DNA of 48,779 bases from Deltaproteobacteria bacterium (GTDB lineage: Bacteria; UBA10199; JADFYH01). The notes beneath the pieces were generated by a model that did not search any database, had not been told where the DNA came from, and saw nothing but the letters and a program-made list of their open reading frames with translations. Positions 1 to 48,779 of the stretch are shown here, in pieces; position 1 is the stretch's first letter; every line of letters starts with the position of its first letter. Made by a program: the position numbers and the translations under genes. The stretch spans positions 1 to 48,779 of the forward strand of contig JADFYH010000022.1 of the NCBI GenBank assembly GCA_015233135.1, written 5' to 3'.

Positions 1-6
1 ATCATA

Positions 7-60
7 GGCGAGGCTCCTTTCTTGTCCTTTTCAAACCAAGAAATCCTCGCCTTCTTTTTA
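7..60 (+). terminator. Rho-independent-like terminator of an upstream gene
   Basis: GGCGAGG at 7-13 pairs with CCTCGCC at 45-51, and an inner stem TTTCTTG (18-24) pairs with CAAGAAA (37-43). A T-rich run follows at 52-59. This looks like a two-part hairpin terminator for a plus-strand gene left of the window. Nothing else is recognisable in 61-190, which probably holds the promoter of the next gene. Confidence 0.55.
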
Positions 61-202
61 TCTCTAAGCAAAATTAAACTTTCCTTACTTTTTGCTCTTT
101 TTTACCCCCAGTAATTAAATGCATCCAAAACACAAAAACCACGCAACTTTTCTTCATTTTTACCGATAAGTCCTCTGACTTGGATAAATAAGGAGAAAGG
201 GC

Positions 203-1585
203 ATGCAAAAGATTCTTCGTTTTTCACAGGAGGCAAGCATTGGCGGAAGTTCCCATCCTCCTCTGCCATTGCAGGCCCAGAGCAGTTCCCAGGGTCCGGG
301 TGTACAGACGGCCTCTTTATCATTCCCTCAACAACCTAGGCATCCCAATTTTATTACACATTGGACCGATGATTTTGTTTTTTTGGCCCACGAGGTACAA
401 AACAGGGTTCTCCCTTATACCAATCCTTTATTTGATTCGGCCCATCATTTTGTCGACAGACATCTGGCCAATACAACACTCAATCATGGCGCTAATGAAT
501 TTTTATCTGCGGTGCAGCATCAGGTGCTTACTGCTGATTTTACAATCGAAACGGGCCTGGCCCTGGTCACCTGTACCTTTGGGGGTTCTGTGGCCGGAGC
601 CTTGGGGATCAAAAATCTGCTTTTGAGAGGTCTGGTGGTGCATCTGGCTTCCAGTCGTCTGCGCCAAGGTCTGGAATCACTTTATTACGGCGAAAACAGG
701 ATGCATCTGGTGGAGGTGAATCACGATGTGCGTGGGACACTCAACATGGGGGCCGCGGAATATGTGGGGCACTTTGCTCAACCTGTGCTTGCGGCACTTA
801 TTCCCGGATCCAGTTTAGTCAGTCAGGGCCTCAGTTATTTGCTGGCCCGTTCTTTGGGCGGGCTCACCATGAGTTTGGGAGCGGTGGCTGAAATTTTGGG
901 GGCTCGTGTCTTGGATGGCTTATTGGGAGTTCATTATTTTGTAGAGCCCCAAAACGATAGCCTCGCCGCCCATTTTACGGTGCAGGCCCTCACAAAATCT
1001 TTCTTTAGTGATTTGGGAATGAATGCGGGGGGACATTTTATCGGCCCTGCCCTCCATGCCACGGCAAGGCAACACGATTCTCTTGGCCAGACCTTAAGAG
1101 AGCTATTGCCCACAACAAATCTTTCGCGGGTGTTTGCCGCCGGTGGAGTGCTGGGTTTGGGGGCCTTGTTTTTGAGCCATCCGCGGGAGGCCCTGGAACT
1201 CTTGGGCGTTGCGACACCTTTTTTGGGAATGGCGATGGCTGGAAAAGAGGGAGCTGATCCAGCAACAGTTCGGAGTTTGGACTCGCTTCTCGAGACTTTG
1301 TCCAGAAGACTTGACGATCCTGAAAATCCTGAGCTTACGCCTGAAGTGATTCGCTCTGTCTTTGGGGATGAAGGTCTCAATAAAATAATCAGAGGGCCAA
1401 CCCCTCTCACTGAATCTGAGCAGACAAGTTTGATTGCCATGCTGGAGAGATATTCCGACGAGGAGTCTGAGTTAGAGCTTGCTGAACGCGCTCTTGCTGC
1501 GATGGAAGGTCTCTTTAGAAGGGGAGATTTGGAGGAAGCCCAGGAGCAGGGCTTAGGCCAGACGGGCTCAATCCTGATCGCCTAA
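203..1585 (+). CDS. Unknown protein, founder of a local paralogue family
   Basis: I do not recognise this 460-residue protein. The start is supported by a strong ribosome binding site (AAGGAGAAAGG) just upstream. The N-terminus (about 1-60) is polar and probably disordered. The central part (about 100-340) is rich in Gly, Ala, Leu and His with several hydrophobic helices, including GLALVTCTFGGSVAGALG. The C-terminal 100 residues are acidic and helical. The core is clearly homologous to the product of 9471-10280: both have TGLAL-[VF]-TCT, then a GEN-x-[MF]-HL motif, then a Gly/Ala-rich helix and a closing NxGHxxG-like segment. The stop overlaps the start of the next gene, so the two are probably translationally coupled. 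No signal peptide is obvious. A membrane-associated or secreted role is possible but not shown. Confidence 0.8.
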   Translation: MQKILRFSQEASIGGSSHPPLPLQAQSSSQGPGVQTASLSFPQQPRHPNFITHWTDDFVFLAHEVQNRVLPYTNPLFDSAHHFVDRHLANTTLNHGANEFLSAVQHQVLTADFTIETGLALVTCTFGGSVAGALGIKNLLLRGLVVHLASSRLRQGLESLYYGENRMHLVEVNHDVRGTLNMGAAEYVGHFAQPVLAALIPGSSLVSQGLSYLLARSLGGLTMSLGAVAEILGARVLDGLLGVHYFVEPQNDSLAAHFTVQALTKSFFSDLGMNAGGHFIGPALHATARQHDSLGQTLRELLPTTNLSRVFAAGGVLGLGALFLSHPREALELLGVATPFLGMAMAGKEGADPATVRSLDSLLETLSRRLDDPENPELTPEVIRSVFGDEGLNKIIRGPTPLTESEQTSLIAMLERYSDEESELELAERALAAMEGLFRRGDLEEAQEQGLGQTGSILIA

Positions 1586-2118
1586 TGAATGCTCTCAGTT
1601 TTATCATTCTTGAGTACTATTATCAGAACCCTACTCGCGCGAAGACTGGCGAGGCAACTGCAACCAATTTCCGGGAGATCATTGAAACTCATGGGGCTTT
1701 TGGGGATTGTCTCCCTCTTTACAGGCTATTGCTGGTAAGTCTTCTCGGCAGCAAAGCGTCATCCTCATCTTGGCCAGGATTTGGCGATTTCATTGAGGAA
1801 GTTGCGAGAGAGAATATCCGCCCTGTTCCTCGGTCGAATGGTACGTTTCCTTTGGCCGATCGGAATAGCGTTGAAGCTTTTATCCGTCGGGTCTATGTCT
1901 TGTGCGAAGTTTTGCAGGCTGTGCAGTGGTGTCAAAAGGCCTTAACCGACACCCTGGGCCCACGGATTCTCGACCTTTTCCCCCGGCCTCCTGCTGGTTT
2001 TGTTACTACACCGCTAAGTGACAGAGGGGATGGATCTATCGCTCTTGAACAGTTTCTCAAAAACCAATCCGAGGATTTGTATGAGCTCTACCGTCGTGCC
2101 GGGTTCTTTGGTGGATGA
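1585..2118 (+). CDS. Unknown 177-residue protein coupled to the preceding gene
   Basis: The start codon overlaps the upstream stop by one base (TAATG), the usual arrangement for translational coupling. The protein is mostly helical, soluble-looking, and opens with a tyrosine-rich segment (FIILEYYYQNP). I see no catalytic motif, signal peptide or membrane helix. It has no visible counterpart beside the paralogue at 9471, so the pairing is specific to this locus. It may be a partner or chaperone of the upstream product; this is inference from the overlap alone. Confidence 0.7.
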   Translation: MNALSFIILEYYYQNPTRAKTGEATATNFREIIETHGAFGDCLPLYRLLLVSLLGSKASSSSWPGFGDFIEEVARENIRPVPRSNGTFPLADRNSVEAFIRRVYVLCEVLQAVQWCQKALTDTLGPRILDLFPRPPAGFVTTPLSDRGDGSIALEQFLKNQSEDLYELYRRAGFFGG

Positions 2119-2147
2119 CATCCTTTTGACTTATTGACTCTGCTGTT

Positions 2148-2267
2148 CCTCCCCTTAAGCTAAGGGGAGGTTAGGAGGGGTTATGGAAGATCTTGCTGAA
2201 CTCAAAAATACTGTAATTTGCACGGTTTTCCATAACTCCCCCAACCCCCTCTTAGCTTAAGAGGGGG
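2148..2267. repeat. Family A palindromic element, copy A1
   Basis: The left end is a near-palindrome (CCTCCCCTTAAGC then TAAGGGGAGG). The right end is a second one (CCCCCTCTTAGC then TTAAGAGGGGG). Inside them an inverted TTATGG/CCATAA pair encloses a copy-specific core. The ends match those at 24086-24180, 25801-25895 (inverted) and 39210-39318. It resembles a MITE or REP-type element. No ORF is inside. Confidence 0.85.
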
Positions 2268-2280
2268 CAATACCAAAAGA

Positions 2281-2369
2281 TGTGTAGATACCTATGCCCA
2301 CAAGGGGAGAGGGGATTTTTGTGTAACCGATTATTACAAATATCGCGTAACATGACTTATTGACTCAGC
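2281..2369. repeat. Truncated family B element tail
   Basis: A purine tract (GGGGAGAGGGG, about 2304-2314) is followed by a 21-base stretch at 2339-2359 that is identical to 5903-5923, the tail of family B copy B1. The words TGACTTATTGACTC at 2127-2140 and 2353-2366 form a direct repeat bracketing copy A1 and this tail. This suggests stacked insertions between two repeat families. Confidence 0.55.
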
Positions 2370-2406
2370 TTGCGCGACAATTTTTACTTTGCCTAAAATT
2401 TTTAAG

Positions 2407-2441
2407 TTTTATACGTTCGCTTCAAAACCAAACGTATAAAA
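2407..2441. promoter_or_regulatory. Perfect 11-bp inverted repeat before a broken small ORF
   Basis: TTTTATACGTT at 2407-2417 and AACGTATAAAA at 2431-2441 are exact inverted copies separated by 13 bases. The right arm ends three bases before the ATG at 2445. It could be an operator or an RNA hairpin over the start region. The role is unknown. Confidence 0.45.
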
Positions 2442-2444
2442 ACT

Positions 2445-2677
2445 ATGCCAAAATATTTTGAACCTTTACTCCCCAGCACCCTTACCCGTTATACCGAACT
2501 TTTGCAGCAGGAGCGAAAGCTCTATTCGAATTTTTGATTGCAGAGAGGAAAGGGGATCTCCTGCTCGCTTGGGAAGATTTAAAAACAAGAGGGAAAAAAT
2601 GGAAAGATCCTGTGCTTAAAAAATTGCAGCTCTTTGCAAAAGAAGAAAAGAGCTGGGATTGGGGGTGGATGGGTTAG
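2445..2677 (+). pseudogene. Frameshifted small ORF of unknown function
   Basis: From ATG 2445 a reading frame gives a helical peptide (MPKYFEPLLPSTLTRYTELL and so on) that stops at TGA near 2537. Around 2515-2520 an overlapping frame continues with well-formed coding sequence (LFEFLIAERKGDLLLAWEDL, ending SWDWGWMG) to a TAG at 2675-2677. Joining the frames with one indel gives one lysine- and tryptophan-rich protein of about 77 residues. Either the gene is broken by a single-base indel, the read has an error, or these are two tiny ORFs. It ends five bases from the convergent rarA stop. I do not recognise the family. Confidence 0.4.
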
Positions 2678-2681
2678 ATTT

Positions 2682-4055
2682 TTAGAGGGGAGAGGAAAAT
2701 GGGAATCTTATCTTTTTTGAAGCACTTTTCAAATACTCCCGAATCACTTTTTCATATCCTTTTTCCTTGGGTAAGTAATAAACCTTCTCTTTCAATTCGT
2801 CCGGCAGATGTTGTTGCTCGGGGCTCAGGCCTTCTTGGTCATGGGCATATTGGTAGCCTTTTCCATAATCCAATTCTTTCATCAACTTCGTCGGAGCATT
2901 CCGCAAATGCAGAGGGGGAGGCAGTGCGCCGTATTTTTCCAGATCGGCTTTTGCGAATTTATAAGCCATATAGCTGGCATTGCTTTTGGGGGCCGAAGCC
3001 AAATAGGTGGCGGCATGGGCCAGCGGGATCCATCCTTCGGGCATGCCTACAAAATGAAAGGCTTGTTGGGCAGCGATAGCAACTTGTATGGCTTGCGGGT
3101 CGGCGTTGCCCACATCTTCCGACGCAAAGATTACCATGCGTCTGGCGACAAACAGGGGATCTTCGCCGGCTTCCAGCATCCTTGCTAAATAATAAACGGC
3201 GGCGTCGGGGTCAGAACCTCGCATGCTTTTGATGAAGGCCGAGATGACATTGTAATGATCTTCCCCTTTTTTATCATAAAGCAGGGTTTTCTTTTGCAGG
3301 GCCTCACTCAAGATCTTTTCATCCAACACCAGATCTTTATTTTGAGCTTGAGACCCCAGGGCCTTGGCATACATCACCGAAATTTCCACTGCCCCCAATA
3401 AACGCCGCGCATCGCCTTGGGCATAATCGACAATAAAGTTTTCGGCTTCCGGGCTTAGTTTTATTTTGCTTACTCCAAAAATAGTTTCAGTATCGTGCAA
3501 GGCCTGCTGAATCAGCTTTTTGAGGTCTTGAGGTTCCAGGGGTTTCAAGACAAAGACACGACTGCGGGAAAGCAGAGGGGCAATCACTTCAAACGAGGGG
3601 TTCTCCGTGGTGGCACCGATCATCAAAATATCACCAGACTCCACATGCGGTAAAAAGGCATCTTGCTGGGCTTTATTGAGGCGATGAATCTCATCCACAA
3701 ACAAAATAGTAGACTTGCCAAACATTTTGAAATTATTTTTGGCCTTTTCGATCAGTTCTCGGGCCTCTTTGATACCAGAAAGTACGGCGGAGAAAAATTC
3801 AAAATTTCGTTTGGTTGTGTGAGCAATCAAATGGCCCAGGCTGGTTTTACCACTCCCCGGAGGTCCCCATAAAATAAGGGAAGGCAGGGTGTCACTTTCA
3901 ATCAAAGTGCGCAGCACCGCGCCGGGAGCGATCAGATGCTGTTGCCCCACGAAATCGTCCAGGTTTTTAGGCCGTAGGCGTTCCGCCAGGGGAGCCTGAG
4001 AAGAGGAATGTCTAGAAGTTTGATTTTTAGTTTGCCAGTCAAATAGATCAGACAT
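2682..4055 (-). CDS. rarA: Replication-associated recombination protein A (RarA/MgsA AAA+ ATPase)
   Basis: RarA is a clamp-loader-like AAA+ ATPase acting at stalled replication forks and gaps; the family relates to eukaryotic WRNIP1/Mgs1. With the start at 4055 (MSDLFDWQ) the protein has 457 residues, close to the family norm. Visible motifs are Walker A GPPGSGKT (64-71), Walker B ILFVDEIHRL with D121-E122, sensor 1 GATTENPSF, and the family C-terminal tetramerisation region (RGSDPDAAVYYLARMLEAGE onward). An upstream in-frame ATG at 4091 would add 12 residues overlapping recN, so the later start is preferred. No strong Shine-Dalgarno is visible for either. It is divergent from recN with a 16-base gap, so the promoters must overlap the coding ends. 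Confidence 0.93.
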   Translation of the reverse strand: MSDLFDWQTKNQTSRHSSSQAPLAERLRPKNLDDFVGQQHLIAPGAVLRTLIESDTLPSLILWGPPGSGKTSLGHLIAHTTKRNFEFFSAVLSGIKEARELIEKAKNNFKMFGKSTILFVDEIHRLNKAQQDAFLPHVESGDILMIGATTENPSFEVIAPLLSRSRVFVLKPLEPQDLKKLIQQALHDTETIFGVSKIKLSPEAENFIVDYAQGDARRLLGAVEISVMYAKALGSQAQNKDLVLDEKILSEALQKKTLLYDKKGEDHYNVISAFIKSMRGSDPDAAVYYLARMLEAGEDPLFVARRMVIFASEDVGNADPQAIQVAIAAQQAFHFVGMPEGWIPLAHAATYLASAPKSNASYMAYKFAKADLEKYGALPPPLHLRNAPTKLMKELDYGKGYQYAHDQEGLSPEQQHLPDELKEKVYYLPKEKGYEKVIREYLKSASKKIRFPFSSPL

Positions 4056-4071
4056 AATTTGAGCTAGGAAT

Positions 4072-5742
4072 ATGCTCAACTTTTTGTCCATTAAAAACTT
4101 GGCGATTATTGACAGCCTTGAGATCCAATTTCAAGAGGGGCTCACTATTTTGTCCGGCGAAACCGGGGCAGGGAAGTCTATCGTCTTGCAGGCCATTTCC
4201 TTGCTTTTGGGTGAAAAGTCCTCGAGTGATTATGTGCGCAGTGGAGAAGAAGAGTGTCTCATTCAAGCGGTCTTTGAGTTTCCTGAAAACTCATCCTTAG
4301 CCACTTCTTTTGGAGAAGAACTGCGCATCAAACGCAGTATTCATCGCAATGGGAAAACCCGGGTCTGGCTTAATGAGGAGCTGTCTTCAGTCTCCCAGCT
4401 CCAAAAAATTTCTTCCGATTTGGTGGAGTATATTTCTCAACACGAGTCCAGTCGCCTGTTCGATGAAAATTATGCCCGTGAAATTCTGGATGCCGAAGGC
4501 GGCTATGCAGAAACACTGCTGGCTTATCAGGAAATTTTTCGAGCCTATCAAAGTGCCCAGGAAGAATTGGAACAGCTCAAAAAGAAATTTCTGGATTTTC
4601 AGCAAAAGCAGGATTTTTACAAATTTCAGTTGAAAGAATTGGAAGAGGCCCGGCTTAAATCGGGTGAGGAAGAAGAACTGCTGCAGAAACGAAAACTGCT
4701 ACAGCACGGCTCCAAAATGGCCGAAGCCTTGCAAAGCGCGGATGGTCTGCTTTACTCCGGAAAGGCCTCTGCGATTGAGAACCTCGCCAAGGCAAAGACA
4801 GCACTGCTCAAAATTACGGGCATAGATAATAAGCTGGATAAAAAAATCAGCCAGCTTCAAAATTTAAGTACCGAATTTGAAGACCTCGTCCGCGACCTCA
4901 GTCTTTATGCCTCTCATATCGAATACGACGACACTGCCTTGACCCGGCTGGAAGATCGGCTCGAGCAATTGAGTCGTCTCAAAAAGAAATATGCGAGCGA
5001 AATCGATGTGCTGATCTTGAAACAAGAAGAACTGAAAGGCCTGCTCACGCATTTGGAAAATCAGGAAGATCTGACGATTGAACTCAAAAAGAAGATCGTG
5101 CTGCTTAAAAAAGATCTTCTTCAAAAAGCGAAAGAGCTGAGTGCTGTTCGGCTCAAGGCCGCGGAGAAGTTTTCCAAGATTGTGCAAAATCAATTGCAGG
5201 ATTTGGCGCTTCCGAAGGCCAGTTTTGTCTTGCGCGTAGTCCCTTGGGCCGGGGCATGGGAAGGAGAAGAGTTGGAGAAAAAAATATCCATCCACGGGGC
5301 CGACCAGATTGATTTTACTTTTGCCCCCAATGTGGGCGAAGAGGCCAAAAAACTTTCGGACATTGCTTCCGGCGGCGAACTTTCGAGGGTTATTTTAGCC
5401 CTGCGTACTGTCCTGCAAAAGGCAAGGCTTTGCGGAACCTTTATTTTTGATGAAATCGATTCCGGCATGAGCGGGACTGCAGCGGAAGTGGTGGGAAAGA
5501 AAATTTTTTCCTTGTCTCAAAAGACCCAAGTGATTTGCGTCACGCACCTGCCTCAGGTGGCCAGTTTAGGCCCTCAGCATTATTTCTTATACAAGATTGA
5601 AAAGGCGGGTAGGACTTATACCCAACTCAAAATATTGGAGGGAAAACCCAGGGAAGAAGAGATTGCCCGCATGTTTGCCGGTCAGAAAATTACCGCGGAA
5701 GCCTTGGCGCATGCGCAGAAATTGTTGAATCCTGTTGCGTGA
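4072..5742 (+). CDS. recN: DNA repair protein RecN (SMC-like ATPase)
   Basis: RecN is a cytoplasmic SMC-type ATPase that acts at DNA double-strand breaks and assists recombination. The 556-residue length is normal. The Walker A motif GETGAGKS lies at 29-36, a long coiled coil spans roughly 150-380 around a central hinge, the ABC signature SGGELSRV starts at S433, and Walker B FIFDEIDSG includes D460. The C-terminal CVTHLPQVASLG and MFAGQKITAEALAHA segments are typical of RecN. It is divergent from rarA, another fork and recombination factor. A family B palindromic element follows directly after its stop. Confidence 0.96.
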   Translation: MLNFLSIKNLAIIDSLEIQFQEGLTILSGETGAGKSIVLQAISLLLGEKSSSDYVRSGEEECLIQAVFEFPENSSLATSFGEELRIKRSIHRNGKTRVWLNEELSSVSQLQKISSDLVEYISQHESSRLFDENYAREILDAEGGYAETLLAYQEIFRAYQSAQEELEQLKKKFLDFQQKQDFYKFQLKELEEARLKSGEEEELLQKRKLLQHGSKMAEALQSADGLLYSGKASAIENLAKAKTALLKITGIDNKLDKKISQLQNLSTEFEDLVRDLSLYASHIEYDDTALTRLEDRLEQLSRLKKKYASEIDVLILKQEELKGLLTHLENQEDLTIELKKKIVLLKKDLLQKAKELSAVRLKAAEKFSKIVQNQLQDLALPKASFVLRVVPWAGAWEGEELEKKISIHGADQIDFTFAPNVGEEAKKLSDIASGGELSRVILALRTVLQKARLCGTFIFDEIDSGMSGTAAEVVGKKIFSLSQKTQVICVTHLPQVASLGPQHYFLYKIEKAGRTYTQLKILEGKPREEEIARMFAGQKITAEALAHAQKLLNPVA

Positions 5743-5752
5743 CAATTTTAAT

Positions 5753-5923
5753 TCCCCACCCTCTCCCTAGACGGGAGAGGGCAGGGAGAGGGTGCATAAT
5801 AGAAAAGTACAATATTTGAATTGCATTGAGATATAAGGTACTTTCTATAATTCCCCCTCTCCCCAACCCTCCCCCGCCAAGGGGGGAGGGAGTGCGGACT
5901 CGAATATCGCGTAACATGACTTA
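5753..5923. repeat. Family B palindromic element, copy B1
   Basis: The element begins with CACCCTCTCCC and a nested GGGAGAGGGCAGGGAGAGGG tract. Its core contains an inverted AGAAAAGTAC / GTACTTTCT pair. It ends in CCCCTCTCCCCAACCC plus a GGGGGGAGGGAG hairpin and a 21-base tail at 5903-5923. It aligns over its whole length with 7298-7463. It fills nearly all of the recN-pmbA gap. Confidence 0.8.
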
Positions 5924-5933
5924 CTAAGAAAAA

Positions 5934-7283
5934 ATGTCTAATACAAATTTCAAAAACATTTTCAAAAAAATCAAAAATAAATTTCACTCTCATCCAAAAG
6001 TAGAATTTGAACTCTTCTACGTCTACGAACATAATCTGGAAATTGAAGTGAAAGATCAAAAACTCGACACCTTTGAATCGGCTGATACTTATGGTTTGGG
6101 CCTGCGGGTTTTAAAAGAGGGGCAGTTGGGTTTTTCTTATACCAGCGATTTTGGCGAGGCTTCTTTGCAGCGTTGTGTCGATTCTGCCCTGCAAATCTTG
6201 CCCTATGCCGCCAAGAATGAGTCTCTTTATTTTCAGACCGCCTATGCCTTGCCCCCCATGGATTTGCTCGATTACGATGTGAATTTCAAAAGTCATCCCC
6301 CGGCGTTCTTTACTCAAAAAGCCATGGAGCTTGAAAAGGCGGCCTTGTCTTATCACCCTCTCATTAAACATGTGCGGGGCGCCTCGGCCTCCGCCACATT
6401 GACTGAAATTTGTTTGGCGAACTCTTTGGGCTTGGAGCTGAATCATCAAAAGACGCTTTCCATTCTTTCGCTGATGGCCGTCGCGGAAGAAGGGGACGAA
6501 GCAGAATCGGCGTATGAGTTTGGTTTTAGTCCCTTCGTTGAAAAACTGGATCCTTCAAATATTGGTGAAAAAGCGGCAAAAAAAGCGGCGGCGTATTTGG
6601 GAGGGCAGGAGGGAAAAAATTATCAGGGTCCAGCCTTGTTGGATTCTTCTGTCGTCTCGGATATTTTTGATGTACTGGCCCCCAGTTTTTATGCAGATCA
6701 CGTCTTTAAAAAGCAATCGATGCTTGTCGACAAGCAAAACCAGCAAGTGTTTTCCCCTCTTTTAACACTTCTGGATAATCCCCTGCTTACTTCTGGGGCA
6801 GGCTCTTTTCCTTTCGATGCAGAAGGGGTTTTGGGTTCTGAAAAAAAATTACTCCGGCAGGGAATTGTGCAAGACTTTCTTGCCGATAAAGAATATCAGC
6901 GGAGAATGGGTTTGAAGGCAGCGGGATCCAGTCATCGGGACAGCTATAAAAAATTACCCCATCTGAATTATTCGAATCTCTATTTGGAAAAAGGGGAATT
7001 GAACTTTGAAAAATTACTTAAAAAAATGGAAAAAGGCGTTTATATAACAGAATTAATAGGCATGCACACCGCCAACGCTGTTTCTGGAGATTTTTCGGTG
7101 GGGGCCCAGGGTTTTTGGGTAGAGAAGGGGGAGATTGCCTATCCCCTCAAGCAAATGGCTATTTCTGGAAACTTGAAAAGGATGTTGGGCTCTATAGAAG
7201 CTGTTGGAAATGATCTGAGATTTTATTTTAGATTGGGAACCCCGTCTATTTTGCTTTCTCATTTAGATGTTGCTGGTGCTTGA
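5934..7283 (+). CDS. pmbA: PmbA/TldE-family protein (TldD-TldE protease partner)
   Basis: PmbA (TldE) is the non-catalytic half of the TldD/TldE metalloprotease, which in enterobacteria matures microcin B17 and trims peptides. The 449-residue length fits. The N-terminal domain (VEFELFYVYEHNLEIEVKDQ onward) and C-terminal core (GMHTANAVSGDFSVGAQGFW, then IAYPLKQMAISGNLKRML) are characteristic. The HExxxH zinc motif of TldD is absent, which supports PmbA over TldD. No tldD is in the window. The start is the first ATG, with only a weak AAGAAAAA upstream. The gene sits between two family B elements. Confidence 0.88.
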   Translation: MSNTNFKNIFKKIKNKFHSHPKVEFELFYVYEHNLEIEVKDQKLDTFESADTYGLGLRVLKEGQLGFSYTSDFGEASLQRCVDSALQILPYAAKNESLYFQTAYALPPMDLLDYDVNFKSHPPAFFTQKAMELEKAALSYHPLIKHVRGASASATLTEICLANSLGLELNHQKTLSILSLMAVAEEGDEAESAYEFGFSPFVEKLDPSNIGEKAAKKAAAYLGGQEGKNYQGPALLDSSVVSDIFDVLAPSFYADHVFKKQSMLVDKQNQQVFSPLLTLLDNPLLTSGAGSFPFDAEGVLGSEKKLLRQGIVQDFLADKEYQRRMGLKAAGSSHRDSYKKLPHLNYSNLYLEKGELNFEKLLKKMEKGVYITELIGMHTANAVSGDFSVGAQGFWVEKGEIAYPLKQMAISGNLKRMLGSIEAVGNDLRFYFRLGTPSILLSHLDVAGA

Positions 7284-7297
7284 GTGTTGAATTTTTT

Positions 7298-7463
7298 CTC
7301 CCTCTCCCTTGACGGGAGAGGGCAGGGAGAGGGTGATAGATTGAAAAGTACCTTATTTTAATCACTTTGAAATATAAGGGAAATTCATTATACCCCCTCT
7401 CCCCAACCCTCCCCCTCCGAGGGGGGAGGGAGTTCGAACTTAAATATTGAGTAACGTAATTTA
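7298..7463. repeat. Family B palindromic element, copy B2
   Basis: It aligns end to end with 5753-5923: the CCCTCTCCCTTGACGGGAGA hairpin, GGGCAGGGAGAGGGTG, an AAAAGTACC-containing core, CCCCTCTCCCCAACCC and GGGGGGAGGGAG. Its tail at 7443-7463 matches the B1 tail at 16 of 21 positions. The two copies bracket pmbA in the same orientation. Confidence 0.8.
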
Positions 7464-7500
7464 CTTAGCTTGAGTTATTACTATTTTTTCGGGAGAATCA

Positions 7501-8265
7501 GTGGATATGAAAGTGAAATCTTACGGCCTATCTAATGTTGGAATGAAACGCTCCCAAAATGAGGACAGCTATTTGGTGAACGACGACTTATCTTTGTATG
7601 TGGTTGCTGATGGAATGGGTGGACATTTGGGAGGCGAATTTGCTTCCCGATTAACGGTATCCACTATCGAAGAAGTCATCTCTCGGCTTTCCAATCCGGA
7701 GGCAACTCAAATTCATGGGGTCAATGGAGAAGCTAATGTCTACGGGGAGCGACTTCGCTTTGCCATTAGTGAGGCCAGTAAACGTGTTTTTGAGCAGGCT
7801 CAGTACGATGAAACCCTAAAAGGGATGGGCACCACCACCGTTGCTATCCTTTTGGATAGAAAAAACGCCTATGTGGCTAATGTGGGAGATTCACGTGCCT
7901 ACTTGGTTCGAGATCATGAAATCGAACAAATCACCGAAGACCATTCCCTGGTTTCCGAACAAATTAAAGCAGGCCTCATTAACCCCGAGGACGCCCGGGG
8001 GCATCGCTTTAAGAATATCATCACTCGATCCGTGGGGTATCAAGAAGAGGTGCAGAGCGATTTGGTGGTAGAGGCGCTTCAGGTGGGAGATAGGATTTTG
8101 CTTTGTTCCGATGGGCTCTCCAATATGCTTGAGGATGACGATTTACTCGACATTATCGGGCAATGCCCTCTTAAAGAAGCCTGTGAAAAACTGATTTTAC
8201 TTGCCAATCAACGTGGGGGGGATGACAACATTACCGCTGTTATTATAGAAGTATTAGATTCCTAA
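7501..8265 (+). CDS. PP2C-family Ser/Thr protein phosphatase (Stp/PrpC type)
   Basis: This 254-residue cytoplasmic phosphatase is a metal-dependent PP2C enzyme. Motifs in order are RSQNEDSYLV (metal-binding Glu/Asp), VVADGMGGHLGGE, GMGTTTVAILL, YVANVGDSRAYL, ITEDHSLVSE, ILLCSDGLSNMLEDDDL and the closing RGGDDNITAVIIEV, which carries metal-binding Asp residues. Size and motif set match bacterial PrpC/Stp. GTG at 7501 is used because GGGAG lies six bases upstream; ATG 7507 is the alternative. These enzymes usually reverse a Hanks-type kinase, but none is adjacent. A strong terminator follows. Confidence 0.92.
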   Translation: MDMKVKSYGLSNVGMKRSQNEDSYLVNDDLSLYVVADGMGGHLGGEFASRLTVSTIEEVISRLSNPEATQIHGVNGEANVYGERLRFAISEASKRVFEQAQYDETLKGMGTTTVAILLDRKNAYVANVGDSRAYLVRDHEIEQITEDHSLVSEQIKAGLINPEDARGHRFKNIITRSVGYQEEVQSDLVVEALQVGDRILLCSDGLSNMLEDDDLLDIIGQCPLKEACEKLILLANQRGGDDNITAVIIEVLDS

Positions 8266-8332
8266 TTTGGTAACAACCACTCGATAAACAACAAATATAT
8301 AGAATATATGCATGAGGGCTTCTGTCTGCCTT

Positions 8333-8360
8333 AGGGCTTGACGAGCCCTCTCTTTTTTTG
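8333..8360 (+). terminator. Rho-independent terminator after the PP2C gene
   Basis: AGGGCT at 8333-8338 pairs with AGCCCT at 8344-8349 around a five-base loop. A T-rich run (CTCTTTTTTT) follows. This separates the phosphatase gene from the M23 peptidase gene. Confidence 0.8.
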
Positions 8361-8434
8361 ATATCGGCGTTTAGCCGAAGAAAACCTAGCAACTTAATTT
8401 GTATTGCTGCCGAGAATTAGGAAGAGAGGGATTT

Positions 8435-9358
8435 ATGAGCCAGTACAGCATCTTGGTGATTCCTGAGAATCATTTAGAATCGAAGCGGTTTCAGCTGAGT
8501 AAGTCGAGCATCCACCTAGGGATCAGCTTTGCTGCTTTATTTCTTATTTTTTTCACCTTCATGACTTGGGGATTTATCCATTACCGCAGTCTCGCGAAGA
8601 ATGTTGCAACGTTGAGCGGGGGCGAAGAACGTTATCGCTCCGAACTGCTTGGAAAAATAAATCAGTTGGAAAATTCTCTGAACCGCACCCAGCAATTTGC
8701 CTCGCGCGTGGAAAGTTTAGCGGGGGTGGATGCCGGTAAACTCAAGATAGGGGTCGGTCCTATTCATGATTCAGACAACATCAAGTCTTACCTCGACAAA
8801 CTCAAAGAATTGCCTAAGTCTAGCGATGAAGAGTTGAGCGCGGGTTCTGATCAATTCTACAACAGGCTTTCTGTAAAAATGGAAGACCTCACCGAGTTTG
8901 CCAATTCTTTGGAAATCCGCGCCAACGAAGTGTATGAGCTTTCTCAAGACAAGCTTTCTTATTGGGCCTCTACTCCCTCTTTTCTACCGGTCAATGGTTG
9001 GATCACCAGTGATTTTGGGATGCGTACTTCTCCCATCTCGGGCTCGGCCAAATTTCATGAAGGCCTAGACATTGCAGCGCCCATTGGTTCACCCATTTAT
9101 GCCCCCTCGGATGCAGTGGTTTCTTTTGCGGGCCATAAAGGCGGATACGGTTTGGCCCTAAATCTCGATCATGGTTACGGAGTGTCCACGCTTTTTGGAC
9201 ACACCTCCAATATCTACGTGAAAGAAGGCGAGAAGGTAAAACGCGGCCAACTGATTGCCAGCGTGGGAAATAGCGGTTCTTCCACGGGGCCTCATCTGCA
9301 CTACGAGGTCCACGTTGACGGTGTGCCTACCGATCCTATGAAATTTGTGTTGAGATAG
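8435..9358 (+). CDS. M23-family peptidase (LytM domain) with membrane anchor and coiled coil
   Basis: The product is probably a periplasmic murein endopeptidase or amidase activator facing peptidoglycan. A short cytoplasmic tail precedes one membrane helix (about 30-50, IHLGISFAALFLIFFTFM). A coiled-coil stretch follows to about 180, then the C-terminal LytM domain begins at PVNGWITSDFGMR. The zinc ligands are intact: H208 and D212 in HEGLD, and H287/H289 in the HLH triplet of GPHLHYEV, so it should be catalytic. The start at 8435 is chosen because AGGAAGAGAGGG lies directly upstream; an upstream in-frame start lacks this. The length is 307 residues. Confidence 0.92.
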   Translation: MSQYSILVIPENHLESKRFQLSKSSIHLGISFAALFLIFFTFMTWGFIHYRSLAKNVATLSGGEERYRSELLGKINQLENSLNRTQQFASRVESLAGVDAGKLKIGVGPIHDSDNIKSYLDKLKELPKSSDEELSAGSDQFYNRLSVKMEDLTEFANSLEIRANEVYELSQDKLSYWASTPSFLPVNGWITSDFGMRTSPISGSAKFHEGLDIAAPIGSPIYAPSDAVVSFAGHKGGYGLALNLDHGYGVSTLFGHTSNIYVKEGEKVKRGQLIASVGNSGSSTGPHLHYEVHVDGVPTDPMKFVLR

Positions 9359-9417
9359 TTAGCAACCTTTCCCAATAAACTCCGATAATCTTCTAGTCGG
9401 TGCCCCCATTTTTGTAG

Positions 9418-9440
9418 GGGCGATCCCTCCGTGGTCGCCC
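9418..9440. repeat. Short REP-like hairpin
   Basis: GGGCGA at 9418-9423 pairs with TCGCCC at 9435-9440 across an 11-base loop, in the gap upstream of 9471. The GTAGGGGCGA...TCGCCC form resembles short dispersed palindromes of many bacterial genomes. Only one copy is seen here. Confidence 0.4.
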
Positions 9441-9470
9441 GTAATTTGGCATTTTATAATCAGAACTCTC

Positions 9471-10280
9471 ATGCCTTTCTCCGTTTCTCAAAATACAATT
9501 TCCCCTTCTCAAGCTCTAGCGCGTCCACGCGCTGCACAGCCCAATTTATCCACTCTACCGAGTGAACAATCTTTAACAATTTTTGGCGAGTTTTGTCAGA
9601 GAACTGCAACTCTGACACACCAGGTTTTTGCCGCGCAGATTCAGCCTCGCAGTCATGCCTTGTTTCAGTCTGCAGAAAGTTTTGTTCAAAGCTATACTGC
9701 AGCGGGATCATCCGTCGCTGTTACCGTTCAAGAGGTTCTGCATACGCTCGATCAAGAAGTAATTACTCCCGATTTTTTTCTGCACACCGGCCTGGCTTTA
9801 TTCACCTGCACGGCAGCCAGCACCTTGGCCTCCACCGTTTTTTCTTCCAGATTTTTACTGCGCTCTATCGCTACCGCTTTAGCCATGCGCTACGCCGAAG
9901 AAGGGGTAGCAACTCTAAGAACGGGAGAGAATCATTTTCATCTTTTTCAGACCGAGCAAGATTTAGGGGCTTGTAGCAATGTGGTGTTTGCCGGATTATT
10001 TGGCGCCATGGCTCAGCGCCTGCCTTTGGGATTTATTTTATCGAGGATGGCTGGGGCCCTGGGTATGAGCGTGGGCGGCGCAGGGGCGATTGGATTTTTC
10101 AGACTCGCCAATCTTGTTTCTCAACACTTGGGATCATCTTTTAGATTCGCCTCCGCCGATCAAGGTGTCCGCGATCAATTTCATGCCCGACAACTCACTC
10201 ATAATTTTGCCAGCGATGTCTGTTTTAATTTGGGGCACAGTGCGGGGCATCTAGTTCGTGAAAGAATCCCTGCACATTAA
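9471..10280 (+). CDS. Unknown protein, paralogue of the 203-1585 product
   Basis: This 269-residue protein is not recognised. Its central 170 residues align with the first gene of the window: TGLALFTCT against TGLALVTCT, GENHFHLF against GENRMHLV, then a Gly/Ala-rich hydrophobic helix (MAGALGMSVGGAGAIGFF) and a terminal LGHSAGHLV segment. It lacks the acidic C-terminal 120 residues of the larger paralogue. The N-terminal 40 residues are Ser/Pro-rich and probably disordered. No clear Shine-Dalgarno precedes the ATG. No signal peptide is evident, though several amphipathic segments suggest membrane interaction. It lies just before secA but probably in a separate transcript. Confidence 0.75.
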   Translation: MPFSVSQNTISPSQALARPRAAQPNLSTLPSEQSLTIFGEFCQRTATLTHQVFAAQIQPRSHALFQSAESFVQSYTAAGSSVAVTVQEVLHTLDQEVITPDFFLHTGLALFTCTAASTLASTVFSSRFLLRSIATALAMRYAEEGVATLRTGENHFHLFQTEQDLGACSNVVFAGLFGAMAQRLPLGFILSRMAGALGMSVGGAGAIGFFRLANLVSQHLGSSFRFASADQGVRDQFHARQLTHNFASDVCFNLGHSAGHLVRERIPAH

Positions 10281-10320
10281 ATTTCTAAAGTATCCCTCCC
10301 AAAAACCCTTCAGCTTTCTT

Positions 10321-10348
10321 TTGACTCTCCAAAAAAATTGCGTTAATT
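10321..10348 (+). promoter_or_regulatory. Candidate secA promoter
   Basis: TTGACT at 10321-10326 is a good -35 match. TTAATT at 10343-10348, 16 bases downstream, is only a fair -10. Position about 55 bases before the secA start is suitable. Confidence 0.3.
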
Positions 10349-10403
10349 CCACTCCTCATTTTATTGATTTGCCTGTGACTTCATCAAACAAAAGGAAGAT
10401 TTC

Positions 10404-13148
10404 ATGTTCTTTGCCGCCTTTGCCAGAAAAATTTTTGGGACCAGAAACGATAGAGAATTGAAGCGTATTGGTCCTACCATTATCCAAATCAACGATCTCG
10501 AAGCTCAGATTCAAAAGCTTTCCGATACTGAACTCCAACAAAAAACCTTTGAATTCAAAAGCCGCCTCGAAAAAGGGGAGACCCTTAACAATCTTTTACC
10601 CGAGGCCTTTGCCGTCTGCCGTGAGGCTTCGCAGCGTGCGCTGGGGATGCGACACTACGATTGTCAGCTCATCGGCGGTATGGTGCTGCACGAAGGTAAA
10701 ATCGCCGAAATGAAAACCGGTGAAGGAAAAACCTTGGTGGCCACTTTGGCGGTGTATCTGAATGCGCTGGAAGGCAAAGGCGTACATGTTGTGACAGTGA
10801 ACGATTACCTTGCCAAGCGTGACTCGGAGTGGATGGGCCGTCTGTATCGCTTTTTGGGCCTCAGCGTAGGCAATATTGTTCACGGTTTAAACGACGAAGA
10901 GCGCCGTCAGAATTACGCAGCGGATATTACCTATGGAACCAATAACGAATTTGGTTTCGATTATCTGCGCGACAACATGAAGTTTGATCTCAGTCAGTGC
11001 GTACAGCGCCAGCTGCATTATGCGGTGGTGGATGAAGTGGATAGTATCCTCATTGATGAGGCGCGAACGCCACTGATTATTTCGGGTCCCTCCGAAGAAT
11101 CGACCGATAAATATGCACGCATCGATCGCATTATTCCCAATTTAAAAGCGGTAACCGATTATACGATTGATGAAAAAAGCCGTACCGCGGTGCTCATCGA
11201 AGAAGGCGTCTCTCACGTCGAAAAACTGTTGAACGTAGGAAATTTATATGAGCCCGAAAACATGGAACTGGTACATCATGTGAATCAGGCCTTGCGCGCT
11301 CACGCCTTGTACAAGCGCGATGTTGATTATGTGGTGAAAGAGGGCGAAGTTATTATTGTCGACGAATTTACCGGTCGACTGATGCCTGGAAGACGTTGGA
11401 GCGACGGTCTGCATCAAGCGATAGAAGCCAAAGAAAAAGTGACCATCGAAAATGAAAATCAGACACTGGCCACCATTTCTTTTCAAAACTATTTCCGCAT
11501 GTACAAAAAACTCTCCGGTATGACGGGCACTGCCGATACCGAAGCCGCGGAATTCAGTAAAATTTACAATCTGGAAGTCATGGTGATGCCCACCAATCGT
11601 GCCATGATTCGCGAAGACGAAGCGGATCTTATTTACAAAAATGAAAAAGGGAAATTCAGGGCCGTCATCAACGAAATTGAAGAGTGTTATAAAAAAGGCC
11701 AACCCGTGTTGGTGGGAACCATTTCCATCGAAAAATCCGAAGAACTGGCTGCGATGCTTTCACGCCGCGGGATTCCTCATCATGTCCTCAACGCCAAACA
11801 ACACGAAAAAGAAGCGGAAATTGTGGCTCAGGCGGGTCGTTTTGGGGCCCTCACCATCTCCACTAACATGGCGGGACGTGGAACCGATATCTTGCTCGGA
11901 GGCAATCCCGAATTTTTAGCGCGCTCCAAAGTGGGTAAAGAGGCCATCGAAGAAGTTTATCAGGTGGCGCTGATCGATTTTAAAAAGCAGTGTGAAGTGG
12001 AAAAACAAAAGGTGATTGAAGCGGGAGGTCTGCGTATTTTGGGCACCGAGCGCCATGAGTCCCGTCGTATTGACAATCAGTTGCGGGGTCGCGCGGGACG
12101 ACAGGGCGACCCCGGTTCTTCGCGTTTTTATATCTCCTTGCAAGATGATTTGATGAGAATTTTTGGTTCGGACCGTATTTCAAGCATGATGGAGCGTCTG
12201 GGCATGGAAGAAGACGAACCCATTTTTCATCCCTGGATTTCCAAGGCGATCGAAAATGCGCAAAAGAAAGTGGAGGCGCACAATTTTGATATTCGAAAAA
12301 ATTTAATCGAGTTTGACGATGTGATGAACCAGCAACGCAGCACCGTCTACAAATTACGCAACGAGATTTTATCCGGCCTTGAGCTGAAAGAAAAAGTGAC
12401 GGACTTCGTGGATCAACACGTGGACGCGCTTTCCCAGGAATTTCAGCCTGCCAAAGGGGAAGAATGGAATTGGAGAGGCCTGGAAGATCGCCTCTATAAA
12501 ACCTATGGTTTCTGGTACGAAGAGCTCAAGACCTTGGCCCCTGAAGTTTCCAGCGATGAAGTGGGTGAAAAAATTTACAATAAGATGATCGATGTCTATG
12601 AAGAACGGGAGAAGCAGTACACCCCTGCTGTAGTGCGCCATATTGAACGGATTATCTTGTTACAAACTTTGGATACGCTCTGGAAAGATCATCTGTTGAA
12701 CATGGATCATTTGCGCGAAGGCATTGGCCTGCGGGGTTACGCCCAGAAAGATCCCATCATCGAATATAAAAAAGAGGGTTTTCGTTTGTTTGAAAACATG
12801 ATGCTGCAGTTGGCGGAAGATAGTCTGGAAAAGCTTTATCGGGTGCAGATCAGTTTGGAATCCAGAGATCCAAATGAGGGAAATGCGGAAAGTTCGGTCT
12901 TTACAGATAAACTGCCTACATCTGAAGCGACTCCAGTAGAATCGGGAATCAGTTTTTCAAGGCCCCTGCAAAGTCTTCAAAATCAAAGCTCTCAAAATCG
13001 CAGTATGCCCATGACTTACTCGCATGGGAATAAGACCTCAGAAAATAAAGTGACGGGATCTCAACAACGGGAAACTCCCAAGGTGGGACGCAATGACCCT
13101 TGCCCTTGCGGCAGTGGGGAAAAATATAAGAAGTGTCATGGGAAGTAG
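10404..13148 (+). CDS. secA: Preprotein translocase ATPase SecA
   Basis: SecA is the motor that drives preproteins through SecYEG at the inner membrane. The 914-residue length is typical. The start [20 protein letters not shown] matches the SecA N-terminus, with AAGGAAG as ribosome binding site. Motifs include [14 protein letters not shown] (Walker A, about 103-116), [20 protein letters not shown] (near 209-228), [18 protein letters not shown], and the [20 protein letters not shown] motor-domain segment. A variable linker is followed by an intact zinc-binding SEC-C tail, [17 protein letters not shown]. It is followed after 13 bases by argJ. Confidence 0.98.
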
Positions 13149-13161
13149 GAGAAATACAAAT

Positions 13162-14373
13162 ATGTCCGACAAAAAAATCATCACCCAAGTAAAAGGCTTT
13201 CAATTTGCCGGCGTGTATTGCGGCATAAAGGAAAGCTCCAAAAAAATGGATCTGGCGCTGATCTATTCCACGGTGCCAGCCATCGCGGTGGCTTCTTTCA
13301 CCACTAATTTGGCCAAGGCGGCTCCTGTTTTAGTGGATGAAATTCAAATGAAGGGGGGCAAGGCGCAGGCGATTCTCATCAACAGTGGAAATGCCAATGC
13401 CTGCACTGGCGACAAAGGCCTGCAGAATGCCTGGAGCATGTTGAAGCAAACCGCGCAGCAATTGAATATTTCCGAAAAACTGGTGCTCATTTCTTCTACG
13501 GGAAAAATTGGAGTTCAACTTCCTCTCAAAAAAATTTCTGAGGGAATCAAACAAATTACCCCTCAACTCTCCCCTTTGTCTTTAGAAGATGCAGCCAAGG
13601 CCATTCTCACCACCGATCTCTTTCCCAAGTTTTACGGCGTAAAGGCAAAATGTGCCGGCAAAGAATATAGCCTTATCGCCTTTTCCAAAGGGGCAGGCAT
13701 GATAGAACCGGCCATGAAACACGCCACCATGTTGGGTTATTTTATGACCGATTTGAATATCGCTAGACCTCTGCTGCGTAAAATTTTTAGCAGGGTCATC
13801 GATAGAACTTTCAATCGCATCAGTGTGGATGGCGACATGTCCACCAACGACACGGCCATTCTCTTGGCGAATGGCCTGGCTGAAAATGAACTCCTGAAAG
13901 AAATGAATAGCGATGCTGAAATCTTTGAAAAAAAGTTGGAAGAAGTAGCCCGTTACTTGGCCATCAAAATGGTAGAAGACGGCGAAGGCGCCACCAAAGT
14001 GGTAGAGATTAACATTGAAGGCGCCAAAAATGAAAAAGAGGCCAGACTCGCTGCCTACGCGGTCGCCCGATCGGAGCTGGTGAAAACTTCTTTTTTTGGA
14101 CAGGATCCCAACTGGGGCCGTGTTTTTGCGGCCGTCGGTTATTCAGGCGCAACTTTCGACCCCAAACAGGTCGATATTTATTATGGTAAGGTCAAGCTGG
14201 TTTCGAAGGGCATCGCTGTGCAAGGAAAGTCGGAAGCCAAGGCCCATCAAATCATGAAGGCCCCTTATTTTACGGTGCGTGTCCAACTGAATCAGGGAAA
14301 TGGTTTTTTCAGGGTTTGGACCAGCGATTTGAATTACAATTATGTGAAGATTAATGCAGAATACAGGACTTAA
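13162..14373 (+). CDS. argJ: Glutamate N-acetyltransferase / amino-acid acetyltransferase ArgJ
   Basis: ArgJ transfers the acetyl group from N-acetylornithine to glutamate, and in bifunctional forms also from acetyl-CoA, in arginine synthesis. The family is an Ntn hydrolase that cleaves itself at an Ala-Thr bond. Here the site is HATML with the nucleophile Thr189, preceded by KGAGMIEPAM. NSGNANACTG and DGDMSTNDTAILLANG are further family motifs. The start at 13162 is chosen for the AGGAG ten bases upstream and the family-like length of 403 residues; a longer frame would run back into secA. Whether it is bifunctional cannot be told from motifs. Confidence 0.94.
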   Translation: MSDKKIITQVKGFQFAGVYCGIKESSKKMDLALIYSTVPAIAVASFTTNLAKAAPVLVDEIQMKGGKAQAILINSGNANACTGDKGLQNAWSMLKQTAQQLNISEKLVLISSTGKIGVQLPLKKISEGIKQITPQLSPLSLEDAAKAILTTDLFPKFYGVKAKCAGKEYSLIAFSKGAGMIEPAMKHATMLGYFMTDLNIARPLLRKIFSRVIDRTFNRISVDGDMSTNDTAILLANGLAENELLKEMNSDAEIFEKKLEEVARYLAIKMVEDGEGATKVVEINIEGAKNEKEARLAAYAVARSELVKTSFFGQDPNWGRVFAAVGYSGATFDPKQVDIYYGKVKLVSKGIAVQGKSEAKAHQIMKAPYFTVRVQLNQGNGFFRVWTSDLNYNYVKINAEYRT

Positions 14374-14408
14374 GTTCTCGGTAAAAAAACCGTTCCTACC
14401 TTTACACG

Positions 14409-16523
14409 ATGAAATTTCAATTCAGCAAAGTTAATGATTTTCTTTCCAAACACAGTGATCTTTCCCTTGCGGGAATGGTCATGGTGGTGTTGGCCCTGAT
14501 CTTTGTTCCACTTCCCATCCCCCTGAACAACCTGCTCATTGGTTGTAACTTAGGGCTAAGCGTACTTATTTTACTGGTTTCTCTTTATATTACCGATCCG
14601 CTCAAACTCGCTTCCTTTCCTACCATTTTGTTAATGACCACTATTTTTCGTTTGGGGCTCAATATTGCTTCTACCCGACTTATTTTGACTCAAGCCAATG
14701 CCGGTGGAATCATCGATAAAATTGCTGAGTTGGTGATTGGGGGAAGTGAAGTTGTGGGTTTCATACTCTTCATCATCATCACCTTGGTAAATTTCATCGT
14801 CGTGGCCAAAGGTGCCGAGCGTGTCTCGGAAGTAGGCGCTCGTTTCACACTGGATGCCATGCCTGGCAAGCAGATGAGTATTGATGCCGATTTGCGGGCA
14901 GGGGTCATTAATATGGAGCAGGCCATGGAACGACGTTCCATCTTGCAACGGGAAGCCCAGATGTATGGTGCCATGGATGGTGCCATGAAGTTTGTTAAAG
15001 GAGATGCTATTGCCGGTATTATTATTACCGTCATCAATCTCATCGGCGGTTTTCTCATCGGAATGTTGGGGAGAGATTTGGATGCCCTTCAATCGCTACA
15101 CACTTATAGTCGACTGACCATCGGAGATGGCATTGGGGCACAAATTCCGGCCTTAATGATTTCACTGGCAGCCGGTGTAGTGGTCACTCGCGTGGGTGCT
15201 GGAGATAAAGGCGAAACCAATTTGGGTCGTGATATTGTAGGGCAGATGACGGCCTATCCCAAACCCTATATCATTGGTTCAGTCATTTTTGCCTTAATGG
15301 CCGCAGCGATGTTGGAACCGGCCTTTTTGTTTGTTTCTATTGGATTGGGGGCCATGGCATTTTTTCAGACCCGAGGTAAAAAAGTTGAAACCCAGGAAAT
15401 GGCGGATGTGCCCAAAGAACAGGTCATCAAAAAGGCCATTGAAAAACATCCCGATATTCTGCCTTTCATTATGCCTTCTCCCGTTTCCCTTGAAGTAGGG
15501 GAGGCCATCATTCCCTGGGTGGATGACAGTCAGGACGGCGGGCGCTTTATCAACGAGCTTATCCCACTATTACGTCATGGTCTCTATTATGAATTGGGTG
15601 TTAACTTTCCAGGGATCCAGGTGCGAGGACAAAATGTAGATCTGGAACCTGAAAGTTATGTGATCAACATCAACGAGGTCCCCGTTGCCAAAGGCCGGAT
15701 TTATCGCGGCTGTATTTTGGTGGGTGAACCTCTGGAACAACTTTCGCTCTTTAATATCAAAGGGGTCGAAACTATTCACCCGGTTGATGGATCCATCGTG
15801 ACCTGGATAGCCGAAGAACACAAAGAAACTGCGGTGCAGGCGGGATTCAGAATGTGGGATGTGTCCGAATATCTCATTTTGCATTTGTCTTATCTGCTTC
15901 GAAAACATGCGCACGAATTTTTGGGCCTGCAGGAGATTCAGACTTTACTCAACGAACTGGAAAAGTCGCATCCGGCACTCATCAAAGAATTGGTGCCCAA
16001 GGTGATTACCGTCTTGCAGCTTTCCGAAATTTTTCAACGCCTGGTTCAAGAGGAAATTTCCATTCGCGATTTAAAATCCATCTTTTCTACTCTGGCTCAA
16101 TGGGCCGAGGTGGAACGAAATACTTTGGTACTCACCGAACACATTCGAGGGGGATTGAAACGCTACATCACTCACCGATATGCCGGCCATGCCAATACCC
16201 TGGCGGTTTACCTGTTAGATCCTGAAATTGAAGACATGGTACGCAATGCTATCCGTAGCACCGAAAAAGGAAACTATCTGGCACTGGAGCCCGAGTACAC
16301 CCAAGAAATCGTAGAGGCGGTTGGTAAAGAAATCGCTTCGCATCCTTTTCCTCCCGGTGCCCGTCCTCCGGTTATTTTAACCACCGCTGAAATTCGGCGT
16401 TACTTCAGAAAAATTATCGAACTGGAATTCCCTCAACTGGCGGTGCTTTCTTATCAGGAGCTGGCAGAGAACCTGCGCATACAGCCCATTGCGCGCATTG
16501 CCCTAATGCGGCAAGCGGCGTAA
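14409..16523 (+). CDS. sctV: Type III secretion export-gate protein SctV (FHIPEP family)
   Basis: This 704-residue inner-membrane protein belongs to the FlhA/SctV family, whose nonameric cytoplasmic ring selects export substrates. About eight membrane helices occupy residues 1-340, followed by a cytoplasmic domain. Family text includes RFTLDAMPGKQMSIDADL and FVKGDAIAGI. Several variants favour the non-flagellar SctV branch over FlhA: KGAERVSEV rather than KGAGRIAEV, DADLRAG rather than DADLNAG, and QMYGAMDGAMKFVKGDAIAG. The C-terminal domain (LLNELEKSHPALIKELVPKV, LTEHIRGGLKRYITHRYAG) also fits SctV. No other secretion gene adjoins; it follows argJ by 35 bases and overlaps the tail of a convergent gene by 21 bases. 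FlhA is the alternative reading. Confidence 0.85.
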   Translation: MKFQFSKVNDFLSKHSDLSLAGMVMVVLALIFVPLPIPLNNLLIGCNLGLSVLILLVSLYITDPLKLASFPTILLMTTIFRLGLNIASTRLILTQANAGGIIDKIAELVIGGSEVVGFILFIIITLVNFIVVAKGAERVSEVGARFTLDAMPGKQMSIDADLRAGVINMEQAMERRSILQREAQMYGAMDGAMKFVKGDAIAGIIITVINLIGGFLIGMLGRDLDALQSLHTYSRLTIGDGIGAQIPALMISLAAGVVVTRVGAGDKGETNLGRDIVGQMTAYPKPYIIGSVIFALMAAAMLEPAFLFVSIGLGAMAFFQTRGKKVETQEMADVPKEQVIKKAIEKHPDILPFIMPSPVSLEVGEAIIPWVDDSQDGGRFINELIPLLRHGLYYELGVNFPGIQVRGQNVDLEPESYVININEVPVAKGRIYRGCILVGEPLEQLSLFNIKGVETIHPVDGSIVTWIAEEHKETAVQAGFRMWDVSEYLILHLSYLLRKHAHEFLGLQEIQTLLNELEKSHPALIKELVPKVITVLQLSEIFQRLVQEEISIRDLKSIFSTLAQWAEVERNTLVLTEHIRGGLKRYITHRYAGHANTLAVYLLDPEIEDMVRNAIRSTEKGNYLALEPEYTQEIVEAVGKEIASHPFPPGARPPVILTTAEIRRYFRKIIELEFPQLAVLSYQELAENLRIQPIARIALMRQAA

Positions 16524-17126
16524 CCCTTCCTCACCCCCCGCCCACTCCTTTTTCCCCTTACGAAATACCTCAGGCTGAGGCTTTTCGGCTCTTAGAATTT
16601 TTTCCTCATGCTTGCTTCTTCCAATTTCTGCGGGATAGGCGCTGGCATTCCAGAACAGGCTTTGATAGCCATGGACAACTTTTTTTTCGGAATTCAAATC
16701 GATTTCAATCAGGGCATTAAAAGACAGTTCTACGGCTGAAAAAGCCAGGCGCATCAAGGCTTCAGAACGATCGGGACAATTCACGACATTCACTTTAGTT
16801 TTTGAGCGTCTCAATACCGGAGTTTGGGTGACCTTCTTGAAAAATAAACTTACCTGTTTTGCCTGTTCCATTTTTTTGGAATATTCCTGCAGCGCTGGAA
16901 GCACCTGTTGATCGTAGCAAGGGACACAATAAGCATTGTGCCGAAGGAATTCGGGGATGGAATTTAGAAATGAAAAAGAGGAGTCTTCAACAAATTGAAG
17001 GCAATCTTTGCAAAATAAATTTTGACAAATTCCACAGTGGAGATTGCTTTTAAGAGAGGCCTTTTCCTGACGGCAAAATGAGCAAACCAAGGGCTTTGTG
17101 TGAGTTTGAGTGGATATTTTTGGCAT
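16503..17126 (-). CDS. FYVE/RING-like zinc-finger protein with possible YbjQ-like C-terminal domain
   Basis: The 207-residue product has four CxxC pairs in its first 70 residues: C15/C18, C31/C34, C39/C42 and C67/C70. This is the spacing of a two-zinc treble-clef fold such as FYVE or RING. The phosphoinositide-binding RHHCR signature of true FYVE domains is missing. Residues about 110-170 (DRSEALMRLAFSAVELSFNA, then a YQSLFWNASAYPAEI segment) resemble the YbjQ/DUF74 pattern; this is tentative. The tail is basic. The start at 17126 is two bases after the hemY stop; an in-frame ATG at 17150 would add eight residues. It is probably cotranscribed with hemY and is convergent with sctV. Confidence 0.7.
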   Translation of the reverse strand: MPKISTQTHTKPLVCSFCRQEKASLKSNLHCGICQNLFCKDCLQFVEDSSFSFLNSIPEFLRHNAYCVPCYDQQVLPALQEYSKKMEQAKQVSLFFKKVTQTPVLRRSKTKVNVVNCPDRSEALMRLAFSAVELSFNALIEIDLNSEKKVVHGYQSLFWNASAYPAEIGRSKHEEKILRAEKPQPEVFRKGKKEWAGGEEGLRRLPH

Positions 17127-17127
17127 G

Positions 17128-18453
17128 CTATTTTGTAACTCCCACTGCATAGGTCACTGTTTTAGGCATGCTGATCCCTCCGATAAAATTACCGGCCAAC
17201 TTGAGAGTAGGAGTCTGTGAGAGGGCTTGCTGCAAGGTCTTGAGGATCTTTCCATAACCTAAGGCATATTGAGGAATGGCTTTCGAGTGCTTACGCAGCT
17301 GCAAAATGGAAGGGGTTGAAGAAAGTGTAAAAAGGTCCTGGATTTCTTCCGAGACGATGGCGCGGATTTGAGACTCTTCTGCTTCAACAAGATCACGCCT
17401 GCGCACACCGCCTGCATAAGCAGTGAGATAATGATTTTCCTGGTCTCCAAAAAGAGAGGGGAAAACGGAGGAGTTCCACAAGACTCCCAAAATTCGCCTC
17501 TTTTCCATCGAGGGAAGGAGAATTCCAAAACCTTCGAAGGGATAATTTTCTTTTTTGGGCACTTTAAGATGGACCGTCACCACAGGCGCATAGTCAATCT
17601 GCGACAGGGCTTGAGAGGCGTCTGGCAAAGATTTCTTCAACAGTGCAGCAGAGACATAAGCGGGTGTGGTGAGATAGAGATTTTTTGTTTCGTATTCATT
17701 CTGATCTGTGAGAACTTGAAAAGTTTGGCCTTGAGGGAGGATCTCTTGCACCTGTTCACCCAGATGCAGCCGTTCCTTTCCTAATTTTTCCTCGGCCTTC
17801 TGAAAGAGCGAAGCTAATCCTTGTTTGAGTTCATAAGATTTGGGGACTGCCTTTGCTGTCTTTCGTTGGGAGATCAGGTGGCGGATGAGTGAAGAGGATT
17901 TTGCCTCGGCCTCAGCCATGGTCGGCATGGCCTCTGGAAGTGAAAGCGCCGCGGCATCCCCCGCGTAGATCCCGGAGACAAAGGGATCAGCAAAAGAATC
18001 AGCGACTTCCAGCCCAAAGTGTCTCACAAAAAAATCACGGATGGATTCTTCGTCCTTCATTTTTGCAGGCACATAAAGGGCCTCTTTCAAAAATCTTATT
18101 TTTCCCCTCAAGGACAGGGCCTGGGTTGAGAGGATCTCCGGTGGTCCGGCCGGTAGACGAATAATTTTCCCCTTTTTGAGTATGTATCGAAAGTGGGCAG
18201 CAGTGCTGGGTTCCAGAAGGTCTTCTTTCATTCCCAGCATTTCCAAAAGATCAAAAATATCGTCGGTCTGATTGGTGAAAGAATTGGGGCCAAACTCGAA
18301 GCAGGCCTCAGGCGTCAGCAGGGTGTCAATTTTGCCGCCCAGCCTCGAAGCGGATTCGAGAACACAGAATTCTTTTCCCTGGTTCAGGAGATGAACGGCA
18401 ATGGTGGTCCCGGCTAGCCCTCCCCCAATCACAAGATTATCAATTTGGATCAT
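17128..18453 (-). CDS. hemY: Oxygen-dependent protoporphyrinogen/coproporphyrinogen oxidase (HemY type)
   Basis: This FAD enzyme oxidises protoporphyrinogen IX, or coproporphyrinogen III in some lineages, in late haem synthesis. Evidence is the N-terminal dinucleotide motif GGGLAG (10-15), a second FAD contact ESASRLGGKI, the substrate-domain hallmark FVSGIYAGDAAALSLPEAMP, and a C-terminal FAD-binding LAGNFIGGISMPKTV. The 441-residue length is normal. It is also named hemG in some databases, but E. coli HemG is unrelated. No other haem gene is nearby. It overlaps nothing upstream and is divergent from the truA locus. Confidence 0.93.
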   Translation of the reverse strand: MIQIDNLVIGGGLAGTTIAVHLLNQGKEFCVLESASRLGGKIDTLLTPEACFEFGPNSFTNQTDDIFDLLEMLGMKEDLLEPSTAAHFRYILKKGKIIRLPAGPPEILSTQALSLRGKIRFLKEALYVPAKMKDEESIRDFFVRHFGLEVADSFADPFVSGIYAGDAAALSLPEAMPTMAEAEAKSSSLIRHLISQRKTAKAVPKSYELKQGLASLFQKAEEKLGKERLHLGEQVQEILPQGQTFQVLTDQNEYETKNLYLTTPAYVSAALLKKSLPDASQALSQIDYAPVVTVHLKVPKKENYPFEGFGILLPSMEKRRILGVLWNSSVFPSLFGDQENHYLTAYAGGVRRRDLVEAEESQIRAIVSEEIQDLFTLSSTPSILQLRKHSKAIPQYALGYGKILKTLQQALSQTPTLKLAGNFIGGISMPKTVTYAVGVTK

Positions 18454-18483
18454 GTGGCCTCTCTTCGGTGTGGATCAATCTCT

Positions 18484-18512
18484 TTGACATAGAAAATTTT
18501 ACCTAGCATAGA
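18484..18512 (+). promoter_or_regulatory. Candidate promoter for the truA transcript
   Basis: TTGACA at 18484-18489 is a perfect -35 hexamer. CATAGA at 18507-18512, 17 bases downstream, is a weak -10. It lies in the divergent hemY/truA gap. Confidence 0.35.
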
Positions 18513-18562
18513 TTTGGCGCATAAATCCATCGACATCCCATTTATTTTTCAGAAAGATTAAT

Positions 18563-18664
18563 ATGAATTTTCAAACCTGGTTTACTGCGCAACATCCCCA
18601 AATTTCTCAGGCCTCTGCAGAGGCCGTTTTAAAACTGTGTACGAGTTTCATAAAAAATGGGTAA
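18563..18664 (+). CDS. Possible 33-residue ORF upstream of truA
   Basis: ATG at 18563 opens a short frame (MNFQTWFTAQHPQISQASAE and so on) ending in TAA at 18662-18664, two bases before the truA ATG. An AGAAAG tract precedes it. The peptide could be a coupled leader peptide or the remnant of a longer gene. The AEAVLKL segment faintly resembles the start of Tex-type proteins, but this is too short to trust. Confidence 0.3.
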   Translation: MNFQTWFTAQHPQISQASAEAVLKLCTSFIKNG

Positions 18665-18666
18665 CG

Positions 18667-19431
18667 ATGTCCCAGAATATGAAAAATTATAAACTCATCC
18701 TCCAATACCATGGTGCCGGTTTTTGTGGCTGGCAGATGCAGAATGATAAGATTTCGATCCAAAGCGAGCTGATTCGAGCTCTCGAAAAAATTTTTCGACA
18801 AAAAATTACTGTGATTGCCTCAGGTCGCACGGATGCGGGAGTGCACGCTCTGGGGCAGGTGGTTTCATTCCGATGTGAAGGGGGGCTGACAAAAGATCGA
18901 TTAAAAGCGGCGATTAATTTTTATTTGGGGCCTGAAATTATTGTGAGCAAAATTGAAGAGGTAGATTTCGATTTTCACGCTCAAAAAGATGCCAAGCAAA
19001 AGCTGTATCGCTATCTCATTCTCAATCAGACACTTCCGCATCCTTTGCTTATCGACGCGACCTGGCATGTGCCTTTCAAAATAAATTGGAAGCTTGTTCA
19101 GGCAGGGCTGAAGCTTCTCGAGGGCAAAAAAGATTTTAGGGCCTTTCAGTCGGTGGGCACTCCGGTGAAATCCACTGTACGTACGCTTTTTTCAGCAAAG
19201 CTTAAAAAAATAAAAACTCCTTACGAAGTTTCTCTGTACGCCATCGAGTGGATTGCGGACGGTTTTCTCAAACAGATGGTTCGCAATATGGTGGGAACGC
19301 TGGTGGATGTGGGTCGAGGTAAAATCAGCCTGGACCAATTGGAAGAAGTACTCCGCTCTTGTGATCGTAAAAAAGCTGGCCCCGCTGCACCCGCTCAGGG
19401 CTTGTATTTAGTGAAAGTGGACTATTTCTAA
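18667..19431 (+). CDS. truA: tRNA pseudouridine(38-40) synthase TruA
   Basis: TruA converts uridines 38-40 of tRNA anticodon arms to pseudouridine in the cytoplasm. The catalytic aspartate is D56 in GRTDAGVHALGQVVSF. Other family segments are the opening LILQYHGAGFCGWQMQ and the closing FLKQMVRNMVGTLVDVGRGK. The start at 18667 gives 254 residues, the normal size; ATG 18679 would also work. No strong ribosome binding site is seen, and the short ORF ending two bases upstream may supply coupling. Its 3' end is overlapped for 107 bases by the convergent cytochrome gene. Confidence 0.95.
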   Translation: MSQNMKNYKLILQYHGAGFCGWQMQNDKISIQSELIRALEKIFRQKITVIASGRTDAGVHALGQVVSFRCEGGLTKDRLKAAINFYLGPEIIVSKIEEVDFDFHAQKDAKQKLYRYLILNQTLPHPLLIDATWHVPFKINWKLVQAGLKLLEGKKDFRAFQSVGTPVKSTVRTLFSAKLKKIKTPYEVSLYAIEWIADGFLKQMVRNMVGTLVDVGRGKISLDQLEEVLRSCDRKKAGPAAPAQGLYLVKVDYF

Positions 19432-19921
19432 ACCCATTTCTCCGCTCCTTGATTTTATTTCTCTCTTGAGGCCCGGGGTCGTCCTTGCTTTTCAAAAAAT
19501 CAGCAGGTCGATGAGCTGCATGGCATTGAAAACAATCGTTGCTCAGTTTATCAAAGCCTTCATAAATCTTTTTATCTTTCTTTTTGGAGAGTTTTTTCAG
19601 CTCTGTTACTTGACTTGACACATTGGCAGTATATTGCTTGTAGACCTCATCTTTATCTAATTTCTGCATTTCGTGAATGATATTCTCGATCTCTTTGATA
19701 GAAACATCAATAGTTTCCCAATCGGGCTGTTTTTCTTTCACTCTTAAGATTTCAAGTCCTGCCACCAAACTACCAAAACGATACATCGATTTTTTGAGAT
19801 CTTGGATGACCTGAGGATTTGAATCCAGTATAATTGCAGGTCCGGAGATAAGTGTGTGGCACAGAATTAGAGTTAAGGAAAATAGAGCGATTACAGTCAG
19901 AAATGTTTTTATTTTTTTCAT
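19325..19921 (-). CDS. Secreted monohaem c-type cytochrome, class II-like, with odd C-terminal tail
   Basis: The protein has an N-terminal signal or anchor segment (KTFLTVIALFSLTLILCHTL), then a helical region of about 100 residues, then one haem-binding motif CFQCH with C130, C133 and H134. A helical bundle followed by a late CxxCH is the layout of class II cytochromes c and c'-type proteins. It should be periplasmic and carry one covalent haem. In class II cytochromes the chain ends soon after the motif, but here about 60 polar residues follow and the last 35 or so lie antisense within truA. A lost stop codon or late frameshift is likely. The redox partner is unknown. Confidence 0.75.
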   Translation of the reverse strand: MKKIKTFLTVIALFSLTLILCHTLISGPAIILDSNPQVIQDLKKSMYRFGSLVAGLEILRVKEKQPDWETIDVSIKEIENIIHEMQKLDKDEVYKQYTANVSSQVTELKKLSKKKDKKIYEGFDKLSNDCFQCHAAHRPADFLKSKDDPGPQERNKIKERRNGFRNSPLSLNTSPERVQRGQLFYDHKSGVLLPIGPG

Positions 19922-19942
19922 AAGAAGCTCCTGTTTGTCATT

Positions 19943-20938
19943 TCAAGCCAACTGTCTAATCTTCACTTTAGCGTCTTCCAGAAGTTTTATGGACGCTCCA
20001 CTCATAGGATAGGCCAGGTTAAAAACCACTTCTGAAATTCCAGAATTAATAATCATTTTGGTACAAAGGAGGCAGGGGGAAAAAGTAGTGTAGAGCAAGG
20101 CATCTTTAATACTTACCCCATGATAGGCTGACTGAGTGATGGCATTTTCTTCAGCGTGTGAACAGTAGCAATCTTCCAAACCCGCCCCCGATTTTCCAAA
20201 ATTGTTGCAGCGCGGGCAGCCGCCTTCATTGCAATTGGCAACCCCACGAGGGGTGCCATTGTAACCCGTGGAAATAATGCGTTTATCTTTTACGATCACC
20301 GCAGCCACTTTTCGTTTGAGACAGTTTGAACGCATGGCCACACCTTGTGCGATATTCATGAAATAATCATCCCAGCTGGGGCGCACCTGATTCGCCGAAA
20401 GTTTGCGAACGATGTCTTTGAGTTGAGTGCGAAGTTCCTCAATCGTCTGATTGTTTTCCACTTCAATATCCGCCAAAGCCGCAGTCCCATCGAGTTGTTG
20501 GGCATGAGGGTCCTCGCTATTGGCTTCTTTGTCATCGAGGGTGATAAAATCTTCAAAATTTTTAGGATCTCCAATTCGTTGTCGGGCCAAAATTCTTTCA
20601 AATCTTTTTTGGGGGAGGGCTGCAACATGGATGAGGTGAAACCCCTCTTTGTCACGAAAAATTTCTACCTCTTTGGGATTACGAAACGAATCGATGACAT
20701 AGTTTTGATCGGGCTGAAGTTTTGACATAATGCGCATTGCCAAGACAGCTGGCCCATAGGCATGCCGGAGTTCGTTGCCAATTTTAATCATATTTTCTCG
20801 GCTGCTGGGGAGAGAACGAAGATGCAGTTCCTCGCGCAACACATCCGAAAGAGAATAAAATCGAAATCCGGCCTCCTGAAAGAGAGAAGCCACTTCGCCC
20901 TTTCCGGCGGCGTTTTTTCCGGTGAGTCCGATGATCAT
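19943..20938 (-). CDS. P-loop NTPase/kinase-like domain fused to deoxycytidylate (dCMP) deaminase
   Basis: Residues 1-170 form a nucleoside-monophosphate-kinase or dephospho-CoA-kinase-like domain with P-loop GKNAAGKG (7-14), SLSDVLREEL and a VIDSFRNPKEVE segment. Residues 190-331 are a zinc-dependent cytidine/dCMP deaminase domain with HAEENAI (zinc ligand H261, proton shuttle E263) and PCLLC (C289, C292). A Cys-rich insert (CNEGGCPRCNN, then CYC) may bind a second zinc. The deaminase would make dUMP from dCMP. The same two-domain layout occurs in yeast Dcd1 and in longer antiphage deaminases of the AvcD type. At 331 residues it is nearer Dcd1 in size. A housekeeping role is more likely, but defence is open. 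Confidence 0.88.
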   Translation of the reverse strand: MIIGLTGKNAAGKGEVASLFQEAGFRFYSLSDVLREELHLRSLPSSRENMIKIGNELRHAYGPAVLAMRIMSKLQPDQNYVIDSFRNPKEVEIFRDKEGFHLIHVAALPQKRFERILARQRIGDPKNFEDFITLDDKEANSEDPHAQQLDGTAALADIEVENNQTIEELRTQLKDIVRKLSANQVRPSWDDYFMNIAQGVAMRSNCLKRKVAAVIVKDKRIISTGYNGTPRGVANCNEGGCPRCNNFGKSGAGLEDCYCSHAEENAITQSAYHGVSIKDALLYTTFSPCLLCTKMIINSGISEVVFNLAYPMSGASIKLLEDAKVKIRQLA

Positions 20939-21265
20939 GCCAAGGCTCTAAACAAAAAAAAGAGAAGTGTCAAAATGATATATCAAATCAAGGGGCTATG
21001 TTTTCAGCATATTGATAAATATGATTTTTTTTAAAGATATCCACAATTGTGCCCAGTCTGTGAATAAACATGTACTGTAATATATGGTCACCCACAGTCT
21101 GGCAACATCTGTGGATAAGTTTCAACATTCAAATTTTAATCAAATTCAACGTGTTATACTAAAAAATCTTTCGTCTCGTAGCAAGTATTGACTCCCTAAA
21201 TCAGTCGTGCTAGCTGCCTCGAACATTTTTAAAAATGAATGTTCATTCAGAGAGGTTCTTTCAAT
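20939..21265. other. 327-bp divergent regulatory gap with AT-rich block and DnaA-box-like sites
   Basis: No ORF is supported between the divergent deaminase and argG genes. The segment 20970-21036 is strongly AT-rich. Three DnaA-box-like nonamers follow: ATATCCACA at 21037-21045 (one mismatch), TGTGAATAA at 21059-21067 (TTATTCACA on the other strand, fits TTWTNCACA) and TGTGGATAA at 21110-21118 (exact TTATCCACA on the other strand). CCACAG (21092-21097) and CTGTGG (21109-21114) form an inverted repeat. A TATACT -10-like word is at 21155-21160 and TTGACT at 21188-21193. An origin or a DnaA-responsive promoter are both possible. Confidence 0.45.
21234..21251 (+). promoter_or_regulatory. ARG-box-like operator upstream of argG
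   Basis: The palindrome TGAATGTTCATTCA at 21236-21249 has both half-sites of the ArgR consensus (TGAAT, four bases, ATTCA). A larger inverted GAACATT (21221-21227) / AATGTTC (21238-21244) overlaps it. It lies 16 bases before the argG start, next to the ribosome binding site, so a bound repressor would block transcription. ArgR itself is not in the window. Confidence 0.6.
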
Positions 21266-22465
21266 ATGTCTGATGTCAAAAAAGTGGTTCTTGCCTATTC
21301 AGGAGGTTTAGACACCTCCGTTATCATCCGTTGGCTCATCGAAAATTATCAATGTGAAGTCGTGGCTTTTGTGGCCGATCTTGGGCAAGGAGAAGAAGTG
21401 GAGCCTGTTCGAGAAAAGGCTTTAAAAACCGGTGCCTCAAAAGTTTATGTCGAAAATCTCAAAGAAGAATTTGCGCGGGATTTTATCTTTCCTATGCTTC
21501 GCGCTAATGCACTTTATGAGGGCGTTTATCTTTTAGGGACCTCGATTGCGCGTCCTTTGATTGTCAAAAAACAAATGGAAATTCTAGCGAAAGAAAATGC
21601 CCAGGCGATTTCGCATGGCGCGACTGGAAAAGGAAATGACCAGGTGCGCTTTGAACTCACTGCTTATGCGATGAAGCCGGATGTGAAGATTATTGCGCCT
21701 TGGCGTGAATGGGAATTCAAGTCGCGGACCGACCTCATTAATTATGCTGAGAAGCACGGAATTCCTGTTCCCGTCACCAAAGAAAAACCTTACAGTTCCG
21801 ATCGCAACCTGATGCATATTAGTTTTGAAGGCGGCATTTTAGAAGACCCTTGGGCCGAGCCGCCTGAGAGCATGTTTGTCCTCACTACTTCCCCTGAAAA
21901 GGCACCTGATAAAGCGATCTACATTGAAATTGACTACGAAAAAGGGAATCCCATTGCACTGAATGGTGAGAAGCTTTCTCCGGCCAAATTTTTGGAAAAA
22001 TTAAATCTCATTGCCGGTGAAAACGGAATTGGCCGAGTCGACATGGTCGAAAATCGTTTTGTGGGAATGAAAAGCCGCGGAGTGTATGAAACACCGGGCT
22101 GCACGGTTTTACATATTGCCCATCGGGCGATTGAATCGATTACGATGGATAGAGAGGTCTTGAAGATTCGCGACAACTTGATTCCTCAATATTCGGGAAT
22201 GGTCTACAACGGCTTCTGGTATGCCCCTGAGAGAGAATTGCTGCAAAATTTAATTGATGATGCCCAGGCAAAGGTGAGTGGTACAGTTCGTCTGAAGTTG
22301 TACAAAGGAAATTGTCTGGTGGTGGGTCGTAAATCCCCGCATTCTTTATTCTCCGAGGCCTTTGCCACCTTTGAAAAAGATACAGTTTATAATCAAAAAG
22401 ATGCCGAAGGGTTTATTAAATTGAATGCCTTAAGATTGAGGTTGAGGAAATTGTTGCAGAAATAA
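21266..22465 (+). CDS. argG: Argininosuccinate synthase
   Basis: ArgG joins citrulline and aspartate with ATP to make argininosuccinate, the penultimate step of arginine synthesis. The ATP-binding PP-loop is [16 protein letters not shown] near the N-terminus. Further family segments are [26 protein letters not shown] and [16 protein letters not shown]. The length is 399 residues, as usual. The start at 21266 is chosen because AGAGAGG lies nine bases upstream; an earlier in-frame ATG at 21239 lies inside the ARG-box-like palindrome. The ArgR-like site in front fits arginine repression. Confidence 0.97.
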
Positions 22466-22474
22466 GGAAAAAAA

Positions 22475-22855
22475 ATGGGTTATGTTCGAGCAAAAATACA
22501 ATTAAAAAATCCTCGAGAAACTAGTTTGCAAGCGCTTCAGGTGGAGTCGTTAGTGGATACAGGAGCTTTGATGCTCTGCATTCCTGAACATATTCGGATT
22601 CAATTGAAGTTGGAAGAACTGGAAAAACGTGAAGTGACTATTGCGGATGGAAGAAGGCAAGTGGTGCCTTATGTGGGGCCTGTACAGGTGAGTTTTCAAA
22701 ATAGAAATTGTTTTGTCGGTGCTTTGGTTTTGGGAGATGAAGTTTTATTGGGTGCCGTTCCTATGGAGGATATGGATCTGCTGATTTCTCCTGCGCATCA
22801 AGTTTTGATGGTGAATCCGGATAGCCCCAATTTGCCGCAGGCTTTGGTGAAGTGA
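22475..22855 (+). CDS. Small clan AA (retropepsin-like) aspartic protease-family protein
   Basis: The 126-residue protein carries LVDTGALMLCIPEHI, with D28 as the expected catalytic aspartate of a dimeric retropepsin-type fold. The flap and second-half segments (GRRQVVPYVGPVQVSFQNR, VLGDEVLLGAVPMEDMDLLI) and the closing HQVLMVNPDSPNLP are typical of the bacterial clan AA family. Its substrate is unknown. A GAAATAAGGAAAAAA tract before the ATG supplies the ribosome binding site. It follows argG by nine bases and is probably cotranscribed, though no functional link with arginine synthesis is evident. Confidence 0.85.
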   Translation: MGYVRAKIQLKNPRETSLQALQVESLVDTGALMLCIPEHIRIQLKLEELEKREVTIADGRRQVVPYVGPVQVSFQNRNCFVGALVLGDEVLLGAVPMEDMDLLISPAHQVLMVNPDSPNLPQALVK

Positions 22856-22929
22856 AAACGTAAAAACAAACTTTTTAATGAGGTAGTTATTTTTAAATAT
22901 TTATTTATCTAAATCTTAAGGAGAAAAAA

Positions 22930-24078
22930 ATGTCTCTCTACAAATATCGTTTACTCGCCCCCGGTCCAACCCCTGTTCCCGAAAAAGTGTTAACTCACAT
23001 GGCGGAACCCATTATTCATCATCGCACTGCCGCGTTTGAAGCCATTGTTGCGGAAGTGAAAGAGGGTTTGAAGTGGCTGTATCAAACCACAGAAGAAGTT
23101 CTCATTTTTGCGGCTTCTGGTACAGGCGCCATGGAAGGTGCTGTCATCAATGTCATGAGTAAAGGGGACAAGGCCCTGGTAGTTGACAGTGGAAAGTTTG
23201 GTGAACGTTGGTGGAAAATTGCCAAGGCTTACGGACTTTCTTTTGAGGTGATCCAGGTGGAATGGGGGAAAGCCGTTGATCCTAAAATTATCGCTGAAAA
23301 ACTTGCGAAAGAAGATTACCGAACGGTGATGATTACGGCTTCTGAAACTTCTACCGGTGTAGCGCATCCTGTAAAAGAAATCGCGGAAATCGTAAAGAAG
23401 TATGACAGCACGGTTCTGATTGTGGATGCCATCACAGGCTTGGGAGTTTTTGATTTGCCTTGCGATAAATGGGGCCTGGATATTGTGGTTTCCGGTTCTC
23501 AAAAAGCCCTGATGTTGCCTCCAGGACTCGCCTTCGCATCGATATCTGCCAAGGCCTGGAAGCTGATTGATAAATCGGATATTCCGAAATTTTATTTTGA
23601 TTTCAAAAAAGAGAAGAAGGCTATTCTCGAAAACACCACGGCTTATACCCCTGCAGTCTCTCTGGTTATTGGATTGAATGATGTATTGAAATCGATGAAG
23701 GCCATGGGCCTGGAAGGTGTCTTCAAAAAGCATCAGCTGCTGGGTTCTGCCTGCCGCGAAGGTCTTAAGGCGATGGGTTTGAAACTGTTTGCCCCGGAAC
23801 ATCCCTCCAATGCGGTAACCGCCGTTTATTCTCCCGAAGGAATTGATGCCGGTAAAATCGTAAAAGGTTTGCGCGATGGATTCAACATGACTATTGCCGG
23901 CGGACAAGATGCCGCAAAAGGCAAGATCTTCCGTATTGGTCATCTGGGTTACTATGACCCTATGGACATGGTGAGTGTGCTTGCAGCCATCGAAATTACC
24001 CTCCATAAGAATGGATACAAACTGGAATTAGGAAAAGGTGTTGGGGCGGCGTTGAAGGTGATTGCGGAATGTAAATAA
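22930..24078 (+). CDS. Class V PLP-dependent aminotransferase, probable phosphoserine or serine:glyoxylate aminotransferase
   Basis: This 382-residue fold-type I enzyme opens with LLAPGPTPVPEKVL and carries SGTGAMEGAVINVM for cofactor phosphate binding, SETSTGVAHPVKEI, a PLP aspartate in IVDAITGLG, and the Schiff-base lysine K192 in VSGSQKALMLPPGLAF. This is the alanine/serine:glyoxylate and purine-catabolism branch of class V. In several bacteria and archaea such enzymes replace SerC. The next gene is serA, so a phosphoserine aminotransferase role is a reasonable inference but not provable from motifs. AAGGAG lies eight bases before the ATG. A family A element separates it from serA. Confidence 0.9.
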   Translation: MSLYKYRLLAPGPTPVPEKVLTHMAEPIIHHRTAAFEAIVAEVKEGLKWLYQTTEEVLIFAASGTGAMEGAVINVMSKGDKALVVDSGKFGERWWKIAKAYGLSFEVIQVEWGKAVDPKIIAEKLAKEDYRTVMITASETSTGVAHPVKEIAEIVKKYDSTVLIVDAITGLGVFDLPCDKWGLDIVVSGSQKALMLPPGLAFASISAKAWKLIDKSDIPKFYFDFKKEKKAILENTTAYTPAVSLVIGLNDVLKSMKAMGLEGVFKKHQLLGSACREGLKAMGLKLFAPEHPSNAVTAVYSPEGIDAGKIVKGLRDGFNMTIAGGQDAAKGKIFRIGHLGYYDPMDMVSVLAAIEITLHKNGYKLELGKGVGAALKVIAECK

Positions 24079-24085
24079 AATCTTT

Positions 24086-24180
24086 CCTCCCCTTAAACTA
24101 AGGGGAGGTAGGAGGGGTTATGGCCACTTGGACAAAATCACCATAACGCCCCCTAACCCCCTCTTAGCTTAAGAGGGGGA
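24086..24180. repeat. Family A palindromic element, copy A2
   Basis: The element has the two end hairpins of the family and a TTATGG / CCATAA inner pair. Its reverse complement matches copy A3 (25801-25895) at all but about seven positions over 95 bases, so A2 and A3 form a nearly identical inverted pair around serA. Confidence 0.88.
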
Positions 24181-24203
24181 AGAATAATGATGGATTCTAT
24201 CTT

Positions 24204-25793
24204 ATGCCAAAAATATTAATTTCAGACAAACTTTCAGAGGCGGGTTTAGCCATTCTTAAAAAGGCGTCTGGCCTCGAAATAGATACCAAGGCCGGTCTTA
24301 AACCGGATGAACTCAAAAAAATCATTGGTGAATACGATGGACTGGTGATTCGTTCGGGCACCAAAGTAACCGCAGATCTACTTTCTGCGGCTACCAAGCT
24401 CAAGATCATCGGCCGTGCAGGGATTGGTGTCGATAACGTGGATACCGTGGCGGCGTCTAAAAAAGGCATCATTGTTGAAAATACTCCGGGTGGAAATGTA
24501 GTGACTACCGCGGAGCATGCGATTGCCATGATGTTTGCCGTCGCACGAAAAATTCCACAAGCCACCGGAAGCATGAAGGCCGGCAAATGGGAAAAAACCA
24601 AATTCGTGGGGGCCGAGCTCTACAATAAAACTTTAGGCATCGTTGGAGTAGGGAACATCGGTAAAATTGTGGCCGACAGGGCCATTGGCTTAAAGATGAA
24701 GGTGATTGCCTATGATCCTTTTCTCTCCAAAGAGAGCGCCTCTAAAATGGGTGTCGAATTGGTGGAGCTGAGTGATCTTTTTGCCCGTGCTGATTTTATT
24801 TCGACTCACACGCCTCTCAATGATAAAACCCGAAATTTAATCGATAAGGCCGCTTTTTCAAAAATGAAAAAAGGAGTTTATCTTATCAATTGCGCCCGCG
24901 GTGGTATTGTCAATGAAGATGCCCTGGTGTCAGCCATTCAGGAAGGCATCGTCTCCGGAGCCGCGCTGGATGTGTTTGAACAGGAACCTATTAATCCTGA
25001 AAATCCTTTGCTTAAATTAGACCAAGTCATTTGTACTCCACATTTAGGGGCTTCAACCGATGAAGCTCAAGAAAATGTATCCGTCGAAGTTGCCGAGCAG
25101 ATGGTGGAGTTTTTTGTGAATGGCGTGGTGAAAAATGCCGTGAATTTCCCTTCCATCAGCGGTGAGCTGTTGGGTATACTGCAGCCTTATCTTTCCATTG
25201 CTGAAAAATTAGGAAAGGTACAAGGGCAGCTGGCCGAAACGAATCCGGAAGAAATTCTCATTGAATATTCCGGCGAGCTTGCCAATCTTCCTGTGGCTCC
25301 GTTGACTGTCTCTATTTTAAAAGGCCTGCTTGAAAATTTGCTTACCGACATGAGTGTCAACTTCGTCAATGCACCTTTTATTGCAAAAGAACGCGGCATT
25401 AAAGTGACGGAAGCGAAACTCAACGAAGGCAAAGACTTTAAAAATCTCATCGAAATCACAGTAAAATCTTCTAAAGGAAGCCGCTCTGTTTCTGGAACTA
25501 TTTTTGGAAACAAGCATGCACGCCTGGTTCGTATTGATAATTTTTATCTGGAGGCCTTGCCTGAAGGGCAGATCCTGCTGGTTCATAATCAGGATAAACC
25601 CGGGGTTATTGGAAACCTGGGAAGCCTGCTCGGAAAAAATAATATTAATATCTCCCGCTTGCAGTTGGGACTGCTCAAAGAAAAAGAAGAAGCCATTGCT
25701 TTTTATAATATTGATCAAGTGGTGAGCCCGGAAATCTTAAAAGAGATTTCCAAATTGCCTAATATTATTTCGGTGAAGCAGTTGTCTTTGTAA
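24204..25793 (+). CDS. serA: D-3-phosphoglycerate dehydrogenase (long, ACT-domain form)
   Basis: SerA oxidises 3-phosphoglycerate to 3-phosphohydroxypyruvate, the first step of serine synthesis. The NAD site is GIVGVGNIGKIVADRA (about 147-160). Catalytic residues are R232 in NCARGG, E261 in FEQEP and H280 in TPHLGAST. An intervening allosteric substrate-binding domain occupies about 320-450, and a C-terminal ACT domain starts at ILLVHNQDKPGVIGNLG. The length is 529 residues, the long form found in many bacteria. The ACT domain suggests control by serine. Inverted copies of a family A element lie on both sides. Confidence 0.97.
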   Translation: MPKILISDKLSEAGLAILKKASGLEIDTKAGLKPDELKKIIGEYDGLVIRSGTKVTADLLSAATKLKIIGRAGIGVDNVDTVAASKKGIIVENTPGGNVVTTAEHAIAMMFAVARKIPQATGSMKAGKWEKTKFVGAELYNKTLGIVGVGNIGKIVADRAIGLKMKVIAYDPFLSKESASKMGVELVELSDLFARADFISTHTPLNDKTRNLIDKAAFSKMKKGVYLINCARGGIVNEDALVSAIQEGIVSGAALDVFEQEPINPENPLLKLDQVICTPHLGASTDEAQENVSVEVAEQMVEFFVNGVVKNAVNFPSISGELLGILQPYLSIAEKLGKVQGQLAETNPEEILIEYSGELANLPVAPLTVSILKGLLENLLTDMSVNFVNAPFIAKERGIKVTEAKLNEGKDFKNLIEITVKSSKGSRSVSGTIFGNKHARLVRIDNFYLEALPEGQILLVHNQDKPGVIGNLGSLLGKNNINISRLQLGLLKEKEEAIAFYNIDQVVSPEILKEISKLPNIISVKQLSL

Positions 25794-25800
25794 TTCTTTT

Positions 25801-27209
<1,409 letters not shown>

Positions 27210-27294
27210 CATTGAATAATATTACAGAGATTTATATAGGGCTAGTTTAATCGAGACATCATAAAGATTCTTATTGTTAATAATTGGGCAAGGC

Positions 27295-27783
27295 ATGGAA
27301 CTTAATCAAAAAGCTCGAAAAAATTCGCTCATGCTCTGCCATTATTTGAGTCCTTCTCACATTCTTCTCCTCCCAGGCAAAGTGAGTAAAGAAACGGTCA
27401 TTGATGGACTTTTAGAAAGACTTTGTGAACTTTCTCATTTGAAGGATGTTGAGTCTGTAAAAAAAGCTGTTTGGGATAGAGAAAAAGAGGGGAGAACTGT
27501 TTTAGAAAATGGTTTGGCCATCCCCCATGCTCGAGTTCCTAACCTGGATGAGTTGAAATCCTGTTTGGCTATTATCCCAGAATCCTACCTGGATCCCGTC
27601 GAAAATGTCCGGGTCAATGAAGTTTTTTTATTTTTATCCCCCCAAGATCATTTCGAGGCCCATCTGCAAATGTTGGCCAAAATTTCCAGAGTCTTCCAAG
27701 ATCCTATTTTTATTGACAATTTACTCAAGGTTGCTACGCCCGAAGATGCTTTTACGCTGATTCAGCGACAAGAGAGAGTTTAA
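27295..27783 (+). CDS. PTS EIIA domain protein (fructose/nitrogen type)
   Basis: The 162-residue cytoplasmic protein is a type 2 EIIA phosphocarrier. The phosphorylatable histidine is H78 in GLAIPHARVP. The rest of the fold matches: KETVIDGLLERL, AVWDREKEGRTVLENG, and the FLFLSPQDHFEAHLQMLAKI helix with a further histidine. No EIIB, EIIC, HPr or EI is adjacent, so it more likely has a regulatory PtsN-like role than a transport role. The ATG at 27295 is chosen; a TTG at 27274 would extend it by seven residues. Confidence 0.88.
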   Translation: MELNQKARKNSLMLCHYLSPSHILLLPGKVSKETVIDGLLERLCELSHLKDVESVKKAVWDREKEGRTVLENGLAIPHARVPNLDELKSCLAIIPESYLDPVENVRVNEVFLFLSPQDHFEAHLQMLAKISRVFQDPIFIDNLLKVATPEDAFTLIQRQERV

Positions 27784-27861
27784 AAGAAAAAAAAGATGTT
27801 TTTTTAGCAACTTTCAAGAGAACCTGCCGATGACATAAGTGAAACAGGGGGTATTTTCATT

Positions 27862-28467
27862 ATGCTGCCAATTTTATTAAGAACGTTAGCAGTTGTAGGT
27901 GTGGGTGCCCTTGCTTGGGGTTGTGAGGAGTTATTTAGAAGCAATTCTGACAATAACAGTCGAGATGTTTTTACACCCCCTCGTCCAAGAGTCCCCATTT
28001 CAGACTGCAACCAAATTGCTAGAAGTTTGAGACTATTTAGAGCGATAGATCCAGGTAGAGAACTAAGTCTTTTTAGAGAGCAACGTATCCTTGATAAAGT
28101 GAATCGTCATCAAGCAGAAATAAATGCTGGGAATTTTAGGCCTATTTCTTCAGATCAGGATTTAAGAAGTTCGCTCCTGTTATTGTCTGGCTTTGCTTTT
28201 TATGTGGGGAGCAATGGCTTAGTGGATAGGCTAAGTGAGGTTGAAAATTTAAGAGAGGTGGCTGATCTGTTAGACTATGCCGTCAACAACCAACATGCCA
28301 CTAGTGTTAATTTTAGAAGTTTTTTGCTTTATGACTATGGCGACAATGCCTCACATCCAAATGTTGTAACATCCGCTAACGTTGAGGCCTTCGCAGAATT
28401 TTCTCGATGTCGTAGAGCAGACCCCAATGGAGAACTGAATTTCAAGTATTCTGGGTGGGCTCAATAA
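27862..28467 (+). CDS. Unknown exported or membrane-anchored protein
   Basis: I do not recognise this 201-residue product. It starts with a hydrophobic segment (LPILLRTLAVVGVGALAWGC) that could be a signal peptide; the AWGC end is a poor lipobox. The remainder is helical and polar, with many Arg encoded by AGA. CAGGGGG precedes the ATG. The gene is AT-rich compared with its neighbours and is followed after four bases by another unknown gene, suggesting a two-gene unit, possibly acquired. Confidence 0.65.
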   Translation: MLPILLRTLAVVGVGALAWGCEELFRSNSDNNSRDVFTPPRPRVPISDCNQIARSLRLFRAIDPGRELSLFREQRILDKVNRHQAEINAGNFRPISSDQDLRSSLLLLSGFAFYVGSNGLVDRLSEVENLREVADLLDYAVNNQHATSVNFRSFLLYDYGDNASHPNVVTSANVEAFAEFSRCRRADPNGELNFKYSGWAQ

Positions 28468-28471
28468 ATTG

Positions 28472-29767
28472 ATGAGTAACAAATGTAAGAAAAAAAACTT
28501 AATAAGAAAAAGTTTCCAAGAGTGGACCCGGTTTTATCAACAGTTTCCCGGAAGGCCTTCTCGAGTAAATCCTGATGGTAGTGTTGTTCCTCATCTCAGG
28601 CCCAATCCAGATACTGTTGCGCCCAGGTTTGTTAATTCAGAGGGGGTCGCAACAAAACCTGGTGAGGTATCTAAACCGTCACAACCACCCGTTTTATCCA
28701 GACCTGAAGCTCATTTTGCACCACAAGAGCCCAATACAAATCATCTCCCTCTTGAACACTCTTCTCCTAATTTGAGTTTACAAAAACAGGCTGCAATTTT
28801 TTCAAGTGCCTCTACCCTTCAGCCTCACATTGCCTCCGACAAGAATGTGCCACATCTAGATGCCAGCACGCACTCGCAGGAGAGAAGCACCTTAAGTGAT
28901 ACTCAAAAAATAGCTTCAAGTTCCAGCGCAATGAATGCAGCAAAGAATTTAGGGATGCCCCAAGCTCTTGTTAAAAATGATTTGGTGTCGAACAAGGTTG
29001 GAGGCATTCTCAATTCCGCTCCTTCTCAAATTACCAATAGCCTCAACACCTCTCTCTCTTCTAAGTCTTCCGTGGCTTCTACTTCCGTCTCAAAACCAGA
29101 AGTTCAAATCCTTGCTCAAGAAAATAAAAATAATGCACAAACTACCGAGAGTTCAGGTCAGAGGGGTCTTGGTTCTACAGCTGAACTCCTCGGACAAAAT
29201 CTAAAGCCCCCTTCTGCTGCACTCTTGGCCGATCAGTCTCCCTTGCTGAATAATTTTAGAGGGGCAGTATTTAATTCACAGACCCCTGCTTCTTTTTTAA
29301 GTTCTTTGCTTACTTCTTCCCTTTCTGAAACGGCAAATCTTGGCTTTTTAAAAAGTATGGTTTCTTATCCTGGGCTTTCCTTGTTAGCTCCCCAATTTGT
29401 TCATGCAGAATTGGGGCAGGGAGTTGCACTTTTTAATAGTACTCAACTCAATTCTCATCTCATTCCTTTCCAGGCCAATAGTGCTTTAATGGCCTCGTTG
29501 ATTTTTCAATTTCCGGAATATGCCTCTCTCTTTTATTCGATCTTAATTGGTGAAATTGCGGCACAGCTGATTCAGAGGAAGCGGGATGAAAAGGAGAGAG
29601 CCCGTCGTAAACGTGTAAATAAGTATGGGCAGATCATTCGTACAGAAGCGGCTCCCTCCATTGATGTAGATGTGCATGAGGGGCAAGAGGAGATTCGGGA
29701 AGAGATTGAAACCTGGGTGCGAATTAACAGTAAAAAAGAGACCTTGAGATTTTGGGAACAGGCCTGA
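28472..29767 (+). CDS. Unknown Ser-rich protein with hydrophobic C-terminal segment
   Basis: The 431-residue product is not recognised. Residues 1-30 are basic. About 35-270 are Ser/Gln/Asn/Pro-rich and probably disordered (for example LSSKSSVASTSVSKPEV). A more ordered region follows from about 280, with a hydrophobic helix near 335-370 (ANSALMASLIFQFPEYASLF, then YSILIGEIAAQLI), a basic stretch RKRDEKERARRKRVNKYGQ and an acidic helical tail. The start is four bases after the previous stop. A secreted or structural role, such as a translocator or surface protein, is conceivable but has no direct support. It converges on cusA. Confidence 0.65.
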   Translation: MSNKCKKKNLIRKSFQEWTRFYQQFPGRPSRVNPDGSVVPHLRPNPDTVAPRFVNSEGVATKPGEVSKPSQPPVLSRPEAHFAPQEPNTNHLPLEHSSPNLSLQKQAAIFSSASTLQPHIASDKNVPHLDASTHSQERSTLSDTQKIASSSSAMNAAKNLGMPQALVKNDLVSNKVGGILNSAPSQITNSLNTSLSSKSSVASTSVSKPEVQILAQENKNNAQTTESSGQRGLGSTAELLGQNLKPPSAALLADQSPLLNNFRGAVFNSQTPASFLSSLLTSSLSETANLGFLKSMVSYPGLSLLAPQFVHAELGQGVALFNSTQLNSHLIPFQANSALMASLIFQFPEYASLFYSILIGEIAAQLIQRKRDEKERARRKRVNKYGQIIRTEAAPSIDVDVHEGQEEIREEIETWVRINSKKETLRFWEQA

Positions 29768-29770
29768 ATA

Positions 29771-32700
29771 TTAAGATTTATTCTCCTTCCAAAGGAGATA
29801 AATAGAAGGATAAACCATCAGCTCTAATAAAAAGGAAGAGAATAATCCTCCCACCATCGGGGCTGCGATGCGCTTCATGACATCGGCTCCAATCCCCGTC
29901 GAATAGAGGATAGGTAAAAGCCCCAGGAAGGCGGCCAGCACCGTCATCATTTTTGGGCGCACGCGCTTGACGGCGCCATGGACGATGGCTTCGACCAGCT
30001 CATTTTTGGAATTCAGTTTTCCATTTTGCTTCGCATCGTTATAAGCCATGTTCAGATACAAAAGCATGAAGACGCCGGTCTCCGCATCCAGACCCAAAAG
30101 CGCGATAATGCCCACCCACACGGCAACAGAGAGTTGGTAATCCAGAAAATAAAGCAGCCAGATTGCGCCGATGGCAGAGAAGGGGACGGCCAGCAAAACA
30201 AGAGCTGCCTCAACGGCAGAGTTGGTGTTGAAATAGAGCAAAAGAAAAATGAGCACGAGAGTCAGAGGCACCACGTAGAGGAGTCGCTCTTTTACCCGTT
30301 CCATACTTTCGTATTGCCCACTCCACAATACTTGATAGCCCGCAGGAATTTTGAATTTTTCACGCAGTAATTTTTTGCCCTGAGAAACGAAGCCTCCCAA
30401 ATCTTCTGTCTTCAGATCAAACTGCAGATAGGCCGCTTGATGACCGTTTTCATTGCGTATCATCGCAGGACCTTTTTTGATTTTTAATTCGGCAAGCTCC
30501 GAAAGTGAAATTTGTTCGCCTGTGGGAGTAATCACGGGAAGGCGTTCTAAATCGGGGAGAGAACTTCTGTTGTCGCGATTGAAACGCAGGTTGAGGGCAT
30601 AACGTTCAGCGCCTAAGTAAATTGTGCTGATGTTTTCACCGCCTATGGCTTGGGAGATCATGAAGCTTGCGTCTTCCATGCTCATGTCATATTGGCCCAG
30701 CTTTTCGCGCTTGAATTCGAAGTCGATGTAATTGGTTTTGACCCGCTCACTGGAAATGGAACTTACTTGAGGATTATTTTTAAACAAACTTTCTATTTGT
30801 AATTCTATTTTTTCGATTTCTTCCAAGTTGTTGCCCAAAACTTTTATTCCTACAGGAGAGCGCAAACCTGTGGCCAGCATATCGATGCGGGCACGAATAG
30901 GTTTGGTCCAGGCATTGGTGACTCCCGGAAATTGCAGGGACAAATTCATTTCATCCTTCAGCTCTTCAGCGCCGATGTGGTCGGGCCAAAGATGTTGAAA
31001 GGGAGTTTGAAAGACTTGTGGCCAATGAGAATAAAATCTTTCTCTTTTCCGCCATTGGTCTTGGGGTTTAAGAATAATGGTGGTTTCCGTCATTGAAATT
31101 GGAGCGGGATCAGTCGCTGTCTCCGCGCGCCCTACCTTTCCAAAGACACTTTCCACTTCCGGAAATTGCATCAGGAGTTTGTCTTGCTTCTGCAGCAGAT
31201 TGGCCGCCTCGGTGACGGAGATTCCAGGCAAGGTCGTCGGCATATACAAGATGGATCCTTCATAGAGAGGAGGCATGAATTCTGATCCCAAGTGAAGCAG
31301 GGGATAGAGCGTGGTAAAAAGTAAAACAAAAGAGACGAAAATTATTTTTTTGGAATGCTTCAAGCTGAAGCGGCAAATAGGTTCGTAGATTTTAAATAAG
31401 ACCTTGCTGATGGGATGTTTTTCTTCGGGATAATAAGTGCCGACGCAGACTGCATTTAAGGTTTTAGTGATTGTCTTCCTCGCAAAAGCGGGGAGCCATT
31501 TTATCTTTAGACTAAACGGTTCCATCCGTGTAAAAAGCATGCGCAAGGCGGGGTCCAGGGTGATGGCAAGCAGGGCGGCAATCGCCATGACGATGTTTTT
31601 TGAATAAGCGAGCGGTTTAAAAAGTCGCCCTTCCTGATCTTCCAGACTAAAGATGGGGAGGAAGGCAATGGCGATCACTAATAGGGAAAAAAAGACGGAA
31701 GGGCCCACTTCTTTCAAAGCCTCAAGTCTCACCCGATGAAAATCTCCTTTTCGTCCTCCTGCAATCCAGAGTTCCAATTTTTTGTAGGCGTTCTCTACTT
31801 CCACAATGGCTCCATCCACGAGAACCCCCAGAGAAATGGCGATACCCGAAAGGGACATGATGTTGGAGGTGATGTGCATTTCTTTCAGCAAAATAAAGGA
31901 GAGCAAAATAGAAATCGGAATCGTCACGATGGGAATCATCGCCGAAGGGATATGCCAAAGAAAAATCAGAATCACCAAACTGACAATGAGCAGTTCATGA
32001 AAGAGTGTGGATTTGAGGGTATCGATCGATTTGAGAATAATATCCGAACGGTCGTAAGTGGTTACAATCTCAACTCCTGCGGGGAGAGAGTCTTTCAATT
32101 CATTCAAACGCTGCTTCAGCCTGTCAATCACCTGAAGCGCATTCTCGCCTTGTCGCAGGGTAACGATACCCCCCACCACTTGTCCTTCACCATTCAACTC
32201 GGCCACGCCACGTCTTAAATCTGGACCAAGTTCAACCACTCCGAGTTGTTTAATTAAAATGGAGGTATGGCTTGCGGGATCAAATTTTACTGCGACATTT
32301 TCGATGTCCTGGATATTTTTCAGGTAGCCCCGACCGCGTATCATGAATTCCTGGCCGGCCATTTCCAGAACTCTTCCGCCCACTTCCTGATTACTTTTTT
32401 TGAGGGCCTCTCGAACTTCAGCAAGACTGATATTGTAGGCCTGGAGTTTATCCGGAGCAATATTCACCTGATACTGCCTCACAAATCCGCCCACCGTGCT
32501 TACTTCCGCGACCCCTTCCACGCTTTGCAAGGAGTAGCGCAGATTCCAATCCTGAAAACTTCGCAAATCCGACAAAGAATTTTTCCCACTTTTATCAATC
32601 AAGGCATATTGAAAGATCCATCCCACCGAAGAGGCATCCGGCCCCAGTTCAACACTGGCACCGCTGGGAAGTTTTGGAGTGATCTTGGCCAACGATTCGA

Positions 32701-33028
32701 CCATGCGAGATCGAGCCCAATACAAATCAGTTCCTTCTTCAAAAATAATATAAATAAAGGCCGACCCAAAATCGCTGATTCCGCGGATGGCCTTTACTTT
32801 GGGAGATCCCAGCAAGGCAGAGATCACAGGGTAGGTGATCTGATCTTCAATGCGATCGGCGCTTTGTTCCCATTTCGCGTAAAGAATGACCTGGGTATCC
32901 GACAGATCAGGAATGGCATCCAGAGGTGCAGTCTTGAGTGAATGGATGCCGACAAGGCACAAGAAGGCCGTGAACAATAAAACAAGGGCCCTGTTTTTTG
33001 CGCAGAATTCAATTATTTTGAGGATCAT
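29771..33028 (-). CDS. cusA: Heavy-metal efflux RND pump (CusA/CzcA type, probably Cu/Ag)
   Basis: This 1085-residue inner-membrane trimeric pump exports metal ions using the proton gradient as part of a CusCBA complex. It shows the RND layout of 12 helices and two large periplasmic loops. Family segments are YAKWEQSADRIEDQITYPV, GRAETATDPAPISMTETTI and the TM4 relay LGVLVDGAIVEVENAYKKLE with acidic residues. IRARIDMLATGLRSPVGIKV holds a methionine in the position of a Cu/Ag-binding Met of E. coli CusA, favouring Cu/Ag over Zn/Co/Cd. It is the last gene of the cusC-cusB-cusA unit, 18 bases after cusB. Confidence 0.93.
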   Translation of the reverse strand: MILKIIEFCAKNRALVLLFTAFLCLVGIHSLKTAPLDAIPDLSDTQVILYAKWEQSADRIEDQITYPVISALLGSPKVKAIRGISDFGSAFIYIIFEEGTDLYWARSRMVESLAKITPKLPSGASVELGPDASSVGWIFQYALIDKSGKNSLSDLRSFQDWNLRYSLQSVEGVAEVSTVGGFVRQYQVNIAPDKLQAYNISLAEVREALKKSNQEVGGRVLEMAGQEFMIRGRGYLKNIQDIENVAVKFDPASHTSILIKQLGVVELGPDLRRGVAELNGEGQVVGGIVTLRQGENALQVIDRLKQRLNELKDSLPAGVEIVTTYDRSDIILKSIDTLKSTLFHELLIVSLVILIFLWHIPSAMIPIVTIPISILLSFILLKEMHITSNIMSLSGIAISLGVLVDGAIVEVENAYKKLELWIAGGRKGDFHRVRLEALKEVGPSVFFSLLVIAIAFLPIFSLEDQEGRLFKPLAYSKNIVMAIAALLAITLDPALRMLFTRMEPFSLKIKWLPAFARKTITKTLNAVCVGTYYPEEKHPISKVLFKIYEPICRFSLKHSKKIIFVSFVLLFTTLYPLLHLGSEFMPPLYEGSILYMPTTLPGISVTEAANLLQKQDKLLMQFPEVESVFGKVGRAETATDPAPISMTETTIILKPQDQWRKRERFYSHWPQVFQTPFQHLWPDHIGAEELKDEMNLSLQFPGVTNAWTKPIRARIDMLATGLRSPVGIKVLGNNLEEIEKIELQIESLFKNNPQVSSISSERVKTNYIDFEFKREKLGQYDMSMEDASFMISQAIGGENISTIYLGAERYALNLRFNRDNRSSLPDLERLPVITPTGEQISLSELAELKIKKGPAMIRNENGHQAAYLQFDLKTEDLGGFVSQGKKLLREKFKIPAGYQVLWSGQYESMERVKERLLYVVPLTLVLIFLLLYFNTNSAVEAALVLLAVPFSAIGAIWLLYFLDYQLSVAVWVGIIALLGLDAETGVFMLLYLNMAYNDAKQNGKLNSKNELVEAIVHGAVKRVRPKMMTVLAAFLGLLPILYSTGIGADVMKRIAAPMVGGLFSSFLLELMVYPSIYLLWKENKS
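29776..29803. terminator. Possible bidirectional hairpin between convergent genes
   Basis: ATTTATTCTCCTT at 29776-29788 pairs with AAGGAGATAAAT at 29792-29803 with one bulged base. It lies at the 3' ends of the Ser-rich gene and cusA. It has no long T-run, so termination is only a possibility. Confidence 0.3.
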
Positions 33029-33046
33029 AAATTTATTTTTTCATTA

Positions 33047-34045
33047 CTAAGACTTCAAATTCACTTCCGAATCCAAAAGAAAATTTCCTTCACTCACCAC
33101 TTTTTGGGAAGTCTCCAAGCCATCCACCGCCACTTCTTTTTCGCCGCGCAGTTTAACCTGCACCTGTTGTTTTTCAAATCGTCCTTCCCCCAAGGCTAAA
33201 AAGACAAAACTTTCTTCGCCGTTGTTCACGAGGGCTGAGTTGGGGATGACCGTCATTTCCTGGCTTTCATAATTGATTTGCACTTGCAGCGCCTGATTGC
33301 CTTTCAGCATCGGAGAGGCGTCTTCCAGCAACAATCGAGTCACTATCGTTTTGGTGTTGGGATCCAAAATAGGGGAGATGGAAATGAGTTTGGCAGCATA
33401 AGCGCGAGGCTTGCCATTTTCTATCACTTGAGCCGCCGCTCCTTCTTTTAAATAAGTGGCGTCACTTTGTGGAAAAAAGGCTTCTACCCAGCTTTGAGCA
33501 TTGGAATGGGGGAAAAGACTTGCTGCGACTGACTTTGGATTTTGAGCGAGTTCCTGGATTTGCTGGTCATTCAAGCCTAGGAGCATAAGCTTGTTTCTTG
33601 TGGCTTGAGCTAAACTCGGATTAGTTCTTTGAGCGATTAGAAATTCCTGTTCAGCCAGGTAGAGGTCCGCATTGGAACTGATTCTCCCGGCGGCTTTTAA
33701 GAGCAGGCTTATTTTTTTCTTTTCTACTGGGGCTACTTTGATTCCTGTTTTTTGGATTTTATCTTCGTTCAGTTGGATGGAGTGTGTGTGGTTCATTCCT
33801 CCCTCTTCTTGATAAACAGGCACCAGAGACATGCCGCAGATGGGGCAGGTTCCAGGTTTATCGCGGTGAATTTGAGGATGCATGGAACAGGTATAGTACT
33901 CTATCTTTTGCGGATGCTCATGCCCCGGCTTATCGTTTTGTATCGAATTTTCTTCTGTCTTCTCCTTTTTCGAACAGGAAGAAATCGAGAAACTGATGAG
34001 GCTTACCAGAGAAAGAATCAGTGTTGAGTGAATTATTTTTTTCAT
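33047..34045 (-). CDS. cusB: Efflux RND periplasmic adaptor lipoprotein (CusB type) with metal-binding domain
   Basis: CusB links the inner-membrane pump to the outer-membrane channel and presents metal to the pump. The N-terminus is a lipoprotein signal ending in SISSC with C24 as the acylated residue. Residues 50-76 form a heavy-metal-binding domain: C53-x-M55-H56-P, then C67-P-I-C70-G-M72. A membrane-fusion-protein core with barrel and hairpin follows. At 332 residues it is on the short side for the family. Its start overlaps the cusC stop by four bases, so the two are translationally coupled. Confidence 0.9.
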   Translation of the reverse strand: MKKIIHSTLILSLVSLISFSISSCSKKEKTEENSIQNDKPGHEHPQKIEYYTCSMHPQIHRDKPGTCPICGMSLVPVYQEEGGMNHTHSIQLNEDKIQKTGIKVAPVEKKKISLLLKAAGRISSNADLYLAEQEFLIAQRTNPSLAQATRNKLMLLGLNDQQIQELAQNPKSVAASLFPHSNAQSWVEAFFPQSDATYLKEGAAAQVIENGKPRAYAAKLISISPILDPNTKTIVTRLLLEDASPMLKGNQALQVQINYESQEMTVIPNSALVNNGEESFVFLALGEGRFEKQQVQVKLRGEKEVAVDGLETSQKVVSEGNFLLDSEVNLKS

Positions 34046-35346
34046 AAAGGCTCCTTTGTTTTTATTGGTTTTGTTTTTTCATTCCATTCTTCTTGAGTGA
34101 TACCGCTGGCTTCTTCCAGATTTGCAAGTGCCAATCCCCATTCCTCAAAGGCCTTCCATTGCTGGATCTGAGCTTCCTGCTTTTTTTGTGTATTTTCCAA
34201 TACACTCGAGAAGCTTGCCTTTCCAGCACTGTAAGCGGTCTGAGAAAGAGTCAGGGCATTTTCTAATGAGCTTAATAGAGACTTGGAGACAATTTCGTAA
34301 GTCTTTTGTGCACTTTGAAATTTACTGTAGCTTTGTCTTATTTTTTGATTCACCTCGTTTTGAATATTAATTTTATCATATTGGGCAGCGGCCAGTTCTG
34401 CCTGGGCCTTTTTTACCTGGCTGCTGTTCTTTTTGGACCACAAAGGCACACTCATCATGAATTCACTGGTCCAGGCATCTTTTTGGCCCTCTGTTGTCTC
34501 TTGTGGGTGCTGGATGTATTCCAGTTGCACACTAAAATCAGGGGCGTAAGATTTTTTGGCAGCTCTAATTTCCAATTCTTTCTTGCCAATTTCATGAGAG
34601 GCCAATTTTAATTCGGGATGTTCTGTCTTGGCATATTCCAGCAGCTCTTCCACTTTGACTTTCCAATAAGGTTTTTCAAGTTTTTGAGGGAGAGATATTT
34701 TATCTTCTATTTTGTCTGCGCAAAGTGTCCTCAGGTTGGCAATAAGTTCTGTCTCTCTTTGTCTGAGTGTTTCCTCTTCAATCTTAAGTTGGCTGATATT
34801 GGCCAGGGTAGAGAAATAGTTTGAGCTGTCCATTTTTCCCGCAGAAATTTCGTTTTCAATATTTTTGTTCAAACTCTGCAGGGTCTGTTGCATAGCCAAA
34901 TTAGTCTGCTGCATCTTTTTGGTGGCAAAGAGGCTAAAGAAGTTTTGTTTGATCTTTGAAATAATCTCACGTTGTTTCGAGTCTAATCTTTCCAGATGAT
35001 GAAGAGTCTCGTGTTGAATCATTTGTTTCGTAATATTTCTTTTGCCAGGAAAGGGTATTTTTTGGCGCAGAATATAGTCGATATCCATGGCCTTATTGGG
35101 AGCAGAATCCAAAGGAACTTGATAAAATCGAATGCCGATTTCGGGGTCGTCTAAACCGCTTTCGGCCTTGCTTCGATATCCTTCTGCCTGCCCTTGGGCT
35201 TGAATACTTTTGAGCTGAGGGTTTTCCTGAAGCGCGAGGGAGAGAAGTGTTTCAAGCGAGAGACTTTCTTTTTCCTCGGCCCAGGTAAATCGAGCCGCAA
35301 GACAGAAAGCCATAAGTAGAAAGATGAGCCGTAAAAAGTATTTCAT
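34042..35346 (-). CDS. cusC: Outer-membrane efflux channel, TolC family (CusC type)
   Basis: The 434-residue protein has a signal peptide (FLRLIFLLMAFCLAARFTWA) and then two repeated TolC-like helical halves. LSLALQENPQLKSIQAQGQA opens the first half, and LLEYAKTEHPELKLASHEIG the second. The long coiled-coil segments of both halves are visible. It would trimerise as the outer-membrane exit of the CusCBA pump. It is the first gene of the three-gene pump unit. A gap of 183 bases with a palindromic repeat separates it from the upstream Cys-rich gene. Confidence 0.88.
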   Translation of the reverse strand: MKYFLRLIFLLMAFCLAARFTWAEEKESLSLETLLSLALQENPQLKSIQAQGQAEGYRSKAESGLDDPEIGIRFYQVPLDSAPNKAMDIDYILRQKIPFPGKRNITKQMIQHETLHHLERLDSKQREIISKIKQNFFSLFATKKMQQTNLAMQQTLQSLNKNIENEISAGKMDSSNYFSTLANISQLKIEEETLRQRETELIANLRTLCADKIEDKISLPQKLEKPYWKVKVEELLEYAKTEHPELKLASHEIGKKELEIRAAKKSYAPDFSVQLEYIQHPQETTEGQKDAWTSEFMMSVPLWSKKNSSQVKKAQAELAAAQYDKINIQNEVNQKIRQSYSKFQSAQKTYEIVSKSLLSSLENALTLSQTAYSAGKASFSSVLENTQKKQEAQIQQWKAFEEWGLALANLEEASGITQEEWNEKTKPIKTKEPL

Positions 35347-35400
35347 TTTTAATCCTATGGATTAACTTAATGGCGCAATATTTTTTTGATTATGGAGTTT

Positions 35401-35488
35401 GTCATCTCGAGCATCAGCGAGAGATCCCGTTGGATTTTCAATTGTCTCCACTGGATCTCTCACTTCGCAAAGCTCCGTTCGAGATGAC
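35401..35488. repeat. 88-bp palindromic repeat (GTCATCTCGA type)
   Basis: GTCATCTCGA at 35401-35410 and TCGAGATGAC at 35479-35488 are exact inverted ends. Inner GAGAGATCC (35420-35428) and GGATCTCTC (35453-35461) also pair. It resembles a dispersed intergenic palindrome type. It lies between the Cys-rich gene and cusC and could attenuate readthrough. Confidence 0.7.
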
Positions 35489-35529
35489 AGCTATCTATAG
35501 TCTATAGAAGAAAACAGGGAGGATCTTTT

Positions 35530-35913
35530 CTAACACTGCAGAGAAATAAATTGCTCATCAAAAGGAGGGGAGTGTACCAGCTTGTAAGAATGAGAAGAAA
35601 AAGCAGAGTCTGAATTGAAAACAACGAAAATTGTTTCCAGTGGGTTTTGCCTCAAGGCCAAATTAAGGTGTTGGTCTTGATTGTAGGTTAATGTAGGGCT
35701 TTGAACCTGCTGGCACAATTCACAGCAATCGTTTTTAATACTAATTGAGGGGGCCATTCTTTTTTTACAACACGAATGGGCATTTTGAGACAACAGAGTG
35801 TTTCCAGATTGAAAAGCCCCGCAAAATACAGGGCAAAGAGGTGACAGAAAGTAAAAAAACACAAGCAGAACACTACAAGCCTTAACAAATTTAAGTGGTT
35901 TTACGTATCGCAC
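35530..35913 (-). CDS. Small Cys-rich exported protein upstream of the metal efflux operon
   Basis: The predicted product has an N-terminal signal or membrane helix (CSVLLVFFYFLSPLCPVFCG) followed by a cysteine cluster, HSCCKKR and then NDCCELCQQ, which could bind Cu or another soft metal. The C-terminal half is plain. Short Cys/His-rich periplasmic proteins often precede copper-efflux genes, so a metal-binding or sensing role is inferred. The start is uncertain: GTG 35913 gives 127 residues with a clean signal peptide, while a TTG at 35949 would overlap the divergent gene. Confidence 0.6.
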   Translation of the reverse strand: MRYVKPLKFVKACSVLLVFFYFLSPLCPVFCGAFQSGNTLLSQNAHSCCKKRMAPSISIKNDCCELCQQVQSPTLTYNQDQHLNLALRQNPLETIFVVFNSDSAFSSHSYKLVHSPPFDEQFISLQC

Positions 35914-35943
35914 AGAAAAAATAGTAATTGATTGATTCAAGAA

Positions 35944-37341
35944 ATGCAATATCCTTATTCGACTATGGACATTCCCTTATCGCCGGGAGGTTTTTCTTCC
36001 TTTCATCTGTTTTTAGCCGTTTTATGTATTTTCTTTAATGCTTTCTTTGTGGCTTCTGAGTTTGCGATGGTGAAAATCCGAAGCACCCGCTTGGAGACTT
36101 TGTATTCTCAAGGAAATATTTTTGCCCGCTGGGCAACTCCTGTGGTTGAGAACCTCAATGAGTATCTTTCGGCAACGCAATTAGGAATTACCCTAGCCAG
36201 CCTGGGCTTAGGCTGGCTAGGAGAGCCTGCTTTTGCAATTCTTCTAGAACCTTTATTTTCTTTTCTACCTATTTCTCAAAATACACTTCATACTATTTCT
36301 TTTGCTTGTGCATTTACGCTTATTAGCTTTCTCCATTTGGTGGTAGGAGAACTTGTTCCCAAACAAATGGCCATACAGATGGCCGAAAAGATTTTGCTGA
36401 TAACGGCCCCTTTGTTGCGTGCATTCTATGTCCTTTTTTATCCTGCCTTAAAGCTTCTTAATTTTTTTACTAAACTGATTATGAAGGCCTTGGGCTTTAA
36501 TTTGGAATACGAAGAAGCCTGCCATGATGAAGAAGAAATAAGACTAATTGTGGAAAACTCCTACGAAGATGGTTCTCTTTCTCAGCGAAAAGCTTCTTTG
36601 TTGGAAAATGTGTTTGAATTTTCGCATTCTACCGTGAAGCACATTATGGTGCCCAAACAGGATATCGTTTTTCTTTCGATTTATTCTTCTAGTAAGGAAA
36701 ATCTGGATATTGCCAAGGAGTCTGGACACACGCGTTTTCCTCTTTGTGACAAGGACTTGGAACAAGTGTTGGGTTTGGTGAATGTAAAGGATATTATTTG
36801 GCATCTTGAAGATGAGCATAACCTGATTAATATTTTTGATCTTAAAAGGCCTATTCTTTTTGTCCCGGAGGGTAAACCTATCGACCAGCTGCTTCGAGAG
36901 TTCCAAACCAAAAAAATCCACATGGCTATGGTGATTGATGAATTTGGAATGACTGTAGGCTTGGTGACCTTGGAAGATGTCTTGGAGGTTATCGTAGGTG
37001 AAATTCAAGATGAGTTTGATCAGGAAGCCCCAAAAATTTTAAAAATCTCAGAAGATGAATATCGTATTGATGGCACTACGCCTATCCCGGAAGTCTCCCA
37101 GGCGTTGAATATTATACTTCATGATGAAAATAATGTTTCCATTGCAGGGTACATCATTAATTGTTTGGGTAGACTTGCTAAAGAAGGCGATCAATTGGAG
37201 TTACAAGGTTTTTCAGTTCGGGTGGAAGAGGTAAAAAGGCGCAGAATCCTTAAGCTGCATTTTTCCAAAATACAGTCAGAGGAGAATGCTTCTCCTGGAA
37301 CAGAGGAAGAAATTGAAAAACAGGTCAGGAATCCCGTCTAA
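35944..37341 (+). CDS. CNNM/CorC-HlyC family membrane protein with CBS pair
   Basis: The 465-residue protein has an N-terminal CNNM (DUF21) membrane domain with about four helices (HLFLAVLCIFFNAFFVASEF onward). A CBS pair follows at roughly 200-330, with KHIMVPKQDIVFLS and AMVIDEFGMTVGLVTLEDVL. The C-terminal CorC_HlyC domain closes with EYRIDGTTPIPEVSQAL. Family members act in Mg/Co export or tolerance; the old haemolysin label is not informative. ATG 35944 is chosen over an upstream TTG. It is divergent from the Cys-rich gene; no functional link with gspE 148 bases downstream is evident. Confidence 0.9.
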   Translation: MQYPYSTMDIPLSPGGFSSFHLFLAVLCIFFNAFFVASEFAMVKIRSTRLETLYSQGNIFARWATPVVENLNEYLSATQLGITLASLGLGWLGEPAFAILLEPLFSFLPISQNTLHTISFACAFTLISFLHLVVGELVPKQMAIQMAEKILLITAPLLRAFYVLFYPALKLLNFFTKLIMKALGFNLEYEEACHDEEEIRLIVENSYEDGSLSQRKASLLENVFEFSHSTVKHIMVPKQDIVFLSIYSSSKENLDIAKESGHTRFPLCDKDLEQVLGLVNVKDIIWHLEDEHNLINIFDLKRPILFVPEGKPIDQLLREFQTKKIHMAMVIDEFGMTVGLVTLEDVLEVIVGEIQDEFDQEAPKILKISEDEYRIDGTTPIPEVSQALNIILHDENNVSIAGYIINCLGRLAKEGDQLELQGFSVRVEEVKRRRILKLHFSKIQSEENASPGTEEEIEKQVRNPV

Positions 37342-37395
37342 TCTGCCTGAATAAAGGGGGCCTGCCTTAATAGGAGCCAAATTAAAAACTTCTAG

Positions 37396-37425
37396 TTGAT
37401 CTTTTTCATGGAAGCCATCTACTAT
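37396..37425 (+). promoter_or_regulatory. gspE: Candidate promoter of the gsp operon
   Basis: TTGATC at 37396-37401 and TACTAT at 37420-37425 are separated by 18 bases and resemble a sigma-70 promoter. They lie 65 bases before gspE, in the only sizeable gap upstream of the operon. Confidence 0.4.
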
Positions 37426-37489
37426 TTTTACCCAATTCTTAATAATACGGGTATTTTTAAATACTCAAACTTTCAATGGGTTTGCAATT

Positions 37490-39199
37490 ATGGAAGATAA
37501 AAGCCTGGGCAACATTCTCATCGAGCACACTTCGCTTACTGAAGGTCAACTTCAAGAGGGTTTACTTGTTCAAAAAGAAAAAAATATCAAATTGGGTGAG
37601 GCCCTGGTTCAGCTCCGCTATTTGCGTTCGGAAGATATCTTAAAGGCCATTAGTATCCAGTTAGGCATTCCTTATGCCACAAAATTGCAGAGTGATCAGA
37701 TTCCCTTTGAACTCGTGAGCAAGGTGCCTATCAATTTTTCAAAGAAGAATGAGCTCGTTCCGCTTCGAAAGGTGGGGCATGAAATCGAAGTGGCCATTGC
37801 AGATCCCATTAACATTTGTGCTTTGGACGATTTGAGAATGCTTCTGGGAACCCCTATCCGGCCCATTATTGCGAGCGCTGTTCAAATTACAGAAATTATC
37901 AACGAAGTTTATAATCGCACAAGCGAGCGACAGAACTCGGTGATGGAAGACCTTACAGAAGAAAATCTCGATACCCTGGCCCAGGAGTTGGAAGAACCTC
38001 AGGATCTATTGGATGCATCGGATGAAGCTCCCATCATTAAACTTGTGAATAGTTTGCTCTTTAGAGCTGTCAAGTCTAAGGCCTCCGATATCCATGTGGA
38101 GCCCTTTGAAAAAGATTTAGTGGTTCGTTTTCGTATTGATGGAGTTCTCTACGACATCATGCATCCGCCCAAAAAAGTGCAAAATTCGGTGATTAGCCGT
38201 ATTAAAATCATGGCAAATTTGAACATTGCCGAAAAACGTATTCCTCAAGATGGTCGTATTCGCATTAAAATTGCTGGAAAAGATATCGATATTCGCGTGT
38301 CTACATTGCCCGCCAGTTTCGGTGAATCGGTGGTTATGCGGTTACTCGACAAAAGCAAAGTGGTTATCTCCCTGGGAGCGATTGGTATTGATGGAAAAAA
38401 TTTGGTGACTATTGAAAATCTCATTCAAAAAAGTCATGGAATTATTTTGGTCACTGGTCCTACCGGTTCTGGTAAAACCACAACTTTGTACGCGATGCTG
38501 TCTCAAATCAATACGGTCGATTTGAAGATCATCACCGTTGAAGATCCTGTAGAATATCAGTTGTCGGGGATCAATCAAATTCAGGTGAATCATAAAATTG
38601 ATCTTACCTTTTCTTCGGCCTTGCGTTCCATCTTGCGTCAGGATCCGGATGTCGTGATGATCGGTGAAATTCGAGATAAAGAGACGGCTGAGATTGCGAT
38701 TCAGGCTTCATTGACAGGTCACTTGGTGATTTCAACCTTGCATACCAACGACTCGGCTTCCTCCATCACCCGTTTGATAGACATGGGGATAGAACCCTTC
38801 CTGGTGGCTTCTTCTGTGCTCGCGATTATTGCACAAAGGTTGGTGAGGACCGTTTGTAAAGATTGTGCCCTGCGCTATACCCCTTCCCCTGAAGAATTGC
38901 AGATGATTGGATTAAAACCGGGAGACTTGGCCGACAAGGTGCTTTACAGGGCGAAAGGTTGTCCCGCCTGTATGGATACGGGTTACGCAGGACGAACCGG
39001 AGTTCACGAGATTTTGGTGATGGACGAAGAAATCAGGGCCTTGGTTATGAAAAATACCGAAGCAGGCGTGGTAAAAAAACGGGCGATGGAAAAAGGCCTG
39101 GTGAGTTTGCGTGAGGATGGAGTTCGCAAGATACTTCTGGGAGAAACAACTATTGAGGAAATTTTGCGTGTAACTCAAGAGGATCAGATGAGGGAGTGA
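37490..39199 (+). CDS. gspE: Type II secretion ATPase GspE
   Basis: GspE is the hexameric cytoplasmic ATPase that powers pseudopilus assembly. The 569-residue protein has an N-terminal MshEN/GspE domain (LGNILIEHTSLTEGQLQEGL), an arginine-containing N2 domain (KASDIHVEPFEKDLVVRFRI), Walker A GPTGSGKTTT (about 323-332), Asp box ITVEDPVEYQ, Walker B VVMIGEIRD, and the His box HLVISTLHTND. The zinc-binding tetracysteine lies in VCKDCALRY and KGCPACMDTGY. Similar PilB ATPases are excluded by the downstream gspF-N genes. No strong ribosome binding site precedes the ATG. Confidence 0.96.
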   Translation: MEDKSLGNILIEHTSLTEGQLQEGLLVQKEKNIKLGEALVQLRYLRSEDILKAISIQLGIPYATKLQSDQIPFELVSKVPINFSKKNELVPLRKVGHEIEVAIADPINICALDDLRMLLGTPIRPIIASAVQITEIINEVYNRTSERQNSVMEDLTEENLDTLAQELEEPQDLLDASDEAPIIKLVNSLLFRAVKSKASDIHVEPFEKDLVVRFRIDGVLYDIMHPPKKVQNSVISRIKIMANLNIAEKRIPQDGRIRIKIAGKDIDIRVSTLPASFGESVVMRLLDKSKVVISLGAIGIDGKNLVTIENLIQKSHGIILVTGPTGSGKTTTLYAMLSQINTVDLKIITVEDPVEYQLSGINQIQVNHKIDLTFSSALRSILRQDPDVVMIGEIRDKETAEIAIQASLTGHLVISTLHTNDSASSITRLIDMGIEPFLVASSVLAIIAQRLVRTVCKDCALRYTPSPEELQMIGLKPGDLADKVLYRAKGCPACMDTGYAGRTGVHEILVMDEEIRALVMKNTEAGVVKKRAMEKGLVSLREDGVRKILLGETTIEEILRVTQEDQMRE

Positions 39200-39209
39200 A
39201 GTTATTATC

Positions 39210-39318
39210 CCTCCCCTTAAGCTAAGGGGAGGTTAGGAGGGGTTATGTCCAATTGGATCCAATTGCCATAACTTCCCGAAAACACTCTCGCGTTTTCCCC
39301 TCTTAGCTTAAGAGGGGG
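39210..39318. repeat. Family A palindromic element, copy A4
   Basis: It has the same end hairpins as A1-A3. The core differs: TTATGTCCAATTGGATCC then AATTGCCATAA, plus an extra segment before the right hairpin. It is inserted between gspE and gspF within the operon. Confidence 0.85.
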
Positions 39319-39329
39319 TGGAAGGTAAA

Positions 39330-40547
39330 ATGCCTATCTATAGCTACAAAGGAATAGACTCCACAGGAAAAAAAGTTTCCGGTACGCTGGATGCCGAAAG
39401 CATTAAGGCTGCGCGTGCACGCTTGCGCAAAATTAATGTTTTTCCTACCGAAGTGGGAGAGGGGAAGGCTGCAAAATCGGGCACTAAAGGGTTTCAGTTT
39501 TTTCAAAAGGTGAAAGTTCAGGAAATCGCCGAAATGACGCGGCAGCTCTCTACCTTGATTGGCGCGAATATTCCTCTGGTCGATTCCCTCAATGCCTTAG
39601 TCGATCAAATTGAAAATCCAAAATTGAAGCAGGCCCTTTCCGATATTCGAGATAAAGTGGTGGAAGGCTCGAGGTTAGCCGATGCCATGAAGGCTTATCC
39701 TTATATCTTTTCGGATTTATACCTAAACATGATTACCGCCGGGGAAGCCTCAGGGGCCCTCGATACCGTGCTGAGTCGTTTGGCGGACTTTACCGAAAGT
39801 CAGGCCAAGTTGCGCAGTAAGGTAAATGGTGCCTTGACCTATCCTGTCGTGATGGGGGCTGTAGGTGGCTTGCTCATGTGCTTTTTATTGGTGGGGGTGG
39901 TTCCCAAGATCACAAAAATTTTTATAGATGCAAAAATGAAACTTCCTCTCCCCACCCAGATTGTCGTGTCTCTCAGCGGCTTTATTTCAAGTTATTGGTT
40001 TGTCTTTTTGTTGGCAATTCCTCTTTTGCTGTATGCATTCAATCGCTTTAAAAATTCAACTAAAGGAAGATTCATGCTCGATCGTTTTTCCCTCAGAGCC
40101 CCCATTTTTGGAGACATGCTGCGCAAGTTGGCTATCTCGCGTTTCTGCCGAACTCTTTCTACCATGATGTTATCTGGTGTGCAGTTGCTGGCTGCGTTAG
40201 ATATCGTGAAAAATGTGGTAGGGAACGTGGTGCTTTCACAGGTGATTGAGGAAACTCGTACTTCGGTAAAAGAAGGAGAATCGATTGCCGAGCCTTTGAG
40301 ACGTAGCGGGCAATTCCCTCCCATTGTAACCCAGATGATTGCCATCGGCGAAAAAACGGGAGAATTGGAAAATATGCTGGAGAAAGTTGCCAACAACTAC
40401 GAACAGCAGGTGGATACCAAAGTCTCTACGCTCACAACTCTGCTGGAGCCCATTATGATTGTGGTGATGGGCGTGGTAGTGGCGTTTATTGTATTATCGA
40501 TTTTATTTCCCATGTTAAAAATGGGCCAAGTGGTAAAACATGGTTGA
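39330..40547 (+). CDS. gspF: Type II secretion inner-membrane platform protein GspF
   Basis: GspF is the polytopic platform protein on which the GspE ATPase acts. It has 405 residues: an N-terminal segment MPIYSYKGIDSTGKKVSGTL, two homologous T2SSF domains (FTRQLSTLIGANIPLVDSL-like at about 70, and FCRTLSTMMLSGVQLLAALD at about 270) and three membrane helices. ATG 39330 is chosen with GGAAGG just upstream; part of that purine tract is the edge of repeat A4. It overlaps the window of gspG only slightly. Confidence 0.95.
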   Translation: MPIYSYKGIDSTGKKVSGTLDAESIKAARARLRKINVFPTEVGEGKAAKSGTKGFQFFQKVKVQEIAEMTRQLSTLIGANIPLVDSLNALVDQIENPKLKQALSDIRDKVVEGSRLADAMKAYPYIFSDLYLNMITAGEASGALDTVLSRLADFTESQAKLRSKVNGALTYPVVMGAVGGLLMCFLLVGVVPKITKIFIDAKMKLPLPTQIVVSLSGFISSYWFVFLLAIPLLLYAFNRFKNSTKGRFMLDRFSLRAPIFGDMLRKLAISRFCRTLSTMMLSGVQLLAALDIVKNVVGNVVLSQVIEETRTSVKEGESIAEPLRRSGQFPPIVTQMIAIGEKTGELENMLEKVANNYEQQVDTKVSTLTTLLEPIMIVVMGVVVAFIVLSILFPMLKMGQVVKHG

Positions 40548-40581
40548 ACCAGTTTTTAATTTTAAAAAAGAGGAGAAAAAT

Positions 40582-41034
40582 ATGTTTAAACGCTTCATGC
40601 AGCGAATGAAAGATCAAAAAGGGATGACCCTGATAGAAATTATGGTGGTGGTGGCCATTATTGGTTCCATCATGGCCTTGGTCACAGTGAACGTCATGGA
40701 TTATTTGGCAGAATCAAAAGTGGAGACGACAAAGATTGAAATCAAAAACATAGAAAATGCCTTGGAACAATATAAACGAAAAAGCTCCATGTATCCCAGT
40801 ACTGAGCAAGGACTTCAGGCCTTGGTGGAAAAACCCACTTCGGGCAAAATTCCAGAAAATTACCCCAAAGATGGCTACATGAAGCGGGTTCCTAAAGATG
40901 CCTGGGATGAAGATTTTATTTACACTTCTCCAGGAACAGCAGGGCATCCCTATGAGATCACTTCTTTAGGAGAGGACAAGGCCGAAGGTGGAGAGGGTTA
41001 TGCGGCGGATATTAAAAATTATGAGATAAAGTAG
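40582..41034 (+). CDS. gspG: Major pseudopilin GspG
   Basis: GspG is the main subunit of the type II pseudopilus. The 150-residue preprotein has a 14-residue leader ending in DQKG, with prepilin peptidase cleavage before MTLIEIMVVVAIIGSIMAL; Glu+5 is present. The C-terminal globular domain has YPSTEQGLQALVEKP and the calcium-loop-like ITSLGEDKAEGGEG. The start at 40582 has GAGGAG upstream; the earlier ATG at 40540 would overlap gspF and give an unusually long leader. Confidence 0.96.
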   Translation: MFKRFMQRMKDQKGMTLIEIMVVVAIIGSIMALVTVNVMDYLAESKVETTKIEIKNIENALEQYKRKSSMYPSTEQGLQALVEKPTSGKIPENYPKDGYMKRVPKDAWDEDFIYTSPGTAGHPYEITSLGEDKAEGGEGYAADIKNYEIK

Positions 41035-41039
41035 GCGTC

Positions 41040-41094
41040 ACCCTCTCCCTAACCCTCTCCTTGCTTTCTCATATAAGGGGGAGAGGGGAGAATC
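41040..41094. repeat. Family B-related hairpin between gspG and gspH
   Basis: ACCCTCTCCCTAACCCTCTCC at its left (41039-41059) faces AAGGGGGAGAGGGG at its right (41077-41090). It resembles the ends of family B without the core. Its right arm gives the GAGAGGGGAG that acts as the gspH ribosome binding site. Confidence 0.55.
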
Positions 41095-41754
41095 ATGCAA
41101 AATAAAATCCTAAAATCAAACAGGGGATTTAGCCTCATCGAAATCATGGTCACAATGGGGATAGTCGCCATGATTTTGGGTCTGGCGGCCACCTTGCTTA
41201 CGGATAACGGAGAACAGAAGTTAAGCGATATCTCCAGCCAGATAGCCACCAGCATCAAGATGATTTTCAATGAATCGGCAGTAAAGGGGCAGTATTTTCG
41301 TTTAAAAATCGATTTGACCGAAAACACGATGACTCCCGAATACTCGGCAGAGCCTTTCAGAATTTCCAGTGAAGAGGAAGCGGACAAGGCTGCTTCTGAT
41401 AAAGAGGGGCGGGCAAAGGAGGAGAAAAAAACGTCTCCCTCAGAAGGCGCGGAATCCTCCTTAGAAGAGGCCAAGCCGAAAGAAAATTTTAGCCCAGTCG
41501 ATTTGGCTCTTTTGAAGGAAATTAAACTTCCCCAAGGTCTTAAATTCAAAAATATCTTTGTCGAGCATGCTCCCGTTCCTGTGGATTCTGGGCAAGTCTT
41601 TGTTTATTTCTTTCCAAATGGTTGGGTGGAAAAAATGGTGATGAATCTCTGCGACGAAAGTGAAGAGAACTTCTATTCACTGGAAACCTACTCCGCAAGT
41701 GGGAAAACTCGAATCCGTGCGAGTTATGCGGAAATGAAATTGGAAGGGGAGTGA
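41095..41754 (+). CDS. gspH: Minor pseudopilin GspH
   Basis: This 219-residue minor pseudopilin has an 11-residue leader ending in SNRG, cleaved before FSLIEIMVTMGIVAMILGLA with Glu+5. A distinctive charged, low-complexity insert of about 45 residues (EEEADKAASDKEGRAKEEKK and on) sits mid-protein between the predicted strands. GspH-type identity rests on the position after gspG and the FSLIE motif. The ribosome binding site is the right arm of the repeat just upstream. Confidence 0.85.
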   Translation: MQNKILKSNRGFSLIEIMVTMGIVAMILGLAATLLTDNGEQKLSDISSQIATSIKMIFNESAVKGQYFRLKIDLTENTMTPEYSAEPFRISSEEEADKAASDKEGRAKEEKKTSPSEGAESSLEEAKPKENFSPVDLALLKEIKLPQGLKFKNIFVEHAPVPVDSGQVFVYFFPNGWVEKMVMNLCDESEENFYSLETYSASGKTRIRASYAEMKLEGE

Positions 41755-41756
41755 AA

Positions 41757-42386
41757 ATGAAGAAGGTGAAAGGTGAGACGAAAAACGTAAGACGTGAAAT
41801 GAAAGGAGTGTTTTGTTCGATAAGAAATCTATATCCCGTTTTACGCCTCACGTCCCACGGTTTCACTCTCTTAGAAATCATGATTGCCCTGGCAATTCTT
41901 TCTTTTTCCCTACTCAGCCTCTACAGCGGAATGGGCAATAGTTTGAGGGCTTCCGCCGAGGCAGAACAAACTGAAAAAGCGGTGCAACTCGCCCGTGGAC
42001 GCATGGCTGAAATCAGAATTGGGCTGGATGAGGAAATGGCCCGGGGAGCTTTTCCAGATGAAAAGGAAGAAAATGGTGTGTTTGAAAAACCTTTTGAAGA
42101 TTACCGCTGGGCTTACAGTATCAAGAAGGTGGAAATTCCTTTCATCAGTCCTCAACTTCTAGGAAAAGAGGCAGGCCTCGATATGGGACAAGCCAGTGAA
42201 AAAAGTGGGAGCACGGGCCAGAACTCCACTCCAGGAATAGACAACATAGTTAATAATTTGGCACAAGCCGTGACTAAAAAAATTTCTGAGTCCATTCGAG
42301 AACTGAAGGTGACTGTATTTTGGGGGGAAGAAGGTGAGGGACAAGACAAGTTGGTTTTGACGACGCATTTGGTGAAATTAAAATGA
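41757..42386 (+). CDS. gspI: Minor pseudopilin GspI with extended leader
   Basis: The mature part begins FTLLEIMIALAILSFSLLSL after SHG, with Glu+5, and the core contains QLARGRMAEIR, the usual GspI text. From ATG 41757 the leader is 35 residues, far longer than the 6-14 residues of the neighbouring pseudopilins. The leader is encoded by an imperfect hairpin repeat (arms 41766-41780 and 41851-41866), which suggests insertion into the 5' end of the gene. ATG 41799 would give a 21-residue leader. It starts two bases after gspH and overlaps gspJ by four bases. Confidence 0.85.
   Translation: MKKVKGETKNVRREMKGVFCSIRNLYPVLRLTSHGFTLLEIMIALAILSFSLLSLYSGMGNSLRASAEAEQTEKAVQLARGRMAEIRIGLDEEMARGAFPDEKEENGVFEKPFEDYRWAYSIKKVEIPFISPQLLGKEAGLDMGQASEKSGSTGQNSTPGIDNIVNNLAQAVTKKISESIRELKVTVFWGEEGEGQDKLVLTTHLVKLK
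41766..41866. repeat. Imperfect hairpin repeat inside the gspI leader
   Basis: GTGAAAGGTGAGACG (41766-41780) faces CGTCCCACGGTTTCAC (41851-41866), with ACGT-rich words (AACGTAAGACGTGA; TTTTACGCCTCACG) between them. The right arm extends into the codons of the prepilin cleavage site. Confidence 0.5.
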
Positions 42387-43039
42387 AATCAAAAAACGGT
42401 TTTACCCTCATAGAGGTCATGATTTCCATGGCTATCCTGTCGATGATGTCACTGCTGATCTACACTTCTACCTTTCAAACGATTAATGGAAAACAAATGT
42501 CCGAAAACAAAGATGAACAAAATCATTCTGCCTCGCTCGCCTTGGGGAAAATGAGTTATGACTTGCAAATGGCCTTTATCCTAGGCGCTGAGTTAATGCC
42601 CTCAGACGGGCGCATGAAAACGGTATTCATAGGGCAGGATTCGGACATCAATTTCCCTTCTTTTGCACATTATCGTTATTTTAAAAATTCTCCTGAAGCC
42701 GATTTTGGTGAGATTGGGTATTCAATCGATACAGACAAGGAAAATTCTCAAAAGAAAGTTTTACTCAGACGAGAAAGTGCAACCTTGGATGACAAGCCCA
42801 GTGAGGGTGGGGTTTTCGAAGTGTTGGTAGAGGGCGTAAAAGAAATGCATTTTGAATATTATGATCCTGATAAAAAAGAATGGCTTAAATCCTGGGATTC
42901 TTCTCAACTCGAAAATTCAGGCAAGCTTCCTCGTGCGGTAAAAATCCAGTTAATTTTGGAAGGCGAAGAGGGGGAGGACGATTTGGTTTATCAGACCATT
43001 GCGGAACTCAGGATGTATAAGGGGGCGTTGAATTTTTAG
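42383..43039 (+). CDS. gspJ: Minor pseudopilin GspJ
   Basis: The 218-residue protein has a six-residue leader (MKSKNG) and the hydrophobic segment FTLIEVMISMAILSMMSLLI with Glu+5. The remainder (ALGKMSYDLQMAFIL; the closing KLPRAVKIQLILEGEE) fits GspJ, which forms the pseudopilus tip with GspI and GspK. It overlaps gspI by four bases, so the two are coupled. Confidence 0.88.
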   Translation: MKSKNGFTLIEVMISMAILSMMSLLIYTSTFQTINGKQMSENKDEQNHSASLALGKMSYDLQMAFILGAELMPSDGRMKTVFIGQDSDINFPSFAHYRYFKNSPEADFGEIGYSIDTDKENSQKKVLLRRESATLDDKPSEGGVFEVLVEGVKEMHFEYYDPDKKEWLKSWDSSQLENSGKLPRAVKIQLILEGEEGEDDLVYQTIAELRMYKGALNF

Positions 43040-43053
43040 TTAATGCTTTCATT

Positions 43054-44349
43054 ATGCACAAACTCAAATCAAAAAAAGGTGTTGCACTTCTGATGGTGAT
43101 TTCTTCCCTGCTCTTGCTTACTTCGATCGTTGTGGATTTTGCCTATAATAGTAACGTAACTTTTAACGTGGCTATGAATGAGCGCGACCGCCTGCAGGCC
43201 AATTATCTGGCTCAAACGGCCTACCAGTTTGCGTTGATCTTGATTCGTTTTGATCGGGATACCAAAGACATGGTTCGTCAGGCCTCACAAAAGTTGGGAC
43301 GTACTGTTCAGATAAAACCCCTTTATAAAATGTTGCCCATCAATTCGGAGATGCTGCGTGGCTTAGCGCAGATGGCGACGGGAGCCGAAAAAGGTGGGAC
43401 GGGGGAGTGGGAATTGAGTGCCGATCAGTTGTCCAATATCAAACAAAGTGCTGACATGATGTCTGAAAAACAGGCAAAAAGTTTTTTGAGCTTTGAGGGA
43501 AATTTTAATGCGGAGGTGGATGCCGAGGACGGAAAAATTCCTTTGAATGCCTTTTATTATTTGACCCCCACTCAACCCGAGTACGATCGCCTGAAAACAG
43601 TACTCATTTCCCTGTTGAGGCAAAATGAGTTATTAAAATACATCAAAGACAAGCAAAGAGGGCCCGAGGAACTTACGAATCGCATTGCGGATTATATCGA
43701 TAAAAATGATGTCATCAATGAAATGGGAGGCTCAGAACGGGGAAGTGAATCCAGTGTTTATGTGGGAACTAAAGCCAAACCCAAAAATGCCAAACTCCTG
43801 AGTGTGGATGAACTCATTTTTATTCCGGGAATGAATGAAGATTTGCTCGAAGAGTTAAAAAAACATGTGACTGTTTATGGAAGTGCCGATAAGATCAACG
43901 CCTGTGCAGCCGGGGATGGATTGCTTAAAGGTTTGATTATTGCTTATTCACAGCGCAGCGACATTGAACCCATTCGGGCCGACAACGATGAGCGACTGAC
44001 AAACGTGCTGAAGAAAGTTCGTGAAAAATGTCCGGATCCCCAGGCCATGGCGCAGGCATTGAATGAAAGTTTAGGCATTAGCGGGGGGGGGGGAGCAGGT
44101 GCTGCTGCGAGTCCGGCGAGTACAGCGGTTCCTGCTTCTCAGCCGGCTCCTACTTCGATGCCTGGCGGAGCGGGAGCAGGGGCAGCAAATCAGAATTCTT
44201 TTGCCAGTATGATTAGTAGCAACGAAAATTATCTTCGTATACAAGCGACGGGGACCATGGATCATGCAGAAGTTAAGATTGTAGCCGTAGTCGATACTTC
44301 TAACGCCAACCCTGATCAGTGGAAGATTTTGTATTGGAGGGTTCAATAG
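43054..44349 (+). CDS. gspK: Minor pseudopilin GspK with poly-G tract
   Basis: GspK is the large tip pseudopilin. The leader MHKLKSKKG precedes VALLMVISSLLLLTSIVVDF, and Glu+5 is missing, as is normal for GspK. The large insert domain includes NAEVDAEDGKIPLNAF, ELTNRIADYIDKNDV and LSVDELIFIPGMNEDLLEEL. A Gly/Ala/Pro/Ser-rich linker follows at about 343-385. It is encoded in part by a run of 11 G at 44083-44093. A final strand region ends with DQWKILYWRVQ. The TAG stop overlaps the GTG start of the next gene by one base. Confidence 0.92.
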   Translation: MHKLKSKKGVALLMVISSLLLLTSIVVDFAYNSNVTFNVAMNERDRLQANYLAQTAYQFALILIRFDRDTKDMVRQASQKLGRTVQIKPLYKMLPINSEMLRGLAQMATGAEKGGTGEWELSADQLSNIKQSADMMSEKQAKSFLSFEGNFNAEVDAEDGKIPLNAFYYLTPTQPEYDRLKTVLISLLRQNELLKYIKDKQRGPEELTNRIADYIDKNDVINEMGGSERGSESSVYVGTKAKPKNAKLLSVDELIFIPGMNEDLLEELKKHVTVYGSADKINACAAGDGLLKGLIIAYSQRSDIEPIRADNDERLTNVLKKVREKCPDPQAMAQALNESLGISGGGGAGAAASPASTAVPASQPAPTSMPGGAGAGAANQNSFASMISSNENYLRIQATGTMDHAEVKIVAVVDTSNANPDQWKILYWRVQ

Positions 44350-45932
44350 TGCCACAAGTTATTTTAGCGCTCGATTTGGGTTCTTATTCTATCAAGCTTA
44401 CTCGTGCTGAACGCTCAATGGGAGAATTTGCAATCAGCGATTTTTTTGAAATTCCTTTCGAGCAACATGAAGCCTTGAGCCCCGAGCAGGTAATTTCTGT
44501 TACACTCAAAAAATTTTTTGAGGAACATCCCTTAAGTTACGATACTGCTATTACGGCCCTTTCAGGGACCGAAACTGCCCTGCGTACCCTGGATTTTCCT
44601 TTTACCCAGGCGGCCAAAATTGATTCGGCAATTGATTTTGAACTCGAGACCTTCGTCCCTTTTCCTGTGGAAGATCTTTGCATCGATTACATTCCCATCC
44701 AAAAGAAGGCATCTCAAACTACTGTTATCGCGGCCTATACCCCCAAGGCTCAAATCGCAAAATTTTTAGGAATGCTCAGTGAAGCCAACTTTGATCCTCG
44801 CTATGTAGGTGTAGAAAGTCTGGACCTTGCCAACTTGTACCACTCGCGCATGTTGCCTCCCCAAGGTTGTTATGCCTTACTGGATTTGGGTCACAGCAAA
44901 ACCCAACTCACCCTTTTGTCTGGTGGAGAATTGAAGTTGGCCAGAACTATCTCCATCGGCGGTAAACATATCACTGAAGCCATCGCAAAAGTGATGGAGG
45001 TTGATTTTTCGAGGGCTCAACAAATCAAACACAGCGAAGGACAAATTTCTGCCTTTGATTCCTCCTCAGAACTTACAGAGGCTATCCAAGAAGTGGTAGA
45101 CCAGATTTTAGTTCAGGTTCGACAGACCCTCTTTGCTTTTTACGAAAAGGGAGGAAGTGTCATTGAAGCTGTTTTTCTCTGTGGGGGCACTTCAAGGCTT
45201 TCGGGCATTGATCAATATCTTTCTACTGTTCTAAAACTCAATGTTTCTCCCCTGGATGTGCTCGATTATTCCTTTAGTCATTTGAAAGATCCGGAAACTG
45301 CAAGAGTTCTCATTGCGCCTTGTGTTGCGATGGTTTTACGTGCTGTGTATCCCGGAAAAACAGTGAGTCTTAATTTTAGACGAGATGAATTTGCGTATAC
45401 CCGAGATATTCAGGCCATTTCTGCGGAGTTCAAACCCATGGCCATTGCGGCTATTGTGGTGTTGGTGCTGGGTGTTGTCTACTTTTCGTTTAGCCTTTAT
45501 TTACTAGGCGACCGTGAACAGAAGTTGAATAAAAGCGTTGCTTCCTTGCTGACTCAGGGTTTGACAAATCTCCCAAAAAAAGTGCCTGAAAAAATGACGG
45601 ACGCACAGAATTTGATTAAAGACAGAATAAGCAAGTCTCAGGACGAGCTTTCGAAGCTACAAAGCGATTCTGCCTTGTCGGCCTTGGAAATTCTAAGGAT
45701 GATCTCAATGGGACTTCCGAGCCGGCAAGATCTGAAATTGGACGTAGACGATTTGAATATTGCCACCGACCATGTTCGACTAGAAGGCCGCACCGTGTCT
45801 TACGAGGCGGTAGATAAAGTAAAATCGTCTTTGGAGAAGATTTCCCAGTTTAAAAATGTGCAGACGGGGAATGTCCGTAAAGGCGTGCAAGATGAAATCA
45901 AGTTTTCTCTTTCATTTGATATAGGAGTCTAA
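44349..45932 (+). CDS. gspL: GspL, PilM-like cytoplasmic domain plus membrane anchor
   Basis: GspL connects the GspE ATPase to the inner-membrane platform. The 527-residue product begins VILALDLGSYSIKL, an actin/PilM-like phosphate-1 motif. LLDLGHSKTQLTLLSGGELK and VFLCGGTSRLSGIDQYL follow as further actin-fold motifs. One membrane helix lies near 368-390 (MAIAAIVVLVLGVVYFSFSL). A periplasmic ferredoxin-like domain ends the protein. GTG 44349 is chosen because GGAGGG lies eight bases upstream and it overlaps the gspK stop; this gives the expected N-terminus. Confidence 0.88.
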   Translation: MPQVILALDLGSYSIKLTRAERSMGEFAISDFFEIPFEQHEALSPEQVISVTLKKFFEEHPLSYDTAITALSGTETALRTLDFPFTQAAKIDSAIDFELETFVPFPVEDLCIDYIPIQKKASQTTVIAAYTPKAQIAKFLGMLSEANFDPRYVGVESLDLANLYHSRMLPPQGCYALLDLGHSKTQLTLLSGGELKLARTISIGGKHITEAIAKVMEVDFSRAQQIKHSEGQISAFDSSSELTEAIQEVVDQILVQVRQTLFAFYEKGGSVIEAVFLCGGTSRLSGIDQYLSTVLKLNVSPLDVLDYSFSHLKDPETARVLIAPCVAMVLRAVYPGKTVSLNFRRDEFAYTRDIQAISAEFKPMAIAAIVVLVLGVVYFSFSLYLLGDREQKLNKSVASLLTQGLTNLPKKVPEKMTDAQNLIKDRISKSQDELSKLQSDSALSALEILRMISMGLPSRQDLKLDVDDLNIATDHVRLEGRTVSYEAVDKVKSSLEKISQFKNVQTGNVRKGVQDEIKFSLSFDIGV

Positions 45933-45933
45933 T

Positions 45934-46548
45934 GTGGGCCGTTATTCCCTTAAGGAAAAATTAAATCCTGAAGAGCTCTATAACCAGTTTTTAAGCTTGG
46001 ATGAGCAGCAGCGTTTATTCGCAACTATAGGCTCGGTGTTATTGCTCCTCTTGCTCGTGTTTGTCCCTGTGACCTGTGCGGGATCTAAAATTTCAAAACT
46101 TCAAAAAAATATTTTCAACCACGAAAAAAACATGGACGAACTGTCATCGAAACTAAGAGAGTATCAGCTAGTGGATAGTCAACTCAAGGCTATTAAAAGT
46201 CAGTGGGAAGGTAGGGGAAAAATTCCGTTATCTACTACTTTGGAATCCCTATCCGCTCAATCGGGGCTGGATAAAAATATTGATGCCATTAAAGAACAAC
46301 CTTCCTCAGGTTCCGAGGGTCTGGTCGAAGAAAATATTGCTGCAGTAAGGGTCTCCCGGGTAAGCATGCAGCAAGCCATCGATTATTTATATAAAATTGA
46401 AAGCTTTCAACGAGGGGTGCTCAAGGTAAAAAAACTGCAGATAAAACCCCGCTATGACAATCGGCAGCAATTCGATTTAAATTTTGATGTCTCTACTTAC
46501 ACGCTGAAAGCGCCAAAATCAGACGAGAAAGAGGGAGGTAATAAGTGA
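45934..46548 (+). CDS. gspM: Type II secretion protein GspM
   Basis: This 204-residue bitopic protein has a short cytoplasmic tail (LKEKLNPEELYNQFLSLDEQ), a membrane helix (ATIGSVLLLLLLVFVPVT) and a periplasmic coiled-coil plus ferredoxin-like domain, the GspM/PilO layout. It pairs with GspL in the assembly platform. The GTG start has GGAG six bases upstream and lies one base after the gspL stop. Confidence 0.8.
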   Translation: MGRYSLKEKLNPEELYNQFLSLDEQQRLFATIGSVLLLLLLVFVPVTCAGSKISKLQKNIFNHEKNMDELSSKLREYQLVDSQLKAIKSQWEGRGKIPLSTTLESLSAQSGLDKNIDAIKEQPSSGSEGLVEENIAAVRVSRVSMQQAIDYLYKIESFQRGVLKVKKLQIKPRYDNRQQFDLNFDVSTYTLKAPKSDEKEGGNK

Positions 46549-47504
46549 ATCGCGCACTAAGAAATTTTTTTTATATTCCCTCCTTCTTTTTATTTTTTGG
46601 GATTTTTTTTCTATGGACTTTGCCCTATGAGGCCTTGAAAAACAGAGTCATCTATCAAGCGGAAGATGTATTGAATCGTACCTTTGGTTTTAATTATCGT
46701 ATTCGAGCGGGGGAATTAAGTTTTGGCCTATTTACCGGTCTTGATTTTGATAAGGTACAAGGGGCCTCTGCTGCGAATGAAGAAGTTCAGTTGAAAGTGG
46801 ATCGTTTTCGAATCAATCCCAGCCTACTGTCTCTATTGTTTGGAAAAACCAAATCGAGTTTTCAGCTCAAATCAGGAAAGGGAATTATTGAGGGAATGCT
46901 AATCGATGATTCCAATCAAACGTCTATAGAGCTTGAGGCCGACAATTATAACCTCGGATTTGCAAAAAGCCTTACAGGTATTTCGATGGAAGGATTAATA
47001 AATGGGGAGATGAGTTACAAAATAAATAAGAAAAATAATTCTGAGACAAACGGAAGGTTAAAACTTGAAGTTAAAAACGCAAAAGTACTCGATTTGAACA
47101 TCCCCTTAGATCTCAGCAACCCCAGCTCGGCCTTGCACATTAACGAATTAAAGATTGCTCAAGATAAAGGATCAATACTCGAAATGAATTTAAAAGGGTC
47201 TTCTCTAGACTTGGTTCAACTGAATTTGAACGGTGAAGATTTAAATCTGAACTTGAAAGGGAAAATTCTTGCGGGGAAAACGGTCGCAGATTCAAACTTG
47301 AGTTTAGAGGGAAAGTTTAAGGTGAGCCCTGAGGTAGTAAAAACGGTGCCTTTCTTTGTGCTCATTGAGCCTCAAAAAAATCCGGATGGAAGCTATGACC
47401 TTGCCTTGGAGGGAAAGCTGCTTACTAACCCCATGCCCATACTCACTATTGGAAAATTTCGTGATATCTTGAGCCATTTTGGTGGTCCGCCCAACAGCCC
47501 TTGA
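46545..47504 (+). CDS. gspN: Type II secretion protein GspN
   Basis: The 319-residue protein has a membrane helix (FFYIPSFFLFFGIFFLWTLP) and a long beta-rich periplasmic part with many alternating strands (ELSFGLFTGLDFDKVQGASA; GRLKLEVKNAKVLDLNIPLD). This fits the long GspN of type II operons in deltaproteobacterial-type genomes. The function is poorly defined. A strong GAGGGAGG precedes the GTG, which overlaps the gspM stop by three bases. It is the last gene of the operon. Confidence 0.8.
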   Translation: MNRALRNFFYIPSFFLFFGIFFLWTLPYEALKNRVIYQAEDVLNRTFGFNYRIRAGELSFGLFTGLDFDKVQGASAANEEVQLKVDRFRINPSLLSLLFGKTKSSFQLKSGKGIIEGMLIDDSNQTSIELEADNYNLGFAKSLTGISMEGLINGEMSYKINKKNNSETNGRLKLEVKNAKVLDLNIPLDLSNPSSALHINELKIAQDKGSILEMNLKGSSLDLVQLNLNGEDLNLNLKGKILAGKTVADSNLSLEGKFKVSPEVVKTVPFFVLIEPQKNPDGSYDLALEGKLLTNPMPILTIGKFRDILSHFGGPPNSP

Positions 47505-47539
47505 CAAGTAGGCTTCCTAGACTATAGCCCGCTCCTGGC

Positions 47540-48595
47540 GTGCAGAAAATAAACATCAAAAATATTCCTTTAGCTCAGTTGGAAGCTGAGCTGGCAGAAA
47601 TGGGTATAGAGAAATACCGTCTGCAGCAAGTTCTGCAATGGCTCTATGAGCGCGATGTGACGACTTTTGAAGAGATGACCAATGTCTCTAAAAAATTGCG
47701 CCAGGAGTTGTCAGAACGCTACAATATAGAACGCCTTTCTGTTGTGTCCGAGCAGATCTCGAATGATGGCACCCGCAAATACCTTCTCCGCTTGCAGGAC
47801 AACGAAACCGTAGAATCGGTGCTGATTCCTAACGAAGATCGCCTCACCCTTTGTATTTCTTCTCAGGTGGGTTGCGCGATGAGTTGTCGCTATTGTTTGA
47901 CGGGGCTTTTGGGCTTAAAGAGAAACCTCACTCAATTTGAAATTGTGGAACAGGTGATGGTCGTTAGACGCAATTTGAGAGAAGGTGAGCGCATGAGCAA
48001 TATTGTCTTTATGGGCATGGGCGAGCCCATGCATAATTTGAAGGCTGTAATTCCCGCAGTTCACATCTTGGTGGAGCCGCGTTGCTTGAATTTTTCCAAA
48101 CGCAAAGTGACCGTGTCTACCAGTGGTTTGGTGCCTGAGATGTTGGAGTTTGGTGCTCATTCGGATGTGCGTTTGGCGATTTCTCTCTGTGCCACTACCA
48201 ATGAAATACGAAGTGTGCTGGTACCCATCAATAAAAAATATCCCCTGGAAGTGTTGTTGGAGGCCTGTCGCAAATATCCTCTCCCCAAACGCGGACGCAT
48301 TACCATGGAATATGTGATGCTTGCTGGAGTGAACGACACCAAAGAAGATGCCAGGCGTCTCACCAAAATTTTATCGGACGTCCCTTGCAAAATTAATTTA
48401 ATTCCATTCAACGAATTCCCAGGTTCAGAATTCAAGCGTCCCAATGACGAAAGCGTAAAACAGTTTCAAAATTATCTGGCTGAACGTGATTTTCAGACCA
48501 ATATTCGCAGCAGCCGAGGGAGTGATATTTTAGGGGCTTGTGGGCAGTTGAAGGCGGAGCATGAGCCGAAAGAAAGAGCACCTCATGTACAGTGA
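47540..48595 (+). CDS. rlmN: 23S rRNA/tRNA adenine C2-methyltransferase RlmN
   Basis: RlmN is a radical-SAM enzyme that methylates A2503 of 23S rRNA and A37 of some tRNAs. The iron-sulphur cysteines are C112, C116 and C119 in GCAMSCRYC. GMGEPMHN contacts S-adenosylmethionine, and the mechanistic C-terminal cysteine is C334 in DILGACGQL. A further mechanistic Cys in the usual ACK-type position is not easily picked by eye. The 351-residue length is normal. A GTG start is used with little visible ribosome binding site. It is 35 bases after gspN and may be cotranscribed. Confidence 0.95.
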   Translation: MQKINIKNIPLAQLEAELAEMGIEKYRLQQVLQWLYERDVTTFEEMTNVSKKLRQELSERYNIERLSVVSEQISNDGTRKYLLRLQDNETVESVLIPNEDRLTLCISSQVGCAMSCRYCLTGLLGLKRNLTQFEIVEQVMVVRRNLREGERMSNIVFMGMGEPMHNLKAVIPAVHILVEPRCLNFSKRKVTVSTSGLVPEMLEFGAHSDVRLAISLCATTNEIRSVLVPINKKYPLEVLLEACRKYPLPKRGRITMEYVMLAGVNDTKEDARRLTKILSDVPCKINLIPFNEFPGSEFKRPNDESVKQFQNYLAERDFQTNIRSSRGSDILGACGQLKAEHEPKERAPHVQ

Positions 48596-48779
48596 GGAAA
48601 AATGGGGGAATCCCAATGCAGCAGAGGGATTGCGCAGTAGGTTAGGAAAGTCTCCCGACTTCCGCGCTAAATTTTGAAATATTCAGATAAGTGGATGAAA
48701 AGTAAGGATGAGGATTTTAGGGTCAAAATGTAGTGGCCCCTTTTTCTTTTAATTATTTTCCCCTGGCTCACTTTTTTTG
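48596..48779. other. Terminal gap without recognised features
   Basis: No ORF, hairpin terminator or RNA gene is evident in these last 184 bases. The final part is T-rich. Confidence 0.5.

Follow-up and report, generated by a model that had tools for sequence, protein, structure and literature searches.

AvcD is a dCMP/dCTP deaminase toxin that is inhibited by the AvcI RNA (PMC10511110). AvcD proteins comprise about 500–630 amino acids, are sporadic and plasmid-borne, and share their domain order with the protein analyzed here, which in contrast has 331 amino acids and is encoded by a core gene; both domains are distantly homologous to their AvcD counterparts. For the amino-terminal domain alone, the Sulfolobus protein SSO1041 (PDB 3lw7, 3h0k) has the fold in common and reaches 92 bits with the A2 profile, but it lacks a deaminase and binds AMP in the crystal, whereas the hypothetical protein PRK08356 (NF006226) spans the whole domain at 80–82 bits, far under its cut-off of 189 bits. 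Cmk (PF02224) would share the activity that we propose for this domain, although it belongs to a different P-loop family. For the carboxy-terminal domain, the ComEB-type dCMP deaminases (TIGR02571) are alike in fold and in the reaction predicted here but have no kinase domain, the score of our protein on this model being 108 bits against a cut-off of 219. Yeast Dcd1 has the layout of a P-loop region and a deaminase in common with it.

Architecture of the fusion protein and its deaminase half

We analyzed a 48,779-nucleotide stretch of a Deltaproteobacteria bacterium of the UBA10199 lineage (contig JADFYH010000022.1), termed the window, in which the minus-strand ORF at 19943–20938 (stop codon included) forms an open frame of 331 amino acids starting with ATG. 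A Pfam scan of this bifunctional-looking protein assigned AAA_17 and AAA_18 to residues 3–128 and dCMP_cyt_deam_1 (PF00383) to residues 188–306, the latter with 89.3 bits against a cut-off of 25. Accordingly, we delineated an amino-terminal P-loop domain with NMP-kinase fold, a predicted (d)CMP kinase (residues 1–180; 20399–20938, minus strand), and a carboxy-terminal dCMP deaminase domain (residues 184–331; 19946–20389, minus strand). The mean pLDDT of the AlphaFold2 model of the protein was 85. Full-length orthologues, mostly of 53–66% identity, occur throughout the class of the host, placing the fusion far beyond chance; together with the open frame and the Pfam domains in both halves they confirm that the P-loop/deaminase fusion noted in a preliminary description of this DNA is real.

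That description had also stated that the P-loop and all zinc-site residues are intact, which an alignment of 26 class members fully bears out. The Walker A motif GKNAAGKG (residues 7–14; 20897–20920, minus strand) has invariant G7, G12, K13 and G14 residues in these members, and K13 is kept in standalone copies of the domain as well. Its final position, a glycine in the window protein as also in adenylate kinases, is occupied by T or S in some relatives. Likewise, the catalytic zinc motifs H261-A-E263 (20150–20158, minus strand) and P288-C289-L-L-C292 (20063–20077, minus strand) showed invariant H261, E263, P288, C289 and C292 residues. We additionally identified a Cys-rich insert, C236..C241-P-R-C244...C257-Y-C259 (20162–20233, minus strand), absent from the preliminary description, whose five cysteines are invariant in the same 26 members and which probably forms a second, structural zinc site.

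For the carboxy-terminal domain, Foldseek retrieved the dCMP deaminase 2hvw with a TMt of 0.79 (E 1e-12). We regard the deaminase half as an ordinary enzyme of housekeeping metabolism, predicted to convert dCMP to dUMP. The host genome encodes three PF00383 proteins, of which one is TadA and a third is unrelated to the window protein, and no second protein resembling the window protein was present, making the fusion most likely the only dCMP deaminase of the cell. ThyA was absent in a search of the host genome, which contains ThyX and one dUTPase, so that the fusion is the predicted dUMP source for ThyX. The host ThyX (G000:C14:7243-8694; L031, L032) is a single 547-amino-acid frame with two Thy1 domains.

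As a lead only, we compared the deaminase domain with that of a provisional Dcd1 sequence, which is 52% identical and carries the same NCxxGGCPRC...CxC-HAEEN insert. The amino-terminal domain of Dcd1 presumably has a degenerate, unusable P-loop, and its similarity to the window domain was undetectable (2.6 bits). A separate observation concerns the viral-labelled contig L114 (657–1298), where an intact deaminase grouping with Acidobacteriota fusions follows an eroded amino-terminal domain that has lost its P-loop; it may represent host DNA with a wrong label, or else a copy in decay.

Distribution, gene context and comparison with AvcD

The fusion is present as a single copy in 43 of the 46 genomes of the class, and the other same-domain genomes recovered by that search yielded deaminase-side matches only. 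One class genome (G025, 95% complete) contains neither the fusion or its amino-terminal domain nor Cmk. Among GTDB-wide contigs we found at least 580 related stretches, the best 80 of which were nearly all full-length fusions of 53–63% identity, with record titles including Deltaproteobacteria, Omnitrophota, Elusimicrobia, Acidobacteria, Gemmatimonadaceae, Oligoflexia, Nitrospirae and DPANN archaea. The neighbors in the window are core genes, with secA, an argJ-like gene and flhA upstream, followed by truA and then by argG and a serA-like gene (names outside the Pfam scans were read off the translations by inspection). Based on its presence in 43 of 46 class genomes, the window gene is a core gene rather than an accessory or sporadic one. 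Two further ORFs lie close by: directly downstream of the deaminase gene, a secreted-looking ORF (19325–19921) with one CxxCH haem motif (CFQCH) and without a Pfam match shares about 107 bp with the oppositely oriented 3' end of truA, and right behind argG a small ORF (22475–22855) gave a sub-threshold retropepsin-like (gag-asp protease) match of 25.1 bits (cut-off 28.2).

The preliminary description had likened the layout to Dcd1 and AvcD and raised a nucleotide-depleting anti-phage function. The likeness to AvcD reflects true distant homology in both domains, but a shared function is not supported. On the curated anti-phage model NF041025 the window protein scored 151.7 bits, well below the cut-off of 400, whereas plasmid-borne anti-phage deaminases used as positive controls scored 488 and 499 bits; on the PADLOC dCTPase model PDLC02373 it reached 218 bits compared to 463–604 for true members. 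The latter model also matches standalone dCMP deaminases with up to 120 bits and could thus give false defence calls. In the phylogeny that the preliminary description had proposed as a check, the AvcD-type proteins formed their own supported clade apart from the fusion family in both deaminase-domain trees (100/99; 99/98), and the provisional Dcd1 deaminase was placed within the fusion clade by one tree and just outside it by the other. The amino-terminal domain of AvcD is a remote relative of the window domain (17–38 bits), and in the corresponding tree the AvcD rows adjoin the fusion rows on long branches; on this relationship a metabolic fusion like the window protein may have been the origin of AvcD. 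One class genome (G024; L216) encodes a separate, true AvcD-like gene besides its housekeeping fusion. Taken together, curated score, tree, class-wide single-copy distribution and a context of core genes led us to reject an AvcD-type identity, and the proposed nucleotide-depleting function is not supported.

The divergent intergenic region toward argG (20939–21265) measures 300 bp up to the longest argG ORF and 327 bp up to the methionine codon at 21266, with a GC content of 33%, so that its earlier depiction as a non-coding, AT-rich gap of 300 bp is accurate. We saw no sign in it of the AvcI-like small RNA for which it was said to leave room. An Rfam search of the gap gave no match, its similarity to AvcD upstream regions was not above chance, no similarity to other upstream regions of the class was found, and the distance to the upstream gene varied from overlap to more than 1 kb with a median of 81 nt (87 loci, some genomes counted twice). 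The predicted fold of the gap has a z-score of −2.77, but it coincides with an inverted repeat and is matched by an equally good fold of the antisense strand; within the gap no promoter was found on the deaminase gene's own strand. By these sequence and folding comparisons an AvcI-like RNA was not detected at this locus, in contrast to AvcD.

We further located three DnaA-box-like 9-mers in inverted arrangement within 82 bp of the gap (21037–21045, 21059–21067 and 21110–21118), one being an exact TTATCCACA and two having one mismatch. An origin of replication was considered for these clustered boxes between the deaminase gene and argG; there is no GC-skew switch and the gap is therefore probably not oriC. 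Perhaps the boxes reflect DnaA-responsive expression. Across the class, DnaA boxes are slightly enriched upstream (0.86 versus 0.22 per kb), an enrichment resting mostly on the window itself, which contributes three of the eight matches.

The amino-terminal domain and the distribution of Cmk

The structure prediction that had been suggested for the amino-terminal domain yielded an NMP-kinase fold, the best Foldseek match being the UPF0200/AdkA-like SSO1041 with AMP (3lw7; TMt 0.86, 23% identity). The fold does not fix the acceptor, and this best solved relative is AMP-bound. The Pfam scan of the window protein returned no Cmk (PF02224) and no Cytidylate_kin2 (PF13189) match, and PHROG 139, annotated as 'deoxynucleoside monophosphate kinase', matched the protein with 69 bits. 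Conserved residues of the domain comprise G4, G7, G12, K13, R47, R58, R86, R112, R115, R119 and E138.

The domain, ARRANGEMENTS, occurs alone, beside dCMP deaminases and fused to DHFR. Standalone copies with kinase motifs kept were found in five genomes (G018, G134, G277, G111 and G278), and such copies retain all eleven conserved residues listed above as well as Q147 and N162. In one of these genomes (G018) a genome search found no dCMP-deaminase relative, and in another of only 600 kb, listed as 100% complete (G278), the domain lies beside an amino-acid-kinase-fold gene resembling UMP kinase. Linkage to deoxypyrimidine genes recurs in different arrangements: the domain lies 34 bp upstream of a dCMP deaminase that is of a different type and has a gene of its own (G207), it forms fusions with deaminases that differ from the main family (G142, G241), and in an 800-kb genome (G137; L251, 4356–5393) it stands behind DHFR in a single protein whose gene has thyA and tmk to one side and a dCMP deaminase gene to the other. 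That the domain survives without a deaminase and is linked time and again to thymidylate genes and dCMP deaminases is better explained by an enzyme that would act on dCMP than by a regulatory module.

Our broad survey of Cmk took in 290 genomes, including 244 from outside the class, with the ten best candidates scored in each. A separate PF02224 search gave no real match in any of the 46 class genomes, where only scraps of 19–23 bits, mostly P-loop-sized, appeared, and was positive in 14 of 14 control genomes. Of the 46 class genomes, 45 encode Tmk and 42 encode Adk. Adk is generally found as one full-strength copy, three class genomes having an extra weak match, and thus no spare UMP-CMP kinase is visible. 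A Cmk hidden as Cytidylate_kin2 (PF13189) was also considered, and no convincing full-length match was seen in the 24 class genomes searched.

Outside the class, Cmk was detected in 216 of the 244 bacterial genomes of this unselected sample. CMP kinase being this close to universal, the lineages without Cmk pose a gap in nucleotide metabolism. The 28 Cmk-less outside genomes, and the prediction that matches to the amino-terminal domain would gather among them, were recorded before the domain profile was run. Strong matches to the domain (≥120 bits) were then obtained in 13 of these 28 genomes versus none of the 216 Cmk-bearing ones (Fisher p = 3e-14, a test that counts genomes as independent although both states are shared among related lineages). 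These 13 score 128–262 bits, are 88–100% complete and belong to 12 families. Weaker matches of 38–101 bits are found in genomes with and without Cmk and mostly represent another subfamily missing several of the conserved residues. The complementarity has exceptions on both sides. Of the 21 bacteria from other classes in which a sequence search found the fusion, three encode a full-length Cmk (G063, G068, G085) and two a partial or weak one (G061, G089), and several DPANN archaea combine the fusion with a CMP kinase of archaeal type. Conversely, 15 of the 28 Cmk-less genomes (including G056, G094 and G119) show no strong match to the domain, indicating that other solutions exist.

A predicted (d)CMP kinase at the dCTP/dTTP branch point

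The computed features of this family are the identity of its domains, catalytic motifs that are intact, the status of a single-copy core gene, the lack of Cmk and the complementarity of the amino-terminal domain with Cmk. On their basis we consider it probable that the window protein is a housekeeping enzyme of thymidylate supply, in which the carboxy-terminal domain would act as dCMP deaminase for ThyX and the amino-terminal domain as a (d)CMP kinase displacing Cmk, the two being fused at a branch point. NMP kinases are reversible, and dCMP for deamination can come from dCDP. The amino-terminal domain would accordingly interconvert dCDP delivered by ribonucleotide reductase and dCMP, the zinc-dependent deaminase would convert dCMP to dUMP, and ThyX would turn dUMP into dTMP, with the same amino-terminal domain also phosphorylating the CMP that comes back from the synthesis of RNA and lipids. 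At the dCDP–dCMP–dUMP junction the fusion could hand dCMP between the active sites or set the dCTP/dTTP split. Kinase activity of the amino-terminal domain, its specificity for CMP and dCMP, and channelling are what we infer here from the computed features. With slightly less confidence, though still tending to accept it, we propose that this domain is the first member of an unrecognised family of (d)CMP kinases replacing Cmk in UBA10199-type bacteria, Omnitrophota, Elusimicrobiota and others, including genome-reduced ones, with the fusion as its bifunctional branch-point form and the AvcD proteins as distant derivatives.

Alternatively, the protein could be a plain housekeeping dCMP deaminase whose amino-terminal domain serves as a regulatory or structural (d)NTP sensor, maybe as in yeast Dcd1, with the Cmk complementarity as a side effect of common descent. 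Regulation by dCTP and dTTP is a classical property of dCMP deaminases, the P-loop of Dcd1 is presumably degenerate, and the intact deaminase behind the eroded domain on contig L114 indicates that the deaminase can exist without its partner. However, a deaminase regulator would not persist alone with its kinase residues and no linked deaminase, nor does this explanation sit well with 13 of 28 versus 0 of 216 genomes, and we regard it as rather unlikely. An active nucleotide kinase for another acceptor, be it dNMPs generally, AMP or a cofactor, with CMP kinase activity supplied from elsewhere, would agree with the fold match to an AMP-bound protein and with the PHROG 139 annotation. Adk and Tmk are present, however, so that AMP- and dTMP-type acceptors are already served and the missing activity is that of a CMP kinase, and the recurrent linkage to dCMP deaminases points to dCMP; this possibility therefore appears improbable to us. 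Least credible, to the point of being nearly negligible, is an AvcD-type anti-phage deaminase silenced by a small RNA from the gap at 20939–21265. The shared domain order, the distant homology visible in the PADLOC score of 218 bits and the strong fold of the AT-rich gap (z −2.77) speak for it, and they are outweighed by an NF041025 score of 152 bits where true AvcD proteins reach 488–499, a PADLOC score below the 463–604 bits of true members, the separate AvcD clade, the presence in 43 of 46 genomes, an unconserved gap folding equally well in antisense, and the additional AvcD-like gene of G024.

Returning to the (d)CMP kinase proposal, our literature search found no description of the fusion as a kinase, nor of a loss of Cmk in these lineages. 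We see the novelty in the amino-terminal half, a probable, unrecognised Cmk replacement joined to the enzyme that would follow it at a branch point. A single domain occurring where Cmk is missing offers a direct and testable answer to the missing CMP kinase. If true, it would close an enzyme gap in several uncultured phyla as well as in a 600-kb genome, and would describe a fusion acting where dCTP and dTTP supply part. The cross-match of the PADLOC dCTPase model to this core metabolic protein calls for caution with defence-gene models, and the remote kinship of the two fusions suggests that the defence protein AvcD may have been built from a metabolic fusion.
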